Below the pieces are notes generated by a model. The model had not been told where the DNA came from. It searched no databases and saw nothing but the letters and a program-made list of their open reading frames with translations. Below, piece after piece: positions 1-46,264 of a stretch of DNA of 46,264 bases. The number at the start of each line of letters is the position of its first letter. The first letter of the stretch is position 1. The position numbers and the translations under genes are program-made. This DNA comes from Acidobacteriota bacterium (GTDB lineage Bacteria > Acidobacteriota > Holophagae > Holophagales > Holophagaceae): contig JAJYRN010000021.1 in assembly GCA_021794095.1 (NCBI GenBank), positions 1 through 46,264 on the forward strand. The letters run 5' to 3'.

Positions 1-1
1 G

Positions 2-58
2 GAGCAGCACGAGGCCTGGGTCGGAGTCACCTGGCTGAAGATGCAGGGGGCTTCGTGA
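2..58 (+). CDS. C-terminal end of an unidentified protein (partial)
   Basis: An open frame enters from the left edge and ends at TGA 56-58. The 18 visible residues end in WLKMQGAS. The GC-rich codon use matches the core genome rather than the AT-richer island that follows. The stretch is too short to assign a family, and it could be a chance frame. An inverted repeat at 89-135 lies just downstream and could end its transcript. Confidence 0.35.
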   Translation, partial: EQHEAWVGVTWLKMQGAS

Positions 59-88
59 CCATGGCCCCCCAGACGCCCAAAGCGCCGC

Positions 89-135
89 AGGGTAGCGGCT
101 GCGGTCGGGCTCCGCCCTCCCTCCGCCGCTACCCT
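89..135. repeat. 11-bp inverted repeat at the edge of the Rhs island
   Basis: The arms AGGGTAGCGGC (89-99) and GCCGCTACCCT (125-135) are perfect inverse complements around a 25-base GC-rich loop. There is no T-run, so a classical intrinsic terminator is uncertain. Base composition drops sharply right after the right arm, so it marks the border between GC-rich chromosome and AT-richer island. From 136 to 301 I see no gene, only AT-rich sequence downstream of the minus-strand gene 302-595. Confidence 0.5.
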
Positions 136-301
136 GACAGATCACCATCAACCACCTACCGGAACGAACTTACAGAAACTTCTGGACACAACTGTGGTCT
201 CTCAAAAGTAAAGAATGAGACAAAGATCGCAAAGTTGGTTCACTGCCGCCTAGAACCCGACCCATCCAGAAAACCTCCGCATAATTGTTTGTTTTCGGCG
301 C

Positions 302-595
302 CTATTCCCCGCATATTGCAACACTCAATAGCATCGATAGCAACTGAATTAAACCAACCATTCCAAGCGCAATAAGCAAATAAATAAACTTCATTTTCAT
401 GTAGACCCTGATTAACCAATATGCACTTATCAAACTAATAATCAGTGGTATCGACCATGATAGATCTTGAGATAGATTGGTGCCAAAATACCTTTCATGA
501 ATCCAAAAGAGGACAATGGTGCTGACGATCTGACCGATTATCAACGCCAATACAATTAACACATGCTTAAATTGCTTATTATCATTAGTCAACAT
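302..595 (-). CDS. Small multi-pass membrane protein, candidate immunity protein for the orphan Rhs tip
   Basis: This 97-residue protein is mostly hydrophobic. Membrane segments are visible at about 12-31, 47-64 and 69-92, separated by short polar loops. The ATG has a GGAG ribosome site five bases upstream, overlapping the end of the displaced Rhs tip (611-1006), so the two lie in the usual tip-then-immunity order. I recognise no named family. The immunity role is inferred from position, size and its likeness in size and topology to the membrane protein 1010-1306 that follows the main Rhs gene. AT-rich codon use sets it apart from the core genes. Confidence 0.6.
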   Translation of the reverse strand: MLTNDNKQFKHVLIVLALIIGQIVSTIVLFWIHERYFGTNLSQDLSWSIPLIISLISAYWLIRVYMKMKFIYLLIALGMVGLIQLLSMLLSVAICGE

Positions 596-610
596 AAAAA
601 CTCCATGAAG

Positions 611-1006
611 TTAGTGATAATAAATATAATTAGTTAACCCAATCAAGGTATTTGTTCCATCTTTACAATTATTACTAGGCAAACTGTAGTTTAAACTAAA
701 TCCAGAGAGCACACTAAAGGCTATCTCGACATATGGGACATAATCAGCCCCACCCACATAATGAAGGTATTGGACATCGTGTAGGGCTTGATTAGCCGCC
801 ATTACATCCGCAGGTGCATCTACAAACCAGCCAGAGCTTCCCCCATTGCCATAGCTATAGGTGTGCAGCAAGTTACCGCGTTGATTTGTCGTCAGGGTAA
901 ATGAATGAGAAAACCAACCATTTTTCGCGTCTGCTGAATTAGTACCGAATGTCCTGTCAACCCAATACGCAGCCGAATAATCTGTTTGCGCCGAAGGTTC
1001 TAGCTC
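611..1006 (-). pseudogene. Orphan (displaced) Rhs C-terminal tip without a start codon
   Basis: The frame is open for 131 codons after an in-frame TAA at 1007-1009 and ends at TAA 611-613. No ATG or GTG and no ribosome site occurs near its beginning; the only in-frame start-like codon is a TTG at 871, mid-domain. It begins ELEPSAQTD and, from AQTD on, is 126 residues long, close to the 130 residues after the same AQTD in the main Rhs protein. Both continue with a W-(L/V)-D-R pattern a few residues later. This fits a silent Rhs tip cassette that could recombine onto the main gene. Its fold and activity are unknown. It also contains a GGSSGWFVDAP stretch and two cysteine-poor Gly/Tyr-rich segments. 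Confidence 0.65.
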
Positions 1007-1009
1007 TTA

Positions 1010-1306
1010 CTAGCTCTTACTAGCCGAATTATCAAATAACGATGGATGGGGCATAAGTAAGATAGCAAAAAGGAAATACACTGATTTTATCCAGTAGCTA
1101 CAACTTGAAATTTCAACGACTAATCCTATTAGTAAAATAAACAATATTATGGTTATTAACAGTATTTTTGAATATTTTTTACCGAGTAACCCGAATTGAC
1201 CATAAAGAGGAACAAGCCATTTTAATGAAAATCCAGAAAACACCATGCCAATTAAAATGAACCAAAAAATGTTTATCCCGCTAAAAGGTGTTGAATTCAT
1301 AATCAT
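1010..1306 (-). CDS. Small membrane protein, candidate immunity protein of the main Rhs toxin
   Basis: It is 98 residues from the ATG at 1306. That start was chosen because GGGAGG lies eight bases upstream, while the frame continues to an upstream ATG at 1351 with no ribosome site. Hydrophobic segments at about 10-28, 45-64 and 70-85 predict three membrane passes. It begins 53 bases after the Rhs stop, the normal place for an Rhs immunity gene. No family is recognised. The frame ends at TAG 1010-1012, inside a 10-base direct repeat (1001-1020) that also contains the stop preceding the orphan tip. The immunity role is inferred from position. Confidence 0.65.
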   Translation of the reverse strand: MIMNSTPFSGINIFWFILIGMVFSGFSLKWLVPLYGQFGLLGKKYSKILLITIILFILLIGLVVEISSCSYWIKSVYFLFAILLMPHPSLFDNSASKS

Positions 1307-1359
1307 CAATTTAACCTCCCGATAAATGTATATGCAGGATCCCGTCATCATCTAAAAAG

Positions 1360-4300
1360 CTAAGGCATGAATGGGTTGAGGCCAGATGCGTTTACCGCTG
1401 AACCAATTGCATTGCCAATTTCAAAACCAGCGATACCTACCCCGGTGGCAATTGTTGCTACTCCAGCGCTGGCTAAACCTGCAGCAATCCATGACTCACC
1501 TGCAGTTGCGGCGGTTCCTGTGGCAGCGAAAAAACCTTCATCGAGATATGGAGAGGTCGCTGGCCAAGTAGGGAAATAGCCCCAATTAAGTCCGAAAGGT
1601 GTAACTCCCGTTACTCTTGTAGCCCATGCAGATGCGGCTTGTCCCAAGCTGATAGATCCTACCTTGCCAACTAAGCTATTGCCGACAAATTGATTGGTTT
1701 GATTAAAACTGCTCTTCCAACGATCTAGCCATGTACTTTGATCTGTTTGCGCCAAATATGAGTCGGTTATATCATCCGAAACCCATTGCCATGGTTCCTG
1801 GTTGATATCATAACTTTCAGATGTTATTACTTCTACAGAGGGGTGCTCCCAGCCACCTGTAATTTGGGACCCATCAGGTAATGTAAAATACATGGAATTA
1901 TTCTGCATTTGAGGGAAGTAATATCCACCATTGCCTGAGCTAATGCGATAATTTGGGTCTCCACCTCCACCTACGCAGCTGAATATACCACTATCAGGCG
2001 GAAGGGTTCTCATCCATTCGGCCAAGGATGAATTGTACCAAGTATTAGCATTTGCGTCCATTCCAGAAGGATCTGACATCATCAATGGACTGCCAAGCCC
2101 ATATGCATATTGGTCGATCGAGTTTGGATCAGCGCCTTGATCACTGTTAAGGAATCGGTGCCACTGAGGACTGTAGAATCGCCCCCGCATATAGACAAGG
2201 CCATCAACATCTGTCTGCAGGTGCCCGGTATACCCTGTCATCGGGATATAGGCTCCTGCATTTGGATAGGGAGACGTGAGGGATTCACCATATGGCCCGA
2301 ACATCTGTGCGCCCTGGAAGCCCGAGACCCCAGGACTCGTGACCAGAATCGGGGTGCCAAGGTGATCACAGTGCAACTCGTGGACCCCACTGGCATCGAT
2401 TTCGGCGATGGCAAGGCCCCCAAGGTAGACCACATCCCCCTTCCAGGCCCACGAGGTGCCTGAACCAGCGTACTCAGAAAGCATGAGGCCGCTGCTGGAG
2501 TAGGCGAATCGCCGGTTGTTGGCGATAGTTCCAGAGTCCAGCACCTGGAACCTGGTTCCGCTGGGAAGATACGCATAGGTCTCTGTCGAGCCATTTAGGG
2601 TGGTGCTACTCAGGCGTCCTAAGCCATCCCAGACGAATCCATAGGCCGAGGCGCTCCCTACCGAAGTCCCAGCCTGTTTTGCTTCCCCGTCCCCGTCATA
2701 ACTCCATTGTGTCGCAAACCCCTCCTGGGTCTGGGGTGGGATCTGATTTGTGGGCACCCCGTTTATGGACAGTGGGGCCGCGAAAGTGAAATTCGTGAAC
2801 CCGGGTGCGGCTCCAGCCTGAGCATTGGTGTTATTCCCAAAACCATCATGCTGGAGGGATTCCGAGATTCCCATTCCTTGACTTGTGGCTTGTGTAAGCC
2901 TCCCGAGCCAATCGTGAGTCAGACTTGTCCACTCACCTGCTTGGTTCAGATGGTTCAACGCGTCGTAGCCATATTCTCGAACAATAGTCGCTGCCCCGGG
3001 GGCAGTGATCGTCTCCGAATTAATCTGAGTCCCATCAGGAGTAAAGTCCCAGGTATCCGACGCACCTGAGACAAATTGAAGTCCACCCAGATGTCCCCAC
3101 CCCTCGGTGTCGTAGCTAACGTTGGTCAGAAGAAGGCCATTATTGGTAACGCTCGTGATTCGCCCAAAATTGTTTTGATCGTCGTAATGATAGATAATTT
3201 GCCGACCCTGCGGGTAAGTGATCGATGACATACGATTCACATTGGGATCGTAGCCATAAATGATCGCCCAAGGTGCCGAAGCCCCCTCAGGAGTAATGGT
3301 TTCAGAATGCACGCGACCGATGGCGTCTGGTGTATAGGAAATAGAGCCGGTCTGGTTTGCACTATTTGTGCTTGAACTCAGCAAAAAAAGACCATTATAA
3401 TTAAAATATGCGTTATCTGTTCCATTGACTACTGAACGAATTCGGCCCAAACCGTCATAGATTAAAGTCCGGATTCGCCCGTCATTTTCCCGGATGCTCA
3501 GTGGTAATCCCTGAATATTGTAAAGCGATCCATTATAGTTGTAAGTTGTTGTCCCCGTTTCAGGTTCTGTTTTACTTAGGAGTAATCCTAAGGTGGAATA
3601 ATTAAATGATCTCACTTGGGGCGTCTGCCCTGATGGCGTGATTGTAAGCGTGGTTACATGGCCTTGCGCGTCGTACTGCCAGGTTGTGACAGTTCCAAAA
3701 GGATCCGTGGCACTAATTGGGTTACCCCAAAGATCTAATGATTTGCTAGTTGTGAATGTCTGTCCAGTGTACTTCACGGTCTGGACCTGATTGCCAGAAC
3801 CGTCATCCGAGTAGCTATAAGCAACTTGAGGGCCTACTGGAGGGGTGACTTGAATCAATCTTCCCAGGGCATCAAACGATTTACTTGTCGTACGGACATT
3901 TCCTGCCGGGGACACTTCCTTAACCTGGACTAATTGTCCGTTCTGATCATATGAATAGGTCTCGACGACGCCGTCGCTTCCCCTGACCTTTTCGTAAGGT
4001 CGTCCGAAGCTATCGCTGTACACGGTGGTGGTGCGCCCATTCTTCTGGGTGATCGTTTCCACTTCACTAGGATAGGTCGTATTGATGGGTGCATCACCGG
4101 TACGTGTGGATTTGGTAATTCTTCCGTGAGCATCGTAACTCGTTCCAACAGTGACTCCGAGGCTATCCATATAGGAAGTGACTCGGTTTGCGGAATCATA
4201 GGCGAAGGACGTATCACTAACGGAATTGGTACACCCCGCCGTCGTTGGACCATCGTAGGTGGTGGTATTGCTGTTTGGCAATGCTGTCGTTGGGTCTAGA

Positions 4301-6453
4301 TAAAAAGTCTCTGATTTGCCACCACTTGTCGAAAATGATGCACCAGAAGCAAATGGTGCCTTGGTTTGAAGATGACCGTATCGATTATCTCCTTTTGGGA
4401 AGTAAGTGTAGTTCGTTCCGATTCCTGCCGAAGGGGTTCCAAGACAATATTGAGACAAAAGAAATGTGGTTGAATTGTAGGCATAGGACATTTGCTTGGG
4501 ATTTGGGTAGACACCATTCGCTTTGTTAAGACGCGATTCTGTGGTCGTAGTACACCGATTTGGATCCAGATACTCAGGATGGCGATCGTACGTATAGGAA
4601 ACATCGGATTCATAGGCATAGGGAATGCCGGGGCCTGAACCCGTCGTAGTAGAGGTTGGAGATCCTGTTTTGATATCCAAAGTGGCGCTGAAACTATGAG
4701 GAGGCGCACCAGTGGTCGCCGTATTGGCTGTCGACATACCTGTAAGGGTTCCGTCAACACCATCCAATGAATAGCTGTACTGAGTGGTACTCGTCGCATT
4801 CGCCCCAGCTACGATGATCTTGCTAGCAGAACCATTTCCATAATCTGGACTGCTTGGGATCGCGAACTGATACGTCGTGGTGGGATTGTCTGCCGTAACG
4901 ACGGGCTGACTATTCCATGTCTGAGTCCCAGACCACGCCTCATTGTAAGTATTGGTCCAGGCGGTCGCAGTAGCCGTGGTGGGGAGATTCCATGTGAAGG
5001 TTCGAGTCAAAGTCACACCCGAATTGGTCGCGGTGTTCTGCTGGACGCTCCTGTAGTTGTCCACCATGATGGTGGAACTTTGTGCCGCGGCTGGATCTAC
5101 CAAGCTGGTGTCCTGCCAGGTGATCCCCGTTTGGAGTTCAAGAGGATCCTTGAAGCCCGTCAGTTCACTGGCACCTGTAGGGGATTCGACGTTATATGAG
5201 AAATACCAATTCAGGTCCGATACTGGCCAAGGCCACGGGTTGGAGACTTGCTGCGGCACCGGAAGCTGGGCCCAGCCCAAGTCCGGTAGGGGCATGCTGG
5301 GGTTGCCAATACGCAGCCGGGTTGGTCGAAGCACGGGCCCTCCCGCAAGGGGCAGCATCGCGTCCGTGGTCGTCTGAAGATCCGGATAGGCCGTCACCTG
5401 GATGCTGGGAGCCTGAACATTGATAAAATCTGCCCGAAGGTAATCCCCCTTTACGCCACCACCGCCTGCGCTAGGCTCCGCCCACTGGAGTTGGACACCC
5501 TTCCCGAGCTGATTCAGCGCCTGGACCGTACGAACGGCCGCGATCCCACTTGGCAACCCGGTCGTGATATTCCGCCATTGAAAACTCACCCAGTGCCCGA
5601 ACCGATCCACCCAGAGCAATGGAACCCAGGCGTAGAGTTCCTTGGCATAGGCGTAAACCCTGGCTCTATCCCGATCCATCACGACGTAGTAACCCGAATG
5701 CGTACCCGTTGTGAATCCCACGGGTGCCACCGAGGCGACCTTGCTGGCCCAAGACCCCAAGTCGGCTGCCACCGCCGGGTAGGCAACCAAGGCTCCAGAT
5801 GAATCAATCGTGACCGCGCTCGCAGCCTTAGCCGCAAGACCAAATTGGGGCGGCAAACTGAACGTACCGGTCATGGTAGTGAAATCGTTAGAAGAGTGGA
5901 CAGTCCCATCCTCAAGTACGTAATACGGGTTTGGAGTGAATTGATCTAACTTGCCATAATCACCAGTGCCTGGTACAGATTGAGTATCATTTGAAGAGAT
6001 AAAACCAAAATCAATTGTTCCAAAAATTGGCCTAGCATAGCGGACAAAACCAGGAGCGTACATTCCTCCAGTTCCAATCATAGGAGAAATGCCAGTCTTA
6101 ATTGCAGCCGTTGCGCCAGAAAGGCTGATGTATCCACGACTATTAACGACTGGCCAAGCATTCGATGCATTGTACCTGAATACCACAGGAATAGGTATTT
6201 CCCCAGGAACAGCTCCTATTGGAATAACAAATGAAAGAGCACCTTTGCCCATATCCACCGAAAACCCATTTCCCGTGACAACTGGGAATAGGTTGTTCGA
6301 ACCGTCGGCTCCTCCAAGGGCAGGAGCGCCCGTGCTGACGCCCGTCATGGTCGCGTGAGGTGGATACAAGATCCGGTACGGGGATGTTTGACCGAAGAGC
6401 GTTCCAGCCAGGAATAGACCTGGCAAAATCTTAAATTCAATCAACTTTCTCAC
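1360..6453 (-). CDS. Giant Rhs/YD-repeat polymorphic toxin with N-terminal signal peptide
   Basis: About 1697 residues. A basic N-terminus and hydrophobic stretch ending near LAGTLFGQ form a Sec-type signal peptide. There is no PAAR or VgrG-like domain, so type VI delivery is not indicated. The middle is filled with YD repeats such as YDAHGRI, YDALNHL and WDGLGRL, which build the Rhs shell. The core closes with the conserved RGRFYSP...RFLNSD...YAYG...DPSGM motif, after which a 232-residue variable tip follows (1360-2058). The tip ends in a Gly/Ala-rich hydrophobic segment that could insert into membranes. Start: AGGAG at 6459-6463 overlaps a GTG at 6459, so the GTG at 6453, five bases on, is the better start. 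Codon use is less GC-rich than in neighbouring genes, suggesting transfer. Activity of the tip is unknown. Confidence 0.92.
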   Translation of the reverse strand: MRKLIEFKILPGLFLAGTLFGQTSPYRILYPPHATMTGVSTGAPALGGADGSNNLFPVVTGNGFSVDMGKGALSFVIPIGAVPGEIPIPVVFRYNASNAWPVVNSRGYISLSGATAAIKTGISPMIGTGGMYAPGFVRYARPIFGTIDFGFISSNDTQSVPGTGDYGKLDQFTPNPYYVLEDGTVHSSNDFTTMTGTFSLPPQFGLAAKAASAVTIDSSGALVAYPAVAADLGSWASKVASVAPVGFTTGTHSGYYVVMDRDRARVYAYAKELYAWVPLLWVDRFGHWVSFQWRNITTGLPSGIAAVRTVQALNQLGKGVQLQWAEPSAGGGGVKGDYLRADFINVQAPSIQVTAYPDLQTTTDAMLPLAGGPVLRPTRLRIGNPSMPLPDLGWAQLPVPQQVSNPWPWPVSDLNWYFSYNVESPTGASELTGFKDPLELQTGITWQDTSLVDPAAAQSSTIMVDNYRSVQQNTATNSGVTLTRTFTWNLPTTATATAWTNTYNEAWSGTQTWNSQPVVTADNPTTTYQFAIPSSPDYGNGSASKIIVAGANATSTTQYSYSLDGVDGTLTGMSTANTATTGAPPHSFSATLDIKTGSPTSTTTGSGPGIPYAYESDVSYTYDRHPEYLDPNRCTTTTESRLNKANGVYPNPKQMSYAYNSTTFLLSQYCLGTPSAGIGTNYTYFPKGDNRYGHLQTKAPFASGASFSTSGGKSETFYLDPTTALPNSNTTTYDGPTTAGCTNSVSDTSFAYDSANRVTSYMDSLGVTVGTSYDAHGRITKSTRTGDAPINTTYPSEVETITQKNGRTTTVYSDSFGRPYEKVRGSDGVVETYSYDQNGQLVQVKEVSPAGNVRTTSKSFDALGRLIQVTPPVGPQVAYSYSDDGSGNQVQTVKYTGQTFTTSKSLDLWGNPISATDPFGTVTTWQYDAQGHVTTLTITPSGQTPQVRSFNYSTLGLLLSKTEPETGTTTYNYNGSLYNIQGLPLSIRENDGRIRTLIYDGLGRIRSVVNGTDNAYFNYNGLFLLSSSTNSANQTGSISYTPDAIGRVHSETITPEGASAPWAIIYGYDPNVNRMSSITYPQGRQIIYHYDDQNNFGRITSVTNNGLLLTNVSYDTEGWGHLGGLQFVSGASDTWDFTPDGTQINSETITAPGAATIVREYGYDALNHLNQAGEWTSLTHDWLGRLTQATSQGMGISESLQHDGFGNNTNAQAGAAPGFTNFTFAAPLSINGVPTNQIPPQTQEGFATQWSYDGDGEAKQAGTSVGSASAYGFVWDGLGRLSSTTLNGSTETYAYLPSGTRFQVLDSGTIANNRRFAYSSSGLMLSEYAGSGTSWAWKGDVVYLGGLAIAEIDASGVHELHCDHLGTPILVTSPGVSGFQGAQMFGPYGESLTSPYPNAGAYIPMTGYTGHLQTDVDGLVYMRGRFYSPQWHRFLNSDQGADPNSIDQYAYGLGSPLMMSDPSGMDANANTWYNSSLAEWMRTLPPDSGIFSCVGGGGDPNYRISSGNGGYYFPQMQNNSMYFTLPDGSQITGGWEHPSVEVITSESYDINQEPWQWVSDDITDSYLAQTDQSTWLDRWKSSFNQTNQFVGNSLVGKVGSISLGQAASAWATRVTGVTPFGLNWGYFPTWPATSPYLDEGFFAATGTAATAGESWIAAGLASAGVATIATGVGIAGFEIGNAIGSAVNASGLNPFMP

Positions 6454-6599
6454 ATACACTCCTATAAAAATAGAACTTCAAGGCAAAGTACGAAAATTTT
6501 CAAAAACTCACATTCATTACAAAAATATTTCTATTGCTACATTCGAAAATCTAATGACACTTTCAGGCTAGTCGAAGCGAGTGTAATGAGACCCAGGAT

Positions 6600-6619
6600 C
6601 CTTGGGCAAGGCTTTTTTT
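6600..6619 (+). terminator. Possible plus-strand intrinsic terminator without an adjacent gene
   Basis: CCTT-GGGC-AAGG followed by C and seven T's reads as a short intrinsic terminator on the plus strand. No plus-strand gene lies just upstream; the nearest is the fragment ending at 58. The rest of 6454-6746 holds the AT-rich upstream region of the Rhs gene and nothing else I can support. The stem is short, so this is a weak call. Confidence 0.3.
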
Positions 6620-6746
6620 CGTATTTTGCGCTGAAGCGGGCATTGGTTCAGGGACTTGCGAAAGTCAGGCAGCCAGCCCTTCAGCCGGCGTTGCCAGCGC
6701 ATTCGCCTGATGCAGAGTCTTTGGCTCGGTTCCGTTTAGCCTCTGG

Positions 6747-6752
6747 GATACT
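6747..6752 (+). promoter_or_regulatory. Candidate extended -10 of rpe, placing the transcript start at the ATG
   Basis: TGG-GATACT ends six bases before the rpe ATG and no Shine-Dalgarno sequence is present. A start about seven bases downstream of the hexamer would give a leaderless mRNA. Similar arrangements precede hutI, the ABC ATPase, asnS, gpmI and the kinase at 37761. Confidence 0.4.
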
Positions 6753-6758
6753 GGCTTC

Positions 6759-7445
6759 ATGAGCCTCCGTCCCGATTCGCCCCTCCTCGCGCCTTCGCTC
6801 CTCTCCGCCGACTTCGCGCGGCTGGGGGAGGATCTGCGGATGATCGCGGCGGCGGGCGCCCAGGTGGTGCATGTGGATGTCATGGACGGCCGCTTCGTGC
6901 CCAACATCACCATCGGTCTGCCGGTGGTGGAGGGCCTGCGCAAGGCCACCGCCCTGCCCCTGGACTGCCACCTGATGATCGTGGAGCCCCTGCGCTATGC
7001 CGCCGAGTTCGTGAAGGCGGGCGCGGACTGGGTGAGTGTCCACCAAGAGGCCGATCCCCACCTGCACCGCACTTTGGCCGCCATCCGCCAGGCGGGCGGG
7101 AAGGCCGGGGTGGTGCTGAATCCCGGCACGCCGGTGGAGACTCTGGTGGACCTCGTCGGCGACTTCGACTTCGTGCTGCTCATGAGCGTGAATCCCGGCT
7201 TCGGCGGGCAGGCCTTCATCCCCCGCGTGCTGGACAAAGTGAAGCGGCTGGATGCCCTGCGCGCGGAACGGGGCGTGCCCTTCCTCATCGAGGTGGACGG
7301 CGGTGTCAGCCTGAAGAATGCCGCGGACCTCGTGCGCGCCGGGGCCGATTGCCTCGTGGCCGGCAACGCCGTCTTCAAGGCGCCGGATCCGACGGCCGCC
7401 GTGGCCGGTCTGCTCCGCGAGATGGCGCACGGGCGCACAGTCTGA
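6759..7445 (+). CDS. rpe: Ribulose-phosphate 3-epimerase
   Basis: The 228-residue protein interconverts ribulose 5-phosphate and xylulose 5-phosphate in the cytosolic pentose phosphate pathway. It starts with the typical APSLLSADF. Metal and catalytic positions are visible as HVDVMDG (H38, D40), the CHLMI motif (H71) and MSVNPGFGGQ, with the late aspartate in VDGGVS and the phosphate loop VAGNAVF. Length is normal for the family. The start is the ATG after a -10-like hexamer rather than a ribosome site. Its last 71 bases overlap the convergent GIY-YIG gene (7375-7671). Confidence 0.96.
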   Translation: MSLRPDSPLLAPSLLSADFARLGEDLRMIAAAGAQVVHVDVMDGRFVPNITIGLPVVEGLRKATALPLDCHLMIVEPLRYAAEFVKAGADWVSVHQEADPHLHRTLAAIRQAGGKAGVVLNPGTPVETLVDLVGDFDFVLLMSVNPGFGGQAFIPRVLDKVKRLDALRAERGVPFLIEVDGGVSLKNAADLVRAGADCLVAGNAVFKAPDPTAAVAGLLREMAHGRTV

Positions 7446-7671
7446 GCTTTGCCTCGCGCGGCATCCGCTTGATGGCCCGCTCCCGCCGCAGCGCGTCCGC
7501 CTTCGTGCCGCAGGCTTCGGTATAGACGAGTTCCAGCGGGGCCCGGCCGCGGGTGTACTTCGCCCCCTTCCCCGCCGCGTGCTGGGCCAGTCGGGCGGCC
7601 ACATCCAGGGCGATGCCGCAGTAGAGCGTCCCGTCGCCGCAGCGGAGCAGGTACACGGACCAGGCGGTCAT
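7375..7671 (-). CDS. GIY-YIG nuclease-domain protein (UPF0213/YhbQ type)
   Basis: From the ATG at 7671 the protein is 98 residues and begins MTAWSVYLLRCGDGTLYCGIA, where Y and the GIA triad stand for the GIY-YIG strands. It continues with R...H..GKGAKYTRGR, the second half of the active-site region, then an E in LRRERAIK. Single-domain members act as small DNA nucleases of unclear physiological role. A longer frame runs upstream to 7770, but it crosses a 15-bp hairpin and a repeat-derived stretch, so the internal ATG is preferred. The basic C-terminal tail is encoded opposite the end of rpe (71-bp convergent overlap), which constrains both genes. Confidence 0.8.
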   Translation of the reverse strand: MTAWSVYLLRCGDGTLYCGIALDVAARLAQHAAGKGAKYTRGRAPLELVYTEACGTKADALRRERAIKRMPREAKLRLCARAPSRGADRPRRPSDPAP

Positions 7672-7676
7672 ATCAG

Positions 7677-7709
7677 ACGCGGTGTCCCGGCTTGGCCGGG
7701 ACACCGCGT
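7677..7709. repeat. Perfect 15-bp inverted repeat with 3-base loop
   Basis: ACGCGGTGTCCCGGC (7677-7691) is followed by TTG and its exact complement (7695-7709). It ends five bases upstream of the GIY-YIG start codon, so it would form a strong hairpin in that mRNA leader and could hide or replace the ribosome site. No T-run follows on either strand. It could instead be a mobile palindromic element. Confidence 0.8.
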
Positions 7710-7713
7710 GGTG

Positions 7714-7760
7714 GCGCACGAGGGGGGACATCGCGAGCCGAGGGCGAGCAGGCGGTCCAC
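7714..7760. repeat. Diverged single copy of the repeat family found at 32008-32346
   Basis: The stretch shares GCACGAG, a G-run followed by GAYATCGCGAGC, and GCGAGCAGGCGGTCC, in the same order, with each 89-90 bp unit of the array at 32008-32346. Middle positions differ. It lies between the GIY-YIG gene and the transpeptidase-like gene, so it is intergenic like the array. Confidence 0.6.
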
Positions 7761-7766
7761 CCTCGT

Positions 7767-8567
7767 TCATGGCAGGGCCAGGATGGCCTTCAGGCGGGCC
7801 AAGCCCTCAACCTCACCGCGGCCCGCGGGCAGACGGAGCACCACCAGCACATCGCCCCGCCCCGCCAGCACCCAGGCCCGGGTGCCGCCGCCCGGGGCCG
7901 GCGCGGTGGCCGGAAGGATCCACCAGCCTTCCTGGCCCAGCAGCATCTTCACGGCCACGAAGTACCCGGAACAGAACCGCGGCAAGGCGGTCAGCAGCTC
8001 CATCTGCAGTGGATCCTCGAGCCAGGCCCCCAGGTCTGCGGGGCTTGTCTGGAGGAGATCCCCGCGGCCAATCCAGGGGGGTGTGATGGGCGGCAGATCA
8101 TTGCCCGGCGGCAGGCGGTTCCCGAGAAAGGGGGCGAAGGTCTCCAGGAGCTGGAGCCGGGCCACGCTGCTGCCCTCCTCCTGCCGCCACTGGGCCATGG
8201 AATACTGGCTCCAGGCCAGGAAGGCCCGGTCGCAGCCTTTCCGGAACGCCCCCTCGAGATCCACCTTGCCGTGGCCCTTGGGACCGCCACAGGGAAAGGG
8301 CGTGTCACCGCCGGAACACCGGTAGCGCAGATCCTGGATGCTCCAGTCGTTGCCCAGGAGCTTCAGCCAGAGCACGCGCGCCAATTCGCCCATGGGCGTG
8401 ACCGACTTCACCTCTCCGACACCCACCGGAGGGGCATCTCCGGCGTAGAGCACCAAGCCTTCCCCCGGCAGCAGCGGCCCCAGGTGGGGCGCCGCCCCTG
8501 CGAAGACAGGCATGGCCGCCATCCCGACCAGGGCCACGGCCTGGAGCCATCTGCGCGCCTGTCCCAT
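7767..8567 (-). CDS. Secreted protein resembling a penicillin-binding transpeptidase with degenerate motifs
   Basis: A signal peptide is visible (RRWLQAVALVGMAAMPVFAGA). The 266-residue protein follows the layout of transpeptidase domains: a segment at 53-70 where P-G-S-x-x-K would lie, then YRCSGG...PCGGPKGHGKVDLEGAF, which matches the C-x-G...C...HG-x-V-D-L-x-x-A-L pattern before the S-x-N motif, here replaced by KGCDRAF. Neither a catalytic S-x-x-K nor a K-T/S-G motif is evident, so it is probably not an active transpeptidase. The family assignment rests on this pattern alone. It stands alone between the divergent hutI and the GIY-YIG gene. Confidence 0.5.
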   Translation of the reverse strand: MGQARRWLQAVALVGMAAMPVFAGAAPHLGPLLPGEGLVLYAGDAPPVGVGEVKSVTPMGELARVLWLKLLGNDWSIQDLRYRCSGGDTPFPCGGPKGHGKVDLEGAFRKGCDRAFLAWSQYSMAQWRQEEGSSVARLQLLETFAPFLGNRLPPGNDLPPITPPWIGRGDLLQTSPADLGAWLEDPLQMELLTALPRFCSGYFVAVKMLLGQEGWWILPATAPAPGGGTRAWVLAGRGDVLVVLRLPAGRGEVEGLARLKAILALP

Positions 8568-8630
8568 GGAGGCCCCCTGGCTGCGATCCTACTCCATCCG
8601 GCGGGCCCGTCCTTCGCGGAACAGCTCTGG

Positions 8631-8636
8631 CAGACT
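8631..8636 (+). promoter_or_regulatory. Candidate extended -10 of hutI
   Basis: TGG-CAGACT ends six bases before the hutI ATG. A GGAG sits only two bases from the ATG, too close for a normal ribosome site. The arrangement matches that of rpe and the ABC ATPase. Confidence 0.35.
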
Positions 8637-8642
8637 GGAGCC

Positions 8643-9851
8643 ATGCCGGATCGCCGCGTGCTCGTGAACCTCCGGGGCCTGCTGACCCCCGATCCCGCCC
8701 AGGCCTGGGCGGTGGACCGCATTCCGGATGCCGCGCTGGCGATGGAAGGCAGCCGCGTGGCCTGGATCGGCCGGGCCGTGGACCTTCCCGCCGCCTGGGC
8801 CGATGCGCCCCGGGTGGATGGCGGCGGCGCCTGGGCCAGTCCGGGCTTCGTGGATCCGCACACCCACCTGCTCTTCGGGGGCGACCGCTCGGGCGAATTC
8901 AACCGCCGCCTCCACGGCGCCACCTATCAGCAAATCGCCGCCGAGGGCGGCGGGATCCGCGAGACCGTCCGCGCCACCCGGGCTGCCTCCGTGGCGGAGC
9001 TGGTGGCCACCGGCGAAGCGCGGCTGCGGGCCTTCCGCGAGCGGGGCGTCGTGCATCTCGAAGTGAAGACCGGCTACGGCCTGGAGCTGGAGGCCGAATC
9101 CCGGCTCACAGCGGCCTACGCCGAACTGCGGCGCCGGGGCTGGAGTTTCGACGTGACCCTGCTGCCGGCCCATGACCTGGCCCCGGAATTCGCGGGCGAG
9201 GCCGAGGCCAACGCCCGCGCCGTGGCCGAGGACTGGCTGCCGGAACTGGTGCGCCGGCACCCCGGAATCGCCGCCTTCTGCGACGTATTTGTGGAAAAAG
9301 GCGTGTACTCCGCGGACCAGGGGCGGCGCGTTCTCGAAGCCGGGAAGCGCCTCGGACTGCGCCCCCGGGTCCACGCCGACGAGCTGACCTGGACCGGTGG
9401 CGCGGAGCTGGCGGCGGAGCTGGGCGCGGCCAGCGCGGACCATCTCATGTTCTGCAGCGAGGCCGGCATGAGGGCCATGGCCGCCGCTGATGTCACCCCC
9501 GTGCTGCTGCCGGGCACCACGCTCTTCCTCGGCATGCGCGACTGGGCCCCGGCACGGAAGCTGATCGAGGCCGGTTGCCGCGTGGCCCTGGCCACGGACT
9601 TCAATCCGGGCTCCTGCCCCTGCGTGGATCCCCTCACCATCCTGCGCCTAGGCTGCCTCCAGCTGCGCATGACCTTCGAGGAAGCCTTCACCGCCATGAC
9701 CCTCCACGCCGCCCGCAGCCTGGGCCGTCCCGACCTTGGCCACCTGAATCCCGGCGCGAGGGCCGATGTGCTGCTGTGGGATGTGGGCGAGATGTTGGAG
9801 CTGGTGTACTGGGTGGGCGAACCCTACCGGCCGAAGCTCCTGCCCGCGTGA
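8643..9851 (+). CDS. hutI: Imidazolonepropionase
   Basis: The 402-residue enzyme hydrolyses 4-imidazolone-5-propionate to formiminoglutamate in cytosolic histidine breakdown. Amidohydrolase features are clear: the metal-binding HTH in VDPHTHLLFGGDR, the YGLELEAE segment, the HADE motif with its metal histidine, and the late aspartate in ATDFNPGS. Length is normal. The open frame extends much further upstream, but the family N-terminus and the -10-like hexamer support the ATG at 8643. No other hut gene is nearby, so the rest of the pathway must be elsewhere if present. Confidence 0.95.
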   Translation: MPDRRVLVNLRGLLTPDPAQAWAVDRIPDAALAMEGSRVAWIGRAVDLPAAWADAPRVDGGGAWASPGFVDPHTHLLFGGDRSGEFNRRLHGATYQQIAAEGGGIRETVRATRAASVAELVATGEARLRAFRERGVVHLEVKTGYGLELEAESRLTAAYAELRRRGWSFDVTLLPAHDLAPEFAGEAEANARAVAEDWLPELVRRHPGIAAFCDVFVEKGVYSADQGRRVLEAGKRLGLRPRVHADELTWTGGAELAAELGAASADHLMFCSEAGMRAMAAADVTPVLLPGTTLFLGMRDWAPARKLIEAGCRVALATDFNPGSCPCVDPLTILRLGCLQLRMTFEEAFTAMTLHAARSLGRPDLGHLNPGARADVLLWDVGEMLELVYWVGEPYRPKLLPA

Positions 9852-9865
9852 TCCGGAACGAGCTG

Positions 9866-9941
9866 GACACGGAGGACACGGAACACGGCAGGAAGACACG
9901 GAGAAGAACCTGGATGGGTTTTCTTCCCTGTCCTCGGTGAC
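9866..9941. repeat. Imperfect inverted repeat of the CACGGAGGACACGG type between convergent genes
   Basis: The left side carries ACGGAGGACACGG and GAAGAACC; the right side carries GGGTTTTCTTCC and TGTCCTCGGTG, which pair with them. It fills the gap between hutI and the convergent MscS gene and could end both transcripts. It resembles in style the clearer repeat at 25493-25575. Confidence 0.5.
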
Positions 9942-9952
9942 CACCTTCCTTT

Positions 9953-11851
9953 TCAGCCTCCGGTCGGAGTGCCTTCCTCGGGCCGCTTCCCGTGCATGAG
10001 CTCCACCACGGACTGATAGAGGCCGCGCCGGACTTCATGGCGCTGGTAGGCGCGGGTGATATAGCGGACGCGCACCTCGATGCCGTTGCTGGTGGGCCGC
10101 ACGTTGATGCCGGGTTGGGCCGAGAACGCCTGCACGCGATACTTGGTGGTGGTGCCTTTCCACTCCTCCTCGGCCAGTTTCGCGTTGGCCTCGGTCTCCT
10201 GGGCCACCAGCTTCTGGATGCCATCAATGACCGGGTAGGGATCCTCGCCCGGCGGAACCAGCACGTTCAGCTCATCCCACATCCACTGGCCCGAGGTGGA
10301 GAAATTGAAGTAGTGCCCTTCGATGGCGAAGCTGTTCACGAAGGCGACGCGGCGGCCCGTGGGATGGCCCGCATCGGACCAGCTGCCGGTCTCCAGCAGC
10401 ACCGTGCGCAGCAGGCCGATCTCCACCACCTCGCCACCCACGCCCTTGATCTCCACCCAGTCGCCCACGTGGATGCCGTTGCGGCCCATCAGCACGAACC
10501 AGCCGAAGAAGGCCACGATGAAGTCCTTCAGGGCCACCGTGAGGCCCGCGCCCGCCAGGCCGAGCACCGTGGTGGTCTGGGCGGGCACGCCCAGCACCAC
10601 GAAGACGATCACCAGTGCGGCCACCACCCAAGCGGCCAGGGAGACCACGGAAGCCAGGGTGCCGGACCGCGGTCCGTCGGCCGGCGCAGACGGGCGTCCG
10701 CGATGGGCCAGACGGCTGACGAGGAAGGCCGCCAGCAGCAGGCCCAGGATGACCAGGACAGACCCCATGATGCGGTGGAGCGCCACCTGGCCGTAGGCCC
10801 AGGTGAGCCCGGCCCAGCTGTCATAGACGGAAGCCAGATCCTCCTCATCCTGGAGGCGTTTCCCGAGGCTGGCCAGGGTGCGCTGGGCATCCATGAAGTG
10901 CTGGAGGGTGCTGATGGCCGCCTTGGCTTCGTACCGGGTGGCATTCTCGGCGCGCTCCTTCACGAAGCCTGCGGCCCAGTGCTTGGTGAGCTGCCGGTCC
11001 TCCCGCTGCCGGGCCACTTCCTTCGCCACGGCATCGCGCCGCAGGCGCAGCGCCTGCGCCTTCTGCTGTTCCGCCTGCTGGGCCTGCTCCAGCTGGGCGA
11101 GCTTGGCCCGCTGGGCGCGCCATTCACGGAGATGCCCCAACAGGCTCCCAGACTGGAACCGGCCCATTTCAGGGGGGACCGCCGGGGCCTCGTTCTGGGC
11201 GGCATCGTGGGCGGCCCGCAGGCGGCGGATCCGGGCCTGGGGGTCGCCCCCCGCCTGTTCCAGATTGCCGGCGGCATCCTGGAGTTCATCCTGATCCAGT
11301 TCCAGCTGGGCCTTGGCCACCTCCAGCTGGTCGCTCAGGGCATCCTTCTTCGCGCCCGTCGCCGTAGCCACCGCCTGGGCGAGGCGCGCAACTTCCCGCT
11401 GGCTGGCCGCCACCGCATCCTCGGCGGCATCCTTCGCATCCATGAGGCCCTGCAGCGCGGGGGTGGCCGGCTGGGGGCGCGCGGCGGCCTCCCGCATGGC
11501 ATCGGCAAAGGCCAGATCCACCTCATGGTTCGCCAATCGCACGGCCTGCTGGGCCAGGTCCGTCTCCTCCGTCTTGGTGGCCAGTCCCGCCAGCACCCGG
11601 GCCGCGCGGAGCGGGCCCTCGTCCACGGTCGGCGCCACGGGGGCGGGCGCGGGCGGGGCCTGCCGGACCTGGGGCGCCGCTTTGCCTCCTTTGGCCGGCC
11701 GGGCCTTCTTCGCGGGTTTCACGGGCCGGTGGAAGACCGGCTGGCGGAAGTTCGCAGCGGGATCCGTCCCGCCCGTCGCCACGTACCCGGCCACGGCCGC
11801 GGCTAGGAGCATCAGCAGGGCGAGTCCAAGGGTCCAGGCGCGGGGTTTCAT
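9953..11851 (-). CDS. MscS-family mechanosensitive channel with long periplasmic coiled coil
   Basis: 632 residues. An N-terminal hydrophobic helix (7-27) is followed by a Pro/Lys-rich linker and a Gln/Ala-rich coiled coil over about 80-345. Two membrane helices follow near 362-382 and 402-425. The pore-lining helix is recognisable in LGLAGAGLTVALKDFIVAFF, followed by the beta domain (HVGDWVEIKGVGGEVVEIGL) and an alpha/beta C-terminus. Channels of this class open under membrane tension and release solutes. The large coiled-coil N-terminus is longer than in the minimal MscS and recalls MscK/MscM-type members. The ATG at 11851 lacks an obvious ribosome site. Confidence 0.88.
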   Translation of the reverse strand: MKPRAWTLGLALLMLLAAAVAGYVATGGTDPAANFRQPVFHRPVKPAKKARPAKGGKAAPQVRQAPPAPAPVAPTVDEGPLRAARVLAGLATKTEETDLAQQAVRLANHEVDLAFADAMREAAARPQPATPALQGLMDAKDAAEDAVAASQREVARLAQAVATATGAKKDALSDQLEVAKAQLELDQDELQDAAGNLEQAGGDPQARIRRLRAAHDAAQNEAPAVPPEMGRFQSGSLLGHLREWRAQRAKLAQLEQAQQAEQQKAQALRLRRDAVAKEVARQREDRQLTKHWAAGFVKERAENATRYEAKAAISTLQHFMDAQRTLASLGKRLQDEEDLASVYDSWAGLTWAYGQVALHRIMGSVLVILGLLLAAFLVSRLAHRGRPSAPADGPRSGTLASVVSLAAWVVAALVIVFVVLGVPAQTTTVLGLAGAGLTVALKDFIVAFFGWFVLMGRNGIHVGDWVEIKGVGGEVVEIGLLRTVLLETGSWSDAGHPTGRRVAFVNSFAIEGHYFNFSTSGQWMWDELNVLVPPGEDPYPVIDGIQKLVAQETEANAKLAEEEWKGTTTKYRVQAFSAQPGINVRPTSNGIEVRVRYITRAYQRHEVRRGLYQSVVELMHGKRPEEGTPTGG

Positions 11852-11900
11852 GCAACCAAGAAACCACGGACCGGGCCTTCCGCAGCAGGGAAATGTGGGA

Positions 11901-11935
11901 TGAAAAACAAAGCCCCGGGCCGATTCCCGGGGCTT
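11901..11935 (-). terminator. Intrinsic terminator of the DUF465 gene
   Basis: A perfect 10-bp stem (AAGCCCCGGG at 11910-11919, CCCGGGGCTT at 11926-11935) is followed on the minus strand by TGTTTTTCA. It lies just after the stop of the gene at 11955-12188. Confidence 0.85.
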
Positions 11936-11954
11936 CTCCTGCGGGCGTGGACGC

Positions 11955-12188
11955 CTACTGGTCGCCGCGAATGGAGGCGTCCTGCACGATGCGGTAGATG
12001 CGTTCCTTGGCCCTCAGTTTCGTCTTCTTCAATTCGACTTCTTCCAGGGATTCCCGAGCCGACAGGCTGGGCTTCCGCTGGAGGTCGCTGAGCCGGAGAT
12101 CCGCCGCGCGGTGTTCCTCCATCAGCTTCCGGAATTCGAAGTGCTCCTTCATCAGACGTTCTTGAAGGTCGGGACGCAGAAAATCCAT
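11955..12188 (-). CDS. DUF465 (YdcH-like) small coiled-coil protein
   Basis: The 77-residue acidic/basic helical protein shows the family pattern: an EHFEF...L..EHR..DL opening helix, a short turn (PSLSARES), and a second helix with the LKKTKL-x-x-K core. The function of this family is not established. The ATG has CGGAGG five bases upstream. It is a single-gene unit with its own terminator, lying between the MscS gene and the divergent ABC ATPase. Confidence 0.85.
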   Translation of the reverse strand: MDFLRPDLQERLMKEHFEFRKLMEEHRAADLRLSDLQRKPSLSARESLEEVELKKTKLRAKERIYRIVQDASIRGDQ

Positions 12189-12328
12189 GGAACCTCCGGG
12201 ATAAGGGGTCGGGACCGGATGGCCGGCCCCAGGCGGGTTTCAGTGGCCCAAGGGTAGGAGCCTCCTCCGGGCCGTCAAGGGGGTTTTCGAACGCCATCGG
12301 AAGCCATGCAAAAGAAGCACTTCCGTGG

Positions 12329-12334
12329 CATTCT
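12329..12334 (+). promoter_or_regulatory. Candidate extended -10 of the ABC ATPase gene
   Basis: TGG-CATTCT ends six bases before the ATG at 12341, and the intervening GCCCCC is not a ribosome site. The match to the -10 consensus is modest; the spacing repeats that seen at rpe and hutI. Confidence 0.3.
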
Positions 12335-12340
12335 GCCCCC

Positions 12341-13255
12341 ATGTCCCTCACCCTCCGGAACCTGGTCCTCCAACGCGGGGACGGGGTGCGGCTGCTGGGC
12401 CCGCTGGATCTTGATCTGGCCCCGGGCGACCGGCTGGGCCTCGTCGGCGAGAGCGGGTCCGGCAAATCCCTGCTGGTCAAAGCCCTGTTCAGCGTCCTGC
12501 CTCCCGGCGTCCGGCAAACCACCGGCCAGGCCACGGCCTTCGGCCACCCGCTGGAACGCCCGGGACAGGAACCACGGATGGCCTGGGTGCCCCAGGAGCA
12601 TGGCTCGGCCTTGAACCCCCTGTTGACGGTGCGGCAACACCTGAACCTGCTGCCCCGGACCCTGCGCCGGGAATCGCTCCCGGCCACCCTTCAGCGCCTG
12701 GCACCCCTCCTGGAACGCCTCGGCCTGCCCCGGGACCGGGCCTTCCTGGGCCGCCGTCCCCACCAACTTTCTGGGGGCCAGCGCCAGCGGCTCTGTCTGG
12801 CCATGGCCCTCAGCTGCGATCCCGAGCTGCTGATCCTGGATGAACCCACCTCGGCCCTGGACGGGCGCGCGCGGGATGGGTTCCTGGAGGCGGTTCTGGA
12901 CCTTCAGCGGGAGCGCGGCCTGGGGTTCCTCTGGATCACCCACGACCTGGATCTGGCGCGCCGGGCCTGCGACCGGCTCCTGGTGCTCTATGGCGGCACT
13001 CTGGTGGAGGCGGGGCCCACGGCCCGGCTGCTGAGCGCCCCCCGCCATCCCTATACGGCCCGACTGCTGCAGGCGGCCCAGGGCCTGCCCTCCCGCGAAA
13101 GCGGTTTTCTGCCCGCCCCGGAGGATCGGCCCGCCGGCTGCCCCTTCCAGCCGCGGTGTTCCGCTTCCATCCCATCGTGCCAGAACACCCCACCCTGGCT
13201 TGGAACGCGGGAAGAAGGCCTCCTTTGCCGCCACCCCTCGCCTTGCCCAGAATGA
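12341..13255 (+). CDS. Oligopeptide/dipeptide-type ABC transporter ATP-binding protein
   Basis: 304 residues. Walker A is GESGSGKS (37-44), the signature is LSGGQRQRL, Walker B is LLILDEPTSALD, and the switch histidine is in WITHDLD. The C-terminal oligopeptide-transporter extension is present (HPYTARLL, then a cysteine-containing GCPFQPRC). Such ATPases power uptake of peptides or nickel at the inner membrane. No permease or binding protein adjoins it, so the substrate cannot be inferred. The stop overlaps the next start as ATGA. Confidence 0.88.
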   Translation: MSLTLRNLVLQRGDGVRLLGPLDLDLAPGDRLGLVGESGSGKSLLVKALFSVLPPGVRQTTGQATAFGHPLERPGQEPRMAWVPQEHGSALNPLLTVRQHLNLLPRTLRRESLPATLQRLAPLLERLGLPRDRAFLGRRPHQLSGGQRQRLCLAMALSCDPELLILDEPTSALDGRARDGFLEAVLDLQRERGLGFLWITHDLDLARRACDRLLVLYGGTLVEAGPTARLLSAPRHPYTARLLQAAQGLPSRESGFLPAPEDRPAGCPFQPRCSASIPSCQNTPPWLGTREEGLLCRHPSPCPE

Positions 13256-14070
13256 ACACCAACATGCACCCACAGCCCAGTGCCCCCGGGACGCAACCTG
13301 GCGACCGTTCAGAAAATTCTGTCTATGAGCCCCACCCGTTGCGGGATGGTGCCCCCAGGCCGGCCCGGGCCCTCCCGGCCATGTTGAGCCTGGCCATGAC
13401 CAGCCTCTTCCTTCTGGGATTGAACCGGGGCCTTTTCGAATCGTCCGAGCAGCGCGCCCCACGCCTTGTCTCGGCCCATCGCTCGGTTCGCATCCTCCTG
13501 ACGGCTGTGGCCGCACCCAACAGGAAATACCTTGGTTTGCCCTACCGGCCGCATGGAGGCATTCGAGGTGCAGGGCATCCGGATGGGACTTCGACCAGGG
13601 ATCCGCTGCTCACGCAGCGGACCAAGGTGGAAACCCTCTCCTCAAACGACTTCGATCCCAGCCAAATCCACACCTTGCCGACCGTGGATCGGTCCCTTCA
13701 ACTGTTCAACCCCCATCTCCCCGTTGAAGCCGGGGGCAATGGGGTGGCCCACGGTACCGGCCATGACGTCGCACGGGGACAGGGCTCGGGCCCGGCCTTT
13801 GATTACAAGATTGTTCTGATTCACGAGGTTCGGATCTCCCATCGGCTTCAACGCGGAGAATCAGCCGATCCCACCATTCCGGTCCGCGTCCGGGTGAAGA
13901 TCGGCGCGGATGGAGTGCCCCTCGAAGCCATGTTCGTGTCGGGCCCCTTGTTCCTGAAGACACTGGCCATTGATGCGGCGCTTCAGTGGCGCTTCGAGCC
14001 CCTGGCCCCTCATGGGCTTTCCGCACCCCAGACCGTGGTCGTGAACTTTTGGCCGGTCTTCACCCACTGA
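13252..14070 (+). CDS. TonB C-terminal-like membrane-anchored protein
   Basis: From the ATG at 13252 (four-base overlap with the ABC ATPase) it has 272 residues. A membrane helix lies near 43-60 (AMLSLAMTSLFLLGLN), followed by a long low-complexity periplasmic region. The C-terminal 75 residues contain VRVRVKIGADGVPLEAMFVSG and AIDAALQWRFEPL, the usual TonB-C strand-helix-strand pattern. TonB proteins pass energy from the inner membrane to outer-membrane receptors, but no ExbB/ExbD or receptor is nearby. Coupling to an ABC ATPase suggests joint expression; a shared transport role is only inferred. Confidence 0.7.
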   Translation: MNTNMHPQPSAPGTQPGDRSENSVYEPHPLRDGAPRPARALPAMLSLAMTSLFLLGLNRGLFESSEQRAPRLVSAHRSVRILLTAVAAPNRKYLGLPYRPHGGIRGAGHPDGTSTRDPLLTQRTKVETLSSNDFDPSQIHTLPTVDRSLQLFNPHLPVEAGGNGVAHGTGHDVARGQGSGPAFDYKIVLIHEVRISHRLQRGESADPTIPVRVRVKIGADGVPLEAMFVSGPLFLKTLAIDAALQWRFEPLAPHGLSAPQTVVVNFWPVFTH

Positions 14071-14160
14071 CGTTACGTCGAGCCCTGGAAGCCCCGCTCC
14101 GCCCGTGAGACGATGGGCTGCAAGGTCCCGCTGGCGGCGGGTCCGGATGAAGGGCTTCCC

Positions 14161-15621
<1,461 letters not shown>

Positions 15622-15675
15622 GCCGCCCGCGATCGCAAGCCGCAGGCGCGGCGGGAGCGGCGTCGTGACCGAGTC

Positions 15676-16995
<1,320 letters not shown>

Positions 16996-17001
16996 GGATC
17001 C

Positions 17002-17007
17002 ATTGTG
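17002..17007 (-). promoter_or_regulatory. Candidate -10 of asnS upstream of a TTG start
   Basis: CACAAT (minus strand) ends six bases before the TTG of asnS, again with no ribosome site. This would let asnS be transcribed independently of the chemosensory operon, with a leaderless message. Confidence 0.35.
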
Positions 17008-17043
17008 CCCGGGGAAGGCCCCTGGCTCCAGCGACCCGCTGAC

Positions 17044-17970
17044 TCAGCCCTGCTTCCGCTCCGCCCGCAGCTTGCCGCTGATGGCCACCTGCATGCCCCG
17101 GAGGTGGGCCAGCACCCGCTCCAGCTTCTGCCGGGCGATGTCCTGGAACTGCACCTGCTGGATGAGGGCGAAGATCGTGTCCTGCAGCTCCTGGTTGGAC
17201 CGTTCCAGCTCAGCCACGGCCTTCTCATGCCCCTTCAGACGGCCCAGGTTCGCCTCTTGCTTGAGGTACCCCAGGCCCTTGAACACGCGATCCGCACCGG
17301 CCAGCATGCCCTCCACCCGGTCCAGCACCTTGGCCATCTCCTGCTCGGTGTAGGAGATGGAGGATTCGATCTGGGGGATGACCCGCTGGCCAGCCTCCTC
17401 CTTGGGGGGAGCCAGCTCAATGAGGCGCCGGAGATCGGCATCCAGGCGTTCCTCAAGGCTGAACGAGGCCAGCGACTCCTTGGCATGGGCACGGCCCAGG
17501 CCCTGGCTGGCCACCATGACCGCATCCAGCACCGGAACCACCTGGTCGCCCAGGAGAATGAAGGCCTCCACCCAGGCGCCTTCGATGCCGGCCAGCAGGG
17601 GGCTCGCCGGCAGCAGCCGGTCTTCCTCCACCGACAGAACCGCATCCACCCCATCCACCAGCAGGCCGGATGGGCTGCCCGCCAGATCCAGCACCAGGAT
17701 GGAGCCCCCAGCGGCCTCCTGGGGCGGCAACCCCATCCGGCTGCGCAGGCTCACCACCGGAATCACCTGGCCCCGGAGATCCAGGAGTCCCTCGACCGAC
17801 CGGGGCATGTGGGGCATGCGGTTGAGTTCCCGGTAGGGACTGATTTCGGCCACGAACCGCAGGGGCAGCCCGTAGGTCCGTGCATCCAGCCGGAACGTCA
17901 TGAACCGCTGCAGTGCGGCGGGTTCCCCGCCCCGGTCCGCAGGGGCCTTGGCGTGGGCCGCGAGGTTCAC
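17044..17970 (-). CDS. CheW domain fused to a CheZ-like CheY-phosphatase domain
   Basis: 308 residues. Residues 20-155 form a CheW domain (FMTFRLDARTYGLPLRFVAEI, GLLDLRGQVIPVVSL). Residues 165-300 are long helices carrying QFQDIARQKLERV, which aligns with the CheZ catalytic segment in which an Asp and a Gln four residues on drive CheY dephosphorylation; here D277 and Q281. The same segment occurs in the separate CheZ-like protein 21635-22213, so the two domains are paralogues. The CheW part should place the phosphatase at the receptor-CheA array. Its ATG overlaps the cheA stop by four bases, so translation is coupled. Domain calls are from motifs; the fusion is seen directly. Confidence 0.82.
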   Translation of the reverse strand: MNLAAHAKAPADRGGEPAALQRFMTFRLDARTYGLPLRFVAEISPYRELNRMPHMPRSVEGLLDLRGQVIPVVSLRSRMGLPPQEAAGGSILVLDLAGSPSGLLVDGVDAVLSVEEDRLLPASPLLAGIEGAWVEAFILLGDQVVPVLDAVMVASQGLGRAHAKESLASFSLEERLDADLRRLIELAPPKEEAGQRVIPQIESSISYTEQEMAKVLDRVEGMLAGADRVFKGLGYLKQEANLGRLKGHEKAVAELERSNQELQDTIFALIQQVQFQDIARQKLERVLAHLRGMQVAISGKLRAERKQG

Positions 17971-20099
17971 ACCGCCTCCTGGACCGCCAGTTGCAGCAGT
18001 TCGGCGGGATCGAGGATCAGCACCACCCCGCCATCCCCCATGATGGACGCGCCGCTGATGCCCGGCAGGCTGGCCAGGTACGGCGCCAGGGGCTTGATGA
18101 CGATCTCCTGGCGGCGGACGAAATCATCCACGATGATGCCCATCCGGCGCCCCCCCGAGGAGACCACGACGACCGGCAGGCCATCCTCGCCGCCCGTGTC
18201 CGGACTCCCGTTCGCCGTGCGCAGGAGCGAGCGGAGGCTCGACACGCCCAGCACCTCGCCCCGCAGGTCAATGGCCTGGCGGCGGGTGAGATGGGACACG
18301 CGGTCCGCAGGCACGATGAGGGTTTCCTCCACCGCCGTGCCGGGCAGGGCGAAGACCTGGCCACCGCTGCGGACGAGAAGGGCCTCGATGATCGCCAGGG
18401 TCAGGGGCAGCTTGATGGTGAAGATGGAGCCCTTGCCCACCGCCGTCCGGACGCTGACGCGCCCATTCAGCTTGCGGACATTGGACCGCACCACATCCAT
18501 GCCCACGCCGCGTCCCGAGATGTCCGTCACAGTGGCGGCCGTGCTGAATCCCGGCAGGAAGATCAGATCCACCGCCTCGTCATCGGACAGCTGGTCGGCC
18601 CGGTCCGGCGTAAGGAGCCCCTTCTCCACGGCCTTGGCGCGGATGATCTGCGGATCAATCCCCTTGCCGTCGTCTTCGATCTCGACGATGACGCTGTCGC
18701 CCTCATGCCGGGCGCGGAGCGTGACGGTCCCTACTTCGGGCTTGCCGGCCCGGGCCCGCACGTCCGGCATCTCGATGCCATGGTCCGCACTGTTGCGGAT
18801 GAGGTGGATCATCGGATCGCCCAGCTCCTCGATGATGCTCTTGTCAATCTCGGTATCCTCGCCGGTCACCTGGAGGTCAATCTTCTTCCCGCTGGCCTTG
18901 GAGAGATCCCGGACCATGCGGGGGAACTTCGAGAACACGGTCTTCACCGGCACCATCCGGATGCCCAGCACCGAGGCCTGGATCTCCTTGCTGACGTGGT
19001 CGAGGTAGACCGAGGCGTGGGCCAGCTCCTTGGCCACGCCCGCGGCCTCCTGGCCATTGACCATGGGCGTGAGGCGCTCAACGAGATGGCTGATCATGGT
19101 CTTGCTGATGATCAGCTCGGCCACGATGTTCATGAACTGCTCGAGCTTGGCCTGGCTCACCCGGATGGTGTCGGTGGCGCTCTTGTCGTCCGAGGCCCTG
19201 CGTCCGGTCTTCCGGCGGTCATCAGGGGGCGCAGCGGCCGGTTCCCCGGCCGGCCCAGGGGCAGCAGCCACGGGCGCCTCCGCGGGGACGGCCCCGAGGC
19301 CCAGGGGATGGTAGGTGAACCGAGCCTTGGCAATCCCGCCGAAGACTTTCTGGACTTCCTCCATGGGCTCCGAGGTCTCGATGACCAGGACCAGATCCAG
19401 ATGGAACTGGCGGGGTTCGAAGCTGTCGAGGTCCACCAGCGGTTCCTGGGGGACGGCCTGGCTGTAGAGCAGGCGCCCGATCAGATCCACCATCTGCAGG
19501 ATGGAGAAGGGATTGAACGGGGTTCCGTAGATGGCGGAATCCAACTGCACGCGCACGCCCAGGACGGTCTTGCCGGCCTTCAAGGCTGATTCGGCTGCCT
19601 GGCGTCCCGCGGCATCCAGCGGCCCCATGGCTTCCGGAACCTTCAGGTCGCCGGTGGTGGCGGCGGCCGGGGCAGCCACGCCCGTGGGCCCACTCCGACG
19701 GAGGATTTCCAGGTTCCGAATGAGTTCGCTGACATCCGGATCCGCAGGCTCCCCCTGTTTCCGCACCTGGATCCGGACATCCTCCACGAGAACCTTCAGC
19801 AGATCCTCCATCTCGAAGAGGAGATCCATCACGCGGTCGCTGACGTCCATGCGGGCTTTGCGGAGGTCGTCCAGAACGTTTTCGCCGATGTGGGCGAGCG
19901 ATTGCACCTTCTGGAGCCCCAGGAAGCCTGCGGCGCCCTTGATGGTGTGCACGCTGCGGAAGATGGCGTTGAGGATCTCCAGATCACCCGGCGACTCTTC
20001 CAGGATCAGGAAGTTGGCTTCGATCTGCTCGAAATGCTCCTGCGCCTCGACGAGGAAATCCTCGTAGAAGCTGGGATCGTCGAGGGCGAAATCGTTCAT
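17967..20099 (-). CDS. cheA: Chemotaxis histidine kinase CheA
   Basis: 710 residues. The P1 phosphotransfer domain has the phospho-accepting His51 in HTIKGAAGFLG. A P2-like alpha/beta region spans about 175-270, followed by a Pro/Ala linker. Dimerisation (P3) begins near RVSQAKLEQFMN. The ATPase P4 domain shows the N box (HLIRNSADHGIE), DDGKGID, and GRGVGMDVV. A CheW-like P5 domain closes the protein. It phosphorylates CheY in response to receptors. GGAGG lies six bases before the ATG, and the gene overlaps its upstream triple-CheW neighbour by four bases. Confidence 0.96.
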   Translation of the reverse strand: MNDFALDDPSFYEDFLVEAQEHFEQIEANFLILEESPGDLEILNAIFRSVHTIKGAAGFLGLQKVQSLAHIGENVLDDLRKARMDVSDRVMDLLFEMEDLLKVLVEDVRIQVRKQGEPADPDVSELIRNLEILRRSGPTGVAAPAAATTGDLKVPEAMGPLDAAGRQAAESALKAGKTVLGVRVQLDSAIYGTPFNPFSILQMVDLIGRLLYSQAVPQEPLVDLDSFEPRQFHLDLVLVIETSEPMEEVQKVFGGIAKARFTYHPLGLGAVPAEAPVAAAPGPAGEPAAAPPDDRRKTGRRASDDKSATDTIRVSQAKLEQFMNIVAELIISKTMISHLVERLTPMVNGQEAAGVAKELAHASVYLDHVSKEIQASVLGIRMVPVKTVFSKFPRMVRDLSKASGKKIDLQVTGEDTEIDKSIIEELGDPMIHLIRNSADHGIEMPDVRARAGKPEVGTVTLRARHEGDSVIVEIEDDGKGIDPQIIRAKAVEKGLLTPDRADQLSDDEAVDLIFLPGFSTAATVTDISGRGVGMDVVRSNVRKLNGRVSVRTAVGKGSIFTIKLPLTLAIIEALLVRSGGQVFALPGTAVEETLIVPADRVSHLTRRQAIDLRGEVLGVSSLRSLLRTANGSPDTGGEDGLPVVVVSSGGRRMGIIVDDFVRRQEIVIKPLAPYLASLPGISGASIMGDGGVVLILDPAELLQLAVQEAV

Positions 20100-21631
20100 C
20101 GCGCACCTCCACGGCCCTCGGCGCCTGCGGACTTGTGCCCCTGGAGGCCCTGCAGTTGGTGGACCTCGGTGTCCGTGAGGAGCTGCTGGATCTGGAGCAG
20201 GAAGATCATGCCATGGTCCATCCGGGCCACCTTCTCGATGTAGCGATTGGCACCCACAGCGGTGACAGTCGGAGGCGGGCCGAACCGGTCGAGCTCGACT
20301 GGCCGGACTTCTTCCACGGCGTCCACCACCAGCCCCGTGAACACGCCGCCGATGGCCGTGATGAGGATCCGGGATACGGAGGTGGCCTCCACCCGCTCCA
20401 GTCCGAACCGGGTGCGGAGGTCCACCACGGGCATGACCTCCCCGCGCAGGTTGATGACGCCATCCACGAACTGGGGCGCCCGGGGAACCGGGGTGATCTG
20501 GCCCACCATGATGATTTCGCGCACTTCGTGCAGGCGCAGTCCGTAGTTCTCCGGGCCCAGGCGGAAGACCACCAGTTCCAGGGACGGGATCGTGTCCTGG
20601 ATGCGGGTATCGGTGAGGCCCAGCCCCTGGCCCATGGCAGCGATCTTCTCCTGGTCATCGCCGGTGATGATTTTCAGGACGTTGATGAGGCTGACCATGC
20701 GGCCGGGCAGGAGCAGGATGCCTTCCAGGTGCTCCCGTTCCAGGTCAGAAAGGGTCTGCGGCGGCGGGAGGATCTGCTCATCCTCCACGCGGAGGATCTC
20801 CTGGATCTCATCCACCACAACGCCGATTTTGGCGGCCCCGAAGGACAACAGCACCACCATCTCCGGCCGCCGTTCCGAGGTGCCCTGCTCGATGGCGAGG
20901 ATCTCGGCCAGGTCCACCAGGGGCAGAACCTGGTCCCGGAGGCAGATCACCCCCAGCACGTACTCCGGCGCGTCTGGCACCTTGGTGATGGAGGGCAGCT
21001 CGATGATCTCCTCCACTTGACGGAGGGCGATTCCGAAGGACTCGGCGCCCATGCGGAAGGTGACGTAGGGTGTGCCATCTTCCTCGATGTCTGCCGTATC
21101 CTCCTCGCTGCTGCCGAAGGCCGCCGTCATGCTGAGATCATCGAGTTGGACGCGCTGGCTCAGCTCCCGGCTGTCCAGCAGTTTCTCGAGGTGGATGAGG
21201 GTGATGAGGCGGGTTCCGACGGTGACCATGCCCGCCAGATACTCGGCCCGGATCCCAGCCACCAGCGCCGGAGTCTCCCGGATCCGGTGATCCTCCAGCT
21301 TGACCACCTCCGCCACGGAATCCACCTGGAGCCCCGTGGGGCCACTGGCCAGGCGCAGGACGATGATCCGCGTCCGGCTGGTGGCTTCCTTGGGAGCCAG
21401 ATGGAAGCGGATCCGGCTGTCCATGACCGGAATGATCAGGCCCCGCAGGTTGATCACGCCCAGAATGAAACTGGGGCTGCCGGGCACAGGGGTGATGTCG
21501 GTCCGGTGGGTGATCTCCTGGACCCGGTCAATGTCCAGCCCGAACTCGACCCCATCCAGGGTGAAGGTCACCAGCTGGCCCGAGGGCACCAGCTCGCTGG
21601 CCAGACGTTCCTGGGTGGTTTCCGCGGACAT
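20096..21631 (-). CDS. Triple CheW-domain scaffold protein
   Basis: 511 residues made of three tandem CheW domains (about 17-160, 187-330 and 350-490). Each has its own F-x(5)-G-x-x-x-x-V-x-E-I strand and the G-V-I/C-x-L-R-x-x-x-x-P-V/L-V/M-D core: GVINLRGLIIPVMD, GVICLRDQVLPLVD, GVINLRGEVMPVVD. CheW links receptors to CheA, so a three-domain form could bridge several partners in the array. Single-domain CheW is the norm. It lies between the CheZ-like gene (three-base gap) and cheA (four-base overlap). Confidence 0.92.
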   Translation of the reverse strand: MSAETTQERLASELVPSGQLVTFTLDGVEFGLDIDRVQEITHRTDITPVPGSPSFILGVINLRGLIIPVMDSRIRFHLAPKEATSRTRIIVLRLASGPTGLQVDSVAEVVKLEDHRIRETPALVAGIRAEYLAGMVTVGTRLITLIHLEKLLDSRELSQRVQLDDLSMTAAFGSSEEDTADIEEDGTPYVTFRMGAESFGIALRQVEEIIELPSITKVPDAPEYVLGVICLRDQVLPLVDLAEILAIEQGTSERRPEMVVLLSFGAAKIGVVVDEIQEILRVEDEQILPPPQTLSDLEREHLEGILLLPGRMVSLINVLKIITGDDQEKIAAMGQGLGLTDTRIQDTIPSLELVVFRLGPENYGLRLHEVREIIMVGQITPVPRAPQFVDGVINLRGEVMPVVDLRTRFGLERVEATSVSRILITAIGGVFTGLVVDAVEEVRPVELDRFGPPPTVTAVGANRYIEKVARMDHGMIFLLQIQQLLTDTEVHQLQGLQGHKSAGAEGRGGAR

Positions 21632-21634
21632 GGA

Positions 21635-22213
21635 TCAGCCCTTCTTCTTGGATTTGAAGGCTTCCACCACGGCATCGGCGTGGGCCTTGTTCTCATCAGG
21701 GGTGGTGCCGGTCTGGGCGATGGTGTGGCTGATGGAGGGGCGCTCGGCTTCGCTCTTCAAGCCCGTGCCCAGCAGGTCCACGATGTAGTCGTGAATCTGG
21801 CGCAGGTGATGGACGATGCGCTCCAGCTTCTGCCGGGTGATGTCCTGGAACTGCATCAGGTCCATGGCCTCGAAGACCTTGTCCTGGATCTCTTTGCCGG
21901 CGCTCATGACTTCGTGGATGGCCTGCTGCACACCGGGGGCCTGGGCGCCTTCGTGGCGCATCATGTCGGTGATCAGCTTCTGCTGCCTGGCCACCAGCTG
22001 GCCGATCATGTCCAACTGATCCATGACTTTGTTGGATTCCCGCTCCGTGACGGCGGTCACCGTATCCAGTTCGGCAATCACATGGCCACTGGCATCCTGG
22101 CCCACGCTTCCCCCGCCGGCCGAGGCCGCGGGCGGAACCGCTGGAGGGGGTTCGGGCTTCTTGGATCCCTTCCCGCCGCCGGCGAGCAGGGCATCAATTT
22201 CGGACTGGTCCAT
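21635..22213 (-). CDS. cheZ: CheZ-like CheY-phosphatase with a FliM-type N-terminal peptide
   Basis: 192 residues. The protein opens MDQSEIDALL, the motif with which FliM binds phosphorylated CheY, followed by a flexible Pro/Gly/Ala linker (14-42). Two long helices (about 45-150) follow, with FQDITRQKLERI holding D124 and Q128 in the D-x-x-x-Q spacing of CheZ. It therefore probably docks CheY-P through its N-terminus and dephosphorylates it. Classical CheZ instead binds CheY with a C-terminal peptide, and here the C-terminus is only a basic KSKKKG tail. It lies directly after cheY (nine-base gap). Confidence 0.8.
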   Translation of the reverse strand: MDQSEIDALLAGGGKGSKKPEPPPAVPPAASAGGGSVGQDASGHVIAELDTVTAVTERESNKVMDQLDMIGQLVARQQKLITDMMRHEGAQAPGVQQAIHEVMSAGKEIQDKVFEAMDLMQFQDITRQKLERIVHHLRQIHDYIVDLLGTGLKSEAERPSISHTIAQTGTTPDENKAHADAVVEAFKSKKKG

Positions 22214-22222
22214 GGCTGCTCC

Positions 22223-22579
22223 CTACCCGAGGAGGGACTCGATCTTTTCCTTGAGGGTCTCCGGGGTGAACGGCTTCACCACGTAGTTGTTCACGCCCGC
22301 CTGGAGGGCCTCCACAATGTCCTCCTTGGCGGCGTTGGTAGTCACCATGAGGATGGGGATGGCGGGGTTCTGGCCGCGCACGGTCTTGACGAACTCGAGC
22401 CCGTCCATTTCCGGCATGTTCCAGTCGGTGATGATCATCTCGACACCGCCCTGCCCCAGTTTTTCGAGGCCGGATTTGCCGTTTTCACCCTCGACCACGT
22501 CGGTGTAGCCGATGCGCGACAGGGTGTTGATGATGATGCGCCGCATCGTCGAGGAATCATCCACGATGAGGATCTTCAC
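22223..22579 (-). CDS. cheY: CheY-type response regulator
   Basis: A 118-residue stand-alone receiver. The acidic pocket is D7/D8, the phospho-acceptor is D52 (ITDWNMPEMDG), the switch Thr is T80, the aromatic switch residue is Y99 and the conserved Lys is K102 in VVKPF. Without an output domain, it should diffuse to the flagellar motor or another effector after phosphorylation by CheA. It is the second gene of the operon, 34 bases after the PilZ gene. Confidence 0.95.
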   Translation of the reverse strand: MKILIVDDSSTMRRIIINTLSRIGYTDVVEGENGKSGLEKLGQGGVEMIITDWNMPEMDGLEFVKTVRGQNPAIPILMVTTNAAKEDIVEALQAGVNNYVVKPFTPETLKEKIESLLG

Positions 22580-22613
22580 GGGGGCCTCCTGGGCGGAAAG
22601 GGAATCGGGCGGG

Positions 22614-23006
22614 CTATTGGGGGGAGGACGGCGAGGCCGCCACGAACTTCATCAAGGCTGCCAGATCATCGGGGTACACGTTCTGGAACTTGATCCCCAG
22701 CTCGAATCCCCCCTCATCCAGCTGCTCGATGCGGACCACGGTGCCCAGGGCCACCAGCGGGCGGCCTTCGGTGTCCTGCACGGGACCGAAATGGTTCTGG
22801 TAGCGCCCCCACCCGGGGACGCGGATCTCAAGCTTGAGCAGGGTGCCCAGGGCATAGGAACGGGGCGATTCCAGCAGGAGCCCGCCGACGGACACATCCC
22901 GGTAGCTGCTCTGGGCAGGCTCCTCGCCCTTGTGGAAGCTGAGCTCCTGGAAGCTGACGGAAGCCTCCAGGGGGATCCTGCGGTACTGTCGTCGTTCCTG
23001 GGACAT
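22614..23006 (-). CDS. PilZ-domain c-di-GMP-binding protein
   Basis: 130 residues from the ATG at 23006, which has GAGG nine bases upstream; longer in-frame starts lack a usable site. Both c-di-GMP contacts are present: R-x-x-x-R in ERRQYRR (R5 and R9) and D37-x-S39-x-x-G42 in DVSVGG. The remaining beta-barrel ends with FELGIKFQNV. It leads the chemosensory operon, suggesting that c-di-GMP level and motility signalling are linked. The binding residues are seen; the target is unknown. Confidence 0.88.
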   Translation of the reverse strand: MSQERRQYRRIPLEASVSFQELSFHKGEEPAQSSYRDVSVGGLLLESPRSYALGTLLKLEIRVPGWGRYQNHFGPVQDTEGRPLVALGTVVRIEQLDEGGFELGIKFQNVYPDDLAALMKFVAASPSSPQ

Positions 23007-23167
23007 GCGGGGCATCCTCAAGGGGGGGCATCGGAACCGGACGCCTTCGACTTGAATCCTGAACGTCCCCCCCTCCGAGCCCCGGCTCATCCGGCCCATC
23101 CGGGGACCGGGCCTGGGCTAGAATTGCCAGTGCGCGTCCCCCCGCCAAGGCGCATCCCGGAGGTTTC

Positions 23168-23710
23168 ATGCCCGCTGCTTCAGGCCCCTGCCCGATGGAC
23201 CCCGGCCAAATGGAGGTGGCCCTCGACCGCCTGGCCCACGAGCTGGCGGCCCAGCTCCAGGCTGGAGAGGAAGTCGTGATGCTGGGCATCCGGTCCCGGG
23301 GCCTGCCCCTGGCCGAGCGCCTGGCCGTCCTGGCCCAGGAGGCCACGGGCTCCCCGGTGCCTGTGGGGGCCCTGGACATCACCCTGTACCGGGATGATTT
23401 GACGGAGATGGTGGGCAGCCCCATCGTGCGGCCCACGGAGATCCCCTTCACGCTGAAAGACCGGACGGTGGTCCTGGTGGACGATGTGCTCTACACCGGC
23501 CGCACGGTGCGGGCGGCCCTGGATGCCCTGCTGGATCACGGCCGGCCCAAACGGGTGCTTCTCATGGTGCTGGCGGATCGCGGCGGCCGGGAACTGCCCA
23601 TCCAGGCGGATTTCGCAGGCATCCGCATCGAGGTACCCCAGGGCCAGCGGGTGGCCGTCCGGGTCAAGGAGATTGACGGCGTGGATGGCGTGACCGTGGA
23701 GGCCTGCTGA
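23168..23710 (+). CDS. pyrR: PyrR bifunctional pyrimidine regulator / uracil phosphoribosyltransferase
   Basis: 180 residues. The PRPP-binding loop [13 protein letters not shown] is at 101-113, and [10 protein letters not shown] and GIRSRG are PyrR signatures. PyrR proteins bind pyr mRNA leaders when UMP is high and attenuate transcription; they also show weak uracil phosphoribosyltransferase activity. GGAGG precedes the ATG by five bases. A TAGAAT hexamer near 23119 is a possible -10 in the 161-base gap facing the PilZ gene. I could not define a clear antiterminator/terminator pair in the short leader. The stop overlaps pyrB (TGATG). Confidence 0.93.
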
Positions 23711-24669
23711 TGACCACGGCGCGCTACACCTTCCCCCACAAGCACCTGCTGGGGATCGAGCCCCTCTCCGCCCAGGACATCACCGCCCTCCTGGATCAGG
23801 CCCAGGCCTTCGAAGAGGTCTGCGAGCGGCCCGATATCAAGATCGTCCCCGCGCTGCGCAAGAAGCTGGTGGTGAACCTCTTCTTCGAGAACAGCACCCG
23901 CACCCGCAACAGCTTCGAGATCGCCGAGAAGCGCCTGTCCGCCGAGATCATCAACTTCGACGCCGACACCAGCAGCCTCAACAAGGGCGAAACCCTTGTG
24001 GACACGGCCCTGAACCTGGAGGCCATGCACCCCGATCTGATCGTCATGCGCCACAGCGCCCCCGGGGCCCATGCCCTCCTGGCCCGGCACATGAAGGCCA
24101 GCATCGTGAACGCCGGCGACGGCGCCCACGAGCATCCCACCCAGGCCCTCCTGGACGCCTACACCCTGCGCAAGAAGCTCGGGCAGTTGCAAGGCCTGCG
24201 GGTCGCCATCGTGGGCGATATCCGCAACAGCCGCGTGGTGCGCAGCAACCTCTGGCTCCTCACGAAGATGGGTGCCAAGGTCACCCTGGTGGGACCGCCA
24301 ACCCTGGTGCCCCGGGAGATGCAGGCCACCTGGCCCACCATGGATATCAGCTACGACCTGGATGCCGTCCTTCCCCAGCAGGATGTGGTGATGATGCTCC
24401 GGGCCCAGTTCGAGCGGGGCACCGGCGCCTACATCCCCGGCCAGGGCGAGTACAGCCGCTACTACCAGCTCAACCGCGAGCGGATGGCCCGCGCCCGGAA
24501 GGATGTGGTGGTGCTGCACCCCGGCCCCATCAACCGGGGCCTGGAGATCACCTCCGAGGTGGCCGACGGCCCCAACAACCTGATTCTCGACCAGGTGACG
24601 AACGGGGTTCCCGTCCGCATGGCGGTCCTCTACCTCCTGTCCCATCCCCATGGGGAGCAGGTCCCCTGA
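23710..24669 (+). CDS. pyrB: Aspartate carbamoyltransferase catalytic chain
   Basis: 319 residues. It condenses carbamoyl phosphate and aspartate in de novo pyrimidine synthesis. The carbamoyl-phosphate site [10 protein letters not shown] (S62-R66), the [10 protein letters not shown] motif and the aspartate-site HPGPINRG and late TNGVPVRMA are all present. Length is normal and no regulatory pyrI is attached. It overlaps pyrR by one base and the following ORF6N gene by one base, so all are probably translated together. Confidence 0.96.
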
Positions 24670-25163
24670 TGCCGGTGCCGGTCGAGATCCTCTCCCGCCT
24701 GCTCTGGATCCGCGAGGCCGCGGTCCTCCCGGACGCGGCCCTGGCGGATCAGCTTGGCCTCGATCCCAAGGCCCTGGCCGCCCTGGTACAGGCCCATCCG
24801 GAGCGATTCCCCGAAGCCCTGGTCTTCCACCTCACCGCCGAGGAACGCCAGAAGATCCCGGAAGCCCCCGTGCTGGCGTTCACGGAATCCGGCGCCGCCC
24901 TCCTGGCGGGCTTGGTGCCCGGCCAGGAGCCTGCCCTGCTCCGCCTCCTGCCTGCCTTCGCGGAGGCCCGCCACCTGCTCACGGCCCAGGCCGAGCTCTC
25001 GATGCGCATGACCGCCCTCGAACAGAAACTGGAGACGCTGACCCGGATCCTCCAGGGCGAGGAGGAGGGCGCGGCCCCGGACCATCCCATCGGTTTCGTC
25101 ATCGAGGCGGATCTGCCCCACGGCCTGAAGGCCCGCGACCGGGCCGGCAAGGGCCGCCCATGA
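24669..25163 (+). CDS. ORF6N-domain-like protein in the pyr operon
   Basis: 164 residues. The first 80 follow the ORF6N pattern: an opening I-R-x-x-x-V-L-x-D-x-x-L-A-x-x-x-G, then HPERFPEALVFHLTAEER, then the LAFTESGAALLAGL stretch. A Leu-rich helix (about 105-130) follows, with a charged tail. ORF6N domains are typical of phage antirepressors and putative DNA-binding proteins. Here the gene is locked between pyrB (TGATG) and a small membrane protein (ATGA). Whether it regulates the operon is unknown. Confidence 0.7.
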   Translation: MPVPVEILSRLLWIREAAVLPDAALADQLGLDPKALAALVQAHPERFPEALVFHLTAEERQKIPEAPVLAFTESGAALLAGLVPGQEPALLRLLPAFAEARHLLTAQAELSMRMTALEQKLETLTRILQGEEEGAAPDHPIGFVIEADLPHGLKARDRAGKGRP

Positions 25164-25450
25164 CCGTGGCCGAGGATGAACAGCTCGCGCGGGACCTGGA
25201 GACCCTGATGGCCGCGAAGACGCGGGCCCAGCAGCTCTCCTGGGCCTGGTTCGCCCTGGCCTTGGGGATGTTCCTGCTGGCCTTCCGCTGGCATCATCCC
25301 GGCCTCCTGATCGCCGAGATCGCCCTCATGGTTCTCGGCCTCTGGCAGGGTGGCCGGGCCCACCTCCGCGCCGACGCCCTGAGGGGCCAGGCCATGGAGA
25401 AGATTCTCGCCGAGTCGCTGCGCCGGGGAGCCCGGGATGTCACGCCCTGA
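25160..25450 (+). CDS. Small two-helix membrane protein
   Basis: 96 residues from the ATG at 25160, which overlaps the upstream stop as ATGA. Polar termini flank two hydrophobic helices (about 29-47 and 50-68: WAWFALALGMFLLAF, LIAEIALMVLGLW). No family is recognised. It is the last gene of the pyrR-pyrB unit, before an inverted repeat. Confidence 0.7.
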   Translation: MTVAEDEQLARDLETLMAAKTRAQQLSWAWFALALGMFLLAFRWHHPGLLIAEIALMVLGLWQGGRAHLRADALRGQAMEKILAESLRRGARDVTP

Positions 25451-25492
25451 CCGAGGCTCCTTATACCCATTGGCAATCAAAACAAAAGATTC

Positions 25493-25575
25493 ACCACGAA
25501 GACAGGAAGACCTCGAAGCCAGAACATAGAAATAGAATTCATGGCTTTTCTTCGTGGTCTTTTCGTCTTCGTGGT
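25493..25575. repeat. 26-bp inverted repeat of the ACCACGAAGAC type
   Basis: The left arm (25493-25518) and the complement of the right arm (25550-25575) match at 22 of 26 positions, sharing ACCACGAAGAC, AAGACC and CGAAG. The 31-base loop is AT-rich. It lies between the convergent pyr operon and the XRE-PAS gene and may act as a two-way terminator. Short elements of this composition recur in intergenic gaps of several genomes, so it may also be a non-autonomous repeat. Confidence 0.75.
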
Positions 25576-25612
25576 TCAAAGGCCTTACTGACTCATTGAA
25601 GGCAACTCGGCA

Positions 25613-27361
25613 TCAGGCCAGAACGGACTGGACCAGGCTCCGCAGATCCTGGAAACGGAAAGGTTTCCTGAGAATGCCCGCCACTCCGTCGTAGGGTTTT
25701 CCCGGCTCGACCAGGGGTGCGGTGGCGCCGGTGCAGAGCACCACCTGCAGCCCGGGATCCCGTCGTCTCAATTCCTGGTACACCGTCCCGCCATCCATCA
25801 CCGGCATGTTCAGGTCCAGCAGGACGAGGCGAATCGAATCCGCGTGCTGGCGATGGAGCGCCAGGGCTTCTTCGCCACCGGAGGCCGCGTGGGTGGCGTA
25901 CCCCATCGCCTCGAGCATCTGGCAGAGCGCCGAGAGGATGAAGGGCTCGTCATCCACGACGAGCACCGTGCCTATGGGCTGCGTGCCGGCGGGCACCTCC
26001 GGCATCCGGGATGGAGTCGGACCGAGCGGGAAGACAGCACAGAGGCGCGTACCCTCCTGCGGGGTCTGGAACTGTTCGAGCAGGCCGCCGTGGTCGCGGA
26101 TGGTGCGGAGCGCCGCGGAAAAGGCGAGCATTCGATCGGCCTGCCCCGGCGAAAAGATCCCGTCGAGGGAACCCGCTTCCTGCCCCAGAGACGGGATCTC
26201 CCCAGGCCCATAGACCTGCAGCACCACAAAGCAGCCTCCGGCCTTGAAGGCCTCTTCCTCAAACCGGGCTGCCGCCTCCTCGGGTGAGAGGCGGAGGCAG
26301 GCGGTCGAAAGTTCCAGGACGGCGGGCTTCTCCTCCGCCTCGGCCGCCAGACAGTCCAGGAGGTGATGGACCATCCGGGCCAGGAGATCGCGGTCGCCGG
26401 CAACCTCCGGCAGTTGGGGATCCAGGGCCGAGAGAACGGCCTGGCCCCGCCCGGGATGCTGACTCCGGGCCTCCACCTGCTCCCGCACCAGGTGGTTGAG
26501 GTCCAGGGCCCTGCGGTCAAGCAGGGGATGGCCGCAGATGTCCCGCATCCGGTGGAGCATCCGGCTGGCCCGGTCCAGGCTCTTCTGCAGGTCCACCAGC
26601 CCCCGGGGATCCTGGCCACGGAGGCGGACCAGCTCAAGTTGCCCCTGGAACCCCATCACGAGATTACTGAACTCGGCCGTCATGACCTTGACCACCTGGA
26701 ACTGCGAATCCAGTTTCTGGGCGTCCCAGCGCCGCGCTTCCGCCTCCCGCCAGTCCGTGATGTCCTGGAGGTTGAGGACCAGCCCGCGAATGGCCGGATG
26801 ATCCGACTGGTTGCGCAGGGTGGCGCGGATCCAGCGCCAGTCCCCTCCCGGGCGGGGCGTCCGGAACTCCAGGCGCAGGGGCTCCGAAGGATGCCGGAGG
26901 ACCGCCTCCATGCCCGCGACCAGGGCCGGGCGATCCTCGGCATGGGCCGTGTGGTACCAGGGATGGGCTTCCCGGCCAAGGGGCGTATCCCCCCGGAGGC
27001 GCATGGAAACGTGCGATTCGAAGGTGATCATGCCCCCGGCATCCACTACGGCGAACCCATCCGCGCTGTGGTGGAAGAGGGCCTCCAGATGGCCGAGCCA
27101 ATCCAGCACGCCCTGACGGAAATCCCGGGGCTCAGAGGGTGCGTCCGCGGCCGGAATCTGCGGATTGTCCGGAGTCGTGAACAGGCCAGAGAGATCCGTC
27201 CCCAGGGCCTCGCAGAGCAGGTCCAGCGTATCCAGGCGGGGGGACACTTGGTTCAGTTCGATCCGATGGATGGTGCCCCGGTTGATGCCCGAGATCTCCG
27301 CGAGCTGATCCAGGGTGAGTCCCCGCGACAAGCGCAACTGACGAAGACGCTGATTGACCAT
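25613..27361 (-). CDS. XRE-type HTH - PAS - degenerate histidine kinase - receiver protein
   Basis: 582 residues. Residues 1-60 are an XRE helix-turn-helix (LRQLRLSRGLTLDQLAEISG). A PAS domain spans about 88-205, ending LQDITDWREAEAR. The kinase-like part (212-455) has lost its key residues: the site equivalent to H in the usual AHDFNNL is A229 (TAEFSNL), the N box reads MVHHLLDCLA, the DxGxG box reads YGPGEIP, and the GLGL loop reads MLAF. The receiver (465-582) is intact, with D470/D471, D516 in LLDLNMP and K566. It thus looks like a DNA-binding protein with a pseudokinase and a working receiver. It is divergent from gpmI. Confidence 0.85.
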   Translation of the reverse strand: MVNQRLRQLRLSRGLTLDQLAEISGINRGTIHRIELNQVSPRLDTLDLLCEALGTDLSGLFTTPDNPQIPAADAPSEPRDFRQGVLDWLGHLEALFHHSADGFAVVDAGGMITFESHVSMRLRGDTPLGREAHPWYHTAHAEDRPALVAGMEAVLRHPSEPLRLEFRTPRPGGDWRWIRATLRNQSDHPAIRGLVLNLQDITDWREAEARRWDAQKLDSQFQVVKVMTAEFSNLVMGFQGQLELVRLRGQDPRGLVDLQKSLDRASRMLHRMRDICGHPLLDRRALDLNHLVREQVEARSQHPGRGQAVLSALDPQLPEVAGDRDLLARMVHHLLDCLAAEAEEKPAVLELSTACLRLSPEEAAARFEEEAFKAGGCFVVLQVYGPGEIPSLGQEAGSLDGIFSPGQADRMLAFSAALRTIRDHGGLLEQFQTPQEGTRLCAVFPLGPTPSRMPEVPAGTQPIGTVLVVDDEPFILSALCQMLEAMGYATHAASGGEEALALHRQHADSIRLVLLDLNMPVMDGGTVYQELRRRDPGLQVVLCTGATAPLVEPGKPYDGVAGILRKPFRFQDLRSLVQSVLA

Positions 27362-27417
27362 GGTTTCACGATCACCGAATCATTTTTTGAGATCCATTGT
27401 CAATTATGCGCATCTAA

Positions 27418-27453
27418 CAAGGGGCATGTGTGTGTTTCTGCCTACGCCCCTTG
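27418..27453. promoter_or_regulatory. 8-bp inverted repeat in the XRE-PAS/gpmI divergent gap, possible operator
   Basis: CAAGGGGC (27418-27425) and GCCCCTTG (27446-27453) are exact inverse complements 20 bases apart; the right arm overlaps a -35-like TTGAAC (27451-27456). The palindrome ATGCGCAT (27406-27413) and a TTGACA on the minus strand (27398-27403) lie next to it. The XRE protein encoded on the left is a natural candidate binder. Confidence 0.4.
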
Positions 27454-27476
27454 AACCTACGGTTGGAGGTGCTTGC

Positions 27477-27482
27477 TAGAAT
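27477..27482 (+). promoter_or_regulatory. Extended -10 of gpmI
   Basis: TGC-TAGAAT ends five bases before the gpmI ATG, with TTGAAC upstream at 27451. A GGAGGT at 27465-27470 is 17 bases from the ATG, too far to serve it. A leaderless message is likely. Confidence 0.45.
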
Positions 27483-27487
27483 GCCCC

Positions 27488-29017
27488 ATGATCCAAGGCC
27501 CCATCACCCTCCTGATCCTCGACGGCCTCGGCGACGGGCCCCGGAATGCCTTCGACGCGACCTTCGTGGCGGGCATGCCTCATCTCAACACCCTGCGGCG
27601 AACCTATGCGGCCACCCAGCTGCTGACCAGCGGCGAGGCCGTGGGCCTGCCCGAGGGCCAATTCGGCAATTCCGAGGTGGGCCACATGAACCTGGGCGCG
27701 GGCCGCGTGGTCTGGCAGGAGCTCACCCGCATTGACGCCGCCATCCGGCGCGGCACCTTCCGCGAGAACCAGGCCATCGCGGGTCTCCTCGCGGACCTCA
27801 AGGCCAGCGGAAAGCGCCTGCATCTGCTGGGCCTCGTCAGCGACGGGGGCGTGCACAGCCATCAGACCCACCTGGTGGCCCTGGCCCAATGGGCCCAGGC
27901 CGAGGGCGTGCCCACGACGATCCATGCGTTCACCGATGGCCGCGACACGGGCCAGAAGAGCGCCGACGGCTACCTCCAGTGGCTCACCTTCCAGTTGCGG
28001 GCCTGTCCGCTGGTGACGATCGGCTCCGTCTGCGGGCGCTACACGGCCATGGATCGCGACAAGCGCTGGGAGCGCACCGAGCAGGCCTGGAAGCTCCTGG
28101 TGGATGGCGAAGCCCCCTGCACCGCCCCGGACGCCCTGTCCGCGATCTCGGCGGCCTATGCCCGGGGCGAGACGGACGAATTCATCTCGCCCACCCGGCT
28201 CACGGCCTTCCATCCCATCGCGGACGGCGACGGCGTGCTGTATTTCAACTTCCGTGCGGACCGCGCCCGGCAGCTGTGCCACGCCCTGGTGCATCCCGCC
28301 TTCGCGGCCTTCGCGCCGAAGCATCGCCCGAAGGTGAAGCTGGTCACCTTCACGGCCTACGATGTGGAGCTGGATCCCTACCTCACCGTGGCCTACCCGC
28401 CCCAGAGCCTGGAGCTCATCCTGGGCGAGCTGGTCAGCGCCCAGGGCTGGAAGCAGTTCCGCACCGCCGAGACCGAGAAGTACGCCCACGTGACCTACTT
28501 CTTCAACGGCGGTCGCGAGGCACCCTTCGCGGGCGAGGACCGGCGCCTGGTGCCTTCGCCCAAGGTGGCCACCTACGACCTGCAGCCCGAAATGAGCCTG
28601 CATGATGTGGTGCGGGGCCTGGAAGCCGCCATCCGCTCCGGGGAGTACCGCTTCCTGGTCTGCAACCTGGCCAACCCCGACATGATCGGCCACACGGGGG
28701 ATCTCTCCGCCGCCGTGAGCGCCTGTGGCGCCGTGGACGATGCGGTGCGCCGCATTGCCGAGGCCACGCTGGAGCAGGGCGGCGCGCTCTTCATCACCGC
28801 CGACCACGGCAACTGCGAGTGCATGCGCGACGAGGGCGGCAACCCCCACACCGCCCACACCCTGAACCCCGTTCCGGCGGTGCTCGTCGCGGCGGGCTTC
28901 GAGGGCATCCAGCTCCGGGCCGGCGGCGCCCTCAACGATGTGGCCCCCACCCTGCTCCGCCTCTTCGGCCTCGAGCCGCCCCCGGTCATGGACGGCCGGG
29001 ATCTCAGGCTGCCATGA
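27488..29017 (+). CDS. gpmI: 2,3-bisphosphoglycerate-independent phosphoglycerate mutase
   Basis: 509 residues from the ATG at 27488. The enzyme interconverts 3- and 2-phosphoglycerate in glycolysis and gluconeogenesis and needs two Mn ions. LILDGLGDG gives the first metal Asp (D12), TSGEAVGLPEGQFGNSEVGH carries the phospho-serine S48, SDGGVHSH and FTDGRDT belong to the phosphotransferase insert, and NPDMIGHTG and TADHGNCE hold the late metal ligands. It overlaps the next gene by four bases (ATGA), heading a three-gene operon. Confidence 0.96.
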   Translation: MIQGPITLLILDGLGDGPRNAFDATFVAGMPHLNTLRRTYAATQLLTSGEAVGLPEGQFGNSEVGHMNLGAGRVVWQELTRIDAAIRRGTFRENQAIAGLLADLKASGKRLHLLGLVSDGGVHSHQTHLVALAQWAQAEGVPTTIHAFTDGRDTGQKSADGYLQWLTFQLRACPLVTIGSVCGRYTAMDRDKRWERTEQAWKLLVDGEAPCTAPDALSAISAAYARGETDEFISPTRLTAFHPIADGDGVLYFNFRADRARQLCHALVHPAFAAFAPKHRPKVKLVTFTAYDVELDPYLTVAYPPQSLELILGELVSAQGWKQFRTAETEKYAHVTYFFNGGREAPFAGEDRRLVPSPKVATYDLQPEMSLHDVVRGLEAAIRSGEYRFLVCNLANPDMIGHTGDLSAAVSACGAVDDAVRRIAEATLEQGGALFITADHGNCECMRDEGGNPHTAHTLNPVPAVLVAAGFEGIQLRAGGALNDVAPTLLRLFGLEPPPVMDGRDLRLP

Positions 29018-30651
29018 GCGCGCGCCCCCCCAAGGCCGGCCGGCCCCGTATCCCCGCCCTGGCCCTGGCGCTATGGACCGTGCTGATCTGCCTGAACGCC
29101 GCGGTCCTGTCCCTGGCCTTCTGGGGTCTCCGGGAGAGCCGCCGGGCCCAGGTGGAACACGCCGAAGCGGCCACCCAGACGCTGGCCCAGGTTCTCGAAC
29201 AGAACATCCAGGGCCGGTTCCGCCAGATCGAGCTGCTCTTCTCCGCAGCCGAAGACGAAGCCGGGCGCCTGCCCCGAGGCATGGCGGACCCCCATCTGGC
29301 TCGGTCGCTTCCCCTCATCCAGAAACGCATGCCCGCCCTGGAGCGCCTGTGGCTCGTGGATGCCACCGGGGCCATCCGCCAGGGGCCGCCGGCGGATGCC
29401 CCGGCCCTCACGAGGATGGACGAGGCGCTCAAGGAACTCCAGGAGCGCCCCCGGAACAGCCTCCTGCTCTCTCCGCCCTGGCGCGAGGGACCGCATGATC
29501 CTTGGCGGCTTCTGGTGTCGCAAGGCGTCACCGGAAAGGGTGGGGCTTTCGCGGGAGCGGTCATGGCCGACCTGCCGCTGGCGCAGCTCACGTCCACCCT
29601 GGATCGCGTGGATGTGGGCCCCCACGGAACGCTCTCGCTGCGCAGCGGGGATGGCTCCCTCCTGGCTCGCACCCCGGTCATTCCCGACGAGGACCGCCTC
29701 CTCGGCGACCGCCACCTCTCGGGGGACTACCTGGAGGCCGTGAAGGCCCAGGCGCCCCTGGCCCACTTCACCACCGCCTCGGTCCTGGATGGCCAGCGCC
29801 GGACCTATGCCCTTCGCCGCATCGAACATCCCCGCCTCTACGTGCTGGTGGGTCTGGCCGAACGCGACTACCTCCATGCCTGGCGCCACCAGGCGGCGGT
29901 CCTCGCCCTGGCCGTCGCCGTCATCCTCCTGCTCAGCCTGGCCATCGCCTGGATGGCCCGGACAGCCTGGATCCACCAGCGCCGCCACCTGGCCCGCCTC
30001 GCAGAGGAGGAGGCCCGCTACCGCATCCTGGCCGAGAATGCCCTGGATGTGGTGTGGACCCTGGACGCGAAGGGCCAACTGACCTACGTGAGCCCCTCCA
30101 TCGAGCGCCAGCGCGGCTGGACAGCGGAGGATTTCCTGGCCCTGGATCCCTCGCATCGCGCCCTGGGGCGCACCCACAACGGGCACATCCAGGGGATCCT
30201 CGCCGCCGCCCGGGCTCTCGCGCCCGGCACCCAGCCTCCGGGCGGCACCCGGCGGACCGAAGCCACCGTGGCCTGCAAAGACGGACACGAAATCCAGGTG
30301 GAGGCCCGCTGGCGGGTGGTTTGGGGGACCGATGGACGGCTGCTGGGCATTCAGGGCGCCACCCGCGACATCACGGAACGCACGCGCATGGAAGCCGAGC
30401 GGGAGGAGCTTATCAAAGACCTCACCCAGGCCCTGGCTGAGGTCAAAGCCCTCAGTGGCCTTCTGCCCATCTGCAGCAGTTGCAAAAAGGTGCGGGACGA
30501 CCAAGGTTACTGGAAACAGATCGAGGCCTACATCACCGAGCATTCCGAGGCGACCTTCACCCACGGCCTCTGCCCGGACTGCGCACGGGCCTTCCGAGAG
30601 GAGATCCAGGCGCGCCGCACCCCGCCCCCGGGCGGAGAGGAGGCGCCTTGA
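29014..30651 (+). CDS. Membrane PAS sensor ending in a four-cysteine module
   Basis: 545 residues. Helices at about 15-35 and 295-317 enclose a periplasmic sensing region of about 255 residues. A PAS domain follows (about 335-455, ending GATRDITERTRMEAE), then a short coiled coil and the C-terminal module LLPICSSCKKVRDD...HGLCPDCA, with C487, C490, C520 and C523 (two CxxC pairs). This cysteine module is seen at the end of some PAS proteins and looks like a zinc or redox site. There is no kinase, GGDEF or methyl-accepting output, so its signalling partner must be separate. It sits between gpmI and a P-loop NTPase with four-base overlaps on both sides. Confidence 0.82.
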   Translation: MSARPPKAGRPRIPALALALWTVLICLNAAVLSLAFWGLRESRRAQVEHAEAATQTLAQVLEQNIQGRFRQIELLFSAAEDEAGRLPRGMADPHLARSLPLIQKRMPALERLWLVDATGAIRQGPPADAPALTRMDEALKELQERPRNSLLLSPPWREGPHDPWRLLVSQGVTGKGGAFAGAVMADLPLAQLTSTLDRVDVGPHGTLSLRSGDGSLLARTPVIPDEDRLLGDRHLSGDYLEAVKAQAPLAHFTTASVLDGQRRTYALRRIEHPRLYVLVGLAERDYLHAWRHQAAVLALAVAVILLLSLAIAWMARTAWIHQRRHLARLAEEEARYRILAENALDVVWTLDAKGQLTYVSPSIERQRGWTAEDFLALDPSHRALGRTHNGHIQGILAAARALAPGTQPPGGTRRTEATVACKDGHEIQVEARWRVVWGTDGRLLGIQGATRDITERTRMEAEREELIKDLTQALAEVKALSGLLPICSSCKKVRDDQGYWKQIEAYITEHSEATFTHGLCPDCARAFREEIQARRTPPPGGEEAP

Positions 30652-31205
30652 AGGTCGCCTTCATCGGCACCCATGGCGTCGGGAAGACGACGCTCTGCTA
30701 CGAACTGGCGGGCGCCCTCAAGCGGGAGGGGCTCCATGTGGACATCGTGAAAGAGGTGGCGCGCCTCTCTCCGCTGCCCATCAACCAGAAGACCTCCCTT
30801 GAAGCCCAGACCTGGATCTTCCTCACCCAGATGGCCGAGGAGATCCGCTCCGCCAGCCAGCATGACCTGGTGGTGTGCGACCGCAGCGTGCTCGACAACT
30901 ACGCCTACCTGATGTTCGGCTTCGGGCGCCAGAAGCCCATCGAGCGGTTCATGCACCACTGGATGAAGAGCTACGACCTGCTCTTCAAGGTGCCCTTCTC
31001 GGGAGCCGTCGCCGCCGACGGCGTGCGCGACACGGATACCTTCTTCGCCGAATCCATTGACCGGCTGGTGGACGAACTGCTGGCGGAGCGGAAGCTCCCC
31101 CACATCCGGCTGGATCCGGATGACCGCGCCCACTGGATCCACCGGGCCAAGGAGGTGGTGCTGCACCATCCCGAGGGGCAGAAGCGGCTGCTTCAGGGGG
31201 GCTAG
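30648..31205 (+). CDS. P-loop NTPase of the AAA/nucleoside-kinase-like type
   Basis: 185 residues from a TTG (30648), supported by GGAGG four bases upstream and a four-base overlap with the PAS gene. Walker A is GTHGVGKTT (7-15). A DRSVLDNYAYL segment resembles the DR motif of thymidylate- and NadR-type kinases, and the C-terminal half is basic (HWIHRAKEVVLHH). No exact substrate can be named. Its tight coupling to the PAS gene suggests a shared process, which is inference only. Confidence 0.75.
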   Translation: MKVAFIGTHGVGKTTLCYELAGALKREGLHVDIVKEVARLSPLPINQKTSLEAQTWIFLTQMAEEIRSASQHDLVVCDRSVLDNYAYLMFGFGRQKPIERFMHHWMKSYDLLFKVPFSGAVAADGVRDTDTFFAESIDRLVDELLAERKLPHIRLDPDDRAHWIHRAKEVVLHHPEGQKRLLQGG

Positions 31206-31247
31206 GAGGGCGCAGCCGACGGCCCGGTGGGCAGCGAGGGCGCCGAC

Positions 31248-31940
31248 CTACTTCAACCCCGTGTGCAGAGCCACGATGCCGCCGGTGAGATTGATCCAGC
31301 GGACCTCCTGGAACCCCGCGCTTCGCAGCTCCTCCGCCAGGGTCGCCTGGGCTGGAAAAGCCCGGATGCTGGCCGGCAGATAGGCGTAGGCGGACGCATC
31401 ACCGCTGATCCAGGCGCCGATGCGGGGCAGGACTTTCAGGCTGTACCAGTCGTAGAGCCGCTTCAGGCCGGGCACCACCGGTGTGCTGAACTCCAGGATG
31501 GTGAGCCGCCCTCCGGGCTTGAGCACCCGCAGGAATTCGGCGTAGGCGAGGGGACGGCACTCCACGTTGCGGATGCCGTAGCAGATGGTGAGGCCGTCGA
31601 AGGTCGCATCCTGGAAGGGCAGACGCTGGGCATCGGCATCGGTGGAAGCCCAGATGCGGTCCTGGAGGCCTTTTCGCGCGAACTTGGGCGGGCCCAGGCG
31701 CAGCATGGCGTGGGTGAAATCCGTGCTCACCACCTCCGCGCCCCGCCGGGCCAGGGCTATGGAGGAATCGCCGGTGCCGGCCGCCACATCCAGGAAGCGC
31801 GTTCCAGGGGCGGCCCCGGAAATCCGCGCCATGCGCCGCCACCACCAGAAGTCCACACCGCCGGAGAGCACATGGTTCAGCACGTCGTACTTCCCGGCGA
31901 TGCCCGAGAACATCTGCTGGACCTGCCTGCCTTCCGGCAT
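31248..31940 (-). CDS. ubiE: Demethylmenaquinone methyltransferase
   Basis: 230 residues from the ATG at 31940, with GGGAGG four bases upstream. The frame stays open upstream through the repeat array but has no coding character there. UbiE/MenG signatures are clear: MFSGIAGKYDVLNHVLSGG..FWW, the SAM-binding FLDVAAGTGD, ICYGIRNV, and LKPGGRLTILEFS. It methylates demethylmenaquinone, so menaquinone is probably the respiratory quinone, in line with the cytochrome cluster at 42216-46264. It converges with the NTPase gene (42-base gap). Confidence 0.94.
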   Translation of the reverse strand: MPEGRQVQQMFSGIAGKYDVLNHVLSGGVDFWWWRRMARISGAAPGTRFLDVAAGTGDSSIALARRGAEVVSTDFTHAMLRLGPPKFARKGLQDRIWASTDADAQRLPFQDATFDGLTICYGIRNVECRPLAYAEFLRVLKPGGRLTILEFSTPVVPGLKRLYDWYSLKVLPRIGAWISGDASAYAYLPASIRAFPAQATLAEELRSAGFQEVRWINLTGGIVALHTGLK

Positions 31941-32007
31941 CGCGCCTCCCTTGGGCTTCCATTGAAACAGAGCCCGCCCGCGAACGCTCGAACCGGGTCT
32001 GGTCCCC

Positions 32008-32346
32008 CCGCACGAGCAGCGGGGGTCCATGGGGATATCGCGAGCGCCAGCGAGCAGGCGGTCCCCCCGGAGGACATGGCTGCGAGCGCGGGTTCTCCGC
32101 ACGAGCAGCGGGGGGCCCGGGGGGATATCGCGAGCGCCACCGAGCAGGCGGTCCCCCCGGAGGACATGGCTGCGAGCGCGGGTTCCCCGCACGAGCAGCG
32201 GGGGGCCGGGGGGATATCGCGAGCGCCACCGAGCAGGCGGTCCCCCCGGAGGACATGGCTGCGAGCGCGGGTTCCCCGCACGAGCAGCGGGGGGCCGGGG
32301 GGATATCGCGAGCGCCAGCGAGCAGGCGGTCCCCCCGGAGGACATT
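32008..32346. repeat. Tandem array of 3.8 copies of an 89-90 bp repeat
   Basis: The GCACGAGCAGCGGGG start recurs at 32010, 32099, 32189 and 32278 (spacings 89, 90, 89). Each unit then carries GGGGATATCGCGAGCGCCA, GCGAGCAGGCGGTCCCCCC, and GGAGGACATGGCTGCGAGC; the last copy breaks off at GGAGGACATTGACC. Copies are nearly identical, differing by a few substitutions and a one-base change in a G-run. Each unit contains short hairpins such as CCCCGC-ACGAGCA-GCGGGG. It lies between divergent ubiE and the acyl-CoA dehydrogenase. There are no unique spacers. A diverged single copy is at 7714-7760. Confidence 0.92.
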
Positions 32347-32421
32347 GACCAAAGGTAGAGGCTAGCCAAGGAATCACAGGCCCCCCATCGTGAGACCTAC
32401 CCAATCCGGAGGACATCACCC

Positions 32422-34206
32422 ATGAGCACACAGGCCATCGAGCAGATCAAGGGCGGCAGTTTCCTGCTGACCCCCCTCGGCCACCTGCCCCAGTTCACGC
32501 CCGAGGACTTCGGGGACGAGGCCAAGGAATTCGCCCGGGCGGCGAGGGACTTCATGAACGGCGAAGTGATCCCCCGCGACGAGGCGATTGACAAGCTGGA
32601 CCTTCCCCTCACGGTGAAGCTCATGAAGCAGGCCGGCGAGCTGGGTCTCCTGGGCCTGGAAGTTCCCGAAGCCTACGAAGGCATGGACGTGGACAAGCGC
32701 ACGGCCATGCTTGTGCTCGAGGAGATGAGCAAGCAGGGCAGCTTCGCCGTGAGCTACAGCGCCAACACCGGCATCGGCACCCTACCCATCGTCTATTTCG
32801 GCACCGAGGCTCAGAAGAAGGCCTACCTGCCCAAGCTGGCCACCGGCGAGTGGCTGGCTGCCTACGCCCTCACCGAACCCGGCAGCGGCTCTGACGCCCT
32901 GGGCGCCAAGGCCACCGCTGTGCTTGACGGCGACCACTGGGTGCTGAACGGCACCAAGATGTGGATCACCAACGCAGGGTTCGCCGATCTCTTCGTTGTT
33001 TTCGCCAAGGTGGATGGCCAGCACTTCAGCGCCTTCATCGTCGAGAAGACCGATCCCGGCATCAGCACCGGGGCCGAAGAGAAGAAAATGGGCATCAAGG
33101 GCAGTTCCACCCGGGCGGTGATCCTGGAGAACTGCCGCATCCCCAAGGACCGCCTGCTGGGCGAGCTGGGCAAGGGCCACAAGATCGCCTTCGGCATCCT
33201 CAACGTCGGCCGCTTCAAACTGGGGGTGGGCAGCCAGGGCGGCATGAAGCGGATCCTGGAATACACCATCAAGTACACCAGCGAGCGTTTCCAGTTCGGC
33301 AAGCCCATCAACTCCTTCGGGCTTATCCAGCAGAAGCTGGCGGACATGGCCACCAAGATCTTCGTGGCTGAGGCCCTCAACTTCCGCACCATCGGCTATC
33401 TGGACGAGGCCCTCCACGCCACCAGCTGGGACAGCCCCACGGCCGGCGCGGACAAGATGGCCGCTATTGATGAGTACGCCATTGAGTGCAGCATCTCCAA
33501 GGTGTGGGGCAGCGAGGCCCTGTTTTCCGTGGCGGACGAGGCCGTGCAGGCTTTCGGCGGCTACGGGTTCAGCGCCGAGTACCCGCCCGAGAAGGCCGAG
33601 CGCGACTGCCGCATCAACCGCATCTTCGAGGGCACCAACGAGATCAACCGCCTCCTGATCGCCGGCACCCTTCTGAAGCGCGCCATGAAGGGCGAGCTTC
33701 CGCTGATGCAGTTCGGCCAGCAGGTGGCCAAGGAGATCGCCAATCCCCCGAAGAGCGGCGACTTCACCGGCCCACTCGCCCGCCTGAAGCATGGCGTCGA
33801 GTTGAGCAAACGGCAGTGCATGCTGGCGGCCGGCCTGGCCGTCCAGGTGCTGGGCCAGAAGCTGGTGGACAACCAGGAAGTCATGGCCCGCATGAGCAAC
33901 ATGCTCATGGAGATCTACGCCATGGAAAGCTCCGTGGTGCGCGCCGAGCGGATGCTGGAGAACGGCCACCGCTGGGCGGAGATCGCCCGCGACATGACCG
34001 AGCTCTACGTCAACGAGAGCTGGCACCGCGTCCATGGCGATTCCCGCATGCTCTGCGCCGATGTGGTGGAGGGCGAGGCCCTGCGCCATGCCCTGGCGGG
34101 CATCAAGGCCTTTGCCGAGTTCCACCCCACCTCCAGCGCCCGCCTGCGCGGACGCATCGCCAGCCAGCTGATCCAGAAGGGCATCTATCCCATCGAGATC
34201 ATCTGA
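32422..34206 (+). CDS. Acyl-CoA dehydrogenase (long-chain type with C-terminal extension)
   Basis: 594 residues, longer than the usual 380, with an extra helical domain after about 430 as in very-long-chain enzymes. The FAD and substrate signatures are TEPGSGSDALGAKATA and GTKMWITNAGFAD, and the QAFGGYGFSAEYP...RIFEGTNEINRL segment holds the catalytic Glu. It makes the first oxidation in fatty acid beta-oxidation and passes electrons to ETF. GGAGG lies upstream of the ATG. It is a single-gene unit closed by the hairpin at 34224-34264. Confidence 0.94.
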   Translation: MSTQAIEQIKGGSFLLTPLGHLPQFTPEDFGDEAKEFARAARDFMNGEVIPRDEAIDKLDLPLTVKLMKQAGELGLLGLEVPEAYEGMDVDKRTAMLVLEEMSKQGSFAVSYSANTGIGTLPIVYFGTEAQKKAYLPKLATGEWLAAYALTEPGSGSDALGAKATAVLDGDHWVLNGTKMWITNAGFADLFVVFAKVDGQHFSAFIVEKTDPGISTGAEEKKMGIKGSSTRAVILENCRIPKDRLLGELGKGHKIAFGILNVGRFKLGVGSQGGMKRILEYTIKYTSERFQFGKPINSFGLIQQKLADMATKIFVAEALNFRTIGYLDEALHATSWDSPTAGADKMAAIDEYAIECSISKVWGSEALFSVADEAVQAFGGYGFSAEYPPEKAERDCRINRIFEGTNEINRLLIAGTLLKRAMKGELPLMQFGQQVAKEIANPPKSGDFTGPLARLKHGVELSKRQCMLAAGLAVQVLGQKLVDNQEVMARMSNMLMEIYAMESSVVRAERMLENGHRWAEIARDMTELYVNESWHRVHGDSRMLCADVVEGEALRHALAGIKAFAEFHPTSSARLRGRIASQLIQKGIYPIEII

Positions 34207-34223
34207 TCGGGATCAACCGATCC

Positions 34224-34264
34224 GACACGACGAAGGCCCCGTGCTGCGGGGCCTTCGTCGTGTC
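34224..34264. terminator. Strong bidirectional hairpin between convergent genes
   Basis: GACACGACGAAGGCCCCG (34224-34241) pairs perfectly with 34247-34264 over 18 bp around a TGCTG loop. It lies between the stops of the acyl-CoA dehydrogenase and the FecR-like gene. No long T-run follows, so termination efficiency is uncertain. Confidence 0.75.
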
Positions 34265-34276
34265 AGGGCAGGCCAT

Positions 34277-36184
34277 TCAGCGCCGATGAGGTTCAGGCGG
34301 CCGCCCTCGGGGCGCAGCAGGGGCCGGGCGGGGTTCCGGCCTAGGCGCAGGACGGTCCTGGCTTGGGGCGGGGCGATTCTCGAAGCTTCGCTCCCGCGGG
34401 GGCGGCGCTTCGTACCGGCGCTCTGGCGCAGGCGCAGGGCGATTCTCGAAGCTCCGCTCCCGCGGGGACGGGGCCTCGTACCGGCGTTCCGGCGCAGGCG
34501 CAGGGCGGTTCTCGAAGCTGCGCTCCCGCGGGGGCGGGGCCTCATACCGGCGCTCCGGCGCAGGCGACGGACGATTGTCGAAGCTGCGTTGCCGCGGCGA
34601 AGGCGCCGGGCGGTCCTGGCCCGGGGCCGGACGGTTCTCGAAACTGCGGCTCTGCGGCGAAGGCGCCGTGCGATCCTGGCCCGGGGCTGGACGGTTCTCG
34701 AAGCTCCGCTCCCGCGGTCCAGGCGCAGGGCGATCCTGGCCTGGGGCCGGGCGGTTCTCGAAGGGAACGCGCCGCGGGCCGGCGGCGGCCCGGGTACCCG
34801 TGCCGCGCGGCGGCACCATGTCGCGCCGGAAGTGGACCGAGCGCCCTGTGGCGGCCTGGGCTTGCCGGTCATAGGCCATCAGGCGTTCCCGGTTCACATT
34901 GGGCCGGAACGTGGCCTGGATCTGCGCGGGGTTGCGGAACTCCGCGCGGGAGACCATCAGCGGAGCGGTCCGCCAGGGCGGCGTGAGGCTGCGGCCGCCA
35001 GGCTGCCAGGAGGTGGCGCCAGTACCCGTGTTGAAGGTGCGCAGCACATTGGCATCCGAGTAGATGTGGCCCCGCACATTCCCCACATTGATGTAGTTCA
35101 CGGACATGACGTTCCAGCAGTAGCCGCCCCCCCAGGCGCCGTAGCCCCAGTGACAGGGCGTGTTGTAGTAGCCGAGGGGCGCCCAGCCGCAGTAGCCGGA
35201 GCTGTAGTCCCAGGCCACCCAAGCCGGGCTGTAATAGACGCCAGGGATCCAGGTCCAGCCGAGGCCCACGCTCCAGTTCCAGCGCCCATGGTGGTAGGTG
35301 ACGTAGGCCCAAGGCTCGGACGAGATCCAGGTCATGCCGCCGTCATAGGGCGCCCAGCGGCCGTCGTAGTAGGGCCGCCAGTCATCGGCGACCCCCTCGG
35401 GCTGCCAGACCCAGCCGTATTCGTCGGACTGGACCCAGCGCCCGTTGTTGTCCAGTTCGTCAGAGTAGTAGCGGAGTTGGGAAGGCACCCGGTCCCAGCT
35501 TTCCCCGCGATGGACCACCATGGCGCTCACGCTCCAGCGGTCGAAATCATCGCTGTCGTAGGTGTTGAACCCGCGCACCCGGTCCAGGCCATCCTCGGGG
35601 CTGTAGACCGTCAGACGGTCCCCGGCGGCCACCACAGTCCGGTTCCGGTCGTTGGCGAAATCCACATGGCCGTCATAGACCAGCAGACGGGTGGTGTTGT
35701 CCCGCTCGGCCTCAATGCCGAAGCTGCCCCGGTCGAAGCAGGTAGCTGATCCAGAGGGGGTATCCACCCGGAACCGCAGGCTGGATTGGCCGCCCAGCTG
35801 GACGCGGAGTCGGCCGTAGTCGAGTCGCAGCAGCACCTGCTTTTCATTGTCACGGGTGGTGAACAGGCTGGCCACGGTGAACCGGGTGGCCCCCGCGAAA
35901 GCGATCCGGGTGCCATCTCCCAGTTGCAGAACGCCACGGCCGCGGCTATCCACGACATCGCCCTCGCCCACAGGAGTGCCCAGGGTGAGGGTATCGCTCA
36001 ACTCGCCATTCTGGATGCGCACATCGCCCTCCACCACGCGAACCATGGCGTAGCGGTCGGGGGATTCGCCCTGGTAGGTGGTCTCGCCCGGAGATGGTGC
36101 AGGGGCCGTGCTCTGGGCGGATACCAGGACTGCGGGAATCATGGCTGCCATCAGCCAGCGGGACGTGCGGAAGGTCGCGTTCAT
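34277..36184 (-). CDS. Secreted FecR / DUF6600-type protein with a Pro/Arg-rich repeat tail
   Basis: 635 residues. A signal peptide (LMAAMIPAVLVSAQS) precedes a FecR-like domain (about 45-190: VVEGDVRIQNGE, GRGVLQLGDGTRIAF). A Trp/Tyr-rich DUF6600-type region follows (about 230-350: YGWVWQPEGV, WRPYYDGRWAPYDGG, GWAPLGYYN). The C-terminal 160 residues are seven tandem repeats of the SFENRPAP type. Proteins of this kind are exported and of unknown function; the FecR domain here is not next to a sigma factor or TonB receptor. GGAGG stands six bases before the ATG. Confidence 0.85.
   Translation of the reverse strand: MNATFRTSRWLMAAMIPAVLVSAQSTAPAPSPGETTYQGESPDRYAMVRVVEGDVRIQNGELSDTLTLGTPVGEGDVVDSRGRGVLQLGDGTRIAFAGATRFTVASLFTTRDNEKQVLLRLDYGRLRVQLGGQSSLRFRVDTPSGSATCFDRGSFGIEAERDNTTRLLVYDGHVDFANDRNRTVVAAGDRLTVYSPEDGLDRVRGFNTYDSDDFDRWSVSAMVVHRGESWDRVPSQLRYYSDELDNNGRWVQSDEYGWVWQPEGVADDWRPYYDGRWAPYDGGMTWISSEPWAYVTYHHGRWNWSVGLGWTWIPGVYYSPAWVAWDYSSGYCGWAPLGYYNTPCHWGYGAWGGGYCWNVMSVNYINVGNVRGHIYSDANVLRTFNTGTGATSWQPGGRSLTPPWRTAPLMVSRAEFRNPAQIQATFRPNVNRERLMAYDRQAQAATGRSVHFRRDMVPPRGTGTRAAAGPRRVPFENRPAPGQDRPAPGPRERSFENRPAPGQDRTAPSPQSRSFENRPAPGQDRPAPSPRQRSFDNRPSPAPERRYEAPPPRERSFENRPAPAPERRYEAPSPRERSFENRPAPAPERRYEAPPPRERSFENRPAPSQDRPAPRPEPRPAPAAPRGRPPEPHRR
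34340..34765 (-). repeat. Coding tandem repeat of 60- and 66-bp units
   Basis: Within the FecR-like gene there are, in reading order, three 20-residue units of the type FENRPAPGQDRPAP, then three 22-residue units of the type FENRPAPAPERRYEAP, then one partial unit. Both types share (R)SFENRPAP and a PRER end. The switch from one type to the other suggests two rounds of local duplication. Confidence 0.88.
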
Positions 36185-36270
36185 GGACTGCCTCCGTGTA
36201 TCAGATGGATGCCGTCTAGCTCAGCATCGGTTCCGGAATCATCCACGCCAGGGTCGTGCCAATCCGGACT

Positions 36271-36933
36271 TCATCCTTGGGGAAAGGGTACCAGCGCCGT
36301 TCCTTTTGGAGCGGTATCGGGCTTGGGGCCGAGGGCCGCCAGACGCGGCAGGAAGGCGATCCAGGGCAGAAACCAGCGCGACGCGCTCCCTGGATCGGGC
36401 CGTCGGGCGATAACCTCCAGCCGGTCTGGCAGGAACCGGAGGTCGAAATCCTGCCCGGGTGGCAGGGGCAGGTAGATGATCCGGCCGGTCGCTGGGTGGA
36501 TCACGGCCAGAACTGTTTCGCCATCGCCGAGAATCCACAGCAGGCCATCCAGGAAGGGCCGGAAATCCTCGGCGCACCACTGGAGCGCGCCCAGGCCCTT
36601 GGCCAGGGGTGTCTTCGCGGGGAAGCGCCAGGCGCCTTCCGCCGCGGCAAGGGGGACACCGCCATCCCGCCAGGCCCGCAAGGGCCTTCCCGGCAGCCCC
36701 GTCAGCAGACGGATCACGCCCTGCGCGTCCACCACGCGGAGGGTGCCATCCGGGGATACCTGGACCTGGAGGCTGCCGGCGGAAGGGGCGGGTAGAGGTG
36801 CGGCTCCAGGCTCACCCGCGGCATGCAGCACGGGCTGCCATGGCAGGGGCTGTACATGCTGCCAGGGCAGTTGGGATGGAACCTGAGCGGCCAGCGGGCC
36901 AAGGGCCGTCAGGACAAGGGCTGCCAGCCGCAC
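36271..36933 (-). CDS. Secreted protein of unknown function overlapping tatD
   Basis: 220 residues from a GTG at 36933, with GGAGG four bases upstream. A signal peptide is evident (VRLAALVLTALGPLAAQ). The mature part has strand-rich segments such as SLQVQVSPDGTLRVVDAQGVIRLL and GETVLAVIHPATGRIIYLPLPPG, reminiscent of a short beta-propeller or lipoprotein-like fold, but I recognise no family. Its first 25 bases overlap the end of tatD, so it is probably translated from the same message. The overlapped start makes the exact N-terminus dependent on the ribosome site noted. Confidence 0.7.
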   Translation of the reverse strand: MRLAALVLTALGPLAAQVPSQLPWQHVQPLPWQPVLHAAGEPGAAPLPAPSAGSLQVQVSPDGTLRVVDAQGVIRLLTGLPGRPLRAWRDGGVPLAAAEGAWRFPAKTPLAKGLGALQWCAEDFRPFLDGLLWILGDGETVLAVIHPATGRIIYLPLPPGQDFDLRFLPDRLEVIARRPDPGSASRWFLPWIAFLPRLAALGPKPDTAPKGTALVPFPQG

Positions 36934-37688
36934 AGGGCCTCCAGGTTGCGGGTGGTGCGGTCCGCCAGGGCCTCCGGGGACATCCCCCGCAGCGCGGCCA
37001 CCGCCTCGGCCGTAAACCGCACGAAGGCCGGCTCGTTGGGCTTGCCCCGGTACGGCACTGGCGCGAGGAAGGGCGAGTCGGTTTCCACCAGGATCCGGTC
37101 CACCGGGGCCCAGGCGGCCACCTCGCGCACCGCGTCGGCCTTCTTGAAGGTGACAATGCCCGCGAAGCTCAGGTAGAAACCAAGGTCCAGCGCCCGCTCG
37201 GCGAAGGGCCGGTCCTCGCTGAAGCAGTGGATGATGCCGCGCACCGCGCCGGCGTCCTCCTCCTCGAGAACGCGCAGGGTGGCCTCCGGGGCCGAACGGG
37301 TGTGGATCATCAGCGGCTTGCCCAGGCGCTTCGCGAGGCGAATCTGGGCCCGGAAGGCCGCTTCCTGGACCTCGCGGGGGCTCAGATCGTAGTGCCAGTC
37401 GAGGCCGGTCTCGCCCACGAACAGGATCGCGGGATCCGCCAGAAGGCTCGCCAGAGCCGCCTCGACCTCCGGGGTCCACGTCGTCGCGTCGTGGGGGTGG
37501 ACACCCAGGCTCCCGCGGATCTGAGGGAAGCGGTGAGTCAGCTCCAGTACGGCCCGGGAATCCTCCAGATCCGTTCCCACCGCCACGAACCCGGTAACGC
37601 CCGCCGCCCGAGCCCGATCCAGCAGGGGCTCCAGCGAACGCCCCTCCAGATGGCTCCCAGTCATGTGGCAATGGGCATCAACGAGCAT
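36909..37688 (-). CDS. tatD: TatD-family metal-dependent hydrolase
   Basis: 259 residues. Metal ligands are visible in the opening DAHCHM (H-x-H), the Glu in GETGLDWHYD, H in MIHTRS, H in IIHCFSED and the late Asp in LVETDSPFLAP. Family members are DNases or amidohydrolases acting on damaged nucleic acid. GGGAGG lies four bases before the ATG. Divergent from the kinase at 37761 across 72 bases. Confidence 0.92.
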   Translation of the reverse strand: MLVDAHCHMTGSHLEGRSLEPLLDRARAAGVTGFVAVGTDLEDSRAVLELTHRFPQIRGSLGVHPHDATTWTPEVEAALASLLADPAILFVGETGLDWHYDLSPREVQEAAFRAQIRLAKRLGKPLMIHTRSAPEATLRVLEEEDAGAVRGIIHCFSEDRPFAERALDLGFYLSFAGIVTFKKADAVREVAAWAPVDRILVETDSPFLAPVPYRGKPNEPAFVRFTAEAVAALRGMSPEALADRTTRNLEALCGWQPLS

Positions 37689-37748
37689 GGGCCTCCCTCA
37701 CGCCATGATCCCACGCCCCACGGACTTGAGCGTGGCCATCCTGTGACC

Positions 37749-37754
37749 GATAGA
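37749..37754 (+). promoter_or_regulatory. Promoter of the sensor kinase gene
   Basis: TTGAGC (37726-37731), a 17-base spacer, and GATAGA (37749-37754) end six bases before the ATG at 37761. No ribosome site is seen, so the message would start at or near the ATG. Confidence 0.45.
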
Positions 37755-37760
37755 TCTCCC

Positions 37761-40700
37761 ATGGCACGCACATTGCGAGTCCTATCGGGTCTGCTGCTGG
37801 GCTGGACCCTCATCTTCTGCCAGCAGCCTGCCTTCCGTCGCTTCGGCCTTCGGGAGGGCCTGCCGCAAAGCCAGGTCACGGCCCTGCTGGAAGACCGCGC
37901 GGGTTTCATCTGGCTCGGTACCGAAACGGGCGGCGTGGCGCGGCTCGGGGCCTCCGGCTTCAAGTCCTTTGGCGCGCCCGAGGGCCTGAAGGCCCGCCTG
38001 GTGAGCGCCCTGCTCGAAGACCGCCAGGGCCGCATCTGGGTGGCCAGCGCCGAGGGCCTCTCGTCCATCCGGGGTGATGCTGTGGTGAACTTCGGGCCGG
38101 ACCAGGGGCTTCCCGCCGCGCCGACCCTCTGCCTGAGCCTCGATGGCGCGGGCCATCTCCTGGCGGGCAGCCACGCAGGCCTGTTCCGGAAGGAGGGGGA
38201 CCGTTTCACACGGGTGCCCCTGCCCAAGCCCTTCGACCACCAGCCGATCCGCCTGCTGGCCCGGGACCGGGCCCAGGGAATCTGGATGGTCGGCGCGGGA
38301 CGCCTCATCGCCCGCTGGGATGACCGGGGGCTCCGTACATACCCGCTGCCGCCCAGCGCCGGGAAGGCTCCCCTCCAGGATCTGGAGGCCGACCCGCAGG
38401 GGCGGATCTGGGTGCTGCTGCAGGATCGCCTGCTCCGCATGGAGCGGGGCGCCTGGATCCAGGTTCCCCTGCCGGACCTTCCCCCCAATCCCAAGATGAT
38501 CAGCCTTCAGTTCGATGCCCAGGGCGGCGGTTCCCTGATCGCCCTGGGGGGCGACGGCCTGCTGATCCTGCCCGCGCATGGGCCTGCCCAGCGCCTGACC
38601 GCTGCGGATGGCCTCCCACGGGACCGCATCCTGGTGGCCCTCCGGGATCGCCGGAATGTGCTGTGGGTGGGCTCTGATGGGGACGGGCTGGCGGCCCAGG
38701 CGATCCCCGGCCTGTGGTCCCTGGACAGCGCCCCCCGTGTGCCCGGGAAGAACCTGGCTGCCGTGATGGCCATCTGCCGCCTGGCCCCTGGACGGGTGCT
38801 GCTGGCCAGCAGCACGGGGCTCTACCTGGTGGAGGAAGGCCGCGGCATCACGGGTCATTGGGGCAAACCCCAGGGCCTGCCGTCCAATGAGCTGTGGTGC
38901 GCGGTACCCGATGGCCAGGGCGGGGCCTGGATCGGCACGGACCGTGGGCTCGCGCGGTGGCGCCAGGGCCGGGTGGCGCCGGCCGGTCCTCGGGACCTGA
39001 GCCGCACCAGCGTGATCACCCTCGTCTGGGACCAGGGCCGGCTTCTCGCAGGCACCGAACGGGGCCTGTTCGTACTGGACCCGGCGGGACGCGCCCTGTT
39101 CCACGCCGCCCTCCCCCCGGAGATGGGGACCGAGGAAGTTGACGATGTCCTGCGGTACCAGGGCCAGTTGCTACTGGCCACGCCTGTGGGCCTGTGGCGG
39201 CTGGAGGGCCAGCGGCTGGTCCAGGCCTACCGGGAAGCCCCCTTCGCCACCACCAGCGTGACCTGCATGACTGCGGATGCTTACGGGAACCTGTGGGTGG
39301 GCACCATGAACGGCCTCCTGCGGCTGTCGGGCGGGGCCTGGACCACCTACGGCGTAGCCCAGGGGCTCGGAGATGACAGCATCAACTTCCTCGCCCCCCT
39401 TAGTCCGGACTGCATGGCGGTCGGCCACAACCGCGGCGTGGACATCCTCAACGGGCGCACCATCCAGCACCTCTCGCAGAGCCAGGGCCTCATCTCGGAC
39501 GAGACCAACCACGACGGATTCATGCTCGAACCGCAGGGCCGCCTGTGGATCGGCATGATCGGCGGCGTGAACATCCTCGATCACCCGGAGACCTTCCGGA
39601 ATCCACCGCTCCGGCCGCCGACCCTCCTGGAAGCGCGCTGGCCCGGCGGACAGGCCGGTCTGCCCCAGGACGCCCACCTTCCCCCCAAGCCGGACTATCT
39701 GGAGATCACCTTCGACACAGCCGAACCCCTCGTGGCAGTACCCCTCCACTATGAAGCGTTCATGGAAGGGGTGGATGACGGCTGGCGACCCATTGCCCAG
39801 GAGGGCCTCGCCCTCCACTACCGCCGGCTGGCCGCGGGCGCGTACCGCCTTCATCTGCGCGTCCGGCAGGCGGGTGGGCCCTGGGTCGAGGCCCGGACAC
39901 TGGCCCTCGCCATCCAGCCCGCGTGGTACGAAACCTGGATGGTGCGGGGAGGGCTCGCCCTGGCGGCCCTGGGCCTGCTCTGGGGCATCGTCTGGCTGCG
40001 GGGGCACCGACTCGCCCTCCGCGCCCGGACGCTGGAGGAGACCATCGAGACGCGCACCCAGACCCTGGCCCGCCAGAACTGGGCCCTGGAACAGGCCCAT
40101 GGCCAGATCAAGCGCAGCCTGGAATCGCGCCTGAAACTCATGGACATGGTGACCCATGACCTGCGCTCGCCCCTCACGAGCATCATGCTCACCCTCGACC
40201 GCCTGCGCGAGACGGCCCCTGTGCCCGTGAACCTGCTCGACATCATGGACCGGGAAGCCAACCGCATCGAAGCTCTGGTGCGGAACCTGCTCGACCAGAG
40301 CCGCTCCGAGACCCTGCTCCAGAGCCTGAAGCTGACCCCGACCCTGGCGGTGTCGGTGACGGAAGGCTTCGAGGAGGTGCTGCGCCTCAAGGCCGAAGCC
40401 AAAGGCCTGGCCTTCCACCTCGAGGTGGCGCCCAAGACAGCCCGGGCCTTCATTCGCGCTGATCTCGCAACGCTCCAGCAGGTCATGCTCAACCTTTTCG
40501 AGAATGCCCTGAAGTTCACCCCCAGCGGCGGGCAGGTGGGCATCCAGTCCTCGGTGGACGCCTCCCAGGGCCTCTGGATCCTGGAGGTCTGGGATTCCGG
40601 GCGGGGGCTCGATCCTGATCAGATCCAGCGCATTCTCCAGCCCTTCCAGCAAGTCCAGTCCCGCGATGCGGCCCAGGGCTGGGGGCTCGGGCTCTCCATC

Positions 40701-40826
40701 TGCCAGGACATCCTCGAAGCCCATGGCGGCCTGATGCGGATCACCAGCGAACCCGGTCGCGGCGCCTGTTTCCAGGTCGCCATCCCTATCATTCCCGAGG
40801 GCCCATCCACCCTCCTGCAGCCATGA
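37761..40826 (+). CDS. Reg_prop / Y_Y_Y sensor histidine kinase
   Basis: 1021 residues. After a signal-anchor (RVLSGLLLGWTLIFCQQP) come about a dozen two-component-regulator propeller repeats, each with a G-L-P-x-x-x-V...D-x-x-G-x-I/L-W-V/L-G-T pattern (about 25-610), then a Y_Y_Y-like beta domain (about 640-725) and a membrane helix near 735-755. The HisKA domain has H799 in MVTHDLRSPLTS, and the ATPase domain shows the N box (MLNLFENALKF), DSGRGLD and GWGLGLSIC. No receiver is attached and no response regulator adjoins. Such sensors often detect extracellular sugars or polymers; the ligand here is unknown. The stop overlaps the next gene by four bases. Confidence 0.93.
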   Translation: MARTLRVLSGLLLGWTLIFCQQPAFRRFGLREGLPQSQVTALLEDRAGFIWLGTETGGVARLGASGFKSFGAPEGLKARLVSALLEDRQGRIWVASAEGLSSIRGDAVVNFGPDQGLPAAPTLCLSLDGAGHLLAGSHAGLFRKEGDRFTRVPLPKPFDHQPIRLLARDRAQGIWMVGAGRLIARWDDRGLRTYPLPPSAGKAPLQDLEADPQGRIWVLLQDRLLRMERGAWIQVPLPDLPPNPKMISLQFDAQGGGSLIALGGDGLLILPAHGPAQRLTAADGLPRDRILVALRDRRNVLWVGSDGDGLAAQAIPGLWSLDSAPRVPGKNLAAVMAICRLAPGRVLLASSTGLYLVEEGRGITGHWGKPQGLPSNELWCAVPDGQGGAWIGTDRGLARWRQGRVAPAGPRDLSRTSVITLVWDQGRLLAGTERGLFVLDPAGRALFHAALPPEMGTEEVDDVLRYQGQLLLATPVGLWRLEGQRLVQAYREAPFATTSVTCMTADAYGNLWVGTMNGLLRLSGGAWTTYGVAQGLGDDSINFLAPLSPDCMAVGHNRGVDILNGRTIQHLSQSQGLISDETNHDGFMLEPQGRLWIGMIGGVNILDHPETFRNPPLRPPTLLEARWPGGQAGLPQDAHLPPKPDYLEITFDTAEPLVAVPLHYEAFMEGVDDGWRPIAQEGLALHYRRLAAGAYRLHLRVRQAGGPWVEARTLALAIQPAWYETWMVRGGLALAALGLLWGIVWLRGHRLALRARTLEETIETRTQTLARQNWALEQAHGQIKRSLESRLKLMDMVTHDLRSPLTSIMLTLDRLRETAPVPVNLLDIMDREANRIEALVRNLLDQSRSETLLQSLKLTPTLAVSVTEGFEEVLRLKAEAKGLAFHLEVAPKTARAFIRADLATLQQVMLNLFENALKFTPSGGQVGIQSSVDASQGLWILEVWDSGRGLDPDQIQRILQPFQQVQSRDAAQGWGLGLSICQDILEAHGGLMRITSEPGRGACFQVAIPIIPEGPSTLLQP

Positions 40827-41437
40827 CTCCACCGCTGGCAGCGACCGGGGCCAGCCCTGGCGCGCAAACTGAGACGGGGCTTCTGCTTCTCACGGGCGGC
40901 CGGGGTTCCCGCATGGGCGTGCCCAAGCATCTCCTCGACCATCCAGCGGGCGGCACCTGGGGTGGGCACCTGGTTCGCGTTTTCGCCAGTGTCTGTCCAA
41001 AGGGCCCGATCTGCGTGCTGGGCGAGCCGCTCCCGGACTGGCCCACCCTGCCCCGCCTGGATGATCCCCGTCAAGGCCCGGCAGTGGCGCTGCGGACCTG
41101 GAGCGGCCTCTCGGCGCCCGCCGCCCAGCGGTGGTGGGTGGTGGCCTGCGACCAGGTCCGCTGGACCCCCACCCGCCTGGGGATCTGGCTGGCCCGGGCC
41201 GCGGCAGTGGATCCCGACGCCTCCCACTGGGTACTGGCCCGCCATCAAGGGCACCTGCAGCCCCTGGGAAGCCTATTACCCGCCGCATTCCGGCCTCGTC
41301 TCGCAGACATGGCGAGTCAGTCGCTACTGGCCCTGGTGGAACCGCTTCCCCACCTCATTCTGGACCTCGAGGGTAATGAATGGCTGGATGTGGACACTCC
41401 TGAGGCACGAAAGGCCTTCGAGAAGGCTGAAGACTGA
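40823..41437 (+). CDS. mobA: MobA-like molybdenum cofactor nucleotidyltransferase
   Basis: 204 residues. The N-terminal nucleotide-binding signature LLLTGGRGSRMGVPKHLL matches the LxGGxSxRMGxxK of MobA-type enzymes, and VVACDQVRW replaces the usual PCDxP metal loop. Such enzymes attach GMP (or CMP) to molybdopterin for molybdenum enzymes. The variant CDQV loop lowers certainty about substrate. It is translationally coupled to the kinase upstream. Confidence 0.75.
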   Translation: MTPPLAATGASPGAQTETGLLLLTGGRGSRMGVPKHLLDHPAGGTWGGHLVRVFASVCPKGPICVLGEPLPDWPTLPRLDDPRQGPAVALRTWSGLSAPAAQRWWVVACDQVRWTPTRLGIWLARAAAVDPDASHWVLARHQGHLQPLGSLLPAAFRPRLADMASQSLLALVEPLPHLILDLEGNEWLDVDTPEARKAFEKAED

Positions 41438-41474
41438 ATCCAGAAAACCCCTGTCTCCACGTCAAATCACCCGA

Positions 41475-41517
41475 GCATGAATTGTTTTTCGCATGATTCC
41501 AAATCCTTTATTCATGC
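41475..41517. promoter_or_regulatory. Three GCATGAAT-type half-sites upstream of the Rrf2 gene, possible operator
   Basis: GCATGAAT (41475-41482), GCATGATT (41491-41498) and the inverse ATTCATGC (41510-41517) lie in an AT-rich 206-base gap. The outer two form an inverted repeat (9 bp with the flanking A/T), and the first two are direct repeats 16 bases apart. The gap holds no gene. The Rrf2 regulator encoded just downstream could bind here. Confidence 0.4.
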
Positions 41518-41643
41518 TTGTTTCGGTTATATTCTTACGTAGTTATTTAGTCATTGGTGATGATAGTCACGAACGACTTGACCATGTTGCTTACCGTTTC
41601 ATCCTCTATATCGAACCCGAATGGGTCGTGAATGGATGGCAAC

Positions 41644-42105
41644 ATGCTCCCCCTCTCCCAGACAGCAGGCTACGCAGTGCTGGCCCTCAGCTGCCTGGAT
41701 GACCCCGGCGGCGCTCCCGCCCTGGTCCAGGATGTGGCGGCCCGCACTGGCATTCCCCGCGCCTACCTCTCCAAGCTCATGAACAGCCTGGCCCACAAGG
41801 GGCTCATTCTTGCCAAGCGGGGCAACAAAGGTGGAGTCGTCCTCGCCCAGCCGGCCCGGGAGATCACCCTGGATGTCATCGCCGAAGCGGTGGATGGCGA
41901 CGCCTGGCGCCGCACCTGCCTGCTCGGATTCAATACCTGCGCGGATGACCGGGCCTGCCCGGCCCACGCTTTCTGGAGGGAGGAACGGGATCGCATCCAC
42001 GCCCACCTCCAGCAGAACACCCTCGCGGATATCGCCAGCTTCGAGCGGAAATCCCGCACGTGGCGGCTGATGGACGCGCTACTCCCCTCGACCGTTTCCC
42101 CCTAG
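41644..42105 (+). CDS. Rrf2-family regulator with three-cysteine cluster site
   Basis: About 153 residues. The winged helix opens MLPLSQTAGYAVLALSCL, then VAARTGIPRAYLSKLMNSLAHKGLILAKRGNKGGVVLA contains the recognition helix and wing. The signature cluster is C-x6-C-x5-C (CLLGFNTCADDRAC), the Fe-S ligand set of IscR- and NsrR-type proteins. The start at 41644 matches family N-termini; an in-frame ATG at 41632 is possible. It stands upstream of the cytochrome cluster and is a likely regulator of it, responding to NO, oxygen or iron state (inference). Confidence 0.88.
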   Translation: MLPLSQTAGYAVLALSCLDDPGGAPALVQDVAARTGIPRAYLSKLMNSLAHKGLILAKRGNKGGVVLAQPAREITLDVIAEAVDGDAWRRTCLLGFNTCADDRACPAHAFWREERDRIHAHLQQNTLADIASFERKSRTWRLMDALLPSTVSP

Positions 42106-42215
42106 GGGAACCGGCCCAACCCCGAAGGACTGTCTCCAACCCCCGGAGATCAGCGTCGCTTGGCTCGAATCCAGCGGCGCCCTCCATTCCCACCCCCCAA
42201 GAAAGGATGTGCACC

Positions 42216-42542
42216 ATGCGGAACACCCTCTTCACCCTGCTGGCGATGGCCGCCCTGGCCGCGCCCCTGTCCGCCAAGGGCGGCAGCGAACTCAAGGGCA
42301 AGTTCTACATCTTGAAGCAGTGCAAGCCCTGCCACGCGGAAGGCAAGTCCGGCGGCGTCGTCACGCCCCTCATCAAGACCCAGGCCCAGTGGAAGGCCTA
42401 CTTCAAGGCCGCCAAACACAACAAGGGCACGGAGAAGCTCGGCGCGCACACCAAGCTCACGCCCGCGCAGCTGAAGGATGTCGAGGCCTTCATGGTCGCC
42501 CACGCCTCCGACTCCCCCCAGCCCATGACCTGCGGCGGCTGA
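42216..42542 (+). CDS. Secreted monoheme cytochrome c
   Basis: 108 residues from the ATG at 42216, preceded by AAGGA. A signal peptide (LFTLLAMAALAAPLSA) is followed by one CKPCH heme site. The C-terminus ends QPMTCGG, with a methionine that may be the distal heme ligand. It is probably a small periplasmic electron carrier serving the neighbouring outer-membrane protein and octaheme enzyme. Confidence 0.85.
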   Translation: MRNTLFTLLAMAALAAPLSAKGGSELKGKFYILKQCKPCHAEGKSGGVVTPLIKTQAQWKAYFKAAKHNKGTEKLGAHTKLTPAQLKDVEAFMVAHASDSPQPMTCGG

Positions 42543-42606
42543 GTCGAGCGTCTCCCCGGAATCCCCCTCCCCCACCCCTGAATCCCCTTGCTATGGAGTC
42601 CCCCCG

Positions 42607-44328
42607 ATGAAATCCACCCGCATCATGCTCGTCCTGGCCGCCGCCTTGGCGCCCGTGGTCCTGAGCGCCCAGTCCAACGAGGATCTGCAGAAGCAGATCG
42701 AAGGCCTCAAGAAGCAGCTCCAGGTCATCCAGGAGAAGGCGGATGCCGCCCAGCAGAAGGCCGAGGCTGCGAAGGGCCTGGACAGCCGCTTGAGCCGCGT
42801 CGAACGCAAGATGGGCGCCGGCAATGTCCAGTGGGGCGGCGAACTCATGACCCGCTTCGACAGCACCCAGTGGCACCTCAAGCCCTACCAGCAGTTCCTC
42901 GGCTTCGTCCAGAACCCCGCCAACGGCATGCCGATGCCCGTCACCCAGCAGGTCGGGGCCCAGGATCTGACCAACTCGGTCCAGTGGTCCACCCGCCTCC
43001 GCCTCAACATGGGCATCCACATCAATGACCACGCCCAGATCATGGGCCGGCTGGTGATGTACAAGATCCACGGCGGCGCGGATGTGCCGACCTTCAACGG
43101 CTCGCCGAACACCGTCTACAGTTCCTTCGTCACCGGCCAGGTGCCCAGCACCGATGTGCTGCGGGTCGAGCGCGCCAGCCTGGTGTACCACTTCCCCCTG
43201 GGCATCCTCTCCATCGGCCGCCAGAACACCACGGACGGCCCTCCGTTCGAAGTACGCGAGGGCGGTGAGCGCCAGGCCACCCCACAGGCGCTGGCCGTGA
43301 ATGCCACCATTGACGGCATGGGCTGGAAGTTTGAGCTCAGCAAGATCGGCCTCCCCGATAACACCCTGCTGGGCATCTGCTACGGCGTGGGCTACGAAAG
43401 CGGCTTCGGCGGCGGCGGCCTGGTGAAGACCAACTCGGCCCCCGTGGGCTTCAACTTCACCAACGCCACCGTGGCGAACCCCGCCGCGGCGACCCTCCAG
43501 GTCAACAACATCGGTCCCCTCAAGGACACCACCGTGCTGGGCGTCATGTACGACATGCCCCTGCTCTTCGAGGTCGGTGACAGCGTCCAGAGCGCCAACT
43601 TCTACCTGGGTTACAACCGGTTCGGCAACATGACGGATATCCCCTTCGGCAGCACCGTCAACTTCCCGGTGCCCTCCGCGCCCGGCATGGGCGGCATGCC
43701 GTCCACCCAGTACGTCTCCGCCACCAACAACCTGGGTGACATGGATCAGTGGACGATGACCTGGAAGCACAAGGTCGGCGACCAGTTCACCTACTTCGTC
43801 AGTGCCGGCTACCTCAAGAGCCATCCAAACGGAAAGTCCTCGCAATACGGCGCCTACTGGAACTTCCCCACCACCATGCCCGCCGGGTACCCCACGGGTC
43901 TCACCCAGCTTTCGGGCTTCGGCGGCCTGATGGGCGATGCCAACCACAGTGAAACCGCCTCAGCCTATTACACGGGCGTCCGCTACGATCCCACGGAGAA
44001 AATCGGCTTCGGCCTCGAGTTCAACCACGGGTCGCCGCGCTGGTTCACCTACACCCCCGCCACCGGTGAGTACACGGACAAGCTGGGCGCCCGCGGCGAT
44101 GTGTGGGAGGGCTACACCCAGTGGCGTTTCGCCAAGAATGCCGACCTGCGCTTCGGCTACATCCACTACGCCTACACCCACGCGTTCAGCGGCTGGCAGA
44201 TCGGCCCCGGCGCGATGCCCGGCCAGAGCTGGGAAGACTCGTACAACCTGAGCAAGAATCCGATGCTCCAGTACTCGTTCCCCTCGACGGTGAAGAATTT
44301 CTACGCCGCCATTGAAGTGAAGTTCTAA
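42607..44328 (+). CDS. DUF3373-type outer-membrane beta-barrel protein
   Basis: 573 residues. A signal peptide (IMLVLAAALAPVVLSAQ) is followed by a short coiled coil (about 23-70, rich in K/Q/A) and then a long region of alternating strands (WGGELMTRFDS, WSTRLRLNMGIHI, LRFGYIHYAYTHAF) ending in a C-terminal phenylalanine (EVKF), as barrel proteins do. The N-terminal coiled coil suggests peptidoglycan tethering. It could be a porin for the substrate of the octaheme enzyme, or part of an electron conduit with the cytochromes. Neither role is proven here. Confidence 0.75.
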   Translation: MKSTRIMLVLAAALAPVVLSAQSNEDLQKQIEGLKKQLQVIQEKADAAQQKAEAAKGLDSRLSRVERKMGAGNVQWGGELMTRFDSTQWHLKPYQQFLGFVQNPANGMPMPVTQQVGAQDLTNSVQWSTRLRLNMGIHINDHAQIMGRLVMYKIHGGADVPTFNGSPNTVYSSFVTGQVPSTDVLRVERASLVYHFPLGILSIGRQNTTDGPPFEVREGGERQATPQALAVNATIDGMGWKFELSKIGLPDNTLLGICYGVGYESGFGGGGLVKTNSAPVGFNFTNATVANPAAATLQVNNIGPLKDTTVLGVMYDMPLLFEVGDSVQSANFYLGYNRFGNMTDIPFGSTVNFPVPSAPGMGGMPSTQYVSATNNLGDMDQWTMTWKHKVGDQFTYFVSAGYLKSHPNGKSSQYGAYWNFPTTMPAGYPTGLTQLSGFGGLMGDANHSETASAYYTGVRYDPTEKIGFGLEFNHGSPRWFTYTPATGEYTDKLGARGDVWEGYTQWRFAKNADLRFGYIHYAYTHAFSGWQIGPGAMPGQSWEDSYNLSKNPMLQYSFPSTVKNFYAAIEVKF

Positions 44329-44339
44329 TCCCCCCCTAG

Positions 44340-44370
44340 AACCCCGCGGAGCCCATGGCTCCGCGGGGTT
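44340..44370 (+). terminator. 14-bp hairpin between the barrel and octaheme genes
   Basis: AACCCCGCGGAGCC (44340-44353) pairs perfectly with 44357-44370 around CAT. No T-run follows. It is either a weak terminator or a processing/stability element that separates expression of the outer-membrane protein from that of the reductase. Confidence 0.65.
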
Positions 44371-44410
44371 CCGCCTGTCCGACCCGGACGCCATCCCATC
44401 AGGAGAGCCC

Positions 44411-46036
44411 ATGCCGCATCCGCCTCGAAACCCATCGCCGCCCAGACTCCGGCGGTCGCTCCAGGCCCTCCTGGGCCTGCTGGCCCTGTCGCTGTTCAGC
44501 GCACAGGCCCAGCAGTCCACCTCACCCGCGCCCTCCGGACACGGCTCCTACCTCAGTGTGCATGCCGAGCAGGACAGCATGCAGACCGCCGACCACAGCA
44601 AATTCAAGATCCTCAAAGGCCCCTTCAAGGATGGCGACGGCCCGGCTGTGACCAAGGCCTGCCTCACCTGCCACACGGAGGCCGCCAAGCAGGTCATGGC
44701 CACCCAGCACTGGCAGTGGCACGTGCCCCAGAAGGGACTCGAAAGCTACGGCAAGGGCACCGACCTGGTGAACAACTTCTGCATCTCCATCCGGGGCGGC
44801 AACACGGCCACCTGCACCCGCTGCCATGCTGGCTATGGGTACAAGGACGCCTCCTTCGATTTCACCAACCAGGACAACGTGGACTGCCTCGTCTGCCACG
44901 ACACCACCGGTGACTACGAGAAGGAACTGGCGGGCCTGCCCAATCCGGCCATCGATCTGGCCGACGTCGCCCAGCATGTGGGCCGTCCTACCCTGAAGAA
45001 CTGCGGTGCCTGTCACTTCTTCGGCGGCGGCGCGGACGCCACCAAGCATGGCGACCTGGACGACACCATCCTGGATGCCCCGCGCACCGAGGATGTGCAC
45101 ATGTCCAAGCAGGGCGCCGGCATGACCTGCGTGGACTGCCATGTCTCCTCGGCCCACCAGGTGGGCGGGCCCGACTACGTCATCCCCGCGAACAAGCGCG
45201 AGCAGCCCAAGTACCCCGGCGAGGCCGTCTCCCGGATGTCCTGCACCGCCTGCCATACCGATCATCCCCACAAGTCCTACATCCTGAATCGCCACTACCA
45301 GAAGATCGCCTGCCAGACCTGCCACATCCCCGAGTTCGCCCGGGACAAGCGCGGCACCAACCTCTGGTGGGACTGGTCCACCGCCGGCAAGCTCAAGAAC
45401 GGGCGCCCGTACACCACCGAGGACAAGAACGGTTTCGAGACCTACAACAGCATGCATGGGGATCTGGTCTGGGCCCGGGATGTCGTGCCCACCTATGTGT
45501 GGTACGACGGCAATATGAAGTTCACCCGCCTGACCGATACCATCACGCCGCCCAAGGATCCCAAGGGTTCGATCCTCCTGAACCCCGTTGAGGGCTCCTA
45601 CACGGATCCCAACGCCAAGATCTGGCCCTTCAAGTTCCACGAGGGCAAGCAACCCTATGATACCGTCCTCAACAAGCTGATCGCCCCGTACACGGCGGGC
45701 CCCGCCGGCTCCGGCGCCTTCTGGGGCGACTGGAAGTGGGATCCTGCCATCAAGCAGGGCATGGCGACGGCCGGCCTGCCTTACAGCGGTCACTACGGTT
45801 TCGTGCGCACCACCATGATCTGGCCCATCACCCACATGGTGGCCCCCAAGGAGCAGGCCCTCTCCTGCACCGACTGCCACACCCGGAAGGGGCGGCTGGA
45901 GAAGGTGCCCGGCTTCTACCTCCTGGGGCGTGACCGCGGCACTGGCCTGGATTTCCTGGGCTTCGGTGTGATTCTCCTCACCCTCGTCGGTGTGGCGGTC
46001 CACGGCATTCTCCGCTTCATCCACGGGCGCCACTAG
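44411..46036 (+). CDS. Octaheme c-type cytochrome of the tetrathionate reductase family
   Basis: 541 residues. Eight CxxCH sites are present (CLTCH, CTRCH, CLVCH, CGACH, CVDCH, CTACH, CQTCH, CTDCH), with the family context GYGYKDASFDF, VDCLVCHDTTGDYEK and the early HWQW. An N-terminal signal peptide (LLGLLALSLFSAQA) and a C-terminal membrane helix (FGVILLTLVGVAVHGILRF) place it on the periplasmic face of the inner membrane. The Shewanella relative reduces tetrathionate, nitrite and hydroxylamine in vitro; the substrate here is open. It directly precedes a cytochrome b gene (nine-base gap). Confidence 0.93.
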   Translation: MPHPPRNPSPPRLRRSLQALLGLLALSLFSAQAQQSTSPAPSGHGSYLSVHAEQDSMQTADHSKFKILKGPFKDGDGPAVTKACLTCHTEAAKQVMATQHWQWHVPQKGLESYGKGTDLVNNFCISIRGGNTATCTRCHAGYGYKDASFDFTNQDNVDCLVCHDTTGDYEKELAGLPNPAIDLADVAQHVGRPTLKNCGACHFFGGGADATKHGDLDDTILDAPRTEDVHMSKQGAGMTCVDCHVSSAHQVGGPDYVIPANKREQPKYPGEAVSRMSCTACHTDHPHKSYILNRHYQKIACQTCHIPEFARDKRGTNLWWDWSTAGKLKNGRPYTTEDKNGFETYNSMHGDLVWARDVVPTYVWYDGNMKFTRLTDTITPPKDPKGSILLNPVEGSYTDPNAKIWPFKFHEGKQPYDTVLNKLIAPYTAGPAGSGAFWGDWKWDPAIKQGMATAGLPYSGHYGFVRTTMIWPITHMVAPKEQALSCTDCHTRKGRLEKVPGFYLLGRDRGTGLDFLGFGVILLTLVGVAVHGILRFIHGRH

Positions 46037-46044
46037 GAGGCATC

Positions 46045-46264
46045 ATGCGACGCATCGTACTCTACGAAAAATTCGAACGCTTCTGGCACTGGATGCAGGC
46101 CCTGCTGATCATCACCCTGATGGTCACCGGCTTCGAAGTCCGCGGCCTCCTCCACCTCCATCTGCTGGGGTTCGCCACGGCCATCACCGTGCACAACTAC
46201 TCGGCCCTGGCCCTGGTCGTGCTGATCGTGTTCGCGATCTTCTGGCACGTCACCACCGAGATCG
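46045..46264 (+). CDS. Cytochrome b-type membrane subunit (partial, runs off the window)
   Basis: The visible 73 residues begin MRRIVLYEKFERFWHWMQALL and contain two hydrophobic helices (about 15-35 and 45-68) with histidines in FWHWMQ, VHNYS and FWHVTTE as likely heme b ligands. This matches the two-helix start of cytochrome b561/b6-type quinol oxidoreductases. AGGAGG lies five bases before the ATG. Its likely role is to take electrons from menaquinol and pass them to the octaheme cytochrome. Confidence 0.88.
   Translation, partial: MRRIVLYEKFERFWHWMQALLIITLMVTGFEVRGLLHLHLLGFATAITVHNYSALALVVLIVFAIFWHVTTEI

Follow-up and report, generated by a model that had tools for sequence, protein, structure and literature searches.

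A candidate displaced Rhs tip and immunity cassette behind an Rhs gene of the Holophagaceae

A 28-contig Holophagaceae genome has, near the start of its contig 3, an Rhs gene followed by what is probably a displaced, or orphan, Rhs tip accompanied by its immunity gene. We put a probability of about 0.84 on the full reading, in which the orphan tip would be silent until re-fused, the main tip would be toxic and exported, and the small membrane proteins encoded behind the tips would be protective. The layout of the locus, the absence of a start codon from the orphan frame, a short word shared by the two tips and the swapping of tip cassettes at this word in relatives can be read at the sequence level from the window, the whole stretch of 46,264 nucleotides analysed here, and from related loci. 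Displaced Rhs tip/immunity cassettes are elements of a known kind; for this lineage and this junction no description was found, and a literature search returned no mention of Geothrix and Rhs together. The locus would extend orphan tip/immunity arrays to Rhs loci of the Acidobacteriota (Holophagaceae), in genomes with no detected T6SS sheath gene, and would provide two toxin/immunity candidates of no known family.

Organization of the Rhs locus and its two tips

A search of its own genome revealed that the Rhs gene (Table 1) is the sole match for this Rhs type, and the N-terminus of its product resembles an export signal by eye. On the minus strand, the Rhs gene is followed at its 3' side by a gene for a 98-residue membrane protein, a start-less frame of 131 codons and a gene for a 97-residue membrane protein. 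This three-part order, first described in a sequence-only reading of the DNA, was reproduced base for base, and the ribosome sites ascribed to both membrane proteins were found upstream of them. Both proteins are strongly hydrophobic, with maximum 19-residue Kyte-Doolittle values of 3.2 and 2.8, respectively. The tip array forms a GC trough of 37-44%, compared to 68-73% in the adjoining genes. No terminator-like site was found from the end of the Rhs gene to the second membrane gene, so a single transcript is possible. As the window starts at the contig end, the visible DNA behind the second immunity gene amounts to ~300 bp. Close to the contig start, a GC-rich inverted repeat at positions 91-134 (GGTAGCGGC...GCCGCTACC) adjoins the end of a plus-strand frame (ending in ...EQHEAWVGVTWLKMQGAS and a stop), and is possibly a terminator or a repeat element.

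Table 1. Features of the Rhs locus in the window, with the tandem Rhs fragment loci of a related genome
Feature	Position	Strand	Details
Rhs (YD-repeat) gene	1360..6459	minus	1,699 aa from GTG; RHS_repeat 8.9e-31, Rhs_assc_core 1.3e-11
Variable linker, DPSG core border to tip junction	1753..2061	minus	about 103 aa
Main gene tip junction GGCGCAAACAGAT (AQTD)	1741..1753	minus	breakpoints in relatives
Main tip	1363..1752	minus	130 aa, Gly/Ala-rich, hydrophobic stretch towards end
Membrane protein 1	1010..1306	minus	ATG 1306, stop 1010, 98 aa, GGGAGG upstream; candidate immunity protein of the main tip
10-bp tandem duplication TAGCTCTTAC	1001..1024		perfect TAGCTCTTAC TAGCTCTTAC TAGC at the end of membrane gene 1
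Start-less orphan tip (putative)	611..1006	minus	131 codons 1006..614, stop 611-613; 126 residues from AQTD
Orphan-head tip junction GGCGCAAACAGAT	980..992	minus	word in common with the main tip
Membrane protein 2	302..595	minus	97 aa, GGAG upstream; candidate immunity protein of the orphan tip
G067 tandem Rhs fragment loci	L085 G067:C1:1319000-1333000; L086 G067:C1:2766000-2782000		

The Rhs core ends at DPSG (2062), past which the variable region comprises 233 residues, with AQTD about 103 residues in. AQTD itself was considered as the canonical Rhs core border and rejected on this ground. Counted from AQTD, the main and orphan tips have 130 and 126 residues, respectively, a recount that agrees with the near-equal lengths reported earlier. 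The two tips share the 13 bp of GGCGCAAACAGAT and then diverge. A shared word of this length was seen in none of 300 Markov-simulated pairs of the gene's last 420 bp and the downstream region, and in 1% of the simulations that used the gene's last 800 bp. The window contains 5 copies of the heptamer CGCAAAC where 4.8 are expected, which is no enrichment; it matters by position, not by frequency. Against displacement, 13 bp is short and the orphan tip retains no Rhs core fragment, having nothing more in common with the main gene.

The start-less character of the 131-codon stretch was confirmed: ATG, GTG and TTG codons occur in its frame only from codon 46 on, and the first of them, a TTG, has no ribosome site. 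Between the end of membrane gene 1 and the orphan tip, the duplication of TAGCTCTTAC gives rise to TAG TAA in the shared frame, and the orphan frame sits in the same frame directly past these stops. Such a position could suit a small gene in its own right, using an unusual start or translation coupled to the upstream membrane gene, and the TTG at codon 46 would yield a product of 86 aa. We consider this highly improbable, given that no ribosome site is present, that a start at codon 46 would drop the shared junction, and that the orphans in three related genomes (G069, G143 and G436) also start at the junction word just past a stop, the one in G069 having a fused counterpart in Geothrix campi.

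A 131-codon open frame is found in 1.4% of random stretches of equal composition; thus the frame alone is weak evidence for a displaced tip, and the relatives carry the case. The frame might also be a decaying pseudogene remnant that has no role, with only the immunity gene kept, if anything, an account that is compatible with displacement and concerns present use. It has no start codon and no relatives, and a comparable orphan in G419 is already frame-broken. By contrast, the 131 codons are intact, against that 1.4% chance value, and the frames in G069, G143 and G436 are intact as well, so that we view complete decay as doubtful, if well within reach.

Neither tip matched a known toxin family in Pfam, NCBIfam or other profile and sequence searches, in agreement with the earlier impression that neither resembles a recognised toxin. 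For the orphan tip, sequence searches gave no match in its own genome, 60 relatives, 396 genomes of the phylum, plasmids, phages, viral contigs, PDB sequences, Pfam, NCBIfam and PHROGs, nor in 84,980 species genomes searched with exact-peptide seeds only, and comparison against all gathered Rhs loci gave no relative. Its class is therefore assigned via its position, its junction and sister loci in the same family. Structure prediction, which the sequence-only reading had proposed for both tips, provided no usable model, as the AlphaFold pLDDT values of 34.5 and 36.9 are too low to be useful, and toxin activity could be read neither from the sequences nor from these models. A permuted papain-type fold of the orphan tip (early His, late NNC) was an impression that found no support and is not claimed.

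Fused and displaced tips at sister loci

Full-length Rhs searches covered 47 genomes of the genus, whose named members among the searched genomes include Geothrix campi SG10 and Geothrix limicola Red804, and a profile search with the main tip covered 93 genomes of the class. Together they turned up genome G069, in which locus L040 has the same four-part order as the window: an Rhs gene with its tip after PQTPK, a 69-aa membrane ORF, a start-less frame (PQTPKTEKKPSCASKWWQATKQRFNATN...) that again begins with PQTPK, and a 140-aa membrane ORF. The main and orphan tips of G069 have 15 bp in common (GCCGCAAACTCCGAA). The G069 orphan resembles the fused Rhs C-terminus of Geothrix campi (G024), with 64% identity over 113 aa (2.6e-48). 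The main tip of the window also matches the G. campi Rhs tip, with 31% identity (2e-8), and is a third, more distant member of this family, the partner membrane proteins of the related tips being weakly alike (27%, E 0.05). As judged by these alignments, members of a single tip family occur fused to Rhs cores in two species and as a displaced tip in a third, as C-terminal displacement would predict.

The database searches envisaged in the sequence-only reading were thus productive in part, giving relatives of the main tip in G024 and G069, none of the orphan tip and no clear one of either membrane protein. Similarly, the expected fusion of an orphan tip to an Rhs core elsewhere was found for the G069 orphan in G. 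campi, and the window's own orphan had no relative in any search.

Further orphans show a similar organization. In G143, a start-less frame of 146 codons opens with PPPQTNG downstream of the Rhs gene, past a stop codon, and has a membrane ORF behind it; the frame has no detectable relationship to the main tip of the window. In G436, a start-less frame that opens with LAQSE begins at TTGGCGCAATCAG, directly after the stop of an immunity-type gene. Genome G419 possesses a decayed orphan (L123, G419:C1:2395100-2401500, about 1510-1990), where TCGCAAGCAG, the exact word of the main gene, lies upstream of a broken frame with no start. The broken frame gives the impression of leading into a CHAP/NlpC-like domain. 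The G143, G436 and G419 orphans all sit behind Rhs immunity-type genes, and no Rhs core fragment was seen in these three or in the G069 orphan. The same genus also contains the enterobacterial pattern of core-carrying orphans, as G067 has tandem Rhs core fragments with different tips (Table 1). Altogether, the G069 layout, the fused counterpart in G. campi and the G143 and G436 orphans support, at class level, the earlier proposal that the start-less stretch is a displaced Rhs tip.

The partners encoded in NSDQG-type Rhs loci (L041, L080, L088, L092, L093, L094 and the window) are nearly all small membrane proteins, and in the other Rhs group soluble or exported partners predominate. This predominance of membrane proteins in the NSDQG group, as well as the lack of a match to a known toxin family, would also fit non-toxin tips that serve a surface Rhs protein as ligands or in adhesion, with the membrane proteins as their partners. 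However, toxin/immunity systems are characterised by the co-transfer of tip and partner and by orphan arrays (PMC3150448, PMC3967940), and a ligand or adhesion role appears improbable to us.

Junction word and homology breakpoints

The homology breakpoints between Rhs genes fall at an in-frame NCG-CAA-RC, encoding PQT, SQT or AQT, at 26-109 residues past the DPxG border; the two tips of the window carry this word as GGCGCAAACAGAT. In three recent exchanges, the break coincides with a single word of about seven bases or lies a few bases from it. The Rhs genes of G069 and G022 share 94.5% identity up to CCGCAAACTCC, past which they are unrelated as far as a terminator-like stretch that lies behind the immunity genes. 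Those of G022 and G026 have different linkers before the word, and from the word on share 98.4% identity over 853 bp that span the tip, a small membrane gene and the terminator-like stretch. In the other Rhs group, two paralogues of G419 share 98.6% identity over 295 bp and part at TCGCAARCAG. In-frame CGCAAAC is present in 10 of the 14 NSDQG-group tips, compared to 0.40 expected from codon shuffling; for the tips of the other group the count is 6 of 19, compared to 0.42. Not every array is explained by the word: in G067, the tandem fragments have their breaks at other places, after longer pieces of core, and L077 and L121 part about 10 bp ahead of the word, which L121 lacks. At the other end, tip cassettes of three genomes, in L040 (7276-7309), L046 and L049, close with an identical 34 bp that surround a terminator-like hairpin (GCCCCGGACCTCCGGGGC); a similar stretch lies behind another locus, and this element may be where the exchanged unit ends on its right side.

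PQT/AQT might instead be a conserved protein segment, such as a linker or a cleavage site, in which case the tips would have been exchanged by longer homology that has since diverged and the DNA word would be a by-product. QT is indeed kept at the protein level in both Rhs groups. Moreover, CAA, the codon of the junction Gln, outnumbers the other Gln codon by 99:66 (60%) in these AT-rich tips, so its constancy at the junctions is partly a matter of composition. Three observations argue in the opposite direction: the recent exchanges, at 94-98% identity, already break at the word; the residue ahead of QT varies among P, S and A while its codon keeps CG; and the orphans retain the word and nothing upstream of it. 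We thus hold the protein-level explanation to be unlikely, though a serious contender.

Joining by short homology, a mechanism proposed for Vibrio T6SS arrays (PMC5361080), and a site-specific event could each produce the observed junctions, and the data do not separate the two. More speculatively, NCGCAAAC might be a dedicated recombination site, with tip/immunity units that start at the word moving between Holophagaceae Rhs genes, perhaps as circles by site-specific recombination; such a gene-cassette system, distinct from ordinary homologous recombination in the Rhs core, seems to us a long shot. The junction points to a place for cutting and joining tips that is distal to the accepted Rhs border, which makes the question of Rhs tip exchange testable. 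A word of about seven bases is too short for ordinary homologous recombination. More cassettes could be found by looking for an in-frame NCGCAAAC past DPxG and for a second copy downstream of the immunity gene.

Displacement model and comparison with known systems

The direction of displacement is inferred, as are export, toxicity, immunity, silence and re-fusion. By analogy with orphan modules described elsewhere (PMC3150448, PMC2935791, PMC3967940), we propose that a foreign tip and its immunity gene enter the Rhs gene at (N)CGCAAAC, the coding word for [P/S/A]QT, such that the incoming tip joins the Rhs shell in frame. The former tip and its immunity gene would be pushed downstream, now without a start codon. 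The main Rhs protein would be exported, carrying a putative membrane-active toxin tip, and membrane protein 1 would protect the producer. Membrane protein 2, encoded by the old immunity gene, could still be expressed and might protect against neighbours that carry the old tip, and the old tip itself would be silent unless recombination re-fuses it to an Rhs core.

Export is probably of the Sec type, and the tips may act on the inner membrane, as suggested by the membrane-protein partners in the NSDQG group, the lack of VipB in seven genomes and the signal-like N-termini of several Rhs proteins; the Gly-rich hydrophobic end of the main tip family also fits action on the inner membrane. The T6SS sheath protein VipB, used as a single marker, was not found in the window's own genome and six related ones, with a positive E. 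coli control. T6SS-delivered Rhs effectors are recognised by PAAR/VgrG linkage together with a T6SS, and no PAAR match was found.

Orphan tip/immunity modules are known from both CDI and Rhs loci, as the sequence-only reading had noted (PMC3150448, PMC2935791, PMC3967940). Similar to such modules, the window has a tip frame with no translation start signals and with the junction motif of the main gene at its start, next to a small gene with its own ribosome site. The CDI orphan cdiA-CT/cdiI modules likewise consist of a start-less toxin tip and an immunity gene behind the full-length gene, with a short junction motif at the start; this motif is VENN, and each module extends exactly as far as the next one (Poole et al. 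2011, PMC3150448). Some of them, like the window's orphan, have no upstream homology (PMC3150448). The window differs in its carrier, which is an Rhs YD-repeat protein instead of the filamentous CdiA of CDI two-partner systems, in its junction, which is [P/S/A]QT (AQT in the window) encoded via NCGCAAAC instead of VENN, and in its toxin and immunity roles, which are candidate ones (compare PMC3150448).

In Salmonella, an orphan tip and its immunity gene also lie behind rhs, and rhs-orphan is expressed only once fused to the main gene (Koskiniemi et al. 2014, PMC3967940). Fusion there proceeds via 522 bp at 95% identity, compared to the 13 bp offered by the window (PMC3967940). Another parallel in layout comes from C-terminal displacement in Enterobacteriaceae, where tips fused in one strain are displaced in another (Jackson et al. 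2009, PMC2935791). As in the window, where the orphan tip is putatively silent, the Rhs gene is followed there by silent tips, mostly lacking start codons, in a low-GC trough (PMC2935791). However, the enterobacterial orphans retain parts of the core that are nearly identical to those of the main gene, with the border at DPxGL (PMC2935791); a core fragment is usual in that family, not obligatory, and the window has 13 bp in common only. The loci described here share just a 10-15 bp junction word, 26-109 residues past DPxG, with the exception of G067 and its core-carrying orphans.

Follow-up and report, generated by a model that had tools for sequence, protein, structure and literature searches.

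The first 6.5 kb of the window (the whole 46,264-nucleotide stretch of DNA analysed here, which is the start of contig C3 of a 2.99 Mb genome) is, taken as a whole, probably best explained as an Rhs polymorphic toxin locus carrying two toxin-immunity cassettes, the tips of which begin in frame at one and the same short DNA word. The locus lies entirely on the minus strand, in the order of rhs gene with active tip, 98-aa protein, displaced tip devoid of a start codon and 97-aa protein. The G+C content of positions 302-2058 is 40.8%, as compared to 64.8% window-wide. The features of the locus are as follows.

1360..6459, minus strand: rhs gene, 1699 aa, with GTG start at 6459 or 6453, YD repeats and Rhs core
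1363..2058, minus strand: variable C-terminal region, 232 aa past DPSGM
1363..1752, minus strand: active toxin domain (candidate), beginning at AQT, the GCG codon of which has its first base at 1752, with a Gly/Ala-rich hydrophobic end and homologous to the L021/L124 and L027/L115 tips
1744..1753, minus strand: GGCGCAAACA, junction word at the active tip
1010..1306 (1013-1306 without stop), minus strand: 98-aa protein with three hydrophobic segments, candidate immunity protein 1
1000..1024, no strand: 10-bp tandem repeat of 2.5 copies, located where cassette 1 meets the displaced tip and containing stop codons
983..992, minus strand: GGCGCAAACA, junction word at the displaced tip, with the same reading, GCG CAA ACA
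611..991, minus strand: former tip, now displaced, of 126 aa counted from AQT, with no start codon, no hydrophobic segment and, by eye, a His...Asn-Asn-Cys pattern
302..595 (305-595 without stop), minus strand: 97-aa protein with three hydrophobic segments, candidate immunity protein 2

The rhs gene product matches RHS_repeat of Pfam (8.9e-31) and TIGR03696 of NCBIfam (1.3e-11), and its N-terminus, judged by eye only, resembles an export signal. The YD repeats and Rhs-associated core are followed by a variable tip and then by an immunity-type gene, the arrangement by which an Rhs polymorphic toxin is recognised. A G+C-rich 23-bp inverted repeat (83%, 3-nt loop) at window positions 88-136, which separates the Rhs locus from what is likely the end of a plus-strand gene, is a possible terminator.

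The initial annotation described two unrelated-looking proteins of 97-98 residues, each with about three membrane segments, following two tips, and hydropathy analysis agrees with this description. Membrane segments were called from Kyte-Doolittle hydropathy in 19-residue windows, in which the 98-aa protein (1010-1306) displays peaks of 1.88, 3.21 and 1.49, and the 97-aa protein (302-595) peaks of 2.83, 1.57 and 2.30; at the cut of 1.6 used in the genus survey, two segments are counted in each. The 98-aa protein reads from an ATG at 1306 located after GGGAGG, the longest frame beginning at 1351. In a single comparison the two proteins are 27% alike over 74 aa (E 0.037), a value that indicates no clear relation. 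Neither has a Pfam or NCBIfam family above the curated cut-off or a credible match among sequences of solved structures, and a search for immunity protein 1 in the 47 genus genomes returned itself and 11 weak matches at chance level (best E 0.04).

The survey of the genus started from 53 Rhs-core matches in 47 Geothrix genomes, two of which were dropped (the second piece of one Rhs, and one match under the cut-off). The 3′ ends of the resulting 51 stretches (50 loci and the window) were fetched, and 47 tips were kept after skipping L091, which meets a contig end, and L093, L125 and L127, with tips under 60 aa. Related loci, such as L104 and L118 with the same next gene, stay in the counts, and the next gene was picked by a crude rule of start near the stop, Shine-Dalgarno and length. 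By this rule, the next gene contains at least two hydrophobic segments (cut 1.6) in 13/47 Geothrix tips, window included, so that two multi-pass neighbours in one locus are not very rare. Exactly one segment was recorded in 15/47 next genes, starting in 14 of these within the first ten residues, like in an exported protein, and none in 19/47. The tips with multi-pass neighbours are themselves more hydrophobic, as evident from a median best 19-residue score of 1.20 vs 0.77 (one-sided p 0.003, kinship uncorrected; p 0.007 when the window is left out). On contig C1 of G076, 14 Rhs-core matches form several clusters, and many of the matches are in short frames; its loci include L085, L088, L089, L092-L094, L096, L109-L111 and L113, and most of those read consist of a tip with a small gene after it.

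The active tip, in its 232 aa past DPSGM, displays a single hydrophobic segment, at residues 191-209 with a score of 1.72, which bears out the earlier observation that the main tip ends in a Gly/Ala-rich hydrophobic stretch. A hydrophobic, membrane-insertable C-terminal segment, as looked for in an ionophore or pore toxin, is therefore present in the active tip, and it is absent in the displaced one. The domain past AQT is homologous to a tip of G166 (L021/L124; 30% identity, E 4e-9 pairwise), a genome classed by genome search in the same genus as that of the window, and alignment and profile revealed a second relative in a displaced tip of G231 (L027/L115). Both relatives precede a protein of 142 or 140 aa, in which 2-4 hydrophobic segments are counted according to the cut, and these two neighbour proteins are weakly alike (27%, E 0.014). 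BLASTP gave no likeness between immunity protein 1 and the protein beside the G166 relative, and immunity protein 1 and the G231 neighbour protein were put together in alignment only. A Phe-Glu pair is invariant in the hydrophobic Gly/Ala-rich segment across the tips of the window (1363-1755), L021 and L027.

Because its C-terminus is Gly/Ala-rich and hydrophobic, its two relatives stand before multi-pass proteins and the hydrophobicity trend is genus-wide, we consider it quite probable that the active tip acts on the membrane. In the proposed mechanism, the Gly/Ala-rich toxin domain of ~130 residues would insert into the inner membrane of the target and depolarise the target cell, and the 98-aa three-pass immunity protein would most likely block the active toxin inside the membrane. 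A glycine-zipper pattern, GFEIGNAIG, is also found in the active tip, and was rejected as proof of a pore, as it is equalled in 22% of shuffles and is explained by composition.

The Rhs repeats and core give the only Pfam and NCBIfam matches above the cut-off; neither tip has one, and no toxin family was matched. The three-member profile of the active tip gave one confirmed locus in genome_contigs, which is the G166 record, and nothing credible among solved-structure sequences; against plasmids there was no match at E 1. A phylum match in L007 (E 2.5e-4), which contains two stops, was dropped as chance. Structure prediction from a three-sequence alignment gave a mean pLDDT of 37.4 and no usable fold. 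The suggestion of a possible new toxin class, made in the initial annotation, is too strong: no family was matched, and the profile matched 3/396 phylum genomes, own genome included, but a small, very hydrophobic immunity protein with a Gly-rich toxin is the design of known ionophore toxins, as described in the cited passages of PMC11630599 and PMC12744356. On the toxin side, the locus contributes an ionophore candidate that is lineage-limited and is accompanied by a membrane immunity protein.

The closest parallels described in those passages are the CDI ionophore toxins with their CdiI proteins (CT-EC93 type; PMC11630599), in which a variable C-terminal toxin is likewise accompanied by a small, very hydrophobic immunity protein, of 72-100 aa there. 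CDI tips are demarcated by a VENN peptide, and the ionophore toxins sit on CdiA, whereas here they would sit on Rhs (PMC11630599). A putative glycine zipper is described in one group of them (PMC11630599); the GFEIGNAIG pattern here is within what composition gives. They are predicted as five-helix bundles with a two-helix hairpin immunity protein (PMC11630599), as against three hydrophobic segments in each candidate immunity protein here, the likeness being one of description only. A pore-forming Rhs tip with a membrane-bound immunity protein is described for Tse5/Tsi5 of Pseudomonas (PMC12744356, PMC11630599, PMC9637101); Tse5 is a T6SS effector, whereas the genome of the window gave no match to the T6SS sheath family PF05943.

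The displaced tip does not share the hydropathy of the active one. The second tip of the initial annotation holds as a tip-like frame before the 97-aa gene, but not as an expressed protein of its own, since the frame 611-1006 directly follows two stops (TAG TAA) and has no 5′ start codon. No hydropathy segment exceeds 1.2, so that the pore reading is unsupported for this tip. The earlier proposal of toxins acting on membranes as pores or channels thus gains from hydropathy, relatives and genus trend for the active tip, and loses for the displaced tip, which is unlikely to be a pore former; an enzyme acting at the membrane is at least as good a reading of it. Its His...Asn-Asn-Cys pattern, seen by eye, presumably resembles that of permuted papain-like enzymes. 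Searches for relatives of the displaced tip returned itself only in 199 phylum genomes, itself and three matches at E 0.23-0.25 in the 47 genus genomes, none confirmed in genome_contigs, no pattern match in viral_contigs, one match at E = 5 in plasmids and nothing credible among solved-structure sequences. Its single-sequence structure prediction (mean pLDDT 32.9) gave no usable model.

Alternatively, both tips could be enzymes, such as a lipase, an acyltransferase or an envelope peptidase, with the membrane or the periplasm as their site of action and with the multi-pass proteins shielding or binding them at the membrane. The Rhs tip at L078:3096-3470 (minus strand) is phospholipase A2-like (PF08398, E 9.5e-4, under the cut-off) and adjoins a 102-aa protein with three hydrophobic segments, which suggests that multi-pass immunity points to membrane action, and not necessarily to a pore. 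Among the 46 other active tips scanned with Pfam, 12 have a match at E 0.01 and four exceed the cut-off (M23, NlpC/P60, SLT and DUF6883), so some Geothrix tips are envelope enzymes (M23, NlpC/P60, SLT), and one displaced tip of the genus carries a Tlde1 domain. The absence of a hydrophobic segment and the His...Asn-Asn-Cys pattern in the window's displaced tip fit this alternative too, but the Gly/Ala-rich, hydrophobic end of the active tip and its lack of a family match do not, and we regard it as rather unlikely for the two tips together. A membrane-inserting active tip remains the preferred reading, with the former cassette behind it formed by a start-less tip that would be soluble by composition and by its own 97-aa three-pass immunity gene, which appears to have been kept open.

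The two tips of the window begin in frame at 13 identical bases, GGCGCAAACAGAT, read as GCG CAA ACA, and share a 16-base stretch at 15/16 (980-995 vs 1741-1756). In the own genome, GGCGCAAACA/GCCGCAAACA occurs nine times, as compared to four times for the reversed control; only two of the nine sites are at tips, namely the window pair, and the chance of any two of nine sites falling within 1 kb is 0.024. The other seven sites were rejected as tip cassettes, as all of them lie in stretches of 65-70% GC; in the Gln-Thr frame, 8-60 codons are open at six of them, and 248 at one, which lies inside a 437-aa ORF of another frame.

The core of the word recurs across the genus. GCAAAC is present in frame in 19/47 Geothrix tips, mostly at the boundary of linker and tip, and absent in frame from 28/47. 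Beside the six bases fixed by the search, C precedes in 18/19, A or T follows in 19/19, and G or C stands three bases before in 19/19. The match in L090, located within a peptidase-like domain, is probably due to chance rather than a junction, and that in L082 is doubtful as a junction. The 51 stretches together contain 28 copies of CGCAAAC on the gene strand, as compared to nine on the opposite strand. At the protein level, [Ala/Pro]-Gln-Thr is found in 19/47 tips, as compared to 4.8 expected from shuffles; 16 tips are common to the GCAAAC and [Ala/Pro]-Gln-Thr sets, which combined cover 22/47 and leave 25/47 with neither.

Gln-Thr could be conserved as a protein-level feature, i.e. a processing site or linker, with conservation of the DNA as a by-product, as the word in active tips falls nearly always in one frame (20 GCAAAC sites in frame vs two and none in the other frames, and one on the other strand). 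The codons argue against this. At the 19 [Ala/Pro]-Gln-Thr sites, Gln is CAA in 19/19 and Thr is ACA or ACT in 19/19, as against 51/98 and 94/177, respectively, near the sites, and 273/668 and 466/1008 elsewhere in the same frames (Fisher 6e-8 and 5e-7). Start-less displaced tips keep the word too, and a purely protein-level origin of it is hence improbable. Past the Rhs stop, CGCAAAC was recorded ten times in ten loci (L081, L083, L086, L103, L104, L106, L115, L119, L122 and the window). Five of these sites (window, L083, L103, L115 and L119) open 126-188 codons in the Gln-Thr frame, and the other five, which open 21-52 codons, are fragments or chance. The displaced tip at L103:1408-1947 (plus strand), read from the junction word, has a Tlde1/L,D-transpeptidase domain (E 3.5e-7), and the gene downstream of it has one hydrophobic segment.

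In seven genomes of other genera, 30 of the 42 Rhs-core matches were read, some of them truncated at a contig end. The word is present in the Rhs frame in 4/11 loci of two other genera of the same family, reading Ser- or Pro-Gln-Thr at 137-183 codons from the end, and absent from the 19 Rhs loci of other families (0/19).

When active and displaced sites of the same locus were compared, 6/8 pairs shared the two bases before GCAAAC, 10-15 bases in all, and the pairs of L086 and L104 shared 8 and 7 bases. The flanks of the active and displaced sites, taken as 57 bases upstream and 60 downstream, show 16-35% likeness when compared ungapped, which is about random. Two pairs of active sites have clearly similar linkers, those of L115 and L118 being 93% alike up to the word and 62% beyond it, and those of L100 and L103 85% and 55%, where the background is 57% (sd 4, with a maximum of 65%). 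Both pairs have the appearance of natural swaps of the tip at this word; as some linkers are related, the junction sites are not all independent. All this makes it very likely that the word is an exchange junction. Each incoming cassette would enter at the conserved word, approximately (G/C)CGCAAAC(A/T), in the frame x-Gln-Thr (x mostly Ala or Pro), would fuse to the Rhs body there, and would push the older cassette downstream.

Homologous recombination usually needs a longer shared stretch than the one found here. Unrelated flanks together with so short a shared stretch leave either a dedicated enzyme or recurrent joining by microhomology; in the latter case, the requirement for frame and fusion may keep the joining to this word. 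Recognition of the word by a dedicated, putative enzyme is possible, although we hold it to be less probable than not having one. The word may also be a short piece of homology on which general recombination, illegitimate or homology-facilitated, draws, older flanking homology having eroded, and this falls only a little short of an even chance. Homology-facilitated illegitimate recombination is proposed for Vibrio and Rhs effector displacement in the passage cited from PMC5361080, and G076, with its 14 core matches, some in short frames, offers possible substrates of ordinary recombination. The shared stretch, on the other hand, amounts to no more than 7-15 bases between about random flanks, vs 522 bp at 95% identity in the Salmonella case as cited from PMC3967940, and linkers that are otherwise unrelated contain this same word.

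The Salmonella rhs main/orphan pair likewise has an active tip and a start-less orphan tip, each with an immunity gene, and fusion to the orphan tip is described as possible (PMC3967940). The homology shared there is the 522 bp mentioned, whereas here it is 13 bases, in a word that recurs in other Rhs genes of the genus. In the T6SS effector displacement arrays of Vibrio, a new pair displaces the old effector and old immunity genes are kept, which the authors liken to integrons; recombination is described there as being without specific integration sites (PMC5361080), whereas here a conserved word marks the join. In the standalone cassettes of polymorphic toxins, one recombination at the 3′ tip brings toxin and immunity gene, and old immunity genes are strung behind (PMC3482391). 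That the two genes travel together and that old immunity genes remain is hence already known, but the passage cited names no DNA site (PMC3482391), as compared to the conserved word here.

A DNA site of such kind for Rhs tip exchange was not found in searches of the open-access literature, in which no work on Geothrix with Rhs, and nothing relevant on Rhs with site-specific recombination, was found either. Tentatively, the Holophagaceae may possess an integron-like Rhs system, in which a putative recombinase would insert toxin-immunity cassettes at a site of about ten bases, (G/C)(G/C)CGCAAAC(A/T), serving both as DNA site and as in-frame x-Gln-Thr join. The attC-type core site of integrons is GTTRRRY, and the reverse complement of the word, GTTTGCG, compared by eye with this consensus, does not fit it. 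If the integron-like reading is true, every new tip would be in frame, and displaced tips would be recallable by deletion between the two copies of the word, which are 761 bp apart here. How Rhs and CDI toxins swap tips without breakage of the frame is unsettled, the Salmonella case making use of hundreds of homologous bases; a short conserved word common to otherwise unrelated Rhs linkers and to the starts of displaced tips would open tip exchange to direct testing.
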